Positions 1 to 64,000 are shown, numbered from the stretch's first letter. The stretch: DNA of 64,000 bases from Pyrococcus kukulkanii (GCF_001577775.1 NZ_CP010835.1:1682264-1746263), one strand, 5' to 3'. The notes: generated by a model not told the origin, from the letters alone. Translations and numbers: made by a program.

Positions 1-2067
<2,067 letters not shown>

Positions 2068-2123
2068 TTTAGATCCCGTAGATAAAATTATCTCTAAACT
2101 CCCTTAAATAATTTGCAAAATCC

Positions 2124-2130
2124 TTATATA
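2124..2130 (+). promoter_or_regulatory. TATA box of TET aminopeptidase gene
   Basis: TTATATA preceded by a purine-rich stretch. Transcription would begin ~25 bp downstream, near 2150-2155. That leaves the strong GGAGGTG at 2164-2170 inside the mRNA and favours the internal ATG at 2177 over the ATG at 2162 as the real start. Confidence 0.6.
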
Positions 2131-2131
2131 G

Positions 2132-3223
<1,092 letters not shown>

Positions 3224-3264
3224 AGATTTATTTACCTCTTTTCCCCTCTTTACTTGGTGATAGC

Positions 3265-3609
3265 ATGAAAGTTATCAAGGAATGGAACATCAAAGTTAAG
3301 CTTGTAAGAACAAAGAGGGGGGCAATTCTTCATATGATTGAACTAAAACCTGGACATTTTTTCCTTGAGCAGAATCCACTTAAAGAGTCAAAATATGGTG
3401 TTGCATACAGAAAGATAAAGCAAAGCTTTCCGGAATTTTACCTTTTCTGGGAAATCAAGGATAATAAATACACCGGGAGGGTATTGGCTGGAGCTTTCCT
3501 TGAAAAGGATGAAATAGATGAATTCGTTACGCTTTTAGCTAAGACGGAGGACTTCAAGAAGTTTGAGCACATACTTGAAGAAATTGAAGAGATTGAAGAG
3601 GGGGAATAA
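3265..3609 (+). CDS. conserved hypothetical protein
   Basis: A 114-residue protein (MKVIKEWNIKVKLVRTKRG...) with a GGTGAT ribosome site 4-5 nt before its ATG. It is basic at the N-terminus and ends in a very acidic EEIEEIEEGE tail. No membrane segment or known motif. It lies 41 bp after the TET aminopeptidase gene on the same strand. I do not recognise the family. Confidence 0.8.
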   Translation: MKVIKEWNIKVKLVRTKRGAILHMIELKPGHFFLEQNPLKESKYGVAYRKIKQSFPEFYLFWEIKDNKYTGRVLAGAFLEKDEIDEFVTLLAKTEDFKKFEHILEEIEEIEEGE

Positions 3610-3612
3610 TAT

Positions 3613-3620
3613 TTTTAAAC
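3613..3620 (+). promoter_or_regulatory. TATA box for tRNA-Leu (and probably nac)
   Basis: TTTTTAAA about 25 bp before the tRNA-Leu 5' end. No second TATA fits between the tRNA and nac, so it probably drives both. Confidence 0.55.
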
Positions 3621-3642
3621 TCACCTTAACACTTTTTTGTGA

Positions 3643-3730
3643 GCGGGGGTGCCCGAGCCTGGCCAAAGGGGCCGGACTTAAGATCCGGTGCCGTAGGGCT
3701 GCGCGGGTTCGAATCCCGCCCCCCGCACCA
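3643..3730 (+). tRNA. tRNA-Leu (anticodon TAA)
   Basis: Class II tRNA. The acceptor GCGGGGG pairs with CCCCCGC, the anticodon stem is CCGGA/TCCGG with loop CTTAAGA, giving anticodon TAA. A long variable arm follows, then a T arm with GGTTCGAATCC and an encoded CCA at 3728-3730. The ribosome-binding site of nac begins only 13 nt after the CCA. Confidence 0.97.
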
Positions 3731-3753
3731 CTTCTCTTTTATAGGTGAGGACG

Positions 3754-4083
3754 ATGATGCCTATGAACCCAAAACAACTAAAGAAGCTCATGAAGCAACT
3801 TGATATGAGGCAACTAGAGGGAGTTAAGGAGGTTATAATTCGAATGGAGGACAAGGAGATAATTATCAGGGAGCCTGTAGTCACCGTTATTAAGGCGATG
3901 GGAGAGAAGATGTATCAAATAGCTGGAGGTCATGAGGAGGAAAGGGTCATAATTAAGATATCAGAGGAGGATATTAAGCTCGTTATGGAGCAAACTGGCG
4001 TTGATTATGAAACTGCAAAAAAAACACTAGAAGAAAGTGGAGGAGATTTAGCGGAGGCAATCTTAAAGTTAACTGAGAATTGA
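3754..4083 (+). CDS. nac: archaeal nascent polypeptide-associated complex protein (alpha-NAC)
   Basis: Ribosome-bound chaperone that contacts nascent chains at the exit tunnel; in archaea it is a homodimer. A basic N-terminal segment ([11 protein letters not shown]) for ribosome contact is followed by the NAC beta-barrel (residues ~20-65) and a C-terminal UBA domain ([12 protein letters not shown]...[11 protein letters not shown]). ATG 3754 or 3757 follows a GGTGAGG ribosome site at 3744-3750. It probably shares a transcript with tRNA-Leu just upstream. Its 3' end overlaps the convergent HEAT-repeat gene by 15 bp. Confidence 0.95.
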
Positions 4084-5436
4084 ATTCGCTAACTTTATTG
4101 ATATTTCCCTCTTTAACTCTGGGTTGAGCTCTTCTATATCTTTTTCATGCTCCCTTAAGAACTCTATCACCTCCTTAGGTAACTTCTCAAGTTTGACTAT
4201 CCTTTTTGCTATCTCCTCTAGAAATCCAAGGTTTTCAACCCTAGATAGGAGAGCGGATGCAAGCTGTATCCCTCCTCTCACTGATTTGTAATCCCCTTTT
4301 TCGAGCAACTTGAGGGTAGTTTCTATTGCTCTATCCATTATTGATGAGTACGTTAAAGCGAGCTCCGCCAATACTTTCGCTGATGTTGATCTTATCCAGG
4401 GATTATCGTGCACCAGAAACTTGATAAGTTGGGGGATTATTTTCTCTGCGTCATCTCTCTTTATGTAATTAGCTGCATTTGAAATAACCCAGAGAGCATC
4501 TAGTTTCGTTAGTAGGTCCTCCGATAGGAATATCTTGATGACCAACTGAAGAACCCTGTAATCTGACTTCGCTAGTTCAAGGACAGCAGGATGTTGTTCT
4601 CTCTCAAACATTTTCTTAATAACTTCAACTGAGTATTCTTCGAGCTCCTCTTTTAATTTAGGTTTCTCTGTTATTGGACTCTCAAGGTAATTATCGATCT
4701 TCGCCTTAGTTTCTTCCGCCTTTTTGCCCAAGTTAGAGAGGCCCAGTTCCTTGGACGCCCTTTCCAAGGATTCCTTGGATATGTATTCAACTTTGTCAAC
4801 AGCCACTTCTATTATGCTCAGTGCTGACTTTCTAACTATTGGATCCTCGTCGTTTAATAAGTCAAGGGCCAAATTAAAGGCTTCTTCCATTATCTCTGGA
4901 TTATCTGTTCTTGCTATTATTTCCTTGAGAACCCTTAATGATGCTATTTTCTTTCTTTCTGACTTCCCTGCTATTATTTCCTTTATCCATTCAAATATCC
5001 TTCTTGCTATACTTACTATTTTGGCACCAAGTGCGGCAAGTCCTTCTGCTGCGTATTCATTTATTGGTTCGGGCTTTTCTTCAACGGTTTTCATAAGTAC
5101 ATTTGTTATCTCCTCATTTAATTCTGGAGGTAACTCTATGAACGTAAGTATTGTATTAAGAGTCTCCACAGCTTGGAGAACTACAGACTCATCTTTATCT
5201 CCAAGGAGATTTATTATTTCTGGAATTACAAGTTTTGCTTCATTAACTCCAAGTTTACCCTTCATTGCAAGTTTTTTGATTATATAGAGACATCCCTTCT
5301 TTACTATAGGGTCTTTTTCTTTTAATCCCCTTAAAAGTAAGTTGATGCCCTCTTTGGTATCCATTGAGACGAGTTCTATGGCTTTTCTAAGTCTCCATCC
5401 TTTTAGATATTCTATAAATTCCTCATATGTGTTCAT
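4069..5436 (-). CDS. HEAT-repeat protein (second of a tandem pair)
   Basis: A 455-residue all-helical protein made of HEAT/armadillo-type repeats. Recurrent patterns are [46 protein letters not shown] and [16 protein letters not shown], where D-x-x-[VI]-[RV]-x-x-[AS] marks helix A of each repeat. No enzymatic motif or membrane segment is visible, so a protein-binding scaffold is likely. It is paralogous to the gene upstream (shared blocks [22 protein letters not shown]-like, [10 protein letters not shown]). Its ATG overlaps the upstream stop (ATGA). The partner protein is unknown. Confidence 0.88.
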
Positions 5437-6890
5437 GCTTTTTCCTCCTTCTTAAGTAGAGTGTTGATAAGGTCTAACAGGGATATTATTATCTTCTTTT
5501 CTTCGTCAGTAGCATCTTTATATATCTCATTCAGCTTGTTAAACATTGCCTCCAGTATATCTCTATCTAAGTACAGGAGGTTTTCGGCTGTCAGTGCGTA
5601 GAATCTTAAGATTGGAAGCCTCATGTCCTTATCCCCTAACCTTTTTAGTGTTAGGATTATAGCAGCCGTAAAGAGATCTTTTGTTGGAGAATGCGTTGAT
5701 ATCTCTTTGATAAGTTCTAATCCAGCTTCAACGGCTTTTTTGTCCGAAGACTTTAATAATAAATCTAAAAGTGATACTATGTAATTTTTTGTTCCGGGAT
5801 AAAGGAAATATATGTTTGATAATGTTTTTACTGCGGTGCTTCTAACCCAGGGATTCTTGCTTTTTGCTAAGTCACCCAACGTGGGAAGAATAGAATAGGC
5901 CCTACTTGGGCCTAAGAAATCTACTATCCTTGAAATCACCCATAAAGCATCTGTTTTTCTTATATAATCTTGGGAGGATAACATTTCTAGTACTCTCTCA
6001 AGCACTTCCTCGTTTTCCTTTGCCATTTCTGCTACGACTTCATGTTTTTCCATATCTAACAATTGTTCTATTTTATATCCTCTATATTCCTCTTGTTTTG
6101 ACTCTTTTTCTGCTGCTGCAAGGGCACTTAGTACTTCACTAGCTTTTTCTTCGAGCCCCCCACTTTTAAATAGGCTAACTTTTTCCCTCACCCTATCTAT
6201 AAGTCCTTTTGATATCCTCCCTCTTTGCGTAGTTACGACTCTTCCAATTGCTGAAAGAGCCCTCTCTCGCAAGTATTTATCCTCTGAATCTAAGAATCCC
6301 ATTATTTCATCCATAACTTCCTCGACGATTTCCTTATCCTTTGATTTGCTTGCTATTTCAGTTAGCGCCGTCATAGCGGCGCTTTGAACTTCTCTTTCTT
6401 TACTTCCCTTTATTAGTGATACGAGAAGCTTAATTATCTTCCTTACAAGCTTTGATATTTTAACACCAAGTATTCCTAAACCTTCAGCGGCATATTCCCC
6501 TAGAACTCCTTTCCCCGAACTAACGACTTCCATTAGTGCTTCCATAACCTTATTGTAGTTCTTGTCAGATAGTTCTACATTTTCTAGGATATACCTTAGA
6601 AATTTTATTGCATCTAGTGCGATTCTTTCATTGGGATCCTTTAGTAGGGCAATTATGTCGTCAATTAGCTCTTCAACTTCCTCCTTTTTTAGATAGCCTT
6701 CTTTTACCATTTTCTCTATGATAAATAGAGTGTTTCCTCTAATTGTACTATCTTTATCCCTTAGAAGTTCTCTGAGTACCTCTATCTTGTCCTTTGTTAA
6801 TGATAATGTGTTAATAGCCTCTTTTATCTTCCACTTTTTAATATCGTTTCTAAGCTGTTTAATGTTTATTATTGAGAATCCTCTCTCCAT
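5433..6890 (-). CDS. HEAT-repeat protein (first of a tandem pair)
   Basis: An all-helical HEAT-repeat scaffold of 485 residues from ATG 6890 (MERGFSIINIKQL). A TTG at 6905 could add five residues, but it coincides with the expected transcription start. Repeats include DSTIRGNTLFIIEKM, NERIALDAIKFLRYI, DKYLRERALSAIGRV and NPWVRSTAVKTLSNI. An internal charged linker (KESKQEEYRGYKIEQ) divides it into two helical blocks, as in its paralog downstream. The TATA-like element is near 6927-6937. No catalytic motif seen. Translationally coupled to the second HEAT gene, suggesting a heterodimer or a two-part scaffold (inference). Confidence 0.87.
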   Translation of the reverse strand: MERGFSIINIKQLRNDIKKWKIKEAINTLSLTKDKIEVLRELLRDKDSTIRGNTLFIIEKMVKEGYLKKEEVEELIDDIIALLKDPNERIALDAIKFLRYILENVELSDKNYNKVMEALMEVVSSGKGVLGEYAAEGLGILGVKISKLVRKIIKLLVSLIKGSKEREVQSAAMTALTEIASKSKDKEIVEEVMDEIMGFLDSEDKYLRERALSAIGRVVTTQRGRISKGLIDRVREKVSLFKSGGLEEKASEVLSALAAAEKESKQEEYRGYKIEQLLDMEKHEVVAEMAKENEEVLERVLEMLSSQDYIRKTDALWVISRIVDFLGPSRAYSILPTLGDLAKSKNPWVRSTAVKTLSNIYFLYPGTKNYIVSLLDLLLKSSDKKAVEAGLELIKEISTHSPTKDLFTAAIILTLKRLGDKDMRLPILRFYALTAENLLYLDRDILEAMFNKLNEIYKDATDEEKKIIISLLDLINTLLKKEEKA

Positions 6891-6969
6891 ACTCAATGCC
6901 CTCAAAAATTAATAGGGTATTGGAAATTTATTAAGGTTTGAGTGTTGGTTCGAGGATCAAACTTTTACT

Positions 6970-7425
6970 TTATTTGATTGGAAGTTCTGTTGTTTCTTTG
7001 TGTATCTTCAAAACTATCATCGTATGGGTACCTTCAACTCCATCGATACTACCTACCATGTCAAGGAAATTATTCAACTCCTCGCTGTTTCTCGTCCTTA
7101 TCTTAACTACCATGTCATAGTCTCCTGTTGTCTCGTAGACTTCCATGATCTCTGGGTATTTTACAAGTTTTGAGGCAACTTCTGAATACTTTCCAGCTTT
7201 TACTTTAATTAAAATAAATGCAAGCATTGTATAACCAAGGGCTTCAGGGTCTACTATTGCCGTAAATTTCTTGAGGATACCACTTTCCCTCAGTCTTTTA
7301 ATTCTCTCGTGAATAGTAGACTCAGCTAATCCCGTTATTTTTGATATTTCTCTAAGGGGAACTTTTCCATCCTTTTGAAGAATTTCTATGATCTTCTTAT
7401 CGACATCGTCAAGTACTCCTCTCAC
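6970..7425 (-). CDS. Lrp/AsnC-type feast/famine regulator (FL11-like)
   Basis: DNA-binding regulator: N-terminal HTH (IDKKIIEILQKDGKV...LREISKITGLAESTIHERIKRL) joined to a RAM effector-binding domain (YTMLAFILIKVKAGKYSEV...). It closely resembles P. horikoshii FL11/LrpA, a lysine-responsive repressor, as I remember it. I choose GTG 7425 (MRGVLDDVDKK, 151 aa) because AGAGGTG precedes it by 6 nt and the start aligns with FL11. Upstream is a TATA box (7460-7468) with a TTTTTCA-type palindrome between it and the start, typical of autoregulation. Confidence 0.93.
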   Translation of the reverse strand: MRGVLDDVDKKIIEILQKDGKVPLREISKITGLAESTIHERIKRLRESGILKKFTAIVDPEALGYTMLAFILIKVKAGKYSEVASKLVKYPEIMEVYETTGDYDMVVKIRTRNSEELNNFLDMVGSIDGVEGTHTMIVLKIHKETTELPIK

Positions 7426-7437
7426 CTTTAACACCTC

Positions 7438-7452
7438 TGGAAAAATTTTTCA
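7438..7452. promoter_or_regulatory. near-palindromic candidate Lrp/FL11 operator
   Basis: TGGAAAAATTTTTCA, a 15-bp near-perfect palindrome (6 of 7 arm positions pair). It lies at the expected transcription start of the regulator gene, 25 bp downstream of its TATA box. It resembles the published FL11 consensus TGAAAWWWTTTCA with two extra central bases. Confidence 0.5.
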
Positions 7453-7572
7453 AGAGGAAGATATAAATTTGTTGGAGACTATCTTCATCCGATATCTTGA
7501 AAAGCTGAAGGATACGGAAAGAGTTATAAAGGCACTTCCAATTATGTGTGTGAAACTAAAGGGGGGAGGAAA

Positions 7573-7803
7573 ATGGCTGAGAGGCCTCTTGATGTGATCC
7601 ATAAGTCTTTGGATAAGGACGTACTCGTAATTCTCAAGAAAGGGTTCGAATTCAGGGGCAGGCTCATTGGGTATGACATTCACCTTAACGTCGTCTTAGC
7701 TGACGCAGAAATGATTCAAGATGGAGAGGTAGTGAAGAAGTATGGTAAGATCGTGATTAGAGGGGACAACGTATTGGCGATCTCTCCAACGGAAGAACTG
7801 TGA
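7573..7803 (+). CDS. LSm/Sm-like RNA-binding protein
   Basis: A 76-residue archaeal Sm-like protein, expected to form a heptameric ring that binds U-rich RNA. Sm1 motif (LDKDVLVILKKGFEFRGRLIGYDIHLNVVLADAE) and Sm2 motif (GKIVIRGDNVLAISP) are both present. ATG 7573 follows GGGGGGAGG. TATA-like GTTATAAA lies near 7522-7530. It is followed 11 bp later by the L37e gene, the conserved archaeal LSm-L37e pair. Confidence 0.97.
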   Translation: MAERPLDVIHKSLDKDVLVILKKGFEFRGRLIGYDIHLNVVLADAEMIQDGEVVKKYGKIVIRGDNVLAISPTEEL

Positions 7804-7814
7804 GGTGATGTTTA

Positions 7815-8003
7815 ATGGGTAGCGGCACAGCAACTTTCGGTAAAAGGAACAAGACACCAACTCACATTAGATGCAGGAGATGCGGTAGGAGAGCATTTAA
7901 TATAAAGAAGGGCTACTGTGCAGCTTGTGGCTTCGGCAGAAGCAGGAGGCTTAGGAAGTATAGATGGAGCAAGAAGTGGAAGAAGAAAAAGAATGTTCAC
8001 TGA
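7815..8003 (+). CDS. rpl37e: ribosomal protein L37e
   Basis: A 62-residue, very basic large-subunit protein with a C-x2-C...C-x2-C zinc ribbon (CRRCGRRAF...CAACGFG) and a lysine-rich tail ([10 protein letters not shown]). GAGGTGATG is the ribosome site. Co-transcribed with LSm. The 3' end overlaps the convergent acdA gene by 7 bp. Confidence 0.98.
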
Positions 8004-9385
8004 TTTTCATGCTTTTTCTTCCATTTACTCCACTTATAGAGTGCTGATAATGCTTTAATGGCTCTTTCTGGCTCTGGATATGCTGGTATTCCGTTCTCGT
8101 TGAGCATATCAATTGCTTCCTTGGCCTCGATTCCACCGACAATTGCCACTACAAGTGGCTTCTTTCTTCCGCTCTCATTGTACTCCCTGATGATTATTTC
8201 AGCAAGCTCTCTTGGATCGAGAACTGCGGTCTGACAGTAGAGGACAGCTATGGCGTGCATCTCTGGATGGGCTAGGGCATCCCTAATTGCTCCCTCATAG
8301 CTCTTCCCATCAGCCATTCCGGTTAAGTCGACGGGGTTCTTATAGGAACCAAATGGTGGCATGTGGTTGGCGAATATCTTGAGTTGCTCAAGGTCATCGT
8401 ACAGGTGCAATCCTTCCTCTTCAGCTGCATCTGTAGCCATGACTCCGATTCCACCACCATTCGTTATTATAACTACATTGTCCCCCTGGGGCTCTGGGAG
8501 ATTGCTTAATGCTCTAGCCCAATCGAATGCCTCACCAATTGTTAGGGCCCTGAGAACTCCGCTCTGCTTAAAGGCCGCCGTGTAGATAGTGTCACTCCCA
8601 GCGAGAGAACCGGTGTGGGATGCTGCGGCCTTGGCTCCCCTCTCGCTTCTTCCGGCCTTTATCACTATTATCGGCTTCTTTTTGCTGACCTCCTTTGCTA
8701 CCTCCATAAACCTTCTACCGTCTTTCACACCTTCCATGTAAATGAGGATTGCCTTGGTGTTGTCATCATCCTTGAAGAACTCGAGTAAGTCTGCATCGTC
8801 AATATCGGCCTTGTTTCCTACGCTAACTACTGCAGAAAGGCCGATCTTCTCGAGAATCGTCCATCCCATAAGGGCGATTCCCAGGGCTCCGCTCTGGCTT
8901 ATTAATGCTAAAGGTCCTGGGAGAACGTCAGTTGGCCCGAAAGTAGCGTTGAGCTTTGCTGGTGTGTAAACAACTCCGAAAATGTTTGGACCGAGTATCC
9001 TCATGCCATATTTTCTTGCAGTCTCAACTAACTGCCTCTCAACTTTCTTTCCTTCTTCGCCGAGCTCACCGAATCCTGAGCTTATGATTGGGACGACCTT
9101 AACTCCCTTCTGTCCGCACTCCTCGAGAACCTGGGGAACGAACTTCGCGGGGACGACTATAACTGCCATATCGACTTCATCTGGAACTTCGAGAATGCTC
9201 TTGTAAACTTTAAACTTTCTCCCACTAATCTCCATTTCCCCGCCTTTAATGTTCACTGGATATATCTTGCCTTCATAGCCGTACTCAATTAGGTTCTTCA
9301 TAATTGCATATCCTATCTTTCCTGGTTTTGAAGAAGCACCTATAACAGCGATGCTTTTTGGGTTAAAAAGAGCCTCTAAGCTCAT
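7997..9385 (-). CDS. acdA: ADP-forming acetyl-CoA synthetase I, alpha subunit
   Basis: Converts acetyl-CoA + ADP + Pi to acetate + ATP + CoA, the main substrate-level phosphorylation step in Pyrococcus fermentation. It has a CoA-binding Rossmann domain at the N-terminus ([17 protein letters not shown]) and two succinyl-CoA-ligase-like domains. The phospho-histidine lies in [11 protein letters not shown]. From ATG 9385 ([11 protein letters not shown], 462 aa) it is His257, exactly the published P. furiosus position, which with the GGGGTGAT site supports this start over GTG 9394. The beta subunit gene is not in the window. Confidence 0.97.
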
Positions 9386-9409
9386 TTCTATCACCCCTGG
9401 AAGCGTTTA

Positions 9410-9432
9410 CATTTTTCGATTTTCGACGAATG
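9410..9432. promoter_or_regulatory. imperfect inverted repeat in acdA promoter
   Basis: CATT-N2-TCGA-N3-TCGA-N2-AATG, symmetric about 9421. It lies just downstream of a TATA box GTTATAAC (9432-9439 on this strand pair) and upstream of acdA. The motif TTTT(C)GAC recurs at 9456-9464 and 9469-9475. A bound regulator is inferred; no known consensus matched. Confidence 0.4.
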
Positions 9433-9479
9433 TTATAACTTTTCCCTTCCATTTTTGACGAAGTTATTTTCGACATCTG

Positions 9480-10379
9480 TTAAACTTTCAAAGCAAGCCC
9501 TACAATCTCGTGAACACTCTTAAATCCCTCTTCCCTGAGGTAGTTCTCTATCCCCTGGGCGATTTCCTTAAAGACGGAGAATCCCCTCAAGTAGACCGCC
9601 GTTCCTATTTGTAGGGCTGAAGCTCCGGCAAGAAGGAATTCCACGGCATCTTGCCACGTTGTTATTCCTCCTATGCCTATAATTGGAATGTCAAGTACTC
9701 TCGCTAAGTCATAAACTGCCCTTAAGGCGATGGGTTTGATCCCAGGCCCCGAGTAACCTCCAATTTTATTGCTTAATATTGGCCTTTTAGCGTAGATATC
9801 TATGGCAATTGCTTTCAGAGTGTTTATAGCTGAGACGGCATCTGCTCCCGCCTTTTCTGCTGCTAAGCCTAACTTAGTTATATCGTTGGTATTTGGAGTT
9901 AGCTTTGCTATTATGGGTTTGTCCGTAACATCTTTTACTGCCTTAACTACTTCGTACACATTATTCGGGTCTTGACCTATTTCCATTCCGTATCCTTTGG
10001 CATGGGGACAACTTAGGTTTAACTCAAAGGCATCCGCGGCCTCCTGAAGTTTTTCTGCAAGGAAAGCGAATTCTTCAGGGGTACCTCCGAATATAGAAAC
10101 TATGACTGGAAAATCGAACTTTTCCCCTTTGAACTCCTCTAGGAATGCTTCCCACCCTGGATTAGGCAAGCCCATAGCGTTTATTAGCCCGTACGGGAGT
10201 TCGACTATTGTTGGATTTTCATAGCCTTTTCTGGGCTCTTTCCCAATCGACTTTGTAACAACGGCTCCTGCTCCTTCTCTGTGTGCCCTTTTTAGCAGTT
10301 CTGGAGTCATGTCAACGACCCCAGATGCTAAAATTAGCGGGTTTTTCATTTTCAATCCCAAAATTTCGATGTCAAGCAT
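9480..10379 (-). CDS. pyrD: dihydroorotate dehydrogenase catalytic subunit (class 1B)
   Basis: FMN-dependent TIM-barrel enzyme oxidising dihydroorotate to orotate in pyrimidine synthesis. Family motifs: NPLILASGV, LSCPHAKGYG (Cys is the class 1 catalytic base), AKLTPN, SNKIGGYSGPGIKP, IIGIGGI and GASALQIGTAVY. It is 299 aa, normal for PyrD-B. The usual PyrK electron-transfer partner is not adjacent. A GGGGG ribosome site precedes the ATG. The TATA region (10405-10416) is shared with the divergent amidohydrolase. Confidence 0.95.
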   Translation of the reverse strand: MLDIEILGLKMKNPLILASGVVDMTPELLKRAHREGAGAVVTKSIGKEPRKGYENPTIVELPYGLINAMGLPNPGWEAFLEEFKGEKFDFPVIVSIFGGTPEEFAFLAEKLQEAADAFELNLSCPHAKGYGMEIGQDPNNVYEVVKAVKDVTDKPIIAKLTPNTNDITKLGLAAEKAGADAVSAINTLKAIAIDIYAKRPILSNKIGGYSGPGIKPIALRAVYDLARVLDIPIIGIGGITTWQDAVEFLLAGASALQIGTAVYLRGFSVFKEIAQGIENYLREEGFKSVHEIVGLALKV

Positions 10380-10404
10380 TCCGATTCCCCCAGGATACTT
10401 GGAA

Positions 10405-10420
10405 AAAGCTTTTTATATTT
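10405..10420. promoter_or_regulatory. divergent promoter pyrD / amidohydrolase
   Basis: AT-rich core AAGCTTTTTATATTT serves both directions: a TATA box at 10411-10418 for the rightward gene and AAATATAAAAAGC on the other strand for pyrD. The leader of each gene would be short. Confidence 0.5.
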
Positions 10421-10450
10421 TTATTAGCTATTAAACATGCGGGGGTATCA

Positions 10451-11713
10451 TTGTCAGTGTTACTTAAAAATGGTTTGATTCTGTATGGGGAAAGTTATGA
10501 GTGGGTAAGAGCTGACCTCCTTATTGAGGGAAATAAGATAGTTAAAATTGGTAGAAACTTACATGCTGATTCTGATATCGTGATCGACTGTTCGCATTCT
10601 TTGATAGTCCCTGGCTTCATAAATGCTCATACTCACTCTCCGATGGTTTTACTGAGGGGCTTAGCAGAGGACGTTCCTCTCATGGAATGGCTGGAGAAGT
10701 ATATATGGCCAAATGAAAGGAAACTTGGAAAAAAGGAAGTATATTGGGGGGCTCTCTTGGGTTTAATCGAGATGGCAAGGGCGGGGACTACAACATTCAT
10801 TGACATGTATTTTCACATGGAAGAAGTTGCTAAGGCAACTCTTGAAGTTGGCTTGAGGGGTTTCTTAGGGTATGGAATGATAGACTTAGATGATGAGAGG
10901 AAAAGAAGGATTGAAATTAGAGAAACAGAAAAATTCAGAAAATTTATTGTTCAACAAAATTCGGAGCTTTTAAACTTCATTTTAGCTCCCCACGCTCCCT
11001 ATACCTGTTCAATGGAATGTCTAAAATGGGTTGCCAACAAGAGCAGGGAATGGAATGCTTTAGTTACTATTCATCTCTCGGAGACTAAGAGCGAGGTTGC
11101 TCTCATAAAAGAAAAATACGGAAAGACACCAACAGAGGTCTTAGACGATGCAGGTCTTTTAAATGAGAAATTGATAGCAGCACATGGAATTTGGCTAGAT
11201 GACAAGGAGATCTACCTTCTAAGCAAGAGCGGTTCTACGATTATTCATTGTCCAGCCAGTAATATGAAACTCGGTAGTGGGATTATTAACCTCAGAAAGT
11301 TACTTGACAATGGTGTTAACGTTGGTTTAGGTACAGATGGAGCGGCAAGTAACAACACTCTTGATATGCTCCAAGAGATGAGGTTGGCATCTCTACTTCA
11401 GAAAGTTGTGAACCTCGACCCTTCGATAATCAAAAGTTCTGAGATATTTAGAATGGCAACCCTTAATGGAGCGAAGGCCCTTAAATTGAATGCTGGAATA
11501 ATAAAGGAAGGATATTTAGCAGATATTGCAGTAATAAATTTAAAAAGACCTAACCTCCTTCCAATGAACAATCCTTTGAGTTCCTTAGTATTCTCAGCTA
11601 AAGGTGGGGATGTCGAGACCTTAATAGTCAATGGTAGTATAGTTATGCTTGACGGTGAATTTCAAACGGTAGATGAGGATAAAGTTCTTGACAAGTTCTT
11701 GGGGGTTCTTTAG
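10451..11713 (+). CDS. mtaD: amidohydrolase, probable 5'-methylthioadenosine/S-adenosylhomocysteine deaminase
   Basis: Metal-dependent deaminase of the ATZ/TRZ amidohydrolase family, acting on MTA, SAH or adenosine. Metal and catalytic motifs: FINAHTHSPM (HxH), APHAPYTCS, VTIHLSETKSE, AAHGIWLD, HCPASNMKLGSG and GTDGAASNN. A composite N- and C-terminal beta domain (VPGF / GYLADIAVIN) is present. TTG 10451 (after GGGGGT) or GTG 10457 is the likely start. Upstream in-frame sequence lies before the promoter and inside pyrD and is not coding. It abuts the DUF835 gene. Confidence 0.9.
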   Translation: MSVLLKNGLILYGESYEWVRADLLIEGNKIVKIGRNLHADSDIVIDCSHSLIVPGFINAHTHSPMVLLRGLAEDVPLMEWLEKYIWPNERKLGKKEVYWGALLGLIEMARAGTTTFIDMYFHMEEVAKATLEVGLRGFLGYGMIDLDDERKRRIEIRETEKFRKFIVQQNSELLNFILAPHAPYTCSMECLKWVANKSREWNALVTIHLSETKSEVALIKEKYGKTPTEVLDDAGLLNEKLIAAHGIWLDDKEIYLLSKSGSTIIHCPASNMKLGSGIINLRKLLDNGVNVGLGTDGAASNNTLDMLQEMRLASLLQKVVNLDPSIIKSSEIFRMATLNGAKALKLNAGIIKEGYLADIAVINLKRPNLLPMNNPLSSLVFSAKGGDVETLIVNGSIVMLDGEFQTVDEDKVLDKFLGVL

Positions 11714-12661
11714 ATGATTGTTCTTAATGTTTCGATATTGCTGGGAATTTCATTACTACTGCTTTATGTTATTCTATTTTATGAATACTATAGGAGAAAG
11801 GAGAAAGTTCTGCTGTACTTCTCTCTAGCTTTCCTCTCTTTAAGCGTTGGATGTCTTGTTAATGGAATAACTTACTTGGCGAGCTTATCTGTTTTTGTAT
11901 CATTCTTTTGGATAGGAACTATTGAAATGCTGTCCCCCGGGATAATCACTAAGTATTCTGAGGATCTCAAGTATCTTAGCTTAGTTCCAATTGTTGCTTA
12001 CCTATACTTTTCAGTGTATAGTGTACTTGTTGTTTTAGTTATAGATGCAGTTGTCATGGTTCTTTCAGCTTTCCTTCTATATATGGAGGGAGGCAACCCT
12101 AAGTTCAGTCCTTTTCTAATTCTTCTCTTTTCAGTATTGACCTTTGGCTTAATGAGTTATCCTGACTTAATATTCAAGGTTCAGGTGGTTATAGCGGTAG
12201 TACTTGGATACATAATAACGGTGGAGACGCTAAAAGTTGCCATACCCACCGTTGTTAAAGAAAGAATTTCCCTCAAGCCAGGTGTTCTTTTTATGAAAGA
12301 AGTGCCAGACGAGATACTTAAGACAGCACTTGTGTTCTCTAGGAATCCCGGAGATGAAAATAACGAGAGATGGTTCTGGATAACAAAGGTGCAAAAGGGT
12401 CCTAGAACAATTGAACCTACAAACTTAGTGAAAATATTAAATCTCTCCGTTAAATATCTTGAGCAGGGAGGAATAGTTGTTATTGATGGATTCGAATACC
12501 TTGTATTAGAGAATGGGTTCGAATCAATATTAAAATTCTTGGCTCACCTTAGGGATTACGCTCTCCTATATTCTTCGAGTATCATAGTTGTTAGCGATCT
12601 TACTAATTTCCCAGAAAGAGAAAGAAATCTAATATTAAGGGTTATTGGTGAGGAGATATGA
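11714..12661 (+). CDS. membrane protein with C-terminal DUF835-like domain
   Basis: 315 residues. The first ~175 form about six hydrophobic helices (from VSILLGISLLLLYVILFYEYY to VVIAVVLGYIITVETLKV). The last ~125 are cytoplasmic and resemble the DUF835 domain of Thermococcales (GGIVVIDGFEYLVLENGF, YSSSIIVVSDL), which looks like a degenerate KaiC/RecA-type fold. DUF835 proteins are thought to be signalling outputs, but the role is not established. Its ATG abuts the amidohydrolase stop, and its TGA overlaps the macro-domain ATG (ATGA). Confidence 0.85.
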   Translation: MIVLNVSILLGISLLLLYVILFYEYYRRKEKVLLYFSLAFLSLSVGCLVNGITYLASLSVFVSFFWIGTIEMLSPGIITKYSEDLKYLSLVPIVAYLYFSVYSVLVVLVIDAVVMVLSAFLLYMEGGNPKFSPFLILLFSVLTFGLMSYPDLIFKVQVVIAVVLGYIITVETLKVAIPTVVKERISLKPGVLFMKEVPDEILKTALVFSRNPGDENNERWFWITKVQKGPRTIEPTNLVKILNLSVKYLEQGGIVVIDGFEYLVLENGFESILKFLAHLRDYALLYSSSIIVVSDLTNFPERERNLILRVIGEEI

Positions 12662-13215
12662 AGGTTGTAAAAGGGGACATCACTAAATTTAGGGCTGAAG
12701 CAATTGTCAATGCAGCAAACAAATATCTCGAGCATGGAGGAGGTGTTGCTTATGCTATAGCAAAGGCCGCCGCAGGAGATGTATATGAGTACATACGGAT
12801 TAGTAAGGAGGAAATGAAAAAGCAAATTGGGAGGGATTATATTGAACATGGAGAAGTTGTAGTGACACCGCCACTTAGACTTGCTGAAAATGGCGTTAAG
12901 TACGTTATCCACACTGTTGGTCCATATTGTGGTGGGAAATGGGATGAAGATAAAAAGAACAAACTAAAACTTGCAATTCTTGGTGCTCTTAAAAAGGCCG
13001 ATGAATTGGGTGTTAAAACGATAGCGTTTCCCGCCATAAGTGCTGGAATATACGGATGTCCGCTTGAAGAAGTCGTTAAGACATTTAAGGAAGTAGTTGA
13101 TGAATTTATAAAGAGATCGAAGAATGTTAAAGAGGTTTTCTTGGTGCTTTACTCTGAAGGAGATTATAGTAAGGCAATAAAAGCTTTAGTAGGAGGGAAT
13201 GATAATGAAGCTTGA
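12658..13215 (+). CDS. macro-domain protein (ADP-ribose binding/hydrolysing)
   Basis: 185 residues forming one macro domain. Ligand motifs: VVKGDITKFRAEAIVNAANKYL, HGGGVAYAIAKAAG, and KTIAFPAISAGIYGCPLEEV. It is similar in layout to AF1521 of Archaeoglobus, which binds ADP-ribose and hydrolyses ADP-ribose-1''-phosphate or related esters. It is coupled at both ends, by ATGA overlap with the membrane gene and an ~11-bp overlap with the glucan phosphorylase gene. The link to nucleoside deamination or glucan metabolism is suggested only by this operon. Confidence 0.93.
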   Translation: MKVVKGDITKFRAEAIVNAANKYLEHGGGVAYAIAKAAAGDVYEYIRISKEEMKKQIGRDYIEHGEVVVTPPLRLAENGVKYVIHTVGPYCGGKWDEDKKNKLKLAILGALKKADELGVKTIAFPAISAGIYGCPLEEVVKTFKEVVDEFIKRSKNVKEVFLVLYSEGDYSKAIKALVGGNDNEA

Positions 13216-15715
13216 TAACACGGTCAAGGAGAAAATACTAGAAAAGCTTCCAGAGAACTTATCAATGCTTGCCGATTTGGCTTACAATTACTGGTGGAGT
13301 TGGGATCACAAAGCGATGAAATTATGGCAAAAAATTGATGAGGAGCACTGGAGGGAATACAAAAATCCGGTTAAGTTATTATTGGAGGTTCCTGAATCAA
13401 GATTGAAAGAGCTTTCTAAGGATGATTCTTTCCTTGACTTATATGAGCTAGTGATTGAGAGATTTGAGAGTTATATGAACCAAGGTACTACTTGGTTCTC
13501 AACGAACTATCCACACTGGGATAAGCCGATAGTCTATCTATGTATGGAATACGGAATAAGCAAGAGCCTTCCAATATACTCTGGTGGGCTTGGAATACTC
13601 GCTGGGGATCATCTAAAGACGGCGAGCGATTTAGGTTTGCCACTTATTGCAATAGGTCTCTTGTACAAACATGGTTATTTCAGGCAGGAGATAAATAAAG
13701 ATGGAAGACAAATAGAGATCTTCCCAGAGTATAACATTAGGGAGATGCCAATAAGGCAGGTACTCACCAACGATGGAAAACCTTTGCTCATTAATGTTCC
13801 AATAGGAGACAGGATTGTTAAAGCCCGAGTTTTCTTAGTTAAAGTTGGAAGGGTCGATTTATACCTTCTTGACACGGGCGTTCCGGAAAATCCTGAAGAG
13901 GACAGGAAGGTTTGTGACTACTTATATAATGCTGAGCCTGATAAGAGGATAAAGCAGGAAATCCTTCTCGGTATTGGTGGGATGAGACTCCTCAAGGCTT
14001 TGGAAATAGAGCCTGGGGTTATTCACTTAAATGAGGGTCATCCAGCATTTGCTAACTTTGAAAGGATAAGATGGTTCATGGAGAAGGGGCTCAGCTTTGA
14101 GGAGGCTCTAGAGATCGTGAGGGGAACGAGCGTATTTACAACACACACGCCCGTTCCCGCTGGCCACGACGTGTTCCCTGTAGATTTCGTGAGGGAAAAG
14201 CTTGCAAAGTTCTTTGAGGGTCTACCCGTTGAGAAGTTCCTCGAGCTTGGAAAGGCAAATCCTAATGATCCGAACTTTAATATGACGATCCTCTCGATAA
14301 AAACATCGAACTTCGTAAATGGGGTTAGTCAACTGCACGCCAAGGTCACGAGGGAAATGTGGGCAGATCTATGGAAGGGAGTACCCCTTGATGAAATTCC
14401 AATTGAAGGGATAACGAACGGTGTTCATACTGCAACGTGGGTTAATGAGAACTTGGCAAAGCTTTACGACATATATATCGGTAAGATCTGGAGGGAGCAC
14501 GTTAACCTTGAAGGTATATGGTATGCAATAGAGAGAATCCCTGATGAGGAGCTCTGGGAAGCTCACCTTAAGGCCAAAAGGGAGTTGATTGAGCTAATAA
14601 GGAGAAAGATAATGAGGAGGAACGAGAGGCTCGGCTTAGATGAGCCCCTTCCAGATATAGACGAAAACGCCCTTATAATAGGCTTCGCAAGAAGGTTCGC
14701 GACATACAAGAGGGCAGTGTTGCTGTTCACAGACCTCGAGAGATTAAAGAAGATTGTGAACAATCCAAAAAAGCCCGTTTACATAGTCTTTGGAGGAAAG
14801 GCTCACCCCAGGGACGATGCTGGAAAGGAGTTCCTCAGGAGGGTTTATGAAGTCTCTCAAATGCCTGAGTTCAAGGGCAAGATAATCTTGATAGAGAACT
14901 ATGATATGGGCTCAGCAAGGCTTTTCGTTTCTGGAGTTGATGTCTGGCTTAACACTCCAAGAAGGCCCTTAGAGGCTAGTGGAACGAGTGGGATGAAAGC
15001 TGGGTTAAATGGTGTCATAAACTTGAGCATATTCGATGGCTGGTGGGTTGAAGGATACAACGGTAGGAATGGCTGGGTCATTGGAGATACGAGCACTGAA
15101 CCAGAAACTGAAGCAGATGACTACTGGGATGCCATGAGCCTCTACGATATCTTGGAAAACGTCGTAGTCCCAATGTACTATGAGAACAGGGATGCATGGA
15201 TAAGGATGATGAAGGAGAGCATAAAGAGCATTGCACCAAGGTTCAGCACGCACAGGATGGTTAAGGACTATGTGACTAAGTTTTACTCGAAGGCTATGGA
15301 ACTCGGGATCTACCTAAGCAGGGATAACTTTAGGTGGGCCAAAGAACTTGCGAAGTGGAAGGAGAAGATAAGGGCTGAGTGGGATAAGGTTGAGATTGAA
15401 GAGGTTAAAGTCAACGAACACGTTATTGATGTTACAATAAACCTTGGAAACCTTAGGCCCGAAGATGTTAGAGTTGAGCTTTACTATGGAATTAAAGAGG
15501 AGGAGTTCAAGATCCTCAAGCCCCACATAGTTGAACTTAGGAAAACCAAGGATCTAGGGAATGGGAGGTATATCTACACCTATATGGGCAAGGCTCTTAA
15601 GAACATTGAAGATCCGTGCTGGCATTATGCTGTGAGGGTCTACGCCTATCACCCAATGATGCCAGGAAAATTCTTACTGGGCGGGTACATAAAATGGAAA
15701 GGAGTGGAGAAGTGA
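13205..15715 (+). CDS. malP: alpha-glucan (maltodextrin/glycogen) phosphorylase
   Basis: GT35 PLP enzyme releasing glucose-1-phosphate from glucans. About 836 aa, the shorter archaeal/thermophilic type with an N-terminal DUF3417-like segment (LADLAYNYWWSWDHKAMKLW). Motifs: YSGGLGILAGDHLKTASDLGLP, HLNEGHPAF, THTPVPAGHD, and the PLP-lysine block EASGTSGMKAGLNG. ATG 13205 is preferred over ATG 13199 because GGAGGG ends only 1 nt before the latter. Last gene of the operon; it abuts the convergent stomatin gene (stop codons adjacent). A GH57 branching enzyme at 62 kb may supply the same pathway. Confidence 0.96.
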   Translation: MKLDNTVKEKILEKLPENLSMLADLAYNYWWSWDHKAMKLWQKIDEEHWREYKNPVKLLLEVPESRLKELSKDDSFLDLYELVIERFESYMNQGTTWFSTNYPHWDKPIVYLCMEYGISKSLPIYSGGLGILAGDHLKTASDLGLPLIAIGLLYKHGYFRQEINKDGRQIEIFPEYNIREMPIRQVLTNDGKPLLINVPIGDRIVKARVFLVKVGRVDLYLLDTGVPENPEEDRKVCDYLYNAEPDKRIKQEILLGIGGMRLLKALEIEPGVIHLNEGHPAFANFERIRWFMEKGLSFEEALEIVRGTSVFTTHTPVPAGHDVFPVDFVREKLAKFFEGLPVEKFLELGKANPNDPNFNMTILSIKTSNFVNGVSQLHAKVTREMWADLWKGVPLDEIPIEGITNGVHTATWVNENLAKLYDIYIGKIWREHVNLEGIWYAIERIPDEELWEAHLKAKRELIELIRRKIMRRNERLGLDEPLPDIDENALIIGFARRFATYKRAVLLFTDLERLKKIVNNPKKPVYIVFGGKAHPRDDAGKEFLRRVYEVSQMPEFKGKIILIENYDMGSARLFVSGVDVWLNTPRRPLEASGTSGMKAGLNGVINLSIFDGWWVEGYNGRNGWVIGDTSTEPETEADDYWDAMSLYDILENVVVPMYYENRDAWIRMMKESIKSIAPRFSTHRMVKDYVTKFYSKAMELGIYLSRDNFRWAKELAKWKEKIRAEWDKVEIEEVKVNEHVIDVTINLGNLRPEDVRVELYYGIKEEEFKILKPHIVELRKTKDLGNGRYIYTYMGKALKNIEDPCWHYAVRVYAYHPMMPGKFLLGGYIKWKGVEK

Positions 15716-16522
15716 CTACTCCTTCTTTTCTTCTTCAACCTTCCTCTTGTACGCTTCAGCGGCCTCTCCCAAGCTCTTGAATAGTTTAAGCATTTCCATT
15801 GGTAGGGTCAGTACGATGACGTTGCTCTTGTCGCTCGCGACATCGCTTATTGTCTGTAGGGTTCTAAGCTGTAGGGCCATTGGGTGCTCGCTTATAATTT
15901 CCGCGGCTTCCCTAAGCTTCTCTGCCGCCTGCCTCTCAGCCTCTGCGAGTAGGATTCTAGCTCTTCTTTCTCTCTCTGCCTCTGCTTGCTTTGCCATTGC
16001 TCTCTGCATTCCTGCTGGAAGCTCTACATCCTTAATTTCCACGGCGGTAACCTTTATACCCCAGGGATCCGTTGCTTCGTCGATTATTCTTTGCAACTGC
16101 ATGTTGAGCTTGTCCCTCTCACTCAACAGCTCATCTAGATGAGCCTGACCTATAACACTTCTTAAGGTGGTCTGTGAGATCTGGGAGGTTGCCATGATAT
16201 AGTTCCTAACCTGGGTTACGGCTTTTACTGGATCTACAACCCTAAAGTAAACTACAGCGTTAACTCTTACTGGTACGTTGTCTTTGGTTATAGTTTCTTG
16301 AACTGGGACATCAAGAACTTGCGTTCTTAGGTCGACTATGACAGCCTTTTCGAATATTGGGATTATGAAGAATAATCCTGGTCCTCTAGCTCCAACGACC
16401 CTACCGAGCCTGAATATTACTGCCCTCTCGTATTCCTTAACTATCTTTATGGCACTGGCCAAGAATATCAGTATAAACAGCAGTATAATTCCTGTAACGA
16501 ACAAATTCGTTGGTAATATCAT
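15716..16522 (-). CDS. stomatin/prohibitin-like SPFH protein (PH1511-like)
   Basis: Membrane-anchored oligomeric scaffold. An N-terminal hydrophobic anchor ([21 protein letters not shown]) precedes the SPFH core ([26 protein letters not shown]) and a coiled coil rich in Ala/Glu/Arg ([31 protein letters not shown]). A short hydrophobic segment near the C-terminus ([16 protein letters not shown]) corresponds to the site cut by the partner protease in P. horikoshii. The ATG overlaps the protease TGA (ATGA), so both are made together. Confidence 0.96.
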
Positions 16523-17853
16523 TCCTTACCACCCTCCTCTTTTTCTCTAACAACAATAAGAGTTAAACCTTCCATATCGACGACTCTAACTCTTTCTCCC
16601 TTTTCTATTGGCTTTCCGAACTTACTTTTTGCTCTCCATAACTCTCCCCTAATCTTAATCATACCCTCGGGGTTTAGGTCTTCAACAACAACTCCTGTTA
16701 GACCTATCATTTCTTCTTTCCCTGTTCCTGCTTTCCTTCTATGGGCCTTTATCACTGCAGCCATTCCAAAGGCGAAGAATAGTGCAAGCAGGACTCCTAT
16801 GGTTATTATGATAATCCTAAGTTGCGAGAAGACCTCTCTATTGACTAGGTACTCTACTTCCCCACCTCCAAACAGTAGTATTCCTCCCAATATGAACGAT
16901 ATAAGTCCTGCTACTGTAAATAAGCCAAAGGTCGGTGTAAGGGCCTCAGCAACGAAGAATAGCATTCCTACCACTATCAGCAGCAGACCTGCAGCGTTGT
17001 AGCCGAAGTATCCAAACCCTATTATAGCCAGGACTATCATTATTGCCCCAACCGTTTCTGGCACGTGCCATCCTGGGGTAAGAAAGCCTAAGATTAGGGC
17101 CCAAATCCCCAGGGAGAGGAGAAGGTATGCTATACTTGGATCCGTTATGTATGTTATCACTCTATCTTTGAGTGATGGTTCAAGGTAAATGACTTTGACA
17201 TTAGTGAAGTTCAGGGTAACATACTTTCCATTAACGGGTAGTTTTGTTTGCATACCGTTTGCCTTCTGTAAAAGCTCGTTAACGTCTCTCGCTATAATCT
17301 CAATTACCCCATACTTCAGGGCTTCCTCGGGGGTTAGGCTTAGATCCTTCGTTATGAACTCCTCAGCTATTGTAGCATTTCTTCCACTCTCTTGGGCTAG
17401 GCTTTTAATGTACGCTACATAATGATTGACTATCTTTGGGGGAGCTTGAATTATTGAGCCGTTCTGAGCATAACCTAGGATAGGCCTGCAGGCACCTATG
17501 CTCGTTCCTGGCGCCATGGCAATTAAGTGAGATCCAAGGGCAATGTAAGTTCCAGCAGAAGCCGCGGTAGCTCCTGGGGGGTAAACATAGATTATCACAG
17601 GAACTTTTGCCTGCTGTATTCTTTGGATTATGTTCATCATGGCATCTCCTCTTCCCCCAGGAGTGTCGAATTCAATGATTATTGCTTCGGCTTTGTTTTC
17701 TTCTGCAAGGCTTATGTACCTGTTAAACTGATCATACGTATACGATGTTATTTGCCCTTTAATTTGAGCAACATAAACCACTTTCTCTTGGCCCAAGACT
17801 GGAAGGATTAGAAATGACAAGATTAAGATTCCTAAGATAAACTTCCCTCTCAT
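16519..17853 (-). CDS. NfeD-type membrane serine protease (stomatin operon partner, PH1510-like)
   Basis: ClpP-fold protease that cleaves the C-terminal hydrophobic region of stomatin. Signal peptide ([16 protein letters not shown]), then the protease domain with the nucleophile Ser99 in [10 protein letters not shown] and Lys140 in QAPPKI (Ser97/Lys138 in PH1510). Then 4-5 membrane helices and a C-terminal OB-fold NfeD domain ([23 protein letters not shown]). ATG 17853 is chosen because GGTG ends 6 nt upstream and the TATA (TTTAAATATTC, ~17892-17900) puts the transcript start near 17870. Confidence 0.95.
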
Positions 17854-17907
17854 CTTAGTCACCATACCTAACAAAAGTAGTAAAAAGAATATTTAAAGGT
17901 TTTCAAT

Positions 17908-19230
17908 TTAGAGCTTGAACTTTCTCATGGCCATTTCTGCGGCTACCGTAATTGGGTCTATAGTTGGGCTTATCGGTGGGGCGTATGCAGTTTCTAAGTA
18001 AGCAACGTCTTCAACCGTTGCACCTTTCTGAGCCAAAGCTGATAGAGTCATTATCCTGCCCCAGACCCTTTCACCTCCAACTATTTGAGCCCCTATAAGC
18101 TTTCTGTCTTCCTTTCTAAAGATCAGTTTTACAGTTATCGGCTTTCCTCCTGGGTAATACTCAGGCTTCGTGGAGCCCTTGAATTTTCCTACAACTACAT
18201 TAATCCCCTCTTTCTTTGCTCTCTCTTCAGTCATTCCAAACGTTCCAACCTCCAAACCAAATAATTCTGTAATTGCTGTATTAAATACTGGTCTAAATAC
18301 GGAATTTTTACCTGCTATATGCTCTGCAGCGACCTTTGCCATTCTCACTGCCGAAGTTCCAAGCTGACTTAGGGTTCTCTTTCCAGTTACAGCATCTATA
18401 ACTTCGGCACAGTCTCCAATAGCATATATGTCGGGATCGCTCGTTTGGAGGTGCTCGTTAACAACTATCCCCCTATTTACCTCCAAACCTGCATCCTTAG
18501 CTAAGTCAACATTTGCCCTAACTCCAGTTGCCACTAGGACTATCTCTGCCTCGGCAACCTCGTCTCCAATCTTCACTGCCTCGACGGGATTACCAATGAT
18601 TTCACTTACTCCAACACCGAACTTGAATTTGACTCCATGTTTCTCCATTTCGTCTTGAACCAGCTTTGCCATATCCCTATCAAGCATTGTTGGGAGTAAG
18701 TGCTTGAGTAGCTCAACGACTAAAACTTCCATGCCAAGCTTTGCAAAGGCCTCGGCTCCTTCCAGCCCTATTAGACCCGCCCCTATAACTACCGCCTTCT
18801 TTGGCTTCTTTTTTGCTATGTAATCCTTAATCTTTCTGACATCATCCAAGCTTTTTAGCGTGAACACTCCCTCACTCTCAACTCCTTTTATTGGTGGGAT
18901 GAATGCCTTCGAACCTGTAGCTATTACAAGCTTATCGTACGGTACTTCTCCTCTCTCCGTTATTACTACCTTTCTTTCTCTATCTATCTTCTTAGCTTCA
19001 ATGCCAAGCATCATTTCAATTTTCTGCTTCTTGTAAAACTCATTTGGGAAAACTACGACATCTTCTGGTTTTTCTATAGTTCCACTAATAACGTGGGGTA
19101 AAGCGCAGGGAGAATACTGCATGGTTGGCTCCTTTCCTATAACTACTATGTTTGCCTTTCTGTCGAGCTTTCTCATGAAAAGTGCGAAGTTACTACCAGC
19201 TGTTCCTGATCCTATTACGACTATTCTCAT
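17908..19230 (-). CDS. nox: FAD-dependent NAD(P)H oxidase / CoA-disulfide reductase family protein
   Basis: Pyridine-nucleotide-disulfide oxidoreductase, 440 aa. Dinucleotide motifs: VVIGSGTAGSNFA (FAD), VVIGAGLIGLEGAEA (NAD(P)H) and DIYAIGDCAEV (FAD). The single redox cysteine lies in YSPCALPHV, as in Nox/CoADR enzymes. A C-terminal dimerisation domain ends the protein. ATG 19230 follows GGTGGG. TATA GTTTATATC is near 19262. It lies just downstream of superoxide reductase on the same strand, so it may supply NAD(P)H-derived electrons to rubredoxin or remove oxygen; substrate not provable from sequence. Confidence 0.9.
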   Translation of the reverse strand: MRIVVIGSGTAGSNFALFMRKLDRKANIVVIGKEPTMQYSPCALPHVISGTIEKPEDVVVFPNEFYKKQKIEMMLGIEAKKIDRERKVVITERGEVPYDKLVIATGSKAFIPPIKGVESEGVFTLKSLDDVRKIKDYIAKKKPKKAVVIGAGLIGLEGAEAFAKLGMEVLVVELLKHLLPTMLDRDMAKLVQDEMEKHGVKFKFGVGVSEIIGNPVEAVKIGDEVAEAEIVLVATGVRANVDLAKDAGLEVNRGIVVNEHLQTSDPDIYAIGDCAEVIDAVTGKRTLSQLGTSAVRMAKVAAEHIAGKNSVFRPVFNTAITELFGLEVGTFGMTEERAKKEGINVVVGKFKGSTKPEYYPGGKPITVKLIFRKEDRKLIGAQIVGGERVWGRIMTLSALAQKGATVEDVAYLETAYAPPISPTIDPITVAAEMAMRKFKL

Positions 19231-19335
19231 AGAACCCACCAAAAAATAGGGGGAGGAGGGGAGATATAAACGTTGGTGTTATCCTCAAGGGACGGAAGGC
19301 AAGTTTGGTAATTATAAAATACTAAAGTTTGAAAA

Positions 19336-19683
19336 TCATTCAAGGGTAACCTCGTTCTCCCAGAGGCCATGGATATTACAGTAGCTTAGGGCATAGAGCT
19401 TGCCTTTTTTGTTAGTCTTGATATAGAAGACCGCTCTTGGCTCTGTTAGTGGGTCATTATGGGCTGTAAATGCAACCCTGCCAACCATTATTGGGAAGTT
19501 CTCTCCCTCTGGATGGAAGTATAACTCTATCCAGGCTATGTGGTGCTCTGGAGTATTTGGGTGAGGGATTTCCTTTCCAACTGAGACTTCTACTTTGACA
19601 AAGTCTCCTTCCCTTGAATACTCGATAACTGGAACGTGCTTTTCTCCTTTCCAATCTCCACTCTTTATGGTATCTTTCAACAT
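19336..19683 (-). CDS. sorA: superoxide reductase (neelaredoxin type)
   Basis: A non-heme iron protein of 115 aa that reduces superoxide to peroxide with electrons from rubredoxin. The iron ligands of the Fe(His)4Cys centre are visible in GEKHVPVIEY, HPNTPEHHIAWIEL and CNIHGLW near the C-terminus (Cys and His). It is shorter than the P. furiosus enzyme between VGRVAFTAH and EPRAVFY. ATG 19683 follows GAGGTGAT; the GTG at 19692 overlaps that site. Only 10 bp separate it from the rubredoxin gene, so the two form an operon. Confidence 0.96.
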   Translation of the reverse strand: MLKDTIKSGDWKGEKHVPVIEYSREGDFVKVEVSVGKEIPHPNTPEHHIAWIELYFHPEGENFPIMVGRVAFTAHNDPLTEPRAVFYIKTNKKGKLYALSYCNIHGLWENEVTLE

Positions 19684-19693
19684 CCCAATCACC

Positions 19694-19855
19694 TCAACCT
19701 ATCTTTTCAAATTCATCTTTTGGTGCTCCACAAAGAGGACAAATCCAATCCTCGGGGAGATCCTCAAACTTTGTCCCTGAGGTTATTCCGTTCTCCTCAT
19801 TCCCTTCATCTTCATCATATATGTAGCCACAGATTTTGCATCTCCATTTTGCCAT
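19694..19855 (-). CDS. rub: rubredoxin
   Basis: A 53-residue rubredoxin, easily missed because of its length. It begins [18 protein letters not shown] and ends [18 protein letters not shown]. The two C-x2-C-G knuckles bind one iron. It passes electrons to the superoxide reductase encoded 10 bp downstream, and possibly to the flavodiiron protein at 22.3-23.6 kb. A TATA box (CCTTATAAGG, 19889-19898 region) lies ~35-45 bp upstream of the ATG. The only ribosome site is a weak GTGAG. Confidence 0.97.
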
Positions 19856-20003
19856 TTTGGTTTTCTCACTATGAAATTTGTAATTCGTCCTTATAAGGTT
19901 TGTGGTTCAAACTTGATCAGTTTACTTGTGATATCAATTGGAGGAGAGCGCAAAAGAAATAACTAAATAAACAAAGGGAGGTTGATTTGATAGGGTGAAT
20001 TGG

Positions 20004-21371
20004 ATGGGAAAACCTTTTGGAGTTGAGTATTTTGATAGGTTTATAGTAGAAGGGGGATTTCCAGAGGGTTCAATAATATTGGTGGCTGGCGAGCCGGGTT
20101 CTGGTAAAACAATATTTTCGGCAACCTTTCTATATAACGGAGCAGTAAAGTTTGGCGAGAAGGGAGTTTATGTATCCTTTAGCGAGACTAAGAGTGAGTT
20201 CTACGAGCAGATGAGAATGTTTGGTATGGACTTTAAGAATCTTGAAGAGAAGGGGTTGTTTAAGTTTATCGACTTAGTTACTGTTCCTTCTGCCACTATT
20301 CAGAAGGAAATTGAGTTGCTTATAAGTGAAATAATAAAATTTAAGCCGGATCGGATAGTCTTAGATTCAATTACCGTTATATCCAACCTTTTGGGCAAGG
20401 AAATGACAAGGACATTTCTCCATACAATGCTGGGTAGGCTGATAAAAGCCCACGGCTCTACTGCTTTGCTAATTGCTGAAAAACCAATTGGGGAGGAAAA
20501 AATAGGGTTTGGAGTTGAAGAGTTTGTCGTTGATGGAGTTATAGTGCTCAAAACCAGAAATATTGGAGAAAACATAGTGAGAACGCTAGAACTTAGGAAA
20601 ATGCGGAGAAGAAAAATTAGGAAACCTAAATATGAGTACGCAATAACTGATAATGGAATAGAGTTTTTTGACGTTCCTGAACTTAAAAGAGTGGAATTCG
20701 AGCCAACATGGAGTAGGATTACTAGCGGAATAGAAAAACTTGATAAGTTACTTGGAGGAGGAATTTACCTGGGGTCATCAGTTCTCTTAGTGGGAATGAC
20801 CGGAACTGGAAAGACAACTTTTGCATTACATTTTGCAGTTTCTAATGCCCTCCAAGGAAAGAGAGTTATCTACATAACTTTTGAAGAACCCATAGACCAG
20901 CTCCTTAGAACTGCCCAGAACTACAAGTTGGAAATATGGGAAGCTTTAGATTCCGGAAACCTAATGTTACTTAGTTGGGTTCCTGAAGCGACTACTCCCT
21001 TGCAAATGTTCATAAATCTCAGAGACCTTATGGATGAATTTAAGCCTACAGCTGTCGTCATTGACAGCCTTAGCTCTTTGAGGGAGCATATAGATGAGGG
21101 AGAGTTATCAAAGGTCCTGAGATATCTCTCATTACTAGCGAAGTCAAGGAAGAGTACCTTATACTTTACCCTCACGGAGGAATCTAACACTGCAATAGTT
21201 CCATCGACAAATGCAAGTACCTTAGCCGATGTAATAATCTGGCTAAAATACTTTCTTGTGGAAGGTAAACTTGAGAGAAGGCTTATAATCGTGAAGGCTA
21301 GAGGATCCAATCATTCCAGAAAGGTTCATCGATACGAGATCACGGATACAGGGGTGGTTATTTATGAGTAG
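20004..21371 (+). CDS. dual-domain KaiC-like RecA-superfamily ATPase
   Basis: 455 aa with two KaiC/RadA-type ATPase domains. Domain 1 (residues ~1-225) has Walker A GEPGSGKTIFS and Walker B DRIVLDSITV; domain 2 (~230-455) has GMTGTGKTTFA and TAVVIDSLSS. Both carry the catalytic-glutamate-like segments SFSE and TFEEP. KaiC-like proteins in archaea are thought to act in signalling, often with adjacent accessory genes. ATG 20004 follows GGTGA by 6 nt; GTG 19995 overlaps that site. First gene of a three-gene coupled operon (overlaps of 8 bp and ~3 bp downstream). Confidence 0.93.
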   Translation: MGKPFGVEYFDRFIVEGGFPEGSIILVAGEPGSGKTIFSATFLYNGAVKFGEKGVYVSFSETKSEFYEQMRMFGMDFKNLEEKGLFKFIDLVTVPSATIQKEIELLISEIIKFKPDRIVLDSITVISNLLGKEMTRTFLHTMLGRLIKAHGSTALLIAEKPIGEEKIGFGVEEFVVDGVIVLKTRNIGENIVRTLELRKMRRRKIRKPKYEYAITDNGIEFFDVPELKRVEFEPTWSRITSGIEKLDKLLGGGIYLGSSVLLVGMTGTGKTTFALHFAVSNALQGKRVIYITFEEPIDQLLRTAQNYKLEIWEALDSGNLMLLSWVPEATTPLQMFINLRDLMDEFKPTAVVIDSLSSLREHIDEGELSKVLRYLSLLAKSRKSTLYFTLTEESNTAIVPSTNASTLADVIIWLKYFLVEGKLERRLIIVKARGSNHSRKVHRYEITDTGVVIYE

Positions 21372-21666
21372 TAGGGGCCAAGAGATACTTGTTAAAGCCC
21401 TTGCAAATGCCCTTGACAAGGTTAGCCCCGGTCTTAAAGTCGTTTTAGAGACCCATTTAAGGGTTTCTCTGGGTGAAGGCCTTGAAGTAGCTTATAAAGA
21501 TCCAAAAAAATTTAAAGATGCTGTAGCTAAGCTATTTGGGGAATACAGCTCAAGATTACTTGAAATGGTTGTTATAGATCAAGTTAAAGATGTTCTAGGG
21601 AGCTCTGAACCTCCAGATACTCTGGAGGAACTCGTTGATGTTCTTAAGGAAATCTATGGTGATTGA
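21364..21666 (+). CDS. small KaiC-associated protein (possible NitrOD5-like domain)
   Basis: 100 residues, mostly helical (GQEILVKALANALDKVSPGLKVVLETHLR...KDAVAKLFGEYSSRLLEM...LEELVDVLKEIYGD). No catalytic motif. It resembles small output or accessory domains found next to archaeal KaiC genes; the NitrOD5 name is from memory and uncertain. Its ATG lies inside the end of the KaiC gene and GGGGTGG precedes it. Confidence 0.8.
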   Translation: MSSRGQEILVKALANALDKVSPGLKVVLETHLRVSLGEGLEVAYKDPKKFKDAVAKLFGEYSSRLLEMVVIDQVKDVLGSSEPPDTLEELVDVLKEIYGD

Positions 21667-21668
21667 AC

Positions 21669-22343
21669 ATGAACAAACCCCTAACGATAATAGCAGAGGC
21701 GGCAAAGAAGTTAAGTCCTACCCTAATAACACATGAGATAGGAAGTGACGTTGAAGTTATCCTTTATAATTTGGCCAAGATGATTAGGAATGAATTTAAC
21801 AGCTTCGTGGTTATCTCATTTAACGATGCGTATGCTGCAGTTATGAGGTATTTAAGGTCGATATTTGAAGACTCAGAAAAAGTATTTGGGCCAGATAAGC
21901 TAATCTCAATTAATCCTTTTCTTGAAGAAGATCTGGGGCCCGATATGATAGTTGAGACATCCGATCCAGAGATTATTGCTGGCAGGATAGGGGATGCTAT
22001 AAAGGGTATTGACAAGGCTTTATTCTTCGTCTTAGGGTTAGATCTATATGGGGTTAGGCATAAGAGTGAACTTGCCCTCATGATACCAGGAATAACGAAG
22101 GTCTTATCAAGAGCTCCGGGGAATAGCGTCATAATGACGTTTAATACCAAGATGTTCCCCGAGAGTATACTTGAGATAGTTAATAGCTTCGCCCTTAATG
22201 TAATTAAGCTTGAGGTCAAAGTCGTTGGAGTTTCAATCAAAAGGATACTCACAATAATAAGGAGTCCCTTTATGGAATATAATTTGAAATCGTGGAGATA
22301 CGAGATAACGAAGAATGCAGTTGTGTTCATCCCAGAAAAATAG
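21669..22343 (+). CDS. degenerate RecA-like protein of the KaiC operon
   Basis: About 224 residues with alternating beta strands and helices like a RecA/KaiC core (FNSFVVISFNDAYAAVMRYL, IDKALFFVLGLDL, PGNSVIMTFNTKMF), but no Walker A P-loop. It is therefore probably a non-hydrolysing relative of KaiC. The C-terminal LKSWRYEITKNAVVFIPEK resembles the C-terminal strand pair of the KaiC protein upstream (VHRYEITDTGVVIYE). ATG 21669 follows GGTGATTGAAC. Probably a partner of the dual KaiC ATPase. The family is not named with confidence. Confidence 0.78.
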   Translation: MNKPLTIIAEAAKKLSPTLITHEIGSDVEVILYNLAKMIRNEFNSFVVISFNDAYAAVMRYLRSIFEDSEKVFGPDKLISINPFLEEDLGPDMIVETSDPEIIAGRIGDAIKGIDKALFFVLGLDLYGVRHKSELALMIPGITKVLSRAPGNSVIMTFNTKMFPESILEIVNSFALNVIKLEVKVVGVSIKRILTIIRSPFMEYNLKSWRYEITKNAVVFIPEK

Positions 22344-22347
22344 AGGA

Positions 22348-23565
22348 TTAAAATAGAGCCCTAATGGCTTCTCTAATCTTCTCCCTATCCTCCTCAGTTG
22401 GTCTACCCCTACTCTCTATTGTTGCCACATGGTCAAACTTGCTCCTTGCAATTAAGGTTTCAATCTTCCTTCCGGCAACTCCACCCCAGCCAAAAGCTCC
22501 AATTATAAGGACGGGTTTTTCGTAGTTGGCCTTGTCAAGTATTTCAAAGAGGGTGTACCTTATCCTGGGGTGAATATCTGCCTCAAACGTTGAGGCACCA
22601 ATAATTATTGCCTCAGCGGTAGGAACTTCTCCAAGGATATCGGCTATCGCTGGATTTTCTCTGTCGGTGAATCTGTAGACGATAGGTTTCTTACCGAGCC
22701 TCTTAAGCTCATCTATCACTACCTTCATTCTTTCCTCTACGAAACCATACATTGAATCGTAAATTACGAGAACCTTGTCTTTTTCTGGAACTCCCGCTCC
22801 TATACGTTCGTAGTGTTCGAATATTCTCTTGGGGTTCTTTCTCCAAATTAAACCGTGCCCAGGAAGAATCATCTTGGCATTATCTATAATTCCGAGCTTC
22901 TTTAGCTTCTTGATGTTTTGGACGATGTACTTGTGATAATGCCCGATGACGGTTACAACGTACTTGGTAACGTAAGGAAGGTATTCCTTCACGACGTCTT
23001 CATTTGAGTCATCTATCCCCCTTGGGATTGAATAACCCCCTCCGGCATCACAGCTGAATATTAGCTTATCCTCAACCACGTACGTTATCATCGTATCGGG
23101 CCAGTGGAGCCAAGGAACCGTTATGAAGCGGAAAATCTTGCCTCCTATCTTGAGCTCTTCTCCATCTTTAACGACTTGGAAGTTTTTCACGATCTCTGAT
23201 CCGTAAAATCCCTCTAGAAGATTCCTTGCAAATGCCGTGCCAAGCACCTTTGCTCTATACCCATTTGCTTCAAGAACCTTTGACAAGGCTCCAGTATGGT
23301 CTGGTTCCGTGTGGTGGATTATTATATGAGTTATCTCCTCTAAGTCAACGATCTTTCTTAGCTCTTCTAAGAACATCTCTGCATACTCTTTCTTCACAGT
23401 GTCAAACAATACTATCGCATTATCAAGCTTCATCAAGTAAGAGTTGTACGTTATTCCCTCGGGGATGTACCAAGTCGCTTCAAAGTACTTTATCTCGTCA
23501 TCGTTAACCCTTATGAGGTAGAGCTCAGGTTCGTCTAGTATCTTTTTTGTAATGATGCTTGCCAT
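22348..23565 (-). CDS. fprA: A-type flavoprotein / flavodiiron protein (FprA)
   Basis: Soluble enzyme reducing O2 to water (or NO to N2O) with electrons from rubredoxin. N-terminal metallo-beta-lactamase-like diiron domain: HHTEPDH (H-x-E-x-D-H), LHWPDT, FSCDAGGGYS, VIGHYHKY, LPGHGLIW. C-terminal flavodoxin domain binding FMN (VLVIYDSMYGFVEERM). 405 aa. ATG 23565 is preferred over the more upstream ATG. It ends 5 bp from the convergent KaiC operon. With the nearby SOR, rubredoxin and Nox it suggests an oxygen-defence neighbourhood. Confidence 0.96.
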   Translation of the reverse strand: MASIITKKILDEPELYLIRVNDDEIKYFEATWYIPEGITYNSYLMKLDNAIVLFDTVKKEYAEMFLEELRKIVDLEEITHIIIHHTEPDHTGALSKVLEANGYRAKVLGTAFARNLLEGFYGSEIVKNFQVVKDGEELKIGGKIFRFITVPWLHWPDTMITYVVEDKLIFSCDAGGGYSIPRGIDDSNEDVVKEYLPYVTKYVVTVIGHYHKYIVQNIKKLKKLGIIDNAKMILPGHGLIWRKNPKRIFEHYERIGAGVPEKDKVLVIYDSMYGFVEERMKVVIDELKRLGKKPIVYRFTDRENPAIADILGEVPTAEAIIIGASTFEADIHPRIRYTLFEILDKANYEKPVLIIGAFGWGGVAGRKIETLIARSKFDHVATIESRGRPTEEDREKIREAIRALF

Positions 23566-23589
23566 GATTATCATCCACTAAAAATTGAT

Positions 23590-24201
23590 GTCTCATTCCT
23601 CATATAAAGTTTTCCATACTTACCTTATTGTCATGATTTTCGAACTAGTTTGGTTTGATTTTACTGTTTTTCTTTTTCGTGTCATTTTTTGTTATGTTGG
23701 TTTTTTCATTTGTGTGTTTTAGTTTTTCTAGCCTTGTTTTGTTGTGTTAAAGACCTGCTCGGGTCCAAAATCACAATTTAAGAGCTTGATCAGGGTAATA
23801 TTGGGTTTAATTCAATATTATTGATTTTTGCTTTTGGATTATCTCATCAGTGGTAATTTGTTGGATGTTTTATCTAATTGGGAGGTTATAACTTCTTTTA
23901 GCCTTATTCTTGAGTTAAAGTCCTAAGACCCTCAAATTGGATAGTCTAGGGGCTCTAGTTAACTCGCGTTCTCGAGTTAATTTGATGACTCGAGGTTTTA
24001 TCGAGTTTATTTAATTTCGATTGATTGAGAGTTAATTTCATTGGTTTATAACCATGAGTTAATGGTGAACTCCATGTTATTCCCTTCATTATTTTCGGGG
24101 TAAGTTTATAAAGGGAGGGCGGTGCTACCGGTTCCTCGCGAGGGCAAATTATTTAAGCTCCCACAAGAGAATACTAACCGAAAAAAGCCAAAAGTCAAAG
24201 G
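23590..24201 (+). promoter_or_regulatory. CRISPR leader
   Basis: About 610 bp without genes. The + strand is T-rich and purine-poor in its first half, as in other Pyrococcus leaders. A TATA box TTTATAAAGG lies at ~24105-24114, and a second TATA-like TTATTTAAG at ~24148-24156. Transcription of the array would be rightward. GAGTTAA occurs at 23912, 23974, 24029 and 24056, with one inverted copy at 23959. No ORF of note. Confidence 0.8.
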
Positions 24202-25379
24202 GTTTCCGTAGAACTAAATAGTGTGGAAAGTACAGATGTGAAGGAGAGACAGTATGAGTTGAATACTCTCCGTTTCCGTAGAACTAAATAGTGTGGAAAG
24301 TCGATGAGGTCTTCACCAAGCTCGGAAGGCCCATCAACATGTTTCCGTAGAACTAAATAGTGTGGAAAGCTAGAAGTCACGTTGTTCGCCAGTAGGGGGA
24401 ACTCGCCCTTCTCGGGTTTCCGTAGAACTAAATAGTGTGGAAAGAAGATCCCCGGCGTCCCAGAAGATATCTCTGAGGCGATCAGGTTTCCGTTTCCGTA
24501 GAACTAAATAGTGTGGAAAGATTACATCATTGGCGATGTACTTCTTGAACTCCTCGCGTTTCCGTAGAACTAAATAGTGTGGAAAGTAGATCCGCAAGAC
24601 AGGCAGAACAGTGGGCCATCACTCGTTTCCGTAGAACTAAATAGTGTGGAAAGCTGACCTGTTTCCTGAATAGAGCCTGTAAACACCTAGCTTTTCGTGG
24701 TATGTTTCCGTAGAACTAAATAGTGTGGAAAGAGGAAGCTGTCAAAGTCCTCGAAGTACTCAACAACCTTCTCGGCCAGGTTTCCGTAGAACTAAATAGT
24801 GTGGAAAGGGTGTGATGAGCCTGAGACGGTAGTATCCATCGCCCAGGCTGGGGTTTCCGTAGAACTAAATAGTGTGGAAAGGCGATGAGCCCAGGTTTTA
24901 TGTCCTTATCGTCAAATGCCGGTTTCCGTAGAACTAAATAGTGTGGAAAGATAAGGCGTGGTTCAACGATGTATTCGCTCAGTCTGGCCCTCGCCTCGTT
25001 CTCGTGTTTCCGTAGAACTAAATAGTGTGGAAAGCTTCTTCACGTAGTAGTCTGAGTACACTGTGTTCGTATGCTGTTTCCGTAGAACTAAATAGTGTGG
25101 AAAGATGCCCTAGCGTATTCGGAAGCCGTTTCTTCCGATAAGTTTCCGTAGAACTAAATAGTGTGGAAAGTTTTTCCATTCACCTTGATCAGGAATGCTT
25201 CCTTTCCGTTTCCGTAGAACTAAATAGTGTGGAAAGACGAACTCATCAAAGACCCTATCTTCATCGCCATAGTACTGTTTCCGTAGAACTAAATAGTGTG
25301 GAAAGAAGTCTTGTAACTATCAGAAGGTCAAAAGTACGAATTTTCATTAAGTTTCCGTAGAACTAAATAGTGTGGAAAG
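24202..25379 (+). CRISPR. CRISPR array, 17 repeats and 16 spacers
   Basis: The 29-nt repeat starts GTTTCCGTAGAACTAA and ends TAGTGTGGAAAG. Repeats start at 24202, 24272, 24341, 24416, 24492, 24558, 24625, 24704, 24780, 24853, 24922, 25006, 25076, 25142, 25208, 25277 and 25351; all 17 read as identical, including the last. Spacers are 37-55 nt. The orientation (leader left, repeat ending GAAAG, which forms the crRNA 5' tag in Pyrococcus) implies + strand crRNAs. No cas genes are in the window, so Cas proteins must act in trans. At least nine spacers have an open, codon-like reading frame on their reverse complement. Confidence 0.98.
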
Positions 25380-25438
25380 GAAGGCACATCTTCAAGACCC
25401 ATGTTCGCGTCATTTTATCGGAAATCCATGTGCTAATG
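25380..25438. other. trailer end of CRISPR array
   Basis: After the last intact repeat come ~58 bp that do not match the repeat and may be remnant spacer DNA or flank, up to the HTH gene stop. No terminator-like T-run obvious on the + strand. Confidence 0.4.
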
Positions 25439-25825
25439 CTAAGTAAACAGCTCCAAGCAAACATTGCACTCCTCTGGATTTAGCGTTGGATCTATGAGAG
25501 AATGGAAGCTGCAGACGTATCCTCTACCCAACATCTCCAAGGTTAGCTTTACAAGGGCCTTGTGGATCTCATACTCGCTGGGCCTCTCCTCTATCACCCA
25601 CTCCGCTATTTCTCCGACTTTTTCATCTATATCCTTGAACTGCTCAACGTCAATTAATGCTCCCCTGTCTTTCCTTAAGTACCTTGAAACGGCCGACTGC
25701 GTTATGTGCAAAAGCTCGGCTATTTCATCTTGCTTTAGCCCTTTTTCCCTAAGAACTTGGACTAACCTCCTCCTTAAAGATGGGTAAACGTAGCGGGAAG
25801 CGACTTCGAAGGCTGAAACTTTCAT
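25439..25825 (-). CDS. small HTH regulator with C-terminal Cys/His cluster
   Basis: 128 aa. N-terminal helix-turn-helix (LVQVLREKGLKQDEIAELLHITQSAVSRYLRKDRG), a helical middle, and a C-terminal C-x2-H...C-x2-C set (Cys105, His108, Cys120, Cys123) that could bind zinc or an Fe-S centre. It matches the COG2522-type regulators as I recall them; in some archaea such HTH domains are fused to ThiN and control thiamine genes. It lies 31 bp after thiC, yet has its own TATA box (TATATAAGG on + strand 25848-25856) only ~25 bp before the ATG, implying a leaderless mRNA. Confidence 0.85.
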   Translation of the reverse strand: MKVSAFEVASRYVYPSLRRRLVQVLREKGLKQDEIAELLHITQSAVSRYLRKDRGALIDVEQFKDIDEKVGEIAEWVIEERPSEYEIHKALVKLTLEMLGRGYVCSFHSLIDPTLNPEECNVCLELFT

Positions 25826-25840
25826 GCTCGTAAATTATGA

Positions 25841-25857
25841 CACGTGGTATATAAGGT
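25841..25857 (-). promoter_or_regulatory. promoter of HTH gene with CACGTG palindrome
   Basis: On the - strand CCTTATATACC followed directly by CACGTG (25841-25846). TATA to ATG distance (~25 bp) implies transcription from the start codon itself. The palindrome just below the TATA is a possible operator. Confidence 0.5.
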
Positions 25858-27134
25858 TATCCCCTGAGCATGTCGTTGATTAGCTTTATCGCGCACAGGT
25901 CACCGCACATTGAGCACGCCTCGGTCTTTGTTGGTCTCTCCTTCCTTATTTCAATGAACTTTTCCTTATCCATGGCGAGTTCATACTGTTTGGCCCAGTT
26001 CAAGGCTCCCCTCGCAACGCTCATTAGGTAGTCCTTCCTGTAGTCCTCTTCGAACCTCGTGAGGTTTACCGCATGGGTAGCGAGCTTCGTTGCGATGACT
26101 CCTTCCTTAACGTGCTCTACTGTGGGCAGGCCTAGGTGCTCGGCTGGCGTGACGTAGCATAGGAAGTCCGCACCGTTCAGGGCGGCTATTGCCCCTCCTA
26201 TAGCTCCAGCTATGTGATCGTACCCAGGGAATATATCCGTCACAAGAGGCCCCAGGACGTAGACTGGAGCATTGTCCGTAGCTATTTTCATCAGCTTTAT
26301 CTGGGCGGGTATCTGATCTATTGGAACATGCCCGGGACCTTCAACCATCGTCTGAACTCCAGCTTCTCTTGCCCTTCTAACGAGCTTCCCTAAAGTGTAT
26401 AGTTCTGCTACCTGAAGTTCATCTCCTGCATCTGGCAACCCTCCAGGTCTAAGCCCATCTCCCAGGCTTAAGACCACATCATACTCTTTGGCAAGCTCTA
26501 AAAGATAGTCATAATTCTTGTAGAACGGATTTTCTTCACTCCAGTGCAGTATCCACGCGGCTAAGAACGTTCCTCCCCTTGAAACCATTCCTACTACCCT
26601 TTTAACTCTCTTCATTTTCTCCACGACTTCTTTGGTAACTCCAACGTGAATCGTTGCAAAGTCGACACCATCCTTGAAGTGCTTCTCTACGGCCTTCCAC
26701 ATGTCCTCTTCACTCATTTCTATTATTGCCTTCCCCTTAGCCAGCATTTCCTCGGCTGCCTGATATATTGGAACTGTCCCAACTGGAACGTTTACGGCCT
26801 TCATTATCTTCCTTCTTATTTCATCCAGATCTCCACCTGTCGAGAGATCCATTATAGTGTCCGCCCCATACTTAACGGCGATTTGGGCCTTCTTTATCTC
26901 TTCTTCAACGTTCACAATGTCCCTTGAAGTCCCTATGTTTGCATTTATCTTTATCCTAACACCTTGGCCAACTGCCACTGGCTCTACCCAGTCGTGAACT
27001 TTGTTCCTGAATATAACGGTATGTCCCTTAGCTACGAGCCTTCTCAATTTTTCCGGGCTTATACCTTCCTTTTGAGCGATTTGCATCATTTCATCCGTGA
27101 TTACACCCCTCTTCGCCTGCTCGATCTGCGTCAT
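25857..27134 (-). CDS. thiC: phosphomethylpyrimidine synthase (HMP-P synthase)
   Basis: Non-canonical radical-SAM enzyme making the thiamine pyrimidine from aminoimidazole ribotide. 425 aa from ATG 27134, placed by GGTGAT 4 nt upstream; an in-frame extension to 27176 has no ribosome site. Motifs: INANIGTS, GADTIMDLSTGGD, ATIHVGVT, SRGGTFLAAW, SLGDGLRPG, GPGHVPIDQIP, GYDHIAGAIGGA, and the C-terminal CSMCGDLCAIK (C-x2-C-x4-C) that binds [4Fe-4S]. TATA-like GATTTTTAATG is near 27181-27190. No TPP riboswitch was seen in the 80-bp upstream gap. Confidence 0.97.
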   Translation of the reverse strand: MTQIEQAKRGVITDEMMQIAQKEGISPEKLRRLVAKGHTVIFRNKVHDWVEPVAVGQGVRIKINANIGTSRDIVNVEEEIKKAQIAVKYGADTIMDLSTGGDLDEIRRKIMKAVNVPVGTVPIYQAAEEMLAKGKAIIEMSEEDMWKAVEKHFKDGVDFATIHVGVTKEVVEKMKRVKRVVGMVSRGGTFLAAWILHWSEENPFYKNYDYLLELAKEYDVVLSLGDGLRPGGLPDAGDELQVAELYTLGKLVRRAREAGVQTMVEGPGHVPIDQIPAQIKLMKIATDNAPVYVLGPLVTDIFPGYDHIAGAIGGAIAALNGADFLCYVTPAEHLGLPTVEHVKEGVIATKLATHAVNLTRFEEDYRKDYLMSVARGALNWAKQYELAMDKEKFIEIRKERPTKTEACSMCGDLCAIKLINDMLRG

Positions 27135-27216
27135 TTTTATCACCAAGTTTTTATTTTCAAGAACTAGGTAATTCAATGGACATTAAAAATCTTTGCTCGG
27201 AAAGAGGAAAAAGAAG

Positions 27217-29115
27217 TCAGAGAGATTTCCTCATAACTGCAGTCCCATATCCAACGAAGAGTATCCTGTCTGGATCCAAAGCCTTAACAACCTCAGGCCT
27301 GTGAGTAATTATCACTGCTGTGATTCCTGCTTCCCTTACAATTTCTGCAACCTTTCTTGCTACCCTCATTGCCGTTAAAGTATCTAAGTGGGCGGCAAAC
27401 TCATCGATCAAAATTAGATTTGGCTTCTCCGCGAGAAGAGATGCTATTTTAGCTCTCTCCTTTTGACCGGTTGATAGTTCGGAAAACTTGGCCCTGTAGA
27501 GGACCGCATCGCTCAACCCTGCCCTGTTCAGCACTTCTACTGCGGCATTTAAATCCTTGATCTTTCTGTAAACATGCTCTAGGATGCTTTCTGAGCCGAA
27601 TTCTGGCTCGAACTCTCCTGGAATCATTACTGCAACTTTGACGTTATCCGGAACTTTGATTTTTCCACTAGTTGGTCTGTACTTCTCCTCCCAGTAGCCC
27701 TTGACGGCCCCCAGGATTAGCCTTAATAGGGTTGTCTTACCGGCACCACTCGCTCCTACGACCGCTATAACCTCCCCGGGCTTTATCTCGAAGTTTAGGT
27801 TCCTTAACACCGGCCTCTGAATTATTCTATGCCTAACCCCAAAGGCCTTCAGCAGCTCTTGGATTTCTTCAGGAAGACCCTTTATGTCGAGTTCGCTCTC
27901 GAAGACCTTGCTTACATTCTTAAACACTATTGGGCCGTTTAGCGGTTCCACTTTTCCGTAGCTTGGCTTCCAGAGGGGCTCCTTGGGAGCATAGGGGTCT
28001 TCCTTGAAGTACCTCTCTAGGTACTCCTTGGCTTCCTGGGTTAGGGGATATATCAGGACGGGCCTTCCGCTCGCGGTTTCCCACACGAACCTAAAGCCAA
28101 CTTTCTCGAAGAATGGATTGTAGCGGGCCATCTGTGCTATTGTTTCCACGAAGTGCTTCTTCTTCCTCATCTCGGGTACTCTCCTCTCTGCAACCCATTC
28201 CAGTGCTGCTTTAACGCTTAACTGCCCAATGCCGTCCGAGCGGTAGTCTGGGTGGACAACGACCCTCGCAATTCTCGCTCCTGCCGTGTTGCTCTCCCTC
28301 AATGCCCTCTCCTTGGCTTTCTCCCATAACAGGGATCTAGCTATCTTCTTTGGGTACTTCTTTCTTAGCTCCATGAACAGTTCGTGCATTATCTTCTCCG
28401 GCCAGAAGCTTGGCTTTAGCCAGTCCTCGGGAAATACCTTCTCCCTTATGTTCTTCTCGATCTCCCCATTGGGTAGCCTCCTGTGCATTAGGGGTATTGG
28501 TGGATCTACCCTAACGTACGCTAGAATCCTGGGTTCGTACTCCTCCCTCTTAACGAGTTCGAGGAGAAGGAACCTGGAGGCAGGGGTCGAGCCCTTAATT
28601 TCTAGTATGTGAACGTGCTTGTCGGTTTTGCACTTGGGGCATATCGGCTTAGTGTTTGCCTCAATGATCGTTCCGCACTTCTCGCACCTCCACAGGGCCA
28701 CTTTCTCCTTCTGGCTCGCGTAGTGGTACTGCTCAAGCTCAGCTATCGCCTCAAAATCACTCTCGTATGTTGCCTCCCTAGCCCTTATCTCGTATTCGTA
28801 CAGTAGCTCGCCCGTCAAGGGGGAGTAGCGCTTTGCCTTGTATGTCTTCTCCCAGAGAGGCCAGACCTTTATCTTCTCTCCATTGTAGAATTTGTACAGC
28901 TCGTAATCGTTGAATTCGAGAATTTTTATCCCGTCCTTCTCCTTTGGCTCCTTTAGTAGCTTTATCTCAACTTCATCTCCCTCTATGAACCACTGCGCTA
29001 TGCCGCTCATGTACAGCCTGTACACTCCCTCCTCGGTATCAACCTCGAGAACGCCGAACCAGCGATGCTTGAACTTCGGTATCTTGCTTTCCCTAACCTT
29101 GCCCCTGATGAGCAT
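27217..29115 (-). CDS. ABC-type ATPase fused to GNAT-like acetyltransferase domain (COG2401 type)
   Basis: 632 aa fusion. Residues ~1-135 form an OB-like N-terminal region. A zinc ribbon follows (CEKCGTIIEANTKPICPKCKT). A GNAT-like domain spans ~270-370 (ARVVVHPDYRSDGIGQLSVKAALEW). A C-terminal ABC ATPase (~405-632) has Walker A GASGAGKTT, signature LSTGQKERA, Walker B LILIDEF and THRP. There are no membrane helices and no transporter partner, so it is a soluble ABC protein. Substrate unknown; a role on RNA or the ribosome is a guess from domain make-up. Confidence 0.9.
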   Translation of the reverse strand: MLIRGKVRESKIPKFKHRWFGVLEVDTEEGVYRLYMSGIAQWFIEGDEVEIKLLKEPKEKDGIKILEFNDYELYKFYNGEKIKVWPLWEKTYKAKRYSPLTGELLYEYEIRAREATYESDFEAIAELEQYHYASQKEKVALWRCEKCGTIIEANTKPICPKCKTDKHVHILEIKGSTPASRFLLLELVKREEYEPRILAYVRVDPPIPLMHRRLPNGEIEKNIREKVFPEDWLKPSFWPEKIMHELFMELRKKYPKKIARSLLWEKAKERALRESNTAGARIARVVVHPDYRSDGIGQLSVKAALEWVAERRVPEMRKKKHFVETIAQMARYNPFFEKVGFRFVWETASGRPVLIYPLTQEAKEYLERYFKEDPYAPKEPLWKPSYGKVEPLNGPIVFKNVSKVFESELDIKGLPEEIQELLKAFGVRHRIIQRPVLRNLNFEIKPGEVIAVVGASGAGKTTLLRLILGAVKGYWEEKYRPTSGKIKVPDNVKVAVMIPGEFEPEFGSESILEHVYRKIKDLNAAVEVLNRAGLSDAVLYRAKFSELSTGQKERAKIASLLAEKPNLILIDEFAAHLDTLTAMRVARKVAEIVREAGITAVIITHRPEVVKALDPDRILFVGYGTAVMRKSL

Positions 29116-29158
29116 GAAACCACCGAAAATATAGTTGAAGGAAAGTTAATAACGATTT

Positions 29159-29515
29159 CTAACAGGTGACGTGGATAATAGCTAAAACCTTCTTCTTGCC
29201 CCAGAGCTCCTCAACCAACTTCAGGGCTTCTGGAGTTGGCCTTTCTATTATATCTTTCTCCTTTACGAGCTCTCTTGCCTCGGGTAGCAGGGAAAGCATT
29301 CCGTATATTCCGGTCCCTACTATCAGGACATCGAAGTCCTCCCTTAGGTATTCTTTAAGCTCTTCTGGATCGAATTTATGACTCGTCCCGTGCTTTTTCT
29401 TGCTTATCTCCTTTTTCCTCCTCTCTATTCTGCCACTAGGATAGATAACTATGTCGTGGTTGTACTTTATCCCGTTTATCTCAACACTCCCGAACTTTAC
29501 CTCCCCAACTTTCAT
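29159..29515 (-). CDS. Mth938/DUF498 domain protein
   Basis: 118 aa, one Mth938-type alpha/beta domain (FGSVEINGIKYNHDIVIYPSG, DFDVLIVGTGIYGMLSLLPEA, GKKKVLAIIHVTC). Archaeal members are of unknown function; the eukaryotic relative NDUFAF3 helps assemble complex I. GGTGGAGG lies upstream of the ATG and a TATA-like GATTATAAG near 29580. It is followed 43 bp later by the ABC/acetyltransferase fusion gene. Confidence 0.88.
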   Translation of the reverse strand: MKVGEVKFGSVEINGIKYNHDIVIYPSGRIERRKKEISKKKHGTSHKFDPEELKEYLREDFDVLIVGTGIYGMLSLLPEARELVKEKDIIERPTPEALKLVEELWGKKKVLAIIHVTC

Positions 29516-29570
29516 CGGGCTCAGCCTCCACCGGTCCCGGGCATCAAATACCCCAAAAGGCCAATCTACA

Positions 29571-30902
29571 TCATCGCCCTCTTATAATCTCTTCCAAATC
29601 CCTCAAATCAAGCATCTCGGAAGTTTTACCCTTAATTTCCTTTGCTATGAGCAGGAATCTTTTTTCCTTGGCGTTGAATGCCTCTGCTTTCCTCTTAAGC
29701 TCTTCAAGGATACTCTCTGCTTCTCCCCTCTTTAATTTTTTCCACTTAACCTCGACGAACATTAGTCCATCCTTAAGCTCCAACACGGCATCTATCTCCT
29801 TGTCCCTATGCCACCACCTAGAAACGCTTCTCTGACCGAAGTCCATTATTTTCAACTTAAACATTTCCCTGACGAGCCTCTCGAACATTTGGCCATAGTA
29901 TTGGTTGAGATCGCGTTCTATCTTAGTCCACACCTCATCGATCAAGCCTATTTCAAGGTCGTTGAGGTTTGGATATACGAAGCGGAACCAGAAGTTGAAG
30001 AAGTTGTCCTTAATATAGTATCTCCCTCTCTTTCTCTTCCCGTAGGGGAGCTCGTAGCCAACTAAATCAAGTCGTTCAAGGATTTCAATGTACTTCGAGA
30101 TGTTTCCCCTGTCTAGTCCCGTGTAGTTCATCAGCTCTCCCAGGGACTCGTATCCTAATGATAACCCCTTTAGTATCAACTTGTACACCCTGGGCTCTCT
30201 AAGTTCTTCCCTGAGAAGGAATTCCGGCTCCTCATAGAGAACTTCTCCCTTCTGGAGGACTTTTTCCCGTATTGCCTCTTCGGGTTCTAGTCCCCTTATT
30301 AGGTCAAGGTAATAAGGAATCCCCCCGAAAACTGCATATATCTTTACTAGGTTTTCCATACTCTCATCGGGAAACATCTCTGCTATTCCCCTGATGTCGA
30401 AGGGCTCAACCTTCCATTGTCCGGTTCTCCTCCCGTACAGCGGACTTTTGTACTCCATAGTTTTCTCCATCATACCAATCGATGAGCCGCATAAGACTAG
30501 AAACACGTTGGTGTCTTTAAGGTGCTCATCCCAAGCTCTTTGAAGAACGCTTAGGATTCCTGGGTTTAGGGACATTAGGTACTGGAATTCGTCGATGATC
30601 ACGCAAATCCTTTCTTCCCTGATCTCTTCGGCAAGATACTGGAGCAACTTTCCGATGTCATTAACGTCCTTGAAGTATTCCCTTCCGGTCAGCTCGACGA
30701 ACTTCTCCGAGAGCCTCCTAGTGTTCTCGAGAAGTGAATCGGCAGTCGCTAGGAAGTACACCCCCTTTTTCCCTTTCAGGAATTCCTTAAGAAGCATGGT
30801 TTTTCCAACTCTTCTCCTCCCATAGATGATTATTAGTTGAGCCTTACTTTCCCTCCATTTCCTCTCGAGAAATTCGAGCTCCCTCTTTCTATTCACGAAC
30901 AT
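29571..30902 (-). CDS. archaeal AAA-type ATPase with DUF234 nuclease-like C-terminus
   Basis: 443 aa. An ATPase_2-type STAND/AAA domain at the N-terminus (FVNRKRELEFLERKW, Walker A GRRRVGKTMLL, Walker B ICVIIDEFQYL), a winged-helix segment (YTGLDRGNISKYIEILERLDLVGYE), and a C-terminal DUF234 domain with a restriction-like core (DKEIDAVLEL...FVEVKWKK, i.e. D...E-x-K). These proteins multiply in archaeal genomes and are often linked to mobile or defence loci; function unproven. GGTGG ribosome site before the ATG. Confidence 0.92.
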   Translation of the reverse strand: MFVNRKRELEFLERKWRESKAQLIIIYGRRRVGKTMLLKEFLKGKKGVYFLATADSLLENTRRLSEKFVELTGREYFKDVNDIGKLLQYLAEEIREERICVIIDEFQYLMSLNPGILSVLQRAWDEHLKDTNVFLVLCGSSIGMMEKTMEYKSPLYGRRTGQWKVEPFDIRGIAEMFPDESMENLVKIYAVFGGIPYYLDLIRGLEPEEAIREKVLQKGEVLYEEPEFLLREELREPRVYKLILKGLSLGYESLGELMNYTGLDRGNISKYIEILERLDLVGYELPYGKRKRGRYYIKDNFFNFWFRFVYPNLNDLEIGLIDEVWTKIERDLNQYYGQMFERLVREMFKLKIMDFGQRSVSRWWHRDKEIDAVLELKDGLMFVEVKWKKLKRGEAESILEELKRKAEAFNAKEKRFLLIAKEIKGKTSEMLDLRDLEEIIRGR

Positions 30903-30921
30903 TGAACCACCTAAAGAAAAA

Positions 30922-30956
30922 TGATGTAAGGAAAGTATAATAATCTTGCTACATCA
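30922..30956. promoter_or_regulatory. inverted repeat around ATPase/DUF234 promoter
   Basis: TGATGTA at 30922-30928 and TACATCA at 30950-30956 flank the TATA-like element of the ATPase gene. It lies directly after the stop of the ABC permease, so it could be an operator or a 3' structure. Confidence 0.35.
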
Positions 30957-30957
30957 A

Positions 30958-31731
30958 TCAGTCGATGGTTGCCTTTCTGAACTCTAGGGCAGCTATTCCA
31001 ACGAACACTACCGCCAGCAGTCCCAGGACTAGCCAGTCAGTTGTCAGCGAAAACGTTGGCTGGATTCCCGCTAGGTAGTGCCTTGCACCATCGACGGCGT
31101 ACGTTAGTGGATTAATCTTCGCTAAGTACTGCATCCATTCTGGCATCGTGCTTATGGGATAGAAAGCCCCGCTAAGGAACGTCATTGGGAGCATGAGCAT
31201 CGTCACTATTATCTGGAAGCCCTCCATGGACGTCATTTTCATTGCTATTGCCATTCCAAGGCCGGAAACTGCTACTCCTACGAGGAATGCGAGTGCGAGT
31301 GTAGGCAGAACCCCTGAAACTTTTAGGTCGGCTATCGTGAAGCTCAGGATTAGTATTATAGTCCCTTGGATAAGGGCCGTTAATGCTCCTCCAATGCTCC
31401 TTCCAATTATTGCCTCAACCCTTGATGCTGGAGCTACAAGCAACTCCTTGAGGAATCCGAACTGTCTGTCCCATATGACTGTTATCCCCTGCATGAAGCC
31501 CATGTTGAAAACCGTCATTGCCACTATTCCTGGGACGAGGTAAGTCATGTAGTCGACTCCTCCAAAGATCATTCTTGCCCCAGGGAAGTTGAATGCACCA
31601 GCCCATCCCTTTCCGAAGAATATGAGCCATATAAGCGGATTCAGCAGAGAGCCAATAACCCTCGCCCTTGAGCGTATGAACCTCTTAAGCTCCCTATAGA
31701 TCATTGTAGCGAGAACCCTCATCTTATTCAC
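30958..31731 (-). CDS. ABC-2 type exporter permease (DrrB-like)
   Basis: 257 aa membrane protein with six hydrophobic segments (e.g. YLVPGIVAMTVFNMGFMQGI, ALAFLVGVAVSGLGMAIAM, FQIIVTMLMLPMTFLSGAFYPI) and the ABC-2 signature region ending NPLTYAVDGARHYLAG. It would export a drug, lipid or other hydrophobic compound with the ATPase encoded just upstream. The ATG overlaps the ATPase stop (ATGA). Third gene of the PadR operon. Confidence 0.94.
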   Translation of the reverse strand: MNKMRVLATMIYRELKRFIRSRARVIGSLLNPLIWLIFFGKGWAGAFNFPGARMIFGGVDYMTYLVPGIVAMTVFNMGFMQGITVIWDRQFGFLKELLVAPASRVEAIIGRSIGGALTALIQGTIILILSFTIADLKVSGVLPTLALAFLVGVAVSGLGMAIAMKMTSMEGFQIIVTMLMLPMTFLSGAFYPISTMPEWMQYLAKINPLTYAVDGARHYLAGIQPTFSLTTDWLVLGLLAVVFVGIAALEFRKATID

Positions 31732-32714
31732 CTCCTCATTCTGCCCCTCATAATCCCTCTAGCAACATTCTGCTCTCCACCCTCGTCCCTGATCTCCCTT
31801 CCAGTTAAGTGCAGGAAGACATCGTTTAGGGTCGGCCTGTGGTACGTAACCTCGAGGATCTTAACTCCTGACCTTTGGGCAAGCTCAAACAGCTTTGGCA
31901 AAGCCTCAGTTGCGTTTTCAACGTCTATCCTAACCCTACCATCTGGAAGAAGCTTGCATCCCCTTATGAAATCAGCTTTTAGGCATTTTAATTCCTCTTT
32001 TGGACTTTCGAGTCTGAGGTAGATGATGTCGTTTCCAACGAGCTTCTTTAGCTCCTCGGCCGTGCCCTCCGCTATTATCTTTCCATGGTCTATGATCGCT
32101 ATCTTATCTGCTAATTGCTCGGCTTCATCCATGTAGTGAGTTGTTAGGAATATCGTCATGTCATGCTCTTCCTTCATCGTTTTTATGTAGTCCCAAATGC
32201 GAGCCCTTGTTTGGGGATCTAGGCCTATCGTGGGCTCGTCCAAGAATAATATCTCGGGCTCGTGAAGTAAGGCCCTAGCGATTTCTAACCTTCTCTGCAT
32301 CCCTCCGGAGAAGTACTTGACAGGCCTATCCTTGAACTTCCACAGCTCAACGAACTTCAATAGCCTTTCAATCTTCTCCTTAAGCTCTCTCCCTCCCAGC
32401 CCATAGATCCTTCCATGGATGTACATGTTTTCATAGGCTGTTAGCTCCCTGTCAACGCTCGGATCTTGGAAAACTATTCCTATCTTCTTCCTTACCTCCA
32501 TAGGCTCCTCAACAACATCATGCCCGGCAACTATGACCTTGCCCGATGTTGGCTTCAGGAGGGTCGTTAGGACGTGGACTGTTGTAGTTTTTCCAGCTCC
32601 GTTTGGCCCCAGGAATGCAAATATCTCTCCCTTCTTTACCTTGAAGCTGATTCCTTTTACGGCTGTAAAGTCCCCGTACTTTTTCACGAGATCCTTAACT
32701 TCTATTGCGTACAT
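31728..32714 (-). CDS. ABC exporter ATP-binding protein (DrrA-like)
   Basis: 328 aa. Walker A GPNGAGKTTT, Q-loop VFQDPSVD, signature YFSGGMQRRLEIA, Walker B ILFLDEPTIGLD and H-loop TTHYMDEAEQLA. It has a C-terminal ~90-residue DrrA/CcmA-type regulatory extension. GGAGGTGAT precedes the ATG. It starts directly after the PadR stop codon (TAA ATG), so the regulator and transporter are translated in series. Confidence 0.96.
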   Translation of the reverse strand: MYAIEVKDLVKKYGDFTAVKGISFKVKKGEIFAFLGPNGAGKTTTVHVLTTLLKPTSGKVIVAGHDVVEEPMEVRKKIGIVFQDPSVDRELTAYENMYIHGRIYGLGGRELKEKIERLLKFVELWKFKDRPVKYFSGGMQRRLEIARALLHEPEILFLDEPTIGLDPQTRARIWDYIKTMKEEHDMTIFLTTHYMDEAEQLADKIAIIDHGKIIAEGTAEELKKLVGNDIIYLRLESPKEELKCLKADFIRGCKLLPDGRVRIDVENATEALPKLFELAQRSGVKILEVTYHRPTLNDVFLHLTGREIRDEGGEQNVARGIMRGRMRR

Positions 32715-33170
32715 TTAATCACCTCCCAGGAGAATGAGTTTTATCCTCCTGGTAAACTCGAGAATCTCTTCTCTAATTCTTTCTTTCTGATTCTCATTTA
32801 GCTCTGGAAGTTTTTCGAGAAGCTCCTTCATTGTCTTCGCGAGCTCTCTCCCTCCAAGCTTCGAAAATTCCTTATAAGCTTCAATTTTTTGCAGAATTTC
32901 ATTTAATTCCTCCCGGTTCTCTTCTAAGAACTTTAATCCTTCCTCGGTTATCCTGTAGACCTTTTTTTCTCTCTTTCCTCTACCCTCCATCTCGATGAGC
33001 TTTAGTCTCTTAAGCTCGGAGAGAACTGGGTAAATTGCTCCAGCACTCGGTTCTGGAATCCCATACCTCTTTTCCAGCTCGGTCATTATCGCGTAACCGT
33101 GCATGGGTTTCTCCTTCAGCATGTGGAGGATCAGTAGCCTAAGGTAGCCTCTCAGCTTTGGTTTCTCCAA
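32715..33170 (-). CDS. PadR-family transcriptional regulator
   Basis: Winged-helix repressor (LRGYLRLLILHMLKEKPMHGYAIMTELEKRYGIPEPSAGAIYPVLSELKRLKLIEMEGRGKREKKVYRITEEG) with a helical C-terminal dimerisation region. PadR proteins typically repress an adjacent transporter and are released by its substrate. I place the start at TTG 33170 (MEKPKLRGYL, 151 aa), 6 nt after GGTGAT; upstream in-frame codons belong to a tandem repeat. First gene of the exporter operon. Confidence 0.9.
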   Translation of the reverse strand: MEKPKLRGYLRLLILHMLKEKPMHGYAIMTELEKRYGIPEPSAGAIYPVLSELKRLKLIEMEGRGKREKKVYRITEEGLKFLEENREELNEILQKIEAYKEFSKLGGRELAKTMKELLEKLPELNENQKERIREEILEFTRRIKLILLGGD

Positions 33171-33211
33171 ACATATCACCAAACATATCTAATGATATAT
33201 CACTTATAAAC
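33169..33211 (-). promoter_or_regulatory. PadR operon promoter with direct and inverted repeats
   Basis: TATA box GTTTATAAGTG (- strand, 33201-33211). Below it are ATATC-N4-GATAT (33185-33198) and the element GATATGTTTGG twice in tandem (33169-33192). These are candidate operators for the PadR protein at the transcription start. Confidence 0.45.
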
Positions 33212-33276
33212 TTAACCCAGCAGTTTTATCACATAAAAACAAACGCCTAAAAAAACTACTAATCAAAATCGCTCTT

Positions 33277-33596
33277 TTGGCAATTCGGGTGAAAAATTAA
33301 TTTTACCTTTGGCCTTGGGATTGATGGCACTGGTGCCTCATATTTTGCAATTTCCCTATATTGGCAGCAGAAGGAAAAATAGAACTCAGAGCAGTTTCAG
33401 TAGGCATGGGATGTAGTAAACTTGACTTGGACTCTTATTCCAGATGTTAAAAGCCTACGAAGTGTACAGGTCAACTGAGCCCGATAACCTCTATTCCCCA
33501 GCGAACTTAGTTTTTGTTGCAGAGTGGAGTGACTATGCCAAGTACAAGGGGAACTGGATTATCGTACTATTTGTCTCCTTTAAGAGGAACTCCTAG
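33277..33596 (+). pseudogene. coding-like remnants (decayed region)
   Basis: Two short open stretches with coding-like composition but no full gene. The first, ending near 33390, reads FTFGLGIDGTGASYFAISLY and stops. The second (33444-33596, 50 codons) reads MLKAYEVYRSTEPDNLYSPA and continues to WIIVLFVSFKRNS. No ribosome site is evident for either. They look like fragments of larger lost genes; parent families not recognised. The rest of the stretch 33212-33566 holds nothing else I can support. Confidence 0.3.
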
Positions 33597-34486
33597 CATT
33601 GTCGCGTTTTCCCTGCAGTATTCTTTTCTATCTTCTTTAGCAATCTTTAGGAGTTCTCTCCTGATACCTTGTGAAACGTTTAATGATTTAGCAACGTATT
33701 CCTCCTCTATGGCTATGAAACACTTGGTGCACTTGCTTGGGATTTTGATGGAGTAATGCTTCATAATTATGTTGTACGCCTCTTCACACGTGACGTTCCT
33801 CACAAAATATTCGGTGTCAGTGACGACTGCCCCGTCGAAGTTTTTGAGAGTCTCGAAATCTACTGGGGGTATTTAGGTCAACTAGATGATAAGGAATAAG
33901 GAACGTTAAGACCGCAAGAACTGCTAGGGTTGCTAAAACTCTAGCCGATTTAAAAACATCTAATAGGGAAAAAGAGTAGAGGGTCAGGAATATCACGAAC
34001 ACCAAAAAGCTTGAAAGTATTGGGTGGTCGAGGAAGAATTTGTAAGGTTGAGGTGGAAGAATATCGACTTCTACAACGTTTCTTCCCAGGTCAATTTCAC
34101 GGAACTTGAAGTTGGCCAGACTAAATAGATCTAAGGAGGCCCATTCCACATCCTCCGATTCTTTTATGTATTTTTTCAGATCCCTTTCGAAAAGCTCCTT
34201 TTTCTCATCATATATCTTCATGGCCATCTTAGAGGACTCTCCTTGAATTGACCCCGAAGGTACAAAAACGACTGGGTTGTCCGTCCAATGGGGGATGTAG
34301 TACGCTCCAATCATGTCATCGATGAAGAGGACCCTGAATGCATCGACGCTCGAGTATCTTTGGTAATATGCTTCGACTTTGATATCTTTAGCCCTATCTT
34401 TAATTCCTTCATAAAGTCCCGCCTCAAATATTATGATTAAGAAAAAATAAGACAACGATTATCGGGATGATTTTACTAACTTCCAT
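33567..34486 (-). pseudogene. membrane protein gene broken by two homopolymer frameshifts
   Basis: One ancestral gene of ~305 codons. An ATG at 34486 opens MEVSKIIPIIVVLFF, a signal/anchor. Removing one T from the T6 run (+ strand A6 at 34442-34447) joins it to the frame FLIIIFEAGLYEGIKDRAK... that runs to 33817. This encodes a soluble region, then hydrophobic helices (PILSSFLVFVIFLTLYSFSLL, VLATLAVLAVLTFLIPY). Adding one C to the C5 run (+ strand G5, about 33862-33867) joins DLNTPP to VDFETLKNFDGAVVTDTEYF and on to a Cys-bearing tail (KCTKCFIAIEEE) ending at 33567. Either real decay or two sequencing indels. Function unknown. Confidence 0.7.
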
Positions 34487-34518
34487 AGTTGCTTGTAATC
34501 ACTGGAAGAATATAAACT

Positions 34519-35850
34519 TTACCATCCCTGAACGTTCTTCACGACGTCATCTGGAACCTTCCCTTCCTCAACGTCACTTATGGCTCTCTCCAATATGTTA
34601 AGGCCTTCCTCAAGAACTTCCTCCTCTATCGTTAAGGGAGGCTGGATTCTCAGAACGTTGCCTTGGAGGAATGCAACTATTAAGCCAAGTTCAAACGCCC
34701 TCCACACAACCTTCTTTGCCTCCTCAAATGCCCTTTCCTTTGTTTCCCTGTCTTTCACGAGCTCAACCCCAAGCATCAGCCCGAGTCCCCTAACATCTCC
34801 TATGAGCCCATGCTCCTCCTTAATCTTCTCCAGCCTCTTCTTTGCATACTCTCCCAGCTTTTTAGCCCTCCTTAGGAGGTCCTTCTCCTCGATCTCCTCT
34901 ATGACCGCTAATGCAGCTCTAGCTGCAGTTGGGTTCCCTGAGAGCGTGAATGCGTGGCTTAAAGGGGGAAGAGAATCCATAACCTCTGCCCTCCCAATTG
35001 TTGCACTTATTGGCAGTCCCCCTCCGAGGGGCTTTGCAACGGTTATTATGTCAGGTTTAACGCCAAAGTGCTCTATCGCAAACCACTTTCCAGTTCTTCC
35101 CATACCGCTCTGCACTTCATCGACAACGAGTAGTATTCCATGCTCATCAAGTATCTTCTTGACCTTCTTGAAGTAGTTCTTGGGAGGGACAACCATGCCG
35201 GAGTCGCCCTGAATGGGCTCAGCAAATAGCGCGGCAACCCCCTCAGCATAAACTTCCCCCTCGAACTTCTCCTTTATGTACTCCACGCACTCCATCTTAC
35301 AGCTCTTGGGATCCTTACCGAAAGGACAGCGATAGCAGTTTGGATAAGGAATGTAGTGAACCCCGCTAAGCTCACCTACTATTGCCCTAACGTGAAAGTC
35401 TAACCCTGTTAGGCTCATTGCACCATAGGTTGAGCCGTAAAAGCTCTTCATGTAACTCAAGATTGTGGGCCTCTTAGTGTAAGCCCTCGCAAACTTTATA
35501 GCTCCATCATTGGCATCCGCCCCGCTCAGTCCAAAAGAAACTTTGGCGTTGTCTATCGGGGCTATCTCAACGAGCTTTTCCGCTAAGAGTAGGGGCTCTA
35601 GTGGGAAGGAGTAGATATAGGTTGCATGAATCAGCTTTTCCACCTGCTCCTTTATTGCCTTGACAACCCTGGGATTGTTGTGGCCTACGTTTTGAACCGC
35701 TGCATCGCTCAGGAAGTCTATATATTCCCTTCCATTTACATCCCAGACCTTAGCATTTTCAGCCTTCACCGGGACTAATGGAAAGTAAGTTGTCCTATTG
35801 GCAGGGGCTATCACCCTATTGTACCTCTCGACGACCTCCCAAGGATCCAT
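34519..35850 (-). CDS. class III aminotransferase-fold PLP enzyme, probable alanine/serine racemase
   Basis: 443 aa fold-type I PLP enzyme. Motifs: [50 protein letters not shown], and the PLP lysine in [14 protein letters not shown]. It contains a Cys cluster ([18 protein letters not shown]). It looks like the P. horikoshii enzyme reported, as I remember, as an alanine/serine racemase; other members are omega-amino acid or ornithine aminotransferases, so substrate is not certain. An AAGGGG ribosome site precedes the ATG. A divergent Lrp gene shares its promoter region. Confidence 0.9.
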
Positions 35851-35877
35851 GGTATTCCCCTTAATACTATATCCTTC

Positions 35878-35916
35878 TGAATTCGATAACTTTTTCGCTA
35901 AGATTTTGTCGATTCA
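35878..35916. promoter_or_regulatory. inverted repeat between racemase and Lrp genes
   Basis: TGAATTCGATAAC (35878-35890) faces TTTGTCGATTCA (35905-35916); arms pair as TGAAT(T)CGA(T/C)AA. A regulator bound here could control both divergent genes. The Lrp protein encoded beside it is the obvious candidate (inference). Confidence 0.45.
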
Positions 35917-35968
35917 TCATAATGCTTATTAGTATTAATGCTAGATTAGTAGAAATGGTGGTGAGCAG

Positions 35969-36415
35969 ATGCTAGATGAACTTGACAGGAGGATACTCCA
36001 CCTACTTCAGGAAGATGGAAGGATGAGCTACTCGGAGGTCGCAAGGATATTGGGGGTTCCAGAATCAACGGTCAGGGCGAGGGTGAAAAGGCTTGTTGAG
36101 AGGGGAATAATAAGGAAGTTTGCTGCCCTCATAAACCCTTTCAAGGCTGGCTACAGTATAGTGGCCGTCATAGCCGTTGACGTTGAGCCCAGCAAAGTCA
36201 GAGAGGTTGCCGAAAAGCTCGCCAAGCTCGAAGAAGTTGACGTCCTGGGGATAACCACGGGGGCTCATGATATATTCATGCAGGTAACCCTGAGGAGCCT
36301 GGAGGAGTTGGAGAACTTCCTTCTCGATAAACTAGGCAAGATAGATGGAATTAAAAGCACTGAAACCTCAATACTCACGAGCGTCAAGAAGTGGGGCTAC
36401 GCGAGGGTGTTCTAA
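35969..36415 (+). CDS. Lrp/AsnC family transcriptional regulator
   Basis: 148 aa. HTH (LDRRILHLLQEDGRMSYSEVARILGVPESTVRARVKRLVERG) and RAM domain (GYSIVAVIAVDVEPSKVREVAEKLAKL...TTGAHDIFMQVTLRSLEELENF). GGTGGTGAG precedes the ATG. Divergent from an amino-acid racemase gene, consistent with amino-acid-responsive control. It abuts the next gene (TAA ATG), heading a three-gene unit with a barrel-domain protein and endonuclease III. Confidence 0.94.
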   Translation: MLDELDRRILHLLQEDGRMSYSEVARILGVPESTVRARVKRLVERGIIRKFAALINPFKAGYSIVAVIAVDVEPSKVREVAEKLAKLEEVDVLGITTGAHDIFMQVTLRSLEELENFLLDKLGKIDGIKSTETSILTSVKKWGYARVF

Positions 36416-36844
36416 ATGAAAGTAGTTTTGAAACCACTAGCAAATGTAGAGCTACCCCAGGATTTCGCCGAGATTTTGAAGGCTAAACTTAGAGGTAGAG
36501 AGGTAAAGACTGGGGAAGTTGTAACCATAGATATCCTGGGGAAGCCTCTGGAGTTCAAGGTTGTCCAGGCAACCCCTTCTCCCATTAGGGTCTCGGACAA
36601 GACATCAGTTATAATAGCAAGGCCGGGAGTTGAGGTTCTGGAGATCGAGCTCATAGGTGAACCCAAGGAGGTATTCGTTTACGGTGATAATATCGTCGTA
36701 GTCCTCGAAAATGAGGTTCTAATTTTGAACCAAAATCTTGAAGAAATTTACAGGGAAAGGTTCGAAAACTTAATTAAAGTAATTCAGACAAAGGCTGGCC
36801 TGGTGGTGGTTGATGGAAGAAGACTTAAGCTCATTAAGGTCTAG
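36416..36844 (+). CDS. hypothetical protein with CDC48-N-like segment
   Basis: 142 aa, mainly beta. The segment KTGEVVTIDILGKPLEFKVVQATPSPIRVSDKTSVII resembles the N-terminal double-psi/CDC48 domain 2 of archaeal VAT ATPases, but no ATPase domain follows. A C-terminal beta-rich half (VFVYGDNIVVVLENEVLILNQ) looks like a single propeller-like blade. Ribosome site GAGGGTG overlaps the Lrp gene. Its 3' end overlaps the endonuclease III start by ~32 bp. Function unknown. Confidence 0.8.
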   Translation: MKVVLKPLANVELPQDFAEILKAKLRGREVKTGEVVTIDILGKPLEFKVVQATPSPIRVSDKTSVIIARPGVEVLEIELIGEPKEVFVYGDNIVVVLENEVLILNQNLEEIYRERFENLIKVIQTKAGLVVVDGRRLKLIKV

Positions 36845-37460
36845 GGCTCTCAAAATCGTTGAGATACTAAAGAGGACTTACCCCAGGGAAAGGCACGTTT
36901 CCGGCGATCCCTATAGGACGTTGATTAAGTGCATAATCTCCCAAAGGAACAGGGACGAGGTGACTGATAGGGTTGCTGAAGAGCTCTTCAAGAGGTACCC
37001 AACTATCGAGGACATTGCAAGGGCCAGCGTTGAGGAGATGCAAGAATTTTTGAGATCACTCAAGGTTGGCCTCTGGAGGAGCAAGGGGAGGTGGATAGTA
37101 GAATCCTCAAGGATCATCCTTGAGAGGTATAAAGGTAGAGTTCCGGACAAGTTCGAGGAACTAATTAAGCTTCCTGGGATCGGGAGAAAGTGCGCCAACA
37201 TAGTCCTTGCTTATGGGTTTGGAATTCCGGCGATTCCCGTGGACACCCACGTTAACAGGATAAGCAAGAGGCTTGGGCTCGTTCCCAAGGATGCCTCTCC
37301 TGAGGAGGTTGAAGAAAGGCTGAAGCAACTAATTCCCAGGAAGGAGTGGCTGTACGTTAATCACGCTATGGTAGACCATGGAAAGAGGATCTGCAGGCCC
37401 ATAAAGCCTAGGTGCGATGAGTGCCCCCTCAAAGATCTGTGTCCTAAAGTCAATACGTGA
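36813..37460 (+). CDS. nth: endonuclease III (DNA glycosylase/AP lyase)
   Basis: Base-excision repair enzyme removing oxidised pyrimidines. Helix-hairpin-helix LPGIGRKCANIVLAYGFG with the catalytic Lys, then the catalytic Asp in PVDTHVNR. C-terminal [4Fe-4S] cluster CRPIKPRCDECPLKDLC (C-x6-C-x2-C-x5-C). ATG 36813 has GGTGGTGG just upstream, inside the preceding gene. 215 aa, normal length. The 3' end overlaps the convergent rhomboid gene by 11 bp. Confidence 0.96.
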   Translation: MEEDLSSLRSRALKIVEILKRTYPRERHVSGDPYRTLIKCIISQRNRDEVTDRVAEELFKRYPTIEDIARASVEEMQEFLRSLKVGLWRSKGRWIVESSRIILERYKGRVPDKFEELIKLPGIGRKCANIVLAYGFGIPAIPVDTHVNRISKRLGLVPKDASPEEVEERLKQLIPRKEWLYVNHAMVDHGKRICRPIKPRCDECPLKDLCPKVNT

Positions 37461-38037
37461 CCCAGTAGCTCATGTCCATTAGCCTTTTCTTTAGCCATTT
37501 CCCGTAGGTGTATCCTAAGATCAAACCAGCGGCAAGGCCTCCAAAGTGAGCTATTATATTCACCCCAGGGAATATGCTGTTTATCAGGAACAGGAAGAGA
37601 GCGTTCATTAGGGCCTTGCTCATGTTTCTCCTTAAAACTCCCTCTATTGCCAGAGATGCTCCAACTATTCCAAACAGCCCTCCGCTGGCTCCTCCTGAGG
37701 CAACATCAAGGGGAAGCGTAAATAAGCTTAGTACGTTCCCAAATAAGGCCGAGATAAAGAAAACTATGAGGAACCTCTTAGTTCCAATGACGCCTTCTAG
37801 ATCAATCCCGAGGTAGAACAACCAGAAGGCGTTCAAGGCGAAGTGAATGAAGCCCATATGGATGAATATCGCGGTTATCAACCTCCACCACTCCCCCCTA
37901 TACAAAACGAGGAGGTTTATCTGGGCGAGCTGCAGGATCGCCTTGTTGAAACCAATAACAACTTCGTAGGCGAATACGATCGTTATGAGGATGAGAAGTG
38001 CGAATGTCCCGGGAAAGTACTTCCAAACCTTCTTCAC
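37450..38037 (-). CDS. rhomboid intramembrane serine protease
   Basis: 195 aa with six hydrophobic helices. Catalytic Ser118 in GGASGGLFG and His164 in IIAHFGGLAAG; the HxxxN motif appears as HFALN. GTG 38037 (VKKVWKYFPG) is the start: AGGGATC precedes it and the TATA (TTTTTAAAG, ~38066-38076) puts transcription just before it. Open sequence further upstream in this frame crosses the divergent L7Ae promoter and is not coding. Substrate unknown. Confidence 0.93.
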   Translation of the reverse strand: MKKVWKYFPGTFALLILITIVFAYEVVIGFNKAILQLAQINLLVLYRGEWWRLITAIFIHMGFIHFALNAFWLFYLGIDLEGVIGTKRFLIVFFISALFGNVLSLFTLPLDVASGGASGGLFGIVGASLAIEGVLRRNMSKALMNALFLFLINSIFPGVNIIAHFGGLAAGLILGYTYGKWLKKRLMDMSYWVTY

Positions 38038-38159
38038 GTTGATCCCTAAGCCTGAAAAATACTCAGTCTTTAAAAACGTTCCTGGGAACCACAAGCCTTT
38101 TAAATTCTCTACCTCAACCAAGCTCGACAGATGAACGATGACTGAAGGAGGGATGGATG

Positions 38160-38531
38160 ATGGCCAAGCCAAGCTACGTAAAGTTTGAGGTTCCAAAGGA
38201 GCTCGCAGAGAAGGCCCTCCAGGCTGTAGAAATAGCAAGGGACACTGGAAAGATAAGGAAGGGAACCAACGAGACAACAAAGGCCGTTGAGAGAGGCCAG
38301 GCAAAGCTCGTTATAATTGCCGAGGATGTCGACCCAGAGGAGATCGTTGCACACCTCCCACCGCTCTGTGAGGAGAAGGAGATCCCCTACATCTATGTCC
38401 CAAGCAAGAAGGAGCTTGGTGCCGCAGCTGGAATTGAGGTTGCTGCGGCTAGCGTTGCTATAATCGAGCCTGGCAAGGCTAGGGAGCTTGTTGAGGAAAT
38501 CGCAATGAAGGTTAGGGAGCTCATGAAGTGA
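38160..38531 (+). CDS. rpl7ae: ribosomal protein L7Ae
   Basis: K-turn RNA-binding protein, part of the 50S subunit, box C/D and H/ACA sRNPs and RNase P. Nearly identical to the P. horikoshii protein as I recall it: [56 protein letters not shown] lies 5-8 nt before two consecutive ATGs (38157, 38160). First gene of L7Ae-S28e-L24e. It is needed for the C/D sRNAs found elsewhere in this window. Confidence 0.98.
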
Positions 38532-38579
38532 GCTCCCCTTCCTTTCCCCTTTCACGATCATCTTTGGGGGTGAGAGAGA

Positions 38580-38795
38580 ATGGCGGAGGATGAGGGGTAT
38601 CCAGCTGAAGTGATCGAAATCATAGGGAGAACGGGAACAACTGGCGACGTAACTCAGGTAAAGGTTAGAATCCTTGAAGGTAGGGATAAAGGTAGGGTAA
38701 TTAGGAGGAACGTTAGAGGCCCCGTTAGGGTCGGCGACATACTGATCCTTAGAGAGACAGAGAGAGAGGCTAGGGAGATCAAGAGCAGGAGGTGA
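38580..38795 (+). CDS. rps28e: ribosomal protein S28e
   Basis: 71 aa small-subunit protein with an OB fold ([50 protein letters not shown]), ending in the [10 protein letters not shown] tail. Ribosome site GGGGGTGAG. Second gene of the ribosomal operon, 48 bp after L7Ae. Confidence 0.98.
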
Positions 38796-38800
38796 ATTGA

Positions 38801-39004
38801 ATGGCAAGGTGGAACATCTGCTCCTACTGTGGAAAGCCTTTCGAGCCTGGAACTGGAAAGATGTTCGTCAGGAACGATGGAAGGGTGTTCTTCTTCTGCT
38901 CAAGAAAGTGTGAGAGGTACTTCTTCATGGGCAGGAACCCCAGGAAGCTCAAGTGGACCAAGGCTTACCAAGAAGCCAAGCTTCAGAGGGCCAAGAAGAA
39001 GTGA
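38801..39004 (+). CDS. rpl24e: ribosomal protein L24e
   Basis: 67 aa large-subunit zinc protein: [16 protein letters not shown] ... [11 protein letters not shown] (C-x2-C...C-x3-C), with [21 protein letters not shown] precedes the ATG, 5 bp after S28e. In Thermococcales the next gene is, as I recall, usually ndk; here a different AT-rich cassette follows. Confidence 0.98.
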
Positions 39005-39074
39005 TTATTATTCCCCCCTGTTCTTACAACTTAATATTGTATCAATTTTAAATTTCACTATTCTTGTAAAAATC

Positions 39075-39097
39075 GTAAACTTAATATAATAGTTTAC
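39075..39097 (+). promoter_or_regulatory. TATA box enclosed by perfect inverted repeat
   Basis: GTAAACT (39075-39081), nine AT bases containing TAATATAAT (39082-39090), then AGTTTAC (39091-39097). The symmetry centres on the TATA of the five-gene cassette, so a bound repressor would block TBP. Predicted transcript start is ~39112, 20 bp before the first start codon. Confidence 0.6.
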
Positions 39098-39132
39098 TGA
39101 AATTAGTAATGATGGCCTTATGGGGGAGGCAA

Positions 39133-39537
39133 ATGAGGAAATTAAGTATTTTTATAGCCCTAGTTTTAGTAACCTCAATAGTAACAAGTGTTGTATTTGC
39201 AACTTCTGAGCTATCTCTTCAAGAAAACACTAAGAAGAATGATTTCCAAGTTCAGGAAATTCCTAGGGATCCCGTAGTAACTGACACAGACAAAATTGGC
39301 GGAGATTTTGATCCTTGGCTTGACTCAGCTTATGCCTATATTAGCGGAAAGGCCAGTCAGTCTAATCCCCCATGGTTATATAACATTGAGAAGTGGGCAA
39401 TAGCGTACCCTAATTGCTACCTTGTTCATACAACTGGTACTCCTGGGACTACTGCCTATTTTATGGCCTATATCCAGGCAGAAACAACATGCGGTGAGTT
39501 ATATGCGGAAATTCACTGGATTGAAGCTAGGAATTGA
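39133..39537 (+). CDS. small secreted protein of unknown function
   Basis: 134 aa. Signal peptide MRKLSIFIALVLVTSIVTSVVFA with probable cleavage after VFA. The mature part starts with a charged Gln/Asn-rich linker, then an aromatic core (DPWLDSAYAYISG, PPWLYNIEKWAIAYPNCYLVH, TAYFMAYIQAETTCGEL). Its only two cysteines (Cys95, Cys120) could form a disulfide outside the cell. ATG 39133 follows GGGGGAGG by 4 nt. First gene of an ABC-transporter cassette, so it may be an exported peptide or a ligand-binding part. No family recognised. Confidence 0.8.
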   Translation: MRKLSIFIALVLVTSIVTSVVFATSELSLQENTKKNDFQVQEIPRDPVVTDTDKIGGDFDPWLDSAYAYISGKASQSNPPWLYNIEKWAIAYPNCYLVHTTGTPGTTAYFMAYIQAETTCGELYAEIHWIEARN

Positions 39538-40588
39538 GCTTTTATTATTTATCTTCCTTATTTTTAATAACTTTAATAACTTTGCTGAAGCTTCTAACTT
39601 ATTTTGGATTAAAGAGGGAGTTTACTTTAAGTATACTGCAAGAGGAGAACATGCTGTAACCATAGGCCTAGAGAATGGGACAATTTATGTTGGTAAATAT
39701 GGAGTTCTCCTATGGAGGATAACCAACATGTCTAATGGATACATAACGGTTAATGTGTCTCTAGAGGTATACAATATTACAGTGGTTTCTCAGAGAATTT
39801 TAGATCCAGACGAAGGCTATAAAAAAGCTATGAAGATTATAGAAGAGCTTAACCTTACCATTAACAGCGATTCTTGCAAATATATTCAGAATACGGAGGA
39901 AGACTTCAAAATATGCAAGACTAAAGAAGCTATTTCTATTGAAACCATAGGAAAGGATTATAGATATGGACTGTACGTGAAAGATAAAAAGGAAGCTGTG
40001 GAAGGTTTTATCTCTTTTTTGCCAAGTATTAATAGGTCAGCAATAGTTAGAATTTCACTTTCTGACAATAGTGTGATATTTAATGGGAAAAAACTTGGAA
40101 TGAATACGTTGTTTATCACAGATCTAAGGATAAAAGGAAAGACAATAATGGACGGATGGTATATAAATAGAGTTGAGATTTTAAATGCTACAATTCATAC
40201 GCGTTTTAGGGATTTTCGTCCCCCTGTGCTCCTTGTTTGGACTAATTTTTATAAGAATTCATCTAATCTTGCATTTTACGACCCTGCTTCGGGAATATTA
40301 ATTGAGGGATATACCCCAGTTTCTCCGATCTGGCTCGCATTTGGTTTTAAATATGTTTTATTCTCGGACAGGGAGCACTTTAAGAAAGCACGTGACCCAA
40401 TCACTCAGAGTAAGGACATTTATGGTTTTGGAATGGTCTTAGAGGACACAAATGCATTTCATTTTGAAAAAGAGGAACTCAAAAATATTAGTATCCCTCG
40501 AGATGCCATCTTAATATTCTTGTTTTCTGTACTAGTTTCCTTGGTGGTGGCTTATGAAATGGCTAAAGGTTCTCACCTGGGAGAGTAG
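39503..40588 (+). CDS. anchored extracytoplasmic protein of the cassette
   Basis: 361 aa. N-terminal hydrophobic segment (IELLLFIFLIFNNFNNF), a ~300-residue beta-rich exterior domain with nine N-x-S/T sequons (e.g. ENGT, NMSN, VNVS, YNIT, LNLT, INRS, LNAT, KNSS, KNIS), and a C-terminal helix (AILIFLFSVLVSLVVAYEMA). It is thus probably exposed at the cell surface and glycosylated. ATG 39503 has GGTGAG 4 nt upstream and lies inside the end of the secreted-protein gene. Two Cys (SDSCKY, KICKT) are close in sequence. Family unknown. Confidence 0.78.
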   Translation: MRKFTGLKLGIELLLFIFLIFNNFNNFAEASNLFWIKEGVYFKYTARGEHAVTIGLENGTIYVGKYGVLLWRITNMSNGYITVNVSLEVYNITVVSQRILDPDEGYKKAMKIIEELNLTINSDSCKYIQNTEEDFKICKTKEAISIETIGKDYRYGLYVKDKKEAVEGFISFLPSINRSAIVRISLSDNSVIFNGKKLGMNTLFITDLRIKGKTIMDGWYINRVEILNATIHTRFRDFRPPVLLVWTNFYKNSSNLAFYDPASGILIEGYTPVSPIWLAFGFKYVLFSDREHFKKARDPITQSKDIYGFGMVLEDTNAFHFEKEELKNISIPRDAILIFLFSVLVSLVVAYEMAKGSHLGE

Positions 40589-41261
40589 TGATCCCCTGAG
40601 AGGATATGTCTTAGTTTTAACAATAGGAATAGTTGCTATATTCTTAAAAATTAGCTTGATAAAAGGGGTATCTTTTATCCTAATGTCTAAACCAAAAGTT
40701 CTTCTCCAGTATTCAATCTTTACGATGTTCTCATTCAAGGCTTATATAGCCTGTAGCCTTGGAATATCCTTTTTGGTTTCACTAGCAATAAGAGGGGAAA
40801 GAGATGAAGGCGGTGTCTATTTCACATATTCCCTTCCTTACAACCCAAGATTGATATTTCTAGCTAAGATAGCATCAGCTTATATTTTATCTCTCACAAC
40901 TTTAACAGTTGTCCATGCCCTATTGTTCTTTTCTCATTTCTCTTCTGAGCCGAGAATTGCATCGATAACTGTGCTCAGATCTTTACCTACTTTGGTTATA
41001 TTTTATGCCATAGTTCTTTTGTATATTGTTGCATTGTCTAGTATTTCTGCATCTTTGCTACCAAACGCTTCAACTGCTGGAATACTGTCATTCTTTCTAA
41101 TATTTGGAATTTCTGACAATATAAGGGAGTTTAATCCCGTGCTGACCCTTCATGATGTCTTTATTAAAAGCAATTATCGTGCTCTACTTCCTTACTTCCT
41201 GGTTTCGATAGTTCTAATTCCCTTATCAATTGAAATAATGTCAAGGAGGGATATAAGATGA
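40554..41261 (+). CDS. ABC-2-type permease of the cassette
   Basis: 235 aa integral membrane protein with about six helices (YVLVLTIGIVAIFLKISLI, AYIACSLGISFLVSLAI, IASAYILSLTTLTVVHALLFF, LVIFYAIVLLYIVALSSISA, AGILSFFLIFGI, LLPYFLVSIVLIPLSIEI). The cytoplasmic loop RGERDEGGVYFTYSLPYNPRLIFLAKI is the typical ABC-2/NosY coupling region. GGTGGTGG before ATG 40554, inside the upstream gene. It pairs with the ATPase at the end of the cassette. Confidence 0.85.
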   Translation: MKWLKVLTWESSDPLRGYVLVLTIGIVAIFLKISLIKGVSFILMSKPKVLLQYSIFTMFSFKAYIACSLGISFLVSLAIRGERDEGGVYFTYSLPYNPRLIFLAKIASAYILSLTTLTVVHALLFFSHFSSEPRIASITVLRSLPTLVIFYAIVLLYIVALSSISASLLPNASTAGILSFFLIFGISDNIREFNPVLTLHDVFIKSNYRALLPYFLVSIVLIPLSIEIMSRRDIR

Positions 41262-41695
41262 AGCTCTGGAAACTTTTTCTTGTAATAATCATTGTAACGA
41301 TGTTCGAGTCCTTTATACTCCAACTTACAGTTAGAGAAAATGATATTGCTTATCCTTTACTTCCCCTAGGATCAATGGAGATCACAGGATTTTATTCTCC
41401 CACATCATCTCTAGTTGATATAACTTTTTCAGGTCAAGGAGATGGGAATTACACTATAATTGACTTAGACAACTTGAGAGTTATACAGAAAGGAAGGTTG
41501 GAAAATAAAGTAGTGAGGATTGCCCTTCAACACCCAGGATATTATGGCATCATAGTAAATGGATCGTATTCTGGAAGTGCAACAATGAAAGTTATTGATG
41601 TTGGGTTTCCTGAAGATAATTGGAGATTTCATCTATTATTCCTTTCCTTGTGTATAGTAGTTTTCTCAATAGGTGTTTGGAGGGAAAAAGCATGA
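41258..41695 (+). CDS. small two-helix membrane protein of the cassette
   Basis: 145 aa. N-terminal helix (LFLVIIIVTMFESFILQL), an exterior beta-sandwich-like domain of ~85 residues (SSLVDITFSGQGDGNYTIIDLDN...HPGYYGIIVNGSYSGSATMKVIDVG), and a C-terminal helix (FHLLFLSLCIVVFSIGVW). Both ends are cytoplasmic. ATGA overlaps at both ends link it to the permease and the ATPase. No family recognised; it may be a substrate-capture or regulatory subunit. Confidence 0.75.
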   Translation: MKLWKLFLVIIIVTMFESFILQLTVRENDIAYPLLPLGSMEITGFYSPTSSLVDITFSGQGDGNYTIIDLDNLRVIQKGRLENKVVRIALQHPGYYGIIVNGSYSGSATMKVIDVGFPEDNWRFHLLFLSLCIVVFSIGVWREKA

Positions 41696-42360
41696 TAGGA
41701 TATTTTGACAAAGTAGATAAGAGGATAGGAAAAGTTGATATCCTGAGAGGAATTTCTTTTAAAATCGGAGAAGGAGTTACGTTGATAGTCGGACCCAATG
41801 GAAGTGGAAAATCAACTCTAATAAAATTGCTAGTTGGATTCTGGAGGCCCACTAAAGGGAAAGTAAAGTTACTTGGAGAAAATCCCTGGAACAATTATAA
41901 ATTGCGACAGAAAGTAGGAATTAGTATTGATCCTCCATCTTTGCCAAAGTATAGGAGAGGGATAGATGTTGTTAAGATTATGGCAGATATAAAGGATGTA
42001 AAAATTGACAACCATTTAGTGAAAAGGCTATTTCCCAATATGGATGCCCTCAATAGAATGATCATTGAGTACTCGGCTGGAATGAGAAAGCGCCTTAGCA
42101 TTCTTTTAGCGTTACTTGGTGAAAATAAAGTATTGGTTTTGGATGAACCTTTTTCGGGTATTGATGTATCTGGTATTTCTGAAGTATCGAAGATTATTAA
42201 GGAAGAAGCTGAGAAGGGAACGAATATAGTAGTTGTCTCACATATGTGGAAGCCCTTGTATGACACGGTTGACAGAGTTGTAGTTTTGGTAGGTGGTGAA
42301 ATTGGATTTATAGGTGATAAGGATGAAGGAATAAAGTTTCTTAATAAGTGGGGTTTTTAA
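41692..42360 (+). CDS. ABC transporter ATP-binding protein of the cassette
   Basis: 222 aa. Walker A GPNGSGKSTL, Q-loop region VGISIDPPSLPKYRRG, degenerate signature EYSAGMRKRLSILLAL, Walker B VLVLDEPFSGID, H-loop VVSHMW. ATG 41692 follows GGAGGG and overlaps the upstream TGA (ATGA). It is closest in layout to ATPases of BcrA/NatA/NosF-type exporters. Last gene of the cassette. Confidence 0.92.
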   Translation: MIGYFDKVDKRIGKVDILRGISFKIGEGVTLIVGPNGSGKSTLIKLLVGFWRPTKGKVKLLGENPWNNYKLRQKVGISIDPPSLPKYRRGIDVVKIMADIKDVKIDNHLVKRLFPNMDALNRMIIEYSAGMRKRLSILLALLGENKVLVLDEPFSGIDVSGISEVSKIIKEEAEKGTNIVVVSHMWKPLYDTVDRVVVLVGGEIGFIGDKDEGIKFLNKWGF

Positions 42361-42401
42361 AAGCTAAAACTTTAATAAAACGTGCAGTCCTATAAGTTCT
42401 C

Positions 42402-43232
42402 ATGAACGTGCATGCTATTGTGGCAGTGATCTTCTGGTCTACCGTAGCTTCGGCATTTAAGCTTACCCTTTCGAGGCTGGATCCCGTAAGTATGCTCTTT
42501 TATGCCTCCCTGACGTCGACGATAATATTCCTGGGGGCAAATCTTAGAGAGGGTAGGAAGTTTTCTGTAAAGAAAAACCTCCACTCAGCGTTTTTGGGGT
42601 TCATAAACCCCTTCCTGTACTACTTAGTCCTGTTCAATGCATACTCCTTCCTCCCAGCTCAGGAAGCACAGGCATTAAACTACACATGGCCCATAATACT
42701 CGTGGTGTTCTCTTCAGCGTTCTTGGGCCAGCCTTTGACTATTAAAGAGTTCTTTGGCGTTATCGTTGGATTCCTTGGAGCATTGGTTATTGGAACGCAC
42801 GGTAACCTCTCATCCTTAAGCTTTGCAAATCCCCTTGGTGATGCCCTTGCCCTAAGCAGTGCATTGGTGTGGGCCATGTACTGGATCTTCAACCTTAGAG
42901 ACCCCAGGAAGGCTGAGGAGAAGATGTTCTGGAATTTCTTCTTTGGCTCCCTCTATATACTTGGGCTTGGACTCGTAAGGGGTATAAAGTTCGATCCCCT
43001 TGGGGTTCTTGGGGCAGTTTACATTGGAACGTTTGAGATGGGTCTTACCTTCCTTCTGTGGCTTAAGGCGTTGGAGGGGGAAGAGGCTGGAAAAGTTGCA
43101 TCCCTCGTTTACCTCACTCCCGTGCTTTCCCTGGTGTTCATATCAATTGTAGTTGGGGAGAAAATCTTAAAATCAACGCTCCTTGGACTTGCCTTAATTC
43201 TCCTGGGAATAATGCTTTCGAGAAGGGAATAA
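42402..43232 (+). CDS. EamA/DMT-family membrane transporter
   Basis: 276 aa, about ten hydrophobic helices arranged as two EamA repeats (VHAIVAVIFWSTVASAFKLTLSRLDPVSMLFY... and ALALSSALVWAMYWIFNL...LGLALILLGIMLS). Family members export metabolites or amino acids; substrate unknown. There is no ribosome site, and a TATA-like ACTTTAATAAAAC ends ~25 bp before the ATG, suggesting a leaderless mRNA. Confidence 0.9.
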   Translation: MNVHAIVAVIFWSTVASAFKLTLSRLDPVSMLFYASLTSTIIFLGANLREGRKFSVKKNLHSAFLGFINPFLYYLVLFNAYSFLPAQEAQALNYTWPIILVVFSSAFLGQPLTIKEFFGVIVGFLGALVIGTHGNLSSLSFANPLGDALALSSALVWAMYWIFNLRDPRKAEEKMFWNFFFGSLYILGLGLVRGIKFDPLGVLGAVYIGTFEMGLTFLLWLKALEGEEAGKVASLVYLTPVLSLVFISIVVGEKILKSTLLGLALILLGIMLSRRE

Positions 43233-43235
43233 TTC

Positions 43236-43313
43236 TGGTGGGCCCGCGGGGATTTGAACCCCGGACCACGCGGTTATGAGCCGCGCGCTCTGACCAGGCT
43301 GAGCTACGGGCCC
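43236..43313 (-). tRNA. tRNA-Ile2 (anticodon CAT, expected agmatidine)
   Basis: Acceptor GGGCCC pairs with GGGCCC; anticodon loop CTCATAA; T loop TTCAAAT; CCA encoded at 43236-43238. CAT could mean Met, but the other CAT tRNA in this window (53.6 kb) has the intron of elongator tRNA-Met, and the GGGCCC...TAGCTCAG frame is that of archaeal tRNA-Ile. So this is most likely the AUA-reading tRNA-Ile2, whose C34 becomes agmatidine by TiaS. Confidence 0.85.
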
Positions 43314-43321
43314 TTTCCTTT

Positions 43322-43397
43322 TGGCGCCGCCGCCCGGATTCGAACCGGGGACCGCCGGATTAACAGTCCGGCGCTCCACCAGCTAAGCTACGGCGGC
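43322..43397 (-). tRNA. tRNA-Asn (anticodon GTT)
   Basis: Acceptor GCCGCCG/CGGCGGC, anticodon loop CTGTTAA, T loop TTCGAAT, CCA encoded at 43322-43324. Transcribed leftward ahead of tRNA-Ile2 from a TATA box (TTTATAAAG on + strand, ~43422-43430). Confidence 0.97.
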
Positions 43398-43515
43398 GCG
43401 TCCAAAAAATAACCACTGAAATGACTTTATAAATATTACGGTTCCTGGGCTGAGAAATCTTTATAATCTTCCGTTTCGTAACTAAAATTTGGAAGAGCTT
43501 TTGGAGGTGAGCAAA

Positions 43516-43749
43516 ATGACAGAGATTAGATATTACAAGATAGGAGAAGACAGGTTCAAGATAAGTGAAGACGAAGTTGCAAGGAGGGAACTTAGAGTGG
43601 CCAAAGTTAGCGATGACGTTATACAGATCCAAGAAGAAGTCCACGGAATAATTGCCCTCGTTGGAGCTACTAGCAGTGTCAATATAAAGAAAGAAGAGTT
43701 CAAGGAGTTAGTAAAGCTTGTGAGGGAGGAGTTTGGTTGGGACGTTTAA
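43516..43749 (+). CDS. small conserved hypothetical protein
   Basis: 77 aa (MTEIRYYKIGEDRFKISEDEVAR...). Acidic, beta then alpha, no Cys, no membrane segment. ATG 43516 is supported by GGAGGTGAG 6 nt upstream and by TATA-like CTTTATAATC (43458-43467). I do not recognise the family. Confidence 0.82.
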   Translation: MTEIRYYKIGEDRFKISEDEVARRELRVAKVSDDVIQIQEEVHGIIALVGATSSVNIKKEEFKELVKLVREEFGWDV

Positions 43750-43779
43750 CTTTTTAAACTCCCTCTTCTTTGAGTTTTT

Positions 43780-43836
43780 GGCAATGATGATTGATGGGCG
43801 AACTGAGTGGTGATGATGGTAGGTGATCTCTGAGCT
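43780..43836 (+). ncRNA. box C/D sRNA (first of tandem pair)
   Basis: C box ATGATGA (43784-43790), guide of 12 nt, D' CTGA (43803-43806), C' GTGATGA (43810-43816), guide of 13 nt, D CTGA (43830-43833). A TATA box TTTTTAAAC (43751-43760) is ~25 bp upstream of the predicted 5' end. It would guide 2'-O-methylation of RNA with L7Ae, Nop5 and fibrillarin. The D' guide (TTGATGGGCGAA) can pair with the 23S sequence TTCGCCCATTAA next to the A loop as remembered, with one G-U pair. Confidence 0.85.
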
Positions 43837-43849
43837 TTTTAGGGAACAC

Positions 43850-43908
43850 CGCGGGATGAGGAGTTCAGCCTAGGCTGATGCATGATGAAGGAGTGACGGA
43901 CTGACCGC
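43850..43908 (+). ncRNA. box C/D sRNA (second of tandem pair)
   Basis: C-like box GGGATGA (43853-43859, one deviation), 15-nt guide, D' CTGA (43875-43878), C' ATGATGA (43882-43888), 12-nt guide, D CTGA (43901-43904). Only ~17 bp separate it from the D box of the first sRNA, too little for a separate promoter, so the two are probably one dicistronic transcript. Targets not assigned. Confidence 0.7.
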
Positions 43909-44004
43909 AGGAATTAGATTAGGCTAACAAAAAGAAATCCTAATAACTCCCTTTTCTAAAATTTTGTTGCTCAGGAAATTTTGTGCATATGCTAAGGTGA
44001 TAAA

Positions 44005-44865
44005 ATGAGGGAAGAGTACAAGCCTATAGTGGTCAGCATAGTTGGGAACACAGTACTGGGAGTTGTTAAGATAATCATAGGCTTTCTTTATTCAAGCATA
44101 GCCCTAATTTCTGATGGCATTCATTCGTTTAGCGACACCCTTACGAGCATTATTGGACTTATTGGGGTAAAAATATCGAAAAAGCCCCCAGACAGCTCTC
44201 ATCCGTTTGGCCACTCAAGGTTTGAACCCTTATTTGCATTCTTCATGGGTGAGCTCCTGCTTATAGTGGCTTACGAGATAGCTAAGGATTCCTTGGAAAG
44301 GATCATCCTTGGAACGAGAATTAAAGTAACTCCCTTAATGGTTGGCGTTGCAGTTCTCTCAATTCTCGTGAAGGAGGGCATGAGTAGATACACCCTAGCT
44401 GTAGGAAAGAAAATGAACAATCAAATATTGATAGCTGACGCCTATCATCATCGTAGTGACGTCCTGAGTACTATAGCCGTTCTCTTTGGATTCGGTCTTG
44501 AGAAGGTCGGAATGAGCTCTGGAGATGCCCTCGCAGGATTCGTAGTTGCCCTTTTCATAGGGAAAGTCGCAGTTGAGGTAATCTTAGAGAACGTCCACTA
44601 TTTAACGGGTAGGGCCCCTTCATACGAAGTTTACAGAAGGATAGAGGATATTGCCAAGAGTGTTCCTGGGGTTCTTGGGGTTCACGATCTGAGGGCCCAC
44701 TACGTTGGAAATAGGTTACATGTTGAGCTACACATAGAAGTTCCTCCAGAGATGACCCTTAAAGAGGCCCACGATATAAGTGAGGAGGTTAAGAAGAAAA
44801 TAGAGGAGCTACCGGAGGTGGAGGTTGCCTTTGTTCATGTGGACATAAAAGGTGTTACTTCATGA
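44005..44865 (+). CDS. cation diffusion facilitator (metal efflux) protein
   Basis: 286 aa. About six membrane helices with metal site A (LISDGIHSFSDTL; HHRSDVLS) and a cytoplasmic C-terminal ferredoxin-like domain (GVLGVHDLRAHYVGNRLHVELHIEVPPEMTLKEAHDISEEV). DxxxD/HxxxD arrangement is typical of Zn, Fe or Mn exporters. AAGGTGATAAA precedes the ATG. The 3' end overlaps the convergent lipoate-ligase gene by 11 bp. Confidence 0.94.
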   Translation: MREEYKPIVVSIVGNTVLGVVKIIIGFLYSSIALISDGIHSFSDTLTSIIGLIGVKISKKPPDSSHPFGHSRFEPLFAFFMGELLLIVAYEIAKDSLERIILGTRIKVTPLMVGVAVLSILVKEGMSRYTLAVGKKMNNQILIADAYHHRSDVLSTIAVLFGFGLEKVGMSSGDALAGFVVALFIGKVAVEVILENVHYLTGRAPSYEVYRRIEDIAKSVPGVLGVHDLRAHYVGNRLHVELHIEVPPEMTLKEAHDISEEVKKKIEELPEVEVAFVHVDIKGVTS

Positions 44866-45604
44866 GGTTCCACTTCTCATTCCCATATCTCTCCTCGATC
44901 AGCTTTTCTGCAAGCTCCAGCTCATAGTCCGTCAGCTCCCCAGGTTCCAATGGAAATGCCCTGAAAAAGCTGTTCTTCAGAAGCTCATAAGCTTCTTCTC
45001 TCGATAACTTTATTCCTTCTCTCTCCACGGTGGTTACCCTCTCGTAGATACTCTTCACTCCCTTATCCTTCAGCTTTTCCTTGGAAACCTTCAGTACTGA
45101 AGCTAAAACCTCAAGTCTCGTCGAGTACATGAAAGTTCCATGTTGTAAAATAACACCCTTTCTCCTAGTTTGGGCTGATCCACTAATTTTCTTTCCGTTA
45201 ACGACGATATCATTAAGCCCAGAAAATTCTGCGTTCAACCCTAGATCCTTAAGGGCATCGACTAGGGGACCCGCTAAGAACCTGTAGCTCTCTTGAATGT
45301 TCTTAAGAGCAGGGTGGTAGTCCTCCCCTATAATCACAGAATAAGTTATCTCACCGTATTCGTCGTGGAAAACACTTCCTCCTCCAGTTATCCTTCTCAC
45401 GACTGGAATGCCTAACTCTCTAGCTTTCTCTAGATTAACATCGTGCTTCACGCTCTGGAATCTCCCTATGGTCACGGAACTAGGCTTGAAAACGTAAAGC
45501 CTTACGGTGTCTGGAACTCTGCCTTCAATCCTTGCCCTCATTATTGCCTCATCTATAGCCATCTGAACTTCAGGCCTTGCAACGATGAGTGGAATGAACC
45601 TCAT
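44855..45604 (-). CDS. lplA: lipoate-protein ligase A family protein
   Basis: 249 aa of the BPL/LplA/LipB superfamily: VQMAIDEAIMRAR, VTIGRFQSVKHDVNLEKARELGIPVVRRITGGGSVFHDEYGEITYSVI (lipoyl-AMP binding RRITGGG), and the lysine block DIVVNGKKISGSAQTRR. ATG 45604 (or 45607) lies just after GGTGGTG. A longer in-frame extension to 45757 would run across a promoter and an sRNA and is rejected. It probably attaches lipoate or octanoate; the separate LplB-like accessory domain is not in the window. Confidence 0.92.
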   Translation of the reverse strand: MRFIPLIVARPEVQMAIDEAIMRARIEGRVPDTVRLYVFKPSSVTIGRFQSVKHDVNLEKARELGIPVVRRITGGGSVFHDEYGEITYSVIIGEDYHPALKNIQESYRFLAGPLVDALKDLGLNAEFSGLNDIVVNGKKISGSAQTRRKGVILQHGTFMYSTRLEVLASVLKVSKEKLKDKGVKSIYERVTTVEREGIKLSREEAYELLKNSFFRAFPLEPGELTDYELELAEKLIEERYGNEKWNLMK

Positions 45605-45662
45605 CATAAACACCACCTCAGCTTGGGAAAACCGCTTAAATACTTTCACGAGGTAGCCTTGG

Positions 45663-45722
45663 ATAGGCGATGAAGAAATCGGTCTTGTCTGAGGAGTGAT
45701 GAGAGTGGTCACCGCTGAGCCC
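45663..45722 (+). ncRNA. box C/D sRNA
   Basis: C-like box GCGATGA (45667-45673), 15-nt guide, D' CTGA (45689-45692), C' GTGATGA (45696-45702), 12-nt guide, D CTGA (45715-45718). A TATA-like GCTTAAATAC (45634-45643) is ~25 bp before the predicted 5' end. It lies in the gap between the lipoate-ligase and EF-1alpha genes. Targets not assigned. Confidence 0.75.
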
Positions 45723-45759
45723 TGAGTTAAGTTTTTAAACCTCTTTCTCAACTTCAATC

Positions 45760-45815
45760 CGAGCTCATGAGGCTCCCTCTACTTGGGCGGGTTTCCCGCC
45801 TGAGGGAGCCGATGT
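45760..45815 (+). ncRNA. candidate structured small RNA (GC-rich hairpin)
   Basis: GGCTCCCTC (45771-45779) pairs with GAGGGAGCC (45802-45810). After a 5-nt bulge TACTT, GGCGGG pairs with CCCGCC over a TTT loop. A separate TATA-like GTTTTTAAACC (45731-45741) would start RNA at ~45765, and the EF-1alpha TATA lies after the hairpin, so this is not the EF-1alpha leader. No ACA box is visible. A GC-rich island in AT-rich spacer is typical of hyperthermophile ncRNA genes. Confidence 0.45.
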
Positions 45816-45820
45816 GCGAA

Positions 45821-45830
45821 AATTTTAAAA
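45821..45830 (+). promoter_or_regulatory. TATA box of EF-1alpha gene
   Basis: AATTTTAAAA followed ~25 bp later by the expected transcript start; the strong GGAGGTGG (45864-45871) precedes the ATG by ~7 nt. Confidence 0.55.
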
Positions 45831-45877
45831 AGCCCGCTCAAAAGTAGGGTTAGGCAAAAGTTTGGAGGTGGTTAAAG

Positions 45878-47164
45878 ATGCCAAAGGAGAAGCCCCACGT
45901 TAACATCGTGTTTATCGGACACGTAGACCACGGTAAGAGTACAACAATCGGTAGGCTCCTTTACGATACCGGTAACATCCCAGAAACCATCATCAAGAAG
46001 TTCGAGGAGATGGGTGAAAAGGGTAAGTCATTCAAGTTTGCTTGGGTCATGGACAGGCTTAAGGAGGAGAGAGAAAGAGGTATTACCATTGACGTCGCCC
46101 ACACCAAGTTCGAGACTCCACACAGGTACATCACCATCATCGACGCTCCCGGTCACAGGGACTTCGTTAAGAACATGATCACCGGTGCCTCACAGGCTGA
46201 CGCTGCAGTTCTCGTTGTTGCAGCTACCGATGGTGTCATGCCACAGACCAAGGAGCATGCCTTCCTTGCGAGGACCCTCGGTATTAAGCACATAATCGTT
46301 GCCATTAACAAGATGGACATGGTCAACTATGACCAGAAGGTCTTCGAGAAGGTCAAGGCTCAGGTTGAGAAGCTCCTCAAGATGCTCGGTTACAAGGACT
46401 TCCCAGTTATTCCGATCAGCGCTTGGGAGGGTGACAACGTCGTTAAGAAGAGCGACAAGATGCCATGGTACAACGGCCCAACCCTCATCGAGGCCCTCGA
46501 CAAAATCCCAGAGCCAGAGAAGCCAATCGACAAGCCACTCAGGATACCCATCCAGGACGTCTACTCAATTAAGGGTGTCGGTACCGTTCCAGTCGGTAGG
46601 GTTGAGACCGGTAAGCTCAAGGTCGGTGACGTAGTTATCTTCGAGCCCGCAAGCACGATCTTCCACAAGCCCATCCAGGGTGAAGTTAAGTCCATCGAGA
46701 TGCACCACGAGCCACTTCAGGAAGCACTCCCAGGTGACAACATTGGATTCAACGTCAGAGGTGTCAGCAAGAACGACATCAAGAGAGGTGACGTTGCTGG
46801 ACACGCAAACAACCCGCCAACAGTTGTCAGAACCAAGGATACCTTCAAGGCCCAGATCATCGTCCTCAACCACCCAACAGCTATTACCGTTGGATACAGC
46901 CCAGTTCTCCACGCTCACACTGCCCAGGTTCCAGTCAGGTTCGAGCAGCTCCTTGCCAAGCTTGACCCCAGGACCGGTAACATCGTAGAGGAGAACCCAC
47001 AGTTCATCAAGACCGGTGACTCAGCTATCGTCATCCTCAGGCCAATGAAGCCAGTCGTTCTTGAGCCCGTCAAGGAGATCCCACAGCTCGGTAGGTTCGC
47101 TATCAGAGACATGGGTATGACCGTTGCTGCAGGTATGGTGATCTCAATCCAGAAGGGTGAGTGA
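45878..47164 (+). CDS. tuf: translation elongation factor EF-1alpha
   Basis: GTPase delivering aminoacyl-tRNA to the ribosome. 428 aa. G1 [10 protein letters not shown]2 [12 protein letters not shown]3 DAPGHRDF, G4 NKMD and G5 SAWEGD; domains 2 and 3 follow ([13 protein letters not shown]..., [11 protein letters not shown]). Codon use is more biased to C/G-ending codons than in neighbours, as expected for a highly expressed gene. Followed by S10 after 38 bp, the usual archaeal order. Confidence 0.99.
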
Positions 47165-47202
47165 TCTCTTCTCTCTTCTTTAATTCTCTTGAGGTGATTT
47201 TT

Positions 47203-47511
47203 ATGCAAAAAGCGAGGATCAAGCTTGCAAGCACCAATGTCCGTTCTCTTGAGGAGGTTGCAAACCAGATAAGGCAGATAGCAGAGAGAACTGGAGTCAG
47301 GATGAGTGGGCCAATACCACTGCCAACTAAGAGGATAAGGATCGTAACAAGGAAGAGCCCTGACGGGGAAGGTTCAGCAACCTTTGACAGATGGGAGCTC
47401 AGGATACACAAGAGGCTCATCGACATCGAGGCTGATGAGAGGGCCATGAGGCAGATCATGAGGATTCGTGTTCCTGAGGATGTTACAATTGAGATTGAGC
47501 TCATATCATGA
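47203..47511 (+). CDS. rpsJ: ribosomal protein S10
   Basis: 102 aa small-subunit protein ([54 protein letters not shown]...[17 protein letters not shown]). ATG 47203 follows GAGGTGA; the in-frame extension to 47161 overlaps the EF-1alpha stop and lacks a ribosome site. Co-transcribed with EF-1alpha. Confidence 0.98.
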
Positions 47512-47551
47512 AGGTTTATAATCCCTCTAATTCTATTTAATATGGGTGCGT

Positions 47552-47638
47552 GCCGGGGTAGCCTAGCCAGGGAAGGCGCGGGCCTGGAGAGCCCGTGGGC
47601 GTTCGCCCACCGGGGTTCAAATCCCCGCCCCGGCGCCA
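47552..47638 (+). tRNA. tRNA-Ser (anticodon GGA)
   Basis: Class II tRNA with acceptor GCCGGGG/CCCCGGC, anticodon loop CTGGAGA (GGA), a long variable stem (GTGGGCG-TTCGCCCAC), T loop TTCAAAT, and CCA encoded at 47636-47638. TATA TTTATAA at 47515-47521. Confidence 0.97.
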
Positions 47639-47668
47639 GAATACACCTTTTTAAGAAAAAGAAAAAAG

Positions 47669-48571
47669 TTATGTAATGGGAACTTTAATTCCAAGCTTTT
47701 CTACGAGTTCTTTGTATCTGTTTCTTACGGTAACTTCGGTTACTCTTGCGACTTCGGCGACTTCTCTCTGGGTTCTCTTTTCTCCTTCGAGGAGTGAGGC
47801 TATATATAGGGCTGCAGCAACTAATCCGGCTGGGCTCTTTCCGCTCGTGAGACCTCTCCTGTAGGCCTCTTCAAGAATTTCTATAGCCCTCCTTCTAACC
47901 TTCTCGCTTAGCCCGAGCTCGTCTGCGAACTTGTTAACGTAATCCGTTGGCTTAACGAAGAGCTTCTTCGGAGTTAAATTCAGATTTCTTGCGATGAAAC
48001 GGTAGCTCCTCCCAATTTCTTTCTTTTCAACTCTTGCTATGTCTGATATCTCATCTAAGGTTCTGGGGACCTTTAATAACCTACACGCCGCATATACACA
48101 GGCAGCTATAACGCTCTCAATTGACCTCCCCCTTATTAGCCCCTTCCTTACGGCTTCCCTATAGAGCCTCGCGGCTTCCTCCTCAACGTGTTTTGGTAAC
48201 TTTAACTGGGCGGTAATCCTGTCAAGTTCACTCAATGCAAATGCAAGGTTTCTCTCCGCTGCGTCACTAACCCTAAGCCTTGACTGCCACTTCCTAAGCC
48301 TATACATCTTCTCTCTCATTAACCCAGTTAGGGACCTATCAATCCCTATATCAGTAGACAACCCCTTGTCGTGAAGAAGTATGCTTTCCGGTGCTCCAGT
48401 TCTTGACCTTCTTTCACGCTGAGAAGCATCGAAAGCTCTCCATTCTGGTCCCATGTCGATGATGTTTTCTTCAATTACGTAACCACACCTTGCACAGACG
48501 ATTTCACCCCTTTCGGGGTCATAAATGAATTCAGTTGACCCACAAACGGGACAAACCCTTTGCTTACTCAC
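47669..48571 (-). CDS. tfb: transcription initiation factor B (TFB/TFIIB)
   Basis: 300 aa. N-terminal zinc ribbon CPVCGSTEFIYDPERGEIVCARCGYV, B-finger/linker (GPEWRAFDASQRERRSRTGAP), then two cyclin-like repeats (ending RGRSIESVIAACVYAACRL and TSGKSPAGLVAAALYIASL) and the BRE-binding HTH (TQREVAEVARVTEVTVRNRYKEL). It recruits RNA polymerase with TBP. GTG start after GGTGTTGGA. Its TATA (GGTTTATATACC, ~48631-48642) is itself nearly palindromic. Confidence 0.98.
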   Translation of the reverse strand: MSKQRVCPVCGSTEFIYDPERGEIVCARCGYVIEENIIDMGPEWRAFDASQRERRSRTGAPESILLHDKGLSTDIGIDRSLTGLMREKMYRLRKWQSRLRVSDAAERNLAFALSELDRITAQLKLPKHVEEEAARLYREAVRKGLIRGRSIESVIAACVYAACRLLKVPRTLDEISDIARVEKKEIGRSYRFIARNLNLTPKKLFVKPTDYVNKFADELGLSEKVRRRAIEILEEAYRRGLTSGKSPAGLVAAALYIASLLEGEKRTQREVAEVARVTEVTVRNRYKELVEKLGIKVPIT

Positions 48572-48754
48572 TCCAACACCCCCGCCGGCGGTCCAAGAAC
48601 CCTTTTCAATATAACTACGGATACCGAAAGGTATATAAACCTTTTGTGTTACTTATTAGGGTTTTAATTTTCCCCTCAAAAAGATATTTAAGTACCTCCG
48701 TTATGTAAATTTTTTGCACAACAATTATTAAATTTTTATCGAGTAGCTTAAGGC
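48572..48754. promoter_or_regulatory. divergent promoter region tfb / RNase P Pop5 operon
   Basis: Leftward TATA GGTTTATATACC near 48631-48642 for tfb. Rightward candidates are GATATTTAAG (~48682-48691) and TTATTAAATTTTTAT (~48725-48739). The latter would make the Pop5 mRNA nearly leaderless. No RNA gene seen. Confidence 0.5.
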
Positions 48755-49117
48755 ATGAGCGATAGACCAAAAACCCTCCCTCCAACGCTTAGGGACAAGT
48801 ATAGGTACATAGCATTTCAAGTTATTTCCGAGCAACCTTTTACGAAGGGTGATATAAAGGAAATGATATGGAGTACTATCCTTCGTGTTCTTGGTGAGGT
48901 TGGTACCTCAATGGCCAAGCCATGGCTGATTAAGTTTGATGAGAAGTCTCAAACTGGAATTCTTAGATGTGATAGGAACTACGTTGAACATGTTAGGTTT
49001 TCTTTAGCCTTAATAGTAGAATTTAAAGGAAGAAAGGTTCTCGTTAGAACCCTTGGGGTTTCTGGTACAATAAGAAGGCTTAAGAGGAAGTTCCTGTCTG
49101 AATTTGGCTGGAGGTGA
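48755..49117 (+). CDS. rnp2: RNase P protein component 2 (Pop5)
   Basis: 120 aa Pop5/Rpp14 family protein of RNase P, which cuts tRNA 5' leaders: [42 protein letters not shown] and [18 protein letters not shown], with a basic tail (IRRLKRKFL). First gene of Pop5-pelota-ArgS. The stop codon is 4 bp before the pelota start. Confidence 0.95.
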
Positions 49118-49121
49118 GAAT

Positions 49122-52092
<2,971 letters not shown>

Positions 52093-52521
52093 TTATTCTT
52101 TTTCTCTCATCACTCTTACCAATTTATAGTTCCTTCCGTTACACTCCATGTCTCCAAGGATTTCTAAGATTTTAACTGTGTCTCCCTCGAATAGGCCTTC
52201 AGGCCTAATGAACTCAATTTTGTCTGGTTCATTGCAATCAACGAAGCTAAGTTTTATTTTACTTCCAGCTATTGCATATTTTGGTTCAATTAGAACATCT
52301 ATTGCTGGCTCGACGACTTCAACTACTCTGACTTTTCCTTCGTGAAGTGGACATGGATGCTCAATGTTTCTTACTCTCACTATTTTGTACCTTCTTCCAG
52401 GTTCAAGGTTTCCTATGCACACCCTTGCAAGTTTACAGGATTTGCAGGGTTCTCCCGGTCCATAATATACGAATTCGAGCCCAGGTTTAGCTAACTTTTC
52501 ACCAACCAACGTGATGACCAT
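52093..52521 (-). CDS. UPF0179 family protein
   Basis: 142 aa archaeal protein of unknown function. Cysteines C-x2-C...C ([10 protein letters not shown]), then [10 protein letters not shown] and VDCNEPD suggest a metal site. GGGGGTGAT precedes the ATG and overlaps the end of the egsA gene, so the two are co-transcribed. Confidence 0.92.
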
Positions 52522-52533
52522 CTGATCACCCCC

Positions 52534-53574
52534 TTAAATTACACCAGTGATTTTAGCGGCTTTTTCGGCGGCTTCTCTAGTTAGCCCGTCTTTTCCAAGG
52601 ATCGTGTATCTCTCTGGTCTTATTTTATGAGCTATTGTCAAGGCCTCGATTATTATTTCAGGGTCGATTCCAAGTTCGTATGCGGTAGTTGGTGCTCCAA
52701 CGGTTTTTAATGTCTCTTTTATCTTTTTCCAGTTTATTCCATGGAGATAAGCCATTATTATAGTTCCAATTCCAGTTTGCTCACCGTGGAGGGCGGGTTT
52801 GTCAAGAAGCATGTCAAGTGCGTGGCTGAAAAGATGTTCTGCCCCACTTGCTGGTCTTGATGAACCCGCTATGCTCATGGCCACTCCACTTGATATTAGG
52901 GCCTTGACGACTTTTCGAATTCCTTCGTCTTCTCCGAGCCTTATTATTTCAGCGTCCCTCATAACCATCTTTGCACTCATTACGCTGAGAGCAGCTGCGT
53001 ATTCGCTGAAATACTCCCCCCTAATCTTGTGGGCTAGCTTCCAATCTCGAACTGCCGTTATATTGCTAATAACGTCTCCAACCCCTGCAGCCAAGTATCG
53101 TCTGGGCGCTGTTTTTATTATCCCTATATCCGCAATTACCGCTAGTGGTGGTCTAGCTTTTATGGAGGTTTTTGCTTCTAAACCCTTTATTGAGGCATTT
53201 GCACTGGCTATTCCATCATGAGAAGCTGTTGTTGGGAAGCTGATAAAGGGAATACCTGATTTATAACTTGCTAGTTTTGTTATGTCAATTATGCTTCCAC
53301 CACCTACTGCTATTGCCCATTTAATCCCTAAGTCTTTGATTTTACCAAGCACTTTCTCAACATTTTTCATGTTTGCTTCTTTGACGGTAATTGAATGAAC
53401 GTCAAAGGAGGATTTTAACTCTCTTTCAACGTCTTTTCCGGCTATCTCTTTGGTTTTTGGCCCATAAACAACAAGAACAGGCGATTCAAGATTAAGTCTC
53501 TTGGCTACATTAACAACCTCGTGAACTAAATTATGTCCAAGAACGACCTCCCTGGGGAACTCCATTAGGTGCAT
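52534..53574 (-). CDS. egsA: sn-glycerol-1-phosphate dehydrogenase [NAD(P)+]
   Basis: Makes the G1P backbone of archaeal ether lipids from DHAP. 346 aa. Nucleotide site AVGGGSIIDITKLASY, FPTTASHDGIASANASIK, zinc ligands in GVGDVISNITAVRDW (Asp), and His in ASGAEHLFSHALD and LHGEQTGIGTI. GGGGATAG ribosome site. Strongly archaeal marker gene. Followed by UPF0179. Confidence 0.97.
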   Translation of the reverse strand: MHLMEFPREVVLGHNLVHEVVNVAKRLNLESPVLVVYGPKTKEIAGKDVERELKSSFDVHSITVKEANMKNVEKVLGKIKDLGIKWAIAVGGGSIIDITKLASYKSGIPFISFPTTASHDGIASANASIKGLEAKTSIKARPPLAVIADIGIIKTAPRRYLAAGVGDVISNITAVRDWKLAHKIRGEYFSEYAAALSVMSAKMVMRDAEIIRLGEDEGIRKVVKALISSGVAMSIAGSSRPASGAEHLFSHALDMLLDKPALHGEQTGIGTIIMAYLHGINWKKIKETLKTVGAPTTAYELGIDPEIIIEALTIAHKIRPERYTILGKDGLTREAAEKAAKITGVI

Positions 53575-53630
53575 TGCTATCCCCTCTTATCTACGCTTAA
53601 CTCCTTAAAAATACCTATGCCCAGAAAAGG

Positions 53631-53740
53631 TGGTGCCGGGGCGGGGCTTCGAACCCCGGATCTCCCGGTTTCTCAGGCTCCCCCTCACGGGGGAGTGGCC
53701 CTATGAGCCGGGCGCTTTGACCAGGCTAAGCTACCCCGGC
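53631..53740 (-). tRNA. elongator tRNA-Met (CAT) with 32-nt intron
   Basis: Acceptor GCCGGGG/CCCCGGC, anticodon stem CCCGG/CCGGG with CTCATA-A loop interrupted after position 37 by an intron at 53670-53701. The intron contains CTCCCCC-GTGA-GGGGGAG, a strong hairpin, and its ends can form the bulge-helix-bulge cut by the archaeal splicing endonuclease. CCA encoded at 53631-53633. Confidence 0.95.
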
Positions 53741-53813
53741 ACTGCCCGGAATTACCTCATCCACGGAAGACTTTTAAGTCTTTCGCTTGATGGTCTTTCA
53801 AGGTGAGTTGCGA

Positions 53814-54620
53814 ATGAAGGTTGGAGTAAGCATATACCCCCATTTCATCAGGGAAGGGAGAACGCTTCCTTCAATTCTAGCTGAAATTAAGATTAAAAAT
53901 TATGATTTTGTCCAGATATTCCCTCACGCCCTTGGTCTGATAAAGAATGGTGTTGTCGTTGAGAATCATCTTCAAGAGATTGAAGCTGCCCTTCGGGGAG
54001 TAGGTATTGAGTACATTGTGAGAATGCCCGTGTCCTTAAACCTGAGGGACAGCGTATATTACTCGAGGCATTTTAAAGTCGCAAAGGCAGCACTAGATGT
54101 TGCAATTAAATTAGGAGCTAAGATCATTGTAATGCAGAGTGGCAAAACAGGAAGACTCGACTTAGAAATTGATGCTATAAGGACTCTTGCTGATACAGCT
54201 TCAAAGTTCGGGATACGGATAGCACTAGAGAATACGTTTAGTGTCAAGGATACACTCTACGTTATCGACAATGTTGATAGAGATAACGTTGGCTTTGCCT
54301 TAGATGTTGCCCATGCGTTCCTCAGTGCTCAGGGAGATGAAAATAAACTACTTGAGGATGTAAAGTTAGGGATTGAGAAGACTATTCTCCTACTTGTCCA
54401 TGATAACTTTGGAAAAATGTTCCCTCAAGTTGAGCCAGAGGACGCTTTAGCATACGGTGTGGGTGACCTTCACCTATTACCTGGGGAGGGTAAGATTCCC
54501 TTTGGAAAAGTACTCAAAATGTTCGATGATAGTATCCCTATCCTAGTGAAAGTTAAAGATCCGAAAGTCTTCAACAATTTACCACCTAAGGACGATCTTA
54601 TCCAGAGACTTAGGAGGTGA
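53814..54620 (+). CDS. sugar phosphate isomerase/epimerase-like TIM-barrel protein
   Basis: 268 aa of the xylose isomerase/AP endonuclease 2 fold. Conserved metal-binding segments: YDFVQIFPHAL, AKIIVMQSGK, IRIALENTFS (Glu), NVGFALDVAHAF (Asp), LLVHDNFG (His-Asp) and LHLLPGEGKIPF. Substrate unknown; sugar isomerase and endonuclease IV-like roles are both possible. ATG 53814 follows GGTGAG. Only 4 bp separate it from the next gene. Confidence 0.88.
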   Translation: MKVGVSIYPHFIREGRTLPSILAEIKIKNYDFVQIFPHALGLIKNGVVVENHLQEIEAALRGVGIEYIVRMPVSLNLRDSVYYSRHFKVAKAALDVAIKLGAKIIVMQSGKTGRLDLEIDAIRTLADTASKFGIRIALENTFSVKDTLYVIDNVDRDNVGFALDVAHAFLSAQGDENKLLEDVKLGIEKTILLLVHDNFGKMFPQVEPEDALAYGVGDLHLLPGEGKIPFGKVLKMFDDSIPILVKVKDPKVFNNLPPKDDLIQRLRR

Positions 54621-54624
54621 GACA

Positions 54625-54984
54625 ATGCCCGCGAGAGAGATGAGGATGGAGATGTTCTTAAGGGCTCTCCTTAGGAGAGACTTTGATAAGGCTAAATCAC
54701 ATCTAGATAAGCTGGCGAAACTTGTAAAGGAAGATGAGTGGGGCAGAGGATATCTTAAAGCTATAAATGGATTTATGAGTGCCATAAAAGATAATGATTC
54801 TGATTCCTTAATAGTTAGGCTACTAAATACTCCTGATCCCGAAGAGATAAAGAAGTTGCTTGAACGGTTTGAGGAAATAAAGAACCAGGAGTTTAGGGAT
54901 GATTATGAAAGGGGTTACTATACCGCATGGGTTGAGCTCCTCCAGGCTTACCTTTCCCAAGCAAGGTTGCCAGTTAAAAGGTGA
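54625..54984 (+). CDS. hypothetical helical protein
   Basis: 119 aa, all-helical and charged (RALLRRDFDKAKSHLDKLAKLVKEDEWGRGYLKAINGFMSAI...), reminiscent of TPR-like hairpins. No membrane segment or catalytic motif. GGAGGTGAGACA precedes the ATG. The stop overlaps the UDG start as GTGA. I do not recognise the family. Confidence 0.82.
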   Translation: MPAREMRMEMFLRALLRRDFDKAKSHLDKLAKLVKEDEWGRGYLKAINGFMSAIKDNDSDSLIVRLLNTPDPEEIKKLLERFEEIKNQEFRDDYERGYYTAWVELLQAYLSQARLPVKR

Positions 54985-55583
54985 TCCTTGTGCCTTCAAA
55001 GGAAGAATTGATGAAGAAACTTGAGGAGAAGATTAAGAACTGCAGAAAGTGCCCACTCTGGCAATTAAGGACTAATCCAGTTCCGGGCTCGGGAAGTTAC
55101 GATGCTAAAGTAATGTTTGTCGGAGAAGCCCCCGGGTACTGGGAGGACCAGCAGGGTTTGCCTTTTGTAGGAAAGGCTGGGAAGGTTTTGGATGAGTTAC
55201 TCAATTCTATAGGTCTAAATAGGGATGAAGTTTATATCACGAACGTAGTTAAGTGTAGGCCTCCAAACAATAGAGATCCAACTGAGGAGGAGATAAAGGC
55301 ATGCTCTCCCTACCTTGATGCCCAGATAGATATAATAAGGCCAAGGATAATAGTGACCCTGGGTCGCTTCTCTACCTCCTATATTCTAAAGAAGTTTGGC
55401 TTTGCGGTTGAGGGAATAAGTAAGATTCATGGTAAAGTATTTGAGGCGAGAACGCTTTTTGGGAGGGTTTACATAATCCCAATGTATCATCCTGCAGTTG
55501 CCCTATATAGGCCTCAACTGAGGAAGGAGTTGAAGGAGGATTTCAAGAAGTTGAAGGAGCTTTTGAAGTCCTTAAAAATTTAG
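54981..55583 (+). CDS. udg: uracil-DNA glycosylase, family 4
   Basis: Removes uracil from DNA, important at high temperature where cytosine deaminates. 200 aa. Motif GEAPGYWEDQQGLPFVGKAG (family 4 GEAPG) and the C-terminal HPAVALYRPQL. [4Fe-4S] ligands in CRKCP, CRPPN and CSPYL. Starts with GTG at 54981 (overlapping the previous TGA) or possibly GTG 54990. Translationally coupled to the helical protein gene. Confidence 0.95.
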   Translation: MILVPSKEELMKKLEEKIKNCRKCPLWQLRTNPVPGSGSYDAKVMFVGEAPGYWEDQQGLPFVGKAGKVLDELLNSIGLNRDEVYITNVVKCRPPNNRDPTEEEIKACSPYLDAQIDIIRPRIIVTLGRFSTSYILKKFGFAVEGISKIHGKVFEARTLFGRVYIIPMYHPAVALYRPQLRKELKEDFKKLKELLKSLKI

Positions 55584-55627
55584 GCAATTGCCGAAACGTT
55601 TATATTCCTTTTAGTTAAAATACTACC

Positions 55628-56347
55628 ATGTTTGAAAAAGAGAAAGAGGCTCTTGCTAGAAGGATAGCAGGTGAGATCGTTCTATCCCCGGATCCTGGTA
55701 AAACCATGAGAAAGTGGAGAGAAATATTTGGGATAAGCCAGACCGAACTTGCCGAATATCTTGGGGTTTCTTCTTCCGTGATCAGTGATTACGAAGGAGG
55801 TAGGAGAAAGAGCCCAGGAGCATCTACGATAAGGAAGTTCGTTGAGGCTTTAATAGAGATAGATGAGAAGAGAGGTGGAAATGTAATAAAGGCCTTCAGC
55901 AGAACTCTTGGAGGAGAAATTCCAACGAGTGCAATTCTCGACATAAGGGAGTTCAACATTCCCGTCACCGTGAAGGACATAGTTGATGCCGTTAAGGGTG
56001 AGATCGTCGCAAACCCTGACTTGGTGGACAAGAAGATCTACGGCTACACTGTCGTTGACAGCATACAAGCTATACTTGAAATGTCTGCTGAGGAATTTCT
56101 AAAGCTGTACGGCTGGACCACGGAGAGGGCCCTGGTTTTTACTAAGGTTACCACTGGAAGAAGCCCCATGATAGCGGTGAGGGTTCAGGGGCTTAAGCCA
56201 GCGATGGTTGTTCTCCATGGGGTGAAGAGGTTAGACGAGCTTGCGGTAAAAATTGCGGAAAAGGAAAGGGTTCCTTTAGTTGTCTCCCATGCGGATAATG
56301 AAGCTGAGCTTATAGCTGGCCTTAGGAAACTTGTTGGAAGCTTTTAG
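55628..56347 (+). CDS. XRE-type transcriptional regulator with C-terminal sensory domain (COG1709-like)
   Basis: 239 aa. HTH_3 domain at residues ~28-80 ([50 protein letters not shown]). The rest is an alpha/beta domain ([59 protein letters not shown]) that probably binds a ligand. TATA-like CGTTTATATTCC (~55598-55609) would start RNA only a few bp before the ATG, and no ribosome site is present, so it may be leaderless. It overlaps the convergent gene by 4 bp. Confidence 0.9.
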
Positions 56348-57126
56348 TCTAACCTTTCTTTCCTCCATACTCCCTCACTTGCGAGTCTAGTTAGCCTATC
56401 TTTTATGTGAAGTAGAACATCGCTCAGAACCTTAGAGTTGTCATAACTCTTGAGGATATCTTGGAGCCTCTCTCTGTCCCAGGATTTCATTTCCTTTGCA
56501 AGCTTTATCATCCTGGGGTAGGCCCTTATTATGTTGTCAACTATCGTTATATCCGCCATTCTAGCGGATCTTGAGAGTGGATTTAGATCCACCGTGATCA
56601 CGAACTTTCCCATACTAACCAAGGCCTCTGTTCTATCCCCATCCTCGAGAGGAACCAAAACAACGTCAGCCCTCCATATTCCATTCTCATCCACTTTTGC
56701 CCTTTCGCTCTCCAATCCTGGGATCCGTTTTGTTGGATTGACACCTAGAACTTCATCTGCTCCGTGCTCATAGAGAACCTCCGCTATTCTCTTCGCCCTT
56801 TCCTCGGTTCTATAGAATAGATTTACTTCGAGCTTTGCTCCCAGGGCTTTTGCCAGTTCAACGGTTTCTTTTGGTACTAGGGCTGCGACATTACCGTTTA
56901 CGGAAATCACTGGATACTCAGCTAGAAGTAGCTTTGCAACCGCAGCCTTCATGGCTTCCTCAGCCGGAGGAATTGTCTTCTCCCCAATCAGATAGTCAAA
57001 AGCTTCCCCTCTTCCATGTGCTATAAGGCCAGCCTTTGCTGTTATCCCCTTTTCCATGCCCTCTATTATCTTCTCTCTATAGTAAAGGCTCCAATATCTG
57101 GGATGACTCTTTGGTATTTTGATCAC
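56344..57126 (-). CDS. 4-phosphopantoate--beta-alanine ligase (phosphopantothenate synthetase)
   Basis: Archaeal coenzyme A pathway enzyme joining 4-phosphopantoate and beta-alanine with ATP. 260 aa. Family motifs: [131 protein letters not shown] start at 57126 with GGTGAT upstream. Confidence 0.94.
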
Positions 57127-57169
57127 CTAAATCACCATAAAGAAAGTTGAAAAGGGGAGTAGAAAAGGT

Positions 57170-57227
57170 TATCTCAGCCTGATGTGCACTCATCACACTT
57201 CAGTGGGGATGGAGGTTCATCATTGAT
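57170..57227 (-). ncRNA. box C/D sRNA directly after osmC
   Basis: On the - strand: C ATGATGA (57217-57223), 13-nt guide ACCTCCATCCCCA, D' CTGA (57200-57203), C' GTGATGA (57190-57196), 12-nt guide GTGCACATCAGG, D CTGA (57174-57177). All four boxes are perfect. The C box lies only 7 bp after the osmC stop codon, so it is either processed from the osmC mRNA tail or has a promoter within the osmC end. Targets not assigned. Confidence 0.88.
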
Positions 57228-57230
57228 CAT

Positions 57231-57638
57231 CTAATCAGGAATTATTTCAAGGGTATAGTTCACCCTAGTCCCACTTAGCTTTATGTGAGCTGAGGCAGAG
57301 CAATACTTTTCCTGGCTAAGTTCTATTGCCCTCTTAGCTTTTTTCTCATCTACGTTCCCATATATTTTGTAGTGAATCATCACCTCTTTGTATATCCTAG
57401 GATATTCATCTCTTCTAATCCCCTCTATCTCGATCTCAAGGCTTTTAATAGGTTCTCTCATTTTCTTTAGTATCATAACAACATCAAAGGCAGTGCATCC
57501 AGCTACACTTAAGAGAAGCAGCTTCATTGGACTTATTCCTCCTTCTCCAAGGATTACCGAACATTGATCCCCCTCTATTTTCCCGATGAACTGTTCTCCT
57601 TCGATCCACCTTACCCTACCTTTTACGACATCTGACAT
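57231..57638 (-). CDS. OsmC family peroxiredoxin-like protein
   Basis: 135 aa. Two conserved cysteines: SVAGCTAFDVVMILKKM and SQEKYCSASAHIKLSG, characteristic of OsmC/Ohr thiol peroxidases or OsmC-like proteins. ATG 57638 (MSDVVKGRVRW) follows GGGTGA. It probably removes organic peroxides or handles thiol adducts; substrate unproven. A box C/D sRNA follows at once. Confidence 0.93.
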   Translation of the reverse strand: MSDVVKGRVRWIEGEQFIGKIEGDQCSVILGEGGISPMKLLLLSVAGCTAFDVVMILKKMREPIKSLEIEIEGIRRDEYPRIYKEVMIHYKIYGNVDEKKAKRAIELSQEKYCSASAHIKLSGTRVNYTLEIIPD

Positions 57639-57698
57639 TACTTTCACCCGTTCCAGTTTCCAATAATGCTTTTATTTCTTTGTCGGACACCCTAGGTG

Positions 57699-58532
57699 AT
57701 GTACATAAGACCCTTTGATCCTTGGAAATCAAAGCTTTGTACATGTCCATTTAAGTACACGTTGAACCCTTACACGGGCTGTGACCATGCATGCGTGTAC
57801 TGCTATATAACGAGTTATATCCCTAAAGCCTTCAGGGTTAGGGTTAAAGATAATCTCCTTCCCTCCCTAGAGAGGGAGTTGAGGAAGTTTGACAAGAGAT
57901 TTATCATTGCTATGTCCTATTCTTCGGATCCATACCCCACGATAGAAAAAGAACTTGAGATAACTAGGAGAGTTCTTGAGCTGTTTAAAAGGTATGATAT
58001 CAGATGCTTACTCCTTACCAAATCTGATATATTTGAGAGAGACATTGACCTGCTGAGCGAGCTTAGGTGTGCTGTTGGCATAACCGTCACAACCATTGAC
58101 GAAAGGAAAGCTAAATTGCTTGAACCAAATGCTCCCCCTCCTAAGGGTAGGATAAGGGCCCTTAAGAGGGCAAAAAAAGCAGGTATCCCAGTTTATGCTA
58201 GAATTGATCCCATAATACCATTTTACACTTGGGAAGATTTTGAAGAAACACTAGATGCTTTAGATTTTGTGAGTCATATAACAGTCTCAACTTTAAAGTT
58301 AAGGCCAGATATAAGAGCTAGAATGCGAGCTAAATTTCCTGAGTTAATGAAGATACTTGAACCGTTATACACGGAGAAATATGAGGGATACTATTACCTG
58401 AGAAGGGATATTAGACTTCAGATACTAGAGAAGGCACGAAGGTTAATTGAAGATAGAGGTATTACGTTTGGATCCTGCAGGGAAGGCTACTACTCGCACC
58501 CTACCTGTGATGGTTCTCATTTAGTCCCCTGA
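57699..58532 (+). CDS. radical SAM protein (SplB/COG1533 type)
   Basis: 277 aa. Cluster motif TGCDHACVYCYI (C-x3-C-x2-C), preceded by KLCTCPFKYTLNPY. Further Cys at the end (GSCREGYYSHPTCDG). SAM-binding segments IAMSYSSDPYPTIEKELEITR and AVGITVTTIDERKAKLLEPNAPPPKGRIRALKRAKKAGIPVYARIDPIIP. Relatives include spore photoproduct lyase, but the archaeal role is not known. TATA (CTTTTATTTC, ~57668) puts the transcript start close to the ATG, i.e. leaderless. It overlaps the convergent gene by 32 bp. Confidence 0.92.
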   Translation: MYIRPFDPWKSKLCTCPFKYTLNPYTGCDHACVYCYITSYIPKAFRVRVKDNLLPSLERELRKFDKRFIIAMSYSSDPYPTIEKELEITRRVLELFKRYDIRCLLLTKSDIFERDIDLLSELRCAVGITVTTIDERKAKLLEPNAPPPKGRIRALKRAKKAGIPVYARIDPIIPFYTWEDFEETLDALDFVSHITVSTLKLRPDIRARMRAKFPELMKILEPLYTEKYEGYYYLRRDIRLQILEKARRLIEDRGITFGSCREGYYSHPTCDGSHLVP

Positions 58533-59256
58533 TTTTAGCTAGGACTGATTTAATCTCTTCATCTTTGACTATTTCATCGGCTTCCCGCTCTATTGATCTT
58601 TTTCTTATAAGAACAAAACCAAGCATAGGCTTAATCTTAGGAGTTATTATTTCAACTTTCTCAAGTGAAACTTGATAATCTTTAATCGCTCTTTCCAAGT
58701 ATCTAAATTTCTTCCTTACTATATTTTCTGCGCTTTCCTCTTCTATTTCTCTTTTTGGGACTATAGTTATCCTAACCTTGAGGGTTTTTCTAACTATGTA
58801 GGCAGAGATGACAAGAGTCTCAATGTTAATTTCTTTGTCTTTAAATCCAATTAAAATTCCCTTTCCAAATCTTTTGAATTCCTCATTAAATTCTTCAGGG
58901 CAATCAATAATCAGGCTTCCAACATTATCATCCTCTTCTACGTATGTTACTTTTATATCTGTTGGTCTTATATAAACGAACATTCCCAACGGCTTTAGAT
59001 CCTTTCCTATTTTCTCTCTCATATCTTCGATTAGGCTGGAGAGTATCTGTGGAAGTGTCTTAAATACTATCCCAGCTCTCTCTATCATCAGCTCTCCCGT
59101 TAAGTATAAAACAAGATACCCATTTACGGTTAGTAGTTTTCCCCGGATAGAAAATTCCTTCACTTTTATTCCTAAGGTATCCAGCGCCTCAACTAGCCTC
59201 TTTGCATGAGGGATGACAGTAAACTCATAATCTCTCGGACCCTCGTATATTATCAT
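58501..59256 (-). CDS. conserved hypothetical protein
   Basis: 251 aa soluble protein (MIIYEGPRDYEFTVIPHAKRLVEALDTLGIK...), mixed alpha/beta with a charged C-terminal half and many Ile/Val strands (MFVYIRPTDIKVTYVEEDDNVGSLIIDCP). No known motif. The reading frame ends within the radical SAM gene (32-bp antisense overlap). GAGAGGAAATG at the start. Confidence 0.82.
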   Translation of the reverse strand: MIIYEGPRDYEFTVIPHAKRLVEALDTLGIKVKEFSIRGKLLTVNGYLVLYLTGELMIERAGIVFKTLPQILSSLIEDMREKIGKDLKPLGMFVYIRPTDIKVTYVEEDDNVGSLIIDCPEEFNEEFKRFGKGILIGFKDKEINIETLVISAYIVRKTLKVRITIVPKREIEEESAENIVRKKFRYLERAIKDYQVSLEKVEIITPKIKPMLGFVLIRKRSIEREADEIVKDEEIKSVLAKIRGLNENHHR

Positions 59257-59404
59257 TTCCTCTCACCATTTACACTGTGTCTGCAAAATATTTAAGTATT
59301 TTGTAAAATATCCAGCAAAACAATGATACTAAATTATGTAATTAGAAAAAATCCAAAATAATTATTAAAACATTGGAAAATATATAATAGATGTTGTAAA
59401 ATAT
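59257..59404. other. AT-rich intergenic stretch
   Basis: ~150 bp, very AT-rich, with repeated TTTGTAAAATAT/TTGTAAAATATT words around 59283-59312 and 59393-59404. These may hold leftward promoters for the gene before them; no RNA gene seen. Confidence 0.4.
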
Positions 59405-59848
59405 TCAAGCAACTTCAAATTGTTCATAGGGGGTTCTACCTTTCCTATGCTTCAGTAATATGTCATAGAGAGCTTCTTTTAACGTAGGAGACATGTTGTC
59501 ATCAAGAAGTAAATCACTACCCTTATACCCTACTTTTTCAGCTTCCCTTATGAGAGCGTTAACATAGGGCATTAGCTCCGATACTAGTATCTGAACTATC
59601 GAAGGATAGGCTTCCTCAGTTACTTCCTCATCGCTTTCAATTCCCAGGTAAACGATGTAACCTGATGCTTGGAGAGCAAGAATAAACTCATCTTCGGAAA
59701 CTTCAAAAAACGAGAAGTTATAGGATTTTGAAGGAACACTAGCTATCAAAACACCTTTTATTGACAATGTAACGACTTCCCCATCAACTTCAAAAACTAG
59801 ATCCCTTGCAAGTTCTTGAGCAAGAGAATAAAGCTTCATGATTTTCAT
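59405..59848 (-). CDS. hypothetical protein coupled to NFACT gene
   Basis: 147 aa acidic protein (MKIMKLYSLAQELARDLVFEVDGEVVTLSIKGV...). Beta-rich N-half, helical C-half (SIVQILVSELMPYVNALIREAEKVGYKGSDLLLDDN). No cysteine or membrane segment. Its ATG overlaps the NFACT gene stop, so it is probably made with it. No family recognised. Confidence 0.8.
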   Translation of the reverse strand: MKIMKLYSLAQELARDLVFEVDGEVVTLSIKGVLIASVPSKSYNFSFFEVSEDEFILALQASGYIVYLGIESDEEVTEEAYPSIVQILVSELMPYVNALIREAEKVGYKGSDLLLDDNMSPTLKEALYDILLKHRKGRTPYEQFEVA

Positions 59849-61785
59849 TCCACCACCTCCACAATCTCCCCTTCACCGGGAGGTAGAACTGCCATTATAT
59901 CTTCTTCGGGAACTTTATATCCCCATTTCTCGAATATTCTCTTAATCTTCTTGACGAGTTCACTCTTCTTCATGTCTCCGGGTCTAATCACAATGTATCT
60001 CTTTGTGTGTGCTTTCACGGCATCTACAGGCCCACACATCACGAGTTCTTCCCCTTCATAGTTGACTATCCCAATGGCCAGCTTGAGTGGTATCCCATGC
60101 AACCAATTTCTCTTTCCATAGATCATAAAAGCACCCTTGGGGAGGTACTCTCCAGCAGGTGCTTGTTTACTGACCTGGTTTGGGTAGACCCAGTATGCAT
60201 CCCCACTTGCCAATCCCTCGTTCCATGCTCTGCTCATTGAGACAGCAAATTGACAAGCCTCAAATATTGTTTTATCCCCAGCTTTTTGCCCATTTTTGAC
60301 GATGACGTGTGGAGCTCCCCAAATATCTGCATGGCAATAAAGATCATTCTCATTCATATACTTCTTAACAACGATTTCATTTGTAGTCGCGTCCTTTCCT
60401 CCAATCACAAGGAAGCCTTCGCTACTTATGAACCATCTAAACTTCTCAAACCATTTCTTCTTCCTTTTCTCGAGTTTTTTGATTGAAATATCCTTTTCTT
60501 CTTTGGCAATTTCTTTTTCTATACTCTCTATCTTCTTTTTAGTTTCTTCGTAGGCTTTTTTTGCTCCTTCAAGTTTTTGTCTAGCTTTCTTTGCCTTTTC
60601 ATAGAATAATTCAGCGTTTTCTTCGAGCGACTTGTTGATGTCAAGTCTCACTTTCTTTCCTTCTAAGTTTAAGACAAGGGTATCTCCTGTTACATCAACT
60701 ATGAGCTTTGCCCATGGATATCCCTCTTTCTTGGCATTTTCAATTCTTTTTTTGACTTCTTCTACTCCAAGTTTTCTAATACCGTTTTTAATTGTCTCCA
60801 AGACTTCCCTTACAAGAGTATAGTTTGCATAGAGTAGATCTCCCTTTTCTTGGTTATCCTTGGCTTCTTTTTCGAAACCTTTCATTTGCTCTTCTATTCT
60901 TTTCAGTGATATTTCTAATGCCTTCTTTTTTTCTTGTAGAGCTTTGGTTTTCTCTTTCTTGGCTTTTTCTATACTCAGCTTCCCAAAGTATTCGTCAAGA
61001 GCTTTACTGAAAGTTCCATAAACTTTCTTATGGTAATTTGAATACCACAATAGATCTATCGGTAGGACATCGACCATTTCCCCATCTTTATATACTATAT
61101 TGGGCTTTTTCTCCGCATTTAGAACGCTAAGCATTGTTTCATATATCTTCTTGAGATCCTCTTCTGTAAGCTCACTTACTTTTTTCATTTTGTCTATTCC
61201 AGCTCTCAAGAGAATCTCTTCGGAATAAAGTCCACCAATGCTGAGCTTCCTAGCTAGGGCCCTAACGATTTCTGTATCTTCTTCTTTCATTAACTCAACG
61301 AATCTCTCAAAGGAAATCCTTAGAGGATTTTCTTTGGTTGGTGGGAATACGTACTTAATTTTAGGTTTAATAGATCTATCCTTAAATTCTTCATACCTTA
61401 GAGCTCCTATAATTTCCCAATTGCCATTCACAAAGACAATATTCCCCTTCCCAAATAGCTCTGCTATGATCCTGTACTCTCCAAAGTGTAATATAACAAT
61501 CCTATCGAACTCTCTCTGCTCTATGCCTGTAAGAAACTTTCCTGAGAGATGCTTCCGGAGAAGCATTGCAAATGATGTTGGTTGAAGATTTTCCTTGATG
61601 TAAGTAGTTACGTGGATTCTTCTTCCAGCCTCAATGAGTAGATCTATCCTTCCCTCTCCTGCCTTATGCAATTTTATTCTAACTTCATTACCTTCATGAT
61701 AAATCTTTTCAACTCTACTCCCTATTATGCTCTGGAGTTCATCAACCACGTATTTCACGTCAACGCTTGTCATGCTCTCCTTCAA
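59845..61785 (-). CDS. NFACT family ribosome-rescue protein (Rqc2/NEMF homolog)
   Basis: ~646 aa. NFACT-N domain (MTSVDVKYVVDELQSIIGSRVEKIYHEGNEVRIKLHK...), helix-hairpin-helix segment, long coiled coils (~residues 280-440; KEKTKALQEKKKALEISLKRIEEQMKGFEKE), and NFACT-R domain (KWFEKFRWFISSEGFLVIGGKDATTNEIVVKKYMNENDLYCHADIWGAPHVIVKNG). It binds stalled 60S/50S-tRNA complexes and adds C-terminal tails in bacteria and eukaryotes. Start TTG 61785 or ATG 61773, both close to GGGGGGAG/AAGGAG; TATA ATTTATAAAAATG at 61815-61827. Confidence 0.93.
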   Translation of the reverse strand: MKESMTSVDVKYVVDELQSIIGSRVEKIYHEGNEVRIKLHKAGEGRIDLLIEAGRRIHVTTYIKENLQPTSFAMLLRKHLSGKFLTGIEQREFDRIVILHFGEYRIIAELFGKGNIVFVNGNWEIIGALRYEEFKDRSIKPKIKYVFPPTKENPLRISFERFVELMKEEDTEIVRALARKLSIGGLYSEEILLRAGIDKMKKVSELTEEDLKKIYETMLSVLNAEKKPNIVYKDGEMVDVLPIDLLWYSNYHKKVYGTFSKALDEYFGKLSIEKAKKEKTKALQEKKKALEISLKRIEEQMKGFEKEAKDNQEKGDLLYANYTLVREVLETIKNGIRKLGVEEVKKRIENAKKEGYPWAKLIVDVTGDTLVLNLEGKKVRLDINKSLEENAELFYEKAKKARQKLEGAKKAYEETKKKIESIEKEIAKEEKDISIKKLEKRKKKWFEKFRWFISSEGFLVIGGKDATTNEIVVKKYMNENDLYCHADIWGAPHVIVKNGQKAGDKTIFEACQFAVSMSRAWNEGLASGDAYWVYPNQVSKQAPAGEYLPKGAFMIYGKRNWLHGIPLKLAIGIVNYEGEELVMCGPVDAVKAHTKRYIVIRPGDMKKSELVKKIKRIFEKWGYKVPEEDIMAVLPPGEGEIVEVVE

Positions 61786-61963
61786 GTTTCTCCCCCCATC
61801 TAACTGGATGTACATTTTTATAAATCCCAGGTATTTTGTAAAACTCCCGTTTCCGCACAAGCCACATTATTTTATGTAGATAAATCATTTCTTTGGAAAT
61901 AAAGACAGGAGATTTGCGAAATCGTTAAATACTACTCTATGAACTTTCCATTGGGGGAAAGCC

Positions 61964-63868
61964 ATGGAAGGATATTTAACATTTGTTCTGCACACTCATA
62001 TCCCTTACGTTAGGAAGCATGGCAAATGGCCTTTCGGGGAGGAATGGCTTTTTGAGGCTATATCGGAGAGCTATCTTCCCCTTCTAATGGAACTCGAAAG
62101 GCTGAGAAATAAGGGTGTAAAGTTTGAACTTGTGATAAGCTTTACCCCGGTTCTTATGGAACAGTTAGCTGATGAATACCTTAAAAGAGAATTCGAGAGG
62201 TACATGGAAAGGAAGCTTAGAGCAATGGCTAAAGATCTTGAGAAGTTCGAGGATGTCAAACTAAAGGAAGCGACATCATATATGATAGGGTACTTTGAGA
62301 GGGTTTACTCTTATTGGAAGTCAATAAACGGTGATATCTTGGGCAAATTTAAGGAGCTACAAGATGCTGGCTACGTTGAAGTTATAACCTCAGCGGCAAC
62401 CCACGGTTATCTTCCCCTCCTTGACAGAGACGAAGCAATAGAAGCACAGATCGTTAATGGTATCAAAACATATGAGAAATACTTCGGTAGAAAGCCAAGG
62501 GGAATTTGGTTGCCTGAGTGTGCTTATAGACCCGATGGCCTTTGGAGAAGTCCTAGCGATGGAGAAGTTAGATGGAGGAAGGGGATAGAGCATTTCCTAA
62601 GAAAACATGGGATTGAATATTTCTTTGTTGAAAGTCATCTTGTTGATGAAGGACCTGCAACATCAAAATATGGAAAAGTACTCCCAGCAAAGACAAAAAA
62701 ATCGACCTTAAGGCCATATTTTCTCAAGAATGGAATTGCTGTGTTTGCCAGGAACAGAGAAACTGGTATCCAAGTTTGGAGTGCTGATATTGGATATCCT
62801 GGGGACTTCTGGTATAGGGAGTTCCACAAGAAAGCTGAGGAGAGTGGTGGACAATACTGGAGGGTTACAGGAACAAAGGATCTTGGAGCGAAGGAACCTT
62901 ATGAACCTGAAAAAGCCTTGGGAAGAGTTGAGGAACATGCAAGGCATTTCGTTTCCCTTGTAAAATCTCTATTGGAGGACTTTGAGAGGAAAGAAGGGGA
63001 GAAAGGAATAGTTATTGCACCTTACGATACAGAACTGTTTGGTCACTGGTGGTTTGAAGGAGTTAAATGGCTAGGTAGAGTTTTAGAGTTGGCCCAGGAA
63101 GAGGGAATAAAAACAACGACGATAAGCAACTTCTTAGACTCATTTTCTGGAGAGAGGTACGAAATAGATCTTCCCGAAGGATCCTGGGGAATGTTCGGGA
63201 CTCACTACACATGGTGGAACCCAGAGGTGGGGTGGACGTGGCCTATAATACACCTAGCCGAGAGAAGAATGGTATCGCTGGTAAGTAGATATTTAGGTAG
63301 AGATGACCTGACGGATAGAGTTCTTGACCAGTTGGGGAGGGAGCTATTGCTAATGGAGGCAAGTGATTGGCAGTTCCTTATAACTACCGGCCAAGCTAAA
63401 GAATATGGGAAGAGGAGACTCCTTGAACATGCTCATGTATTCCACAGGCTTGCAAATGCTTTGGAAGAGTATGTGAAGACAGGGACGTTTGAAGAAATGG
63501 AGTTACTTGAGGAAAGTGAGGACATTGACAACGTTTTCAAGCCAATAGTGCTTGGTCCCTATATTAGTGAAGTACCTCCAGATGTTCCTAAGTACGTGGA
63601 ACCTCCTGAAATACCTACGGAAGCTCAGGAAAACGAGGAGGGGGAGGGGAAATTCTTAAGTGGTCAGAGTGAAGATACCGTGAACTTCGAGAAATTCCTG
63701 CTCTCGATAAAAGGTGTTGGACCTAAAACCGTAGAGAGACTTAAGAAAGCTGGAATAACATCCCTAAAAGAGCTCTCCAAGTGGAGGGTAGAGGAACTGG
63801 CTAAGAAAACAGGAATACCCAGGAGCAGATTAAAAAAGATATTTAGGAGGATGAAGTCAGCCTTTTAG
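61964..63868 (+). CDS. GH57 glycogen branching enzyme
   Basis: 634 aa, makes alpha-1,6 branches in glycogen. LHTHIPYVRKHGKWPFGEEWLFEA start, catalytic Glu185 in IWLPECAYRP and Asp355 in APYDTELFGHWWFEG, also GMFGTHYTWWNPEVGWTWP. The C-terminal ~80 residues carry an acidic linker then a helix-hairpin-helix module (FLLSIKGVGPKTVERLKKAGITSLKELSK), as in the Thermococcus enzyme. Overlaps the convergent serA end by 12 bp. Together with the glucan phosphorylase it covers glycogen build-up and use. Confidence 0.95.
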   Translation: MEGYLTFVLHTHIPYVRKHGKWPFGEEWLFEAISESYLPLLMELERLRNKGVKFELVISFTPVLMEQLADEYLKREFERYMERKLRAMAKDLEKFEDVKLKEATSYMIGYFERVYSYWKSINGDILGKFKELQDAGYVEVITSAATHGYLPLLDRDEAIEAQIVNGIKTYEKYFGRKPRGIWLPECAYRPDGLWRSPSDGEVRWRKGIEHFLRKHGIEYFFVESHLVDEGPATSKYGKVLPAKTKKSTLRPYFLKNGIAVFARNRETGIQVWSADIGYPGDFWYREFHKKAEESGGQYWRVTGTKDLGAKEPYEPEKALGRVEEHARHFVSLVKSLLEDFERKEGEKGIVIAPYDTELFGHWWFEGVKWLGRVLELAQEEGIKTTTISNFLDSFSGERYEIDLPEGSWGMFGTHYTWWNPEVGWTWPIIHLAERRMVSLVSRYLGRDDLTDRVLDQLGRELLLMEASDWQFLITTGQAKEYGKRRLLEHAHVFHRLANALEEYVKTGTFEEMELLEESEDIDNVFKPIVLGPYISEVPPDVPKYVEPPEIPTEAQENEEGEGKFLSGQSEDTVNFEKFLLSIKGVGPKTVERLKKAGITSLKELSKWRVEELAKKTGIPRSRLKKIFRRMKSAF

Positions 63869-64000
63869 TATTTTTACGACTTTTTCAGCCACCTCTACTC
63901 CTGCTCTTTCTTGCGCTTCATAAGTTGAAGCTCCTATGTGTGGTGTTAGAACTACGTTGTCGAGTTTTATTAGGGGATGGTCTTTAGGCAAGGGCTCCTC
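63857..64000 (-). CDS. serA: D-3-phosphoglycerate dehydrogenase C-terminus (partial)
   Basis: The frame enters from the right edge and reads EEPLPKDHPLIKLDNVVLTP, then PHIGASTYEAQERAGVEVAE, ending KILKG. PHIG(A/S) is the conserved NAD-dependent 2-hydroxyacid dehydrogenase segment with its catalytic His. PGDH makes the serine precursor 3-phosphohydroxypyruvate; the exact substrate cannot be fixed from 47 residues. Its stop overlaps the end of the branching-enzyme gene. Confidence 0.85.
   Translation of the reverse strand, partial: EEPLPKDHPLIKLDNVVLTPHIGASTYEAQERAGVEVAEKVVKILKG

Follow-up and report, generated by a model that had tools for sequence, protein, structure and literature searches.

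A recurrent Thermococcaceae cassette of a small secreted protein, a surface protein and an ABC-2-type transporter, and its possible role as a toxin-immunity module

The window analysed here is a stretch of 64,000 nucleotides from Pyrococcus kukulkanii. Within it, the interval from the ribosomal gene rpl24e (38801-39004) to an EamA transporter gene beginning at 42402 holds five plus-strand genes, here called g1 to g5. They encode a small secreted protein of 134 residues (g1, 39133-39537), a surface protein of 361 residues (g2, 39503-40588), an ABC-2-type permease of 235 residues (g3, 40554-41261), a two-helix anchored protein of 145 residues (g4, 41258-41695) and an ABC ATPase of 222 residues (g5, 41692-42360). 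Consecutive genes overlap by 35, 35, 4 and 4 nt, and both their order and their overlaps confirm the proposal of an earlier note on this DNA that the five run as one unit. For g1 we prefer the start at 39133 over that at 39109 because GGGGGAGG directly precedes the ATG at 39133; the Shine-Dalgarno-like gggggagg (39122-39129, plus strand) lies 3 nt 5' of this codon and supports it. Going by sequence only, the TATA-like AT-rich stretch cttaatataa (39080-39089, plus strand) is a possible promoter element. The cassette holds no maturation enzyme or processing protease, and no genes for a lanthipeptide precursor or a lanthionine synthetase lie nearby, the neighbours being ribosomal protein genes and the EamA transporter gene. 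Just past the latter, near this variable site, the minus strand carries genes for tRNA-Met and tRNA-Asn (window 43236-43397).

The g1 protein has an N-terminal hydrophobic Sec-type signal peptide, a conserved RDPVVxD motif and a beta-rich C-terminal domain with two Cys. These are C95 and C120, both in the mature part, in keeping with the two Cys described before; N-X-S/T sequons number zero. Homologues of this protein, which we place in class A, were found in 15 of the 94 Thermococcaceae genomes, each directly before g2; one further match, to a short piece at the end of a contig, was left out of the count. The predicted structure of g1 is uncertain, with a pLDDT of 79 in the best of five AF2 models and about 50 in the other four, and a Foldseek search of the model against the PDB gave no significant match. 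The g2 protein combines a signal peptide, an all-beta ectodomain with two conserved Cys, and a C-terminal transmembrane helix (residues 333-359), and it carries exactly nine N-X-S/T sequons, the number given in the earlier note. Its AF2 model, of large curved beta sheets, is a confident predicted fold (pLDDT 91.7) without a significant Foldseek match in the PDB: LolA-like matches were weak and insignificant, and no binding-protein fold was found. That the ABC pair might belong to a known family such as NosDFY is not borne out, g2 having no Pfam match to NosD and a model that is not a beta-helix. Neither g1 nor g2 nor g4 matched a Pfam or NCBIfam model above cut-off, as expected from the claim that three of the proteins belong to no known family. 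The same was true of g1 classes A-D (defined below) in both collections, and sequence searches of the PDB with g1, g2 and the other g1 classes returned nothing above cut-off. Thus, no known toxin family or fold was matched by g1 in Pfam, NCBIfam, or the PDB sequence and fold searches.

The remaining genes specify the transporter. The g3 protein matched ABC2_membrane_4/5 of Pfam weakly, below cut-off, while g4, which is always found between g3 and g5, has a hydrophobic helix at both ends, an extracytoplasmic middle domain and two sequons. The g5 protein is an intact ABC ATPase with Walker A, signature, Walker B and H-loop (ABC_tran match, 1.4e-20). Its best NCBIfam model is TIGR03740, the lantibiotic-protection ATPase, at 115.7 bits against a cut-off of 309.75, and a resemblance to NosF is seen as well. 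As an ATPase of the ABC-2/NosF/LanF-like type, g5 is export- or extrusion-like rather than importer-like.

The cassette is not confined to this locus. With a g3 profile (E<=1e-10), about 130 copies were found, spread over 61 of the 94 Thermococcaceae genomes; a g2 profile matched 61 of the 115 genomes of the phylum, every one of them Thermococcaceae; among those 115 genomes no g2-g3-g4-g5 module was found outside the family. No g2 was found on plasmids, and in a contig scan with g2 the sole matches were three MAG records of Thermococcaceae, of which two were Thermococcus. The order g2 (one to four tandem copies)-g3-g4-g5 recurs in about 120 examined loci, which places the cassette far above chance. 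The recurrence of one gene order at several genomic sites across the Thermococcaceae, which the earlier note had suggested looking for, was therefore found, and with about 130 modules in the family the genes are not orphans of a single species. Indeed, P. kukulkanii itself has a second module, distant from the first and outside the window (L089:5767-9152; G000:C1, ~695.8-699.2 kb), composed of a class B protein and its own g2-g5. We found no paper describing the module, although some of the genes may be mentioned in a survey of antimicrobial systems of archaea that Makarova et al. reportedly published in mBio in 2019; g1-g5 cassettes apparently form a large, undescribed module family of the Thermococcales. 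In two further loci (L093, G042:C4:42000-54000, and L134:5598-7232), g2-like genes alternate in tandem with secreted proteins of ~570 residues, the relative in L134 having 544 residues and PEGA domains. No transporter gene lies between the tandem g2-like genes of L093, which suggests that the g2 fold has other uses too.

What varies between modules is the gene directly 5' of g2, which is often a small protein with a signal peptide. An intact small secreted gene lies just upstream of 68 of 158 full g2 copies; in 16 cases it is short, broken or shifted, and 74 copies have none. With the signals removed, the secreted proteins of this slot fall into groups A-E (13, 5, 17, 26 and 5 members) plus two singletons, and the five classes are mutually unrelated (hhalign probability <5% for any pair). 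Four changes on the g2 tree suffice to place the five classes, each of which is thus tied to one g2 clade; classes do not switch between clades, so that turnover between them is slow, whereas presence or absence of g1 changes 44 times. Arrays typically read g1-g2-g2..., with g1 only before the first g2 copy. In three loci (L139, L176 and L199) two g1-g2 pairs precede one transporter, and in L139 and L176 each g1 has its own g2.

Loss of g1 can be followed directly. The gene is interrupted in L017, L018 and L025 (L018 lying in a fragmented assembly, where a sequencing error is possible), and g2-g5 are open there. In eight aligned class A loci g1 is cleanly absent and the leader, AACACCGAAAG..TAATAA..GTAACATTAAGTGCAAAACCCCGTTGGGG, is largely kept together with the position of the start codon, a pattern that reads as deletion of g1. 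Median dN/dS in modules without g1 is 0.22, 0.20, 0.24 and 0.15 for g2, g3, g4 and g5, respectively, against 0.19, 0.19, 0.33 and 0.15 in modules with g1; for g1 itself it is low (median 0.19), with no sign of positive selection. Because purifying selection persists without g1, the job of g2-g5 needs no g1 in the same genome. Such a job speaks for immunity (or reception) rather than for a machine dedicated to exporting or maturing g1. The idea that the ABC transporter serves to export g1 is thus not supported, all the more since g1 carries its own Sec-type signal. In toxin-immunity systems the partner should be kept and selected once the effector is lost, and this is what the broken and deleted g1 genes and the dN/dS values of 0.15-0.24 show.

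The class A leader is strongly conserved with or without g1 (L022, L025-L027, L075-L079, L081-L084). It ends with CCCCgttGGGG, immediately 5' of the first start codon, and it is possible that it combines a shared promoter with a hairpin overlapping the ribosome site. A VapBC-like pair, of a PIN-type and a small DNA-binding protein, lies 5' of g2 in the g1-less modules L079 and L081, the PIN gene being shortened in L081.

Where g1 is present, it diverges together with g2. The partial correlation of g1 and g2 pairwise distances given g3 is 0.81 in class A, 0.83 in class C and 0.66 in class D (permutation p=0.0005). Nine class C arrays have extra g2 copies. In these, g1 correlates with the adjacent g2 (r=0.93) but not with the last (r=-0.05), whereas it is the last g2, unlike the first, that tracks g3-g5 (0.61-0.74); the equivalent tandem control in class D was non-discriminating (0.86 vs 0.87). 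Because of these array correlations and the paired duplicates, it appears that g1-g2 is a cognate, exchangeable unit placed before a resident g2-g3-g4-g5 operon. The pairing of an effector with its adjacent partner, as toxin-immunity systems would have it, is seen here as co-divergence and not as binding. Since linkage alone, with g1 and g2 exchanged together, could give such a correlation, we can only infer that the two proteins bind. We propose that g2, surface-anchored in its AF2 model and co-diverging with g1 by distance correlation, is the cognate partner or immunity protein of g1.

The scenario that we favour, at about an even chance, is that the cassette is class A of a Thermococcales module in which g1 is a toxin, g2 its surface immunity protein and g3-g5 an ABC transporter for immunity or extrusion. 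The g1 protein would be exported by Sec via its own signal peptide and, once released, harm competing relatives as a small beta protein that probably contains a disulphide. At the surface of the producer, g2, anchored by its C-terminal helix, would bind and neutralise its cognate g1, and g3-g4-g5 would be a generic ABC-2 transporter ridding the producer membrane of g1, or of its damage, much as LanFEG does for lantibiotics. Extra tandem g2 copies could then be orphan immunities left behind as new g1-g2 pairs entered the front of the operon. Somewhat more tentatively, and at slightly under an even chance, the scenario may extend to the whole family as a bacteriocin-like armoury, in which a single immunity architecture, of a cognate beta-fold surface protein and an ABC-2 transporter, serves unrelated secreted proteins, and effector-immunity pairs are exchanged as units before a resident transporter operon. 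The toxicity of g1, its binding by g2 and the direction of transport are what we infer. Several observations weigh against this scenario: no toxin family or fold is matched, the cassette encodes no enzyme for maturation or processing, adjacency could account for the co-divergence, g1 classes turn over slowly, the dN/dS of g1 is low, and g2 copies also occur in L093 without a transporter. Of the layout put forward before, that of a bacteriocin-immunity or signalling system with its own exporter, the immunity-like logic has gained support from the cognate pair, the orphan g2 copies and the loss of g1, while the dedicated exporter has not.

It is possible, if unlikely, that g1 instead serves as a secreted signal for which g2 is the receptor at the surface, with g3-g5 as an ABC transporter for sensing or uptake and orphan receptors listening in. 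A signal and its receptor must match, so that pairs would diverge together, and the co-divergence, the orphan g2 copies and the surface anchoring of g2 fit signalling equally well. Signalling, for which most of the evidence is the same, is the chief rival of the toxin-immunity reading. However, the cassette contains no kinase or regulator, the g5 ATPase is of an export- or extrusion-like type and no binding-protein fold was found. A role in envelope assembly without any conflict, in which g1 would be structural or enzyme-like and g2-g5 would fold, anchor or release it in a NosDFY- or Lol-like manner, is rather improbable. While the large curved beta sheets of g2, with their insignificant LolA-like matches, and the NosF resemblance of g5 point that way, g2-g5 stay under selection after g1 is lost, the g1 slot holds any of five unrelated proteins and g2 resembles NosD neither in sequence nor in model. 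It is also quite doubtful that g2-g5 are a general pump for resistance to extracellular stress or antimicrobials, with g1 as an occasional secreted accessory such as a decoy or adaptor. Many modules do lack g1 (74 of 158 g2 copies), but g1 co-diverges specifically with the adjacent g2 and the two are duplicated in tandem as a pair.

The history of the locus bears on a last alternative. The cassette is more AT-rich than its surroundings, as noticed earlier, with a GC content of 0.357 against 0.473 and 0.472 in the flanks. The genes rpl24e and EamA are neighbours in 9 of 9 genomes of the genus and lie 48-121 bp apart in six; the nearest relatives have an empty site of 48-49 bp. The cassette sits between them in the present genome (G000) and in G006, and what remains at this site in G007 is 101 codons of g5, including a stop. 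Because of the G006 cassette and the G007 remnant, repeated loss from an ancestral insertion explains the pattern better than recent gain. In G007 (L125, reverse strand, between rpl24e and EamA) a gene for 711 residues lies beside the remnant, the N-terminus of its product resembling a domain of the restriction-endonuclease type. Class A modules elsewhere in the family occupy different sites: the most frequent neighbour is a ferritin-like gene, and in other cases it is a mechanosensitive-channel-like or a Cbf5-like gene (names assigned by reading the sequences). In most Thermococcus loci the GC content of the module equals or exceeds that of the flanks or host. That one species recently gained an unrelated AT-rich operon of no special function, as the low GC (0.357 vs 0.47) and the empty site might suggest, is thus highly improbable given the occupied site in G006, the about 130 modules in the family and the host-like GC in Thermococcus, and recent transfer, proposed earlier from AT content, is rejected on the g5 remnant at the same site in G007.

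To our knowledge, very few archaeal bacteriocins are known and none has been characterised from the Thermococcales. The module includes protein families that are undescribed. If the toxin-immunity reading is true, it would provide dozens of testable effector-partner pairs in one genetically tractable family, of which T. kodakarensis is a laboratory organism, along with five new families of secreted proteins and, in g2, a fold that has no PDB match, and contact-free killing or kin signalling among hyperthermophiles would become directly testable.

Several known systems resemble the cassette in part. NosDFY shares the exterior protein, ABC-2 permease and NosF-like ATPase, whereas g2 has neither NosD repeats nor a beta-helix in its model. 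The VARTIG modules are likewise restricted to the Thermococcales, made up of genes for secreted or membrane proteins and suspected of a role in conflict (PMC8416519). Unlike the cassette, whose core is g2-g3-g4-g5, these hypervariable modules begin with the large Ig-domain protein arCOG07710, and ABC is not mentioned in the text of the paper (PMC8416519). No large Ig-domain protein of the arCOG07710 type stands at the 5' end of the cassette, where the first gene encodes 134 residues, and the unit has no large protein. Polymorphic toxins with orphan immunity arrays similarly place cognate pairs in front and keep orphan partner genes in tandem, but the cassette lacks a large trafficking domain or known toxin domain and includes an ABC transporter in the unit. 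Lactococcin 972 has a Sec leader and an ABC immunity operon, and the cassette is like it in that a small Sec-secreted beta protein is followed by genes for a membrane protein and an ABC transporter, but unlike it in lacking an FtsX-type permease. Its Pfam and NCBIfam models were unmatched by g1 classes A-D, and the Lcn972 structure is absent among the best 50 fold matches listed for the g1 model. Since lipid II is not known from archaea, the target must differ from that of lactococcin 972. The latter is a linear bacteriocin acting on lipid II (PMC8538875).

The closest parallel is lantibiotic immunity by LanI and LanFEG, for example NisI/NisFEG (PMC5786555, PMC8538875), in which the surface protein LanI binds the lantibiotic and the ABC transporter LanFEG expels it (PMC5786555). 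The cassette likewise has a small secreted product, a cognate surface-anchored protein, whose binding is presumed here, and an ABC-2 transporter of putative immunity function, and the best curated model of g5 is TIGR03740. However, it has no lanthipeptide precursor or modification enzymes, g1 being a beta protein with a Sec signal; one permease and the two-helix g4 stand in place of LanE and LanG; g2 is anchored by a C-terminal transmembrane helix rather than as a lipoprotein; and the TIGR03740 score of g5 is far below cut-off (115.7 vs 309.75). The best reading is that the cassette would work like LanI-LanFEG, by analogy and not as a homologous system or a member of that family.
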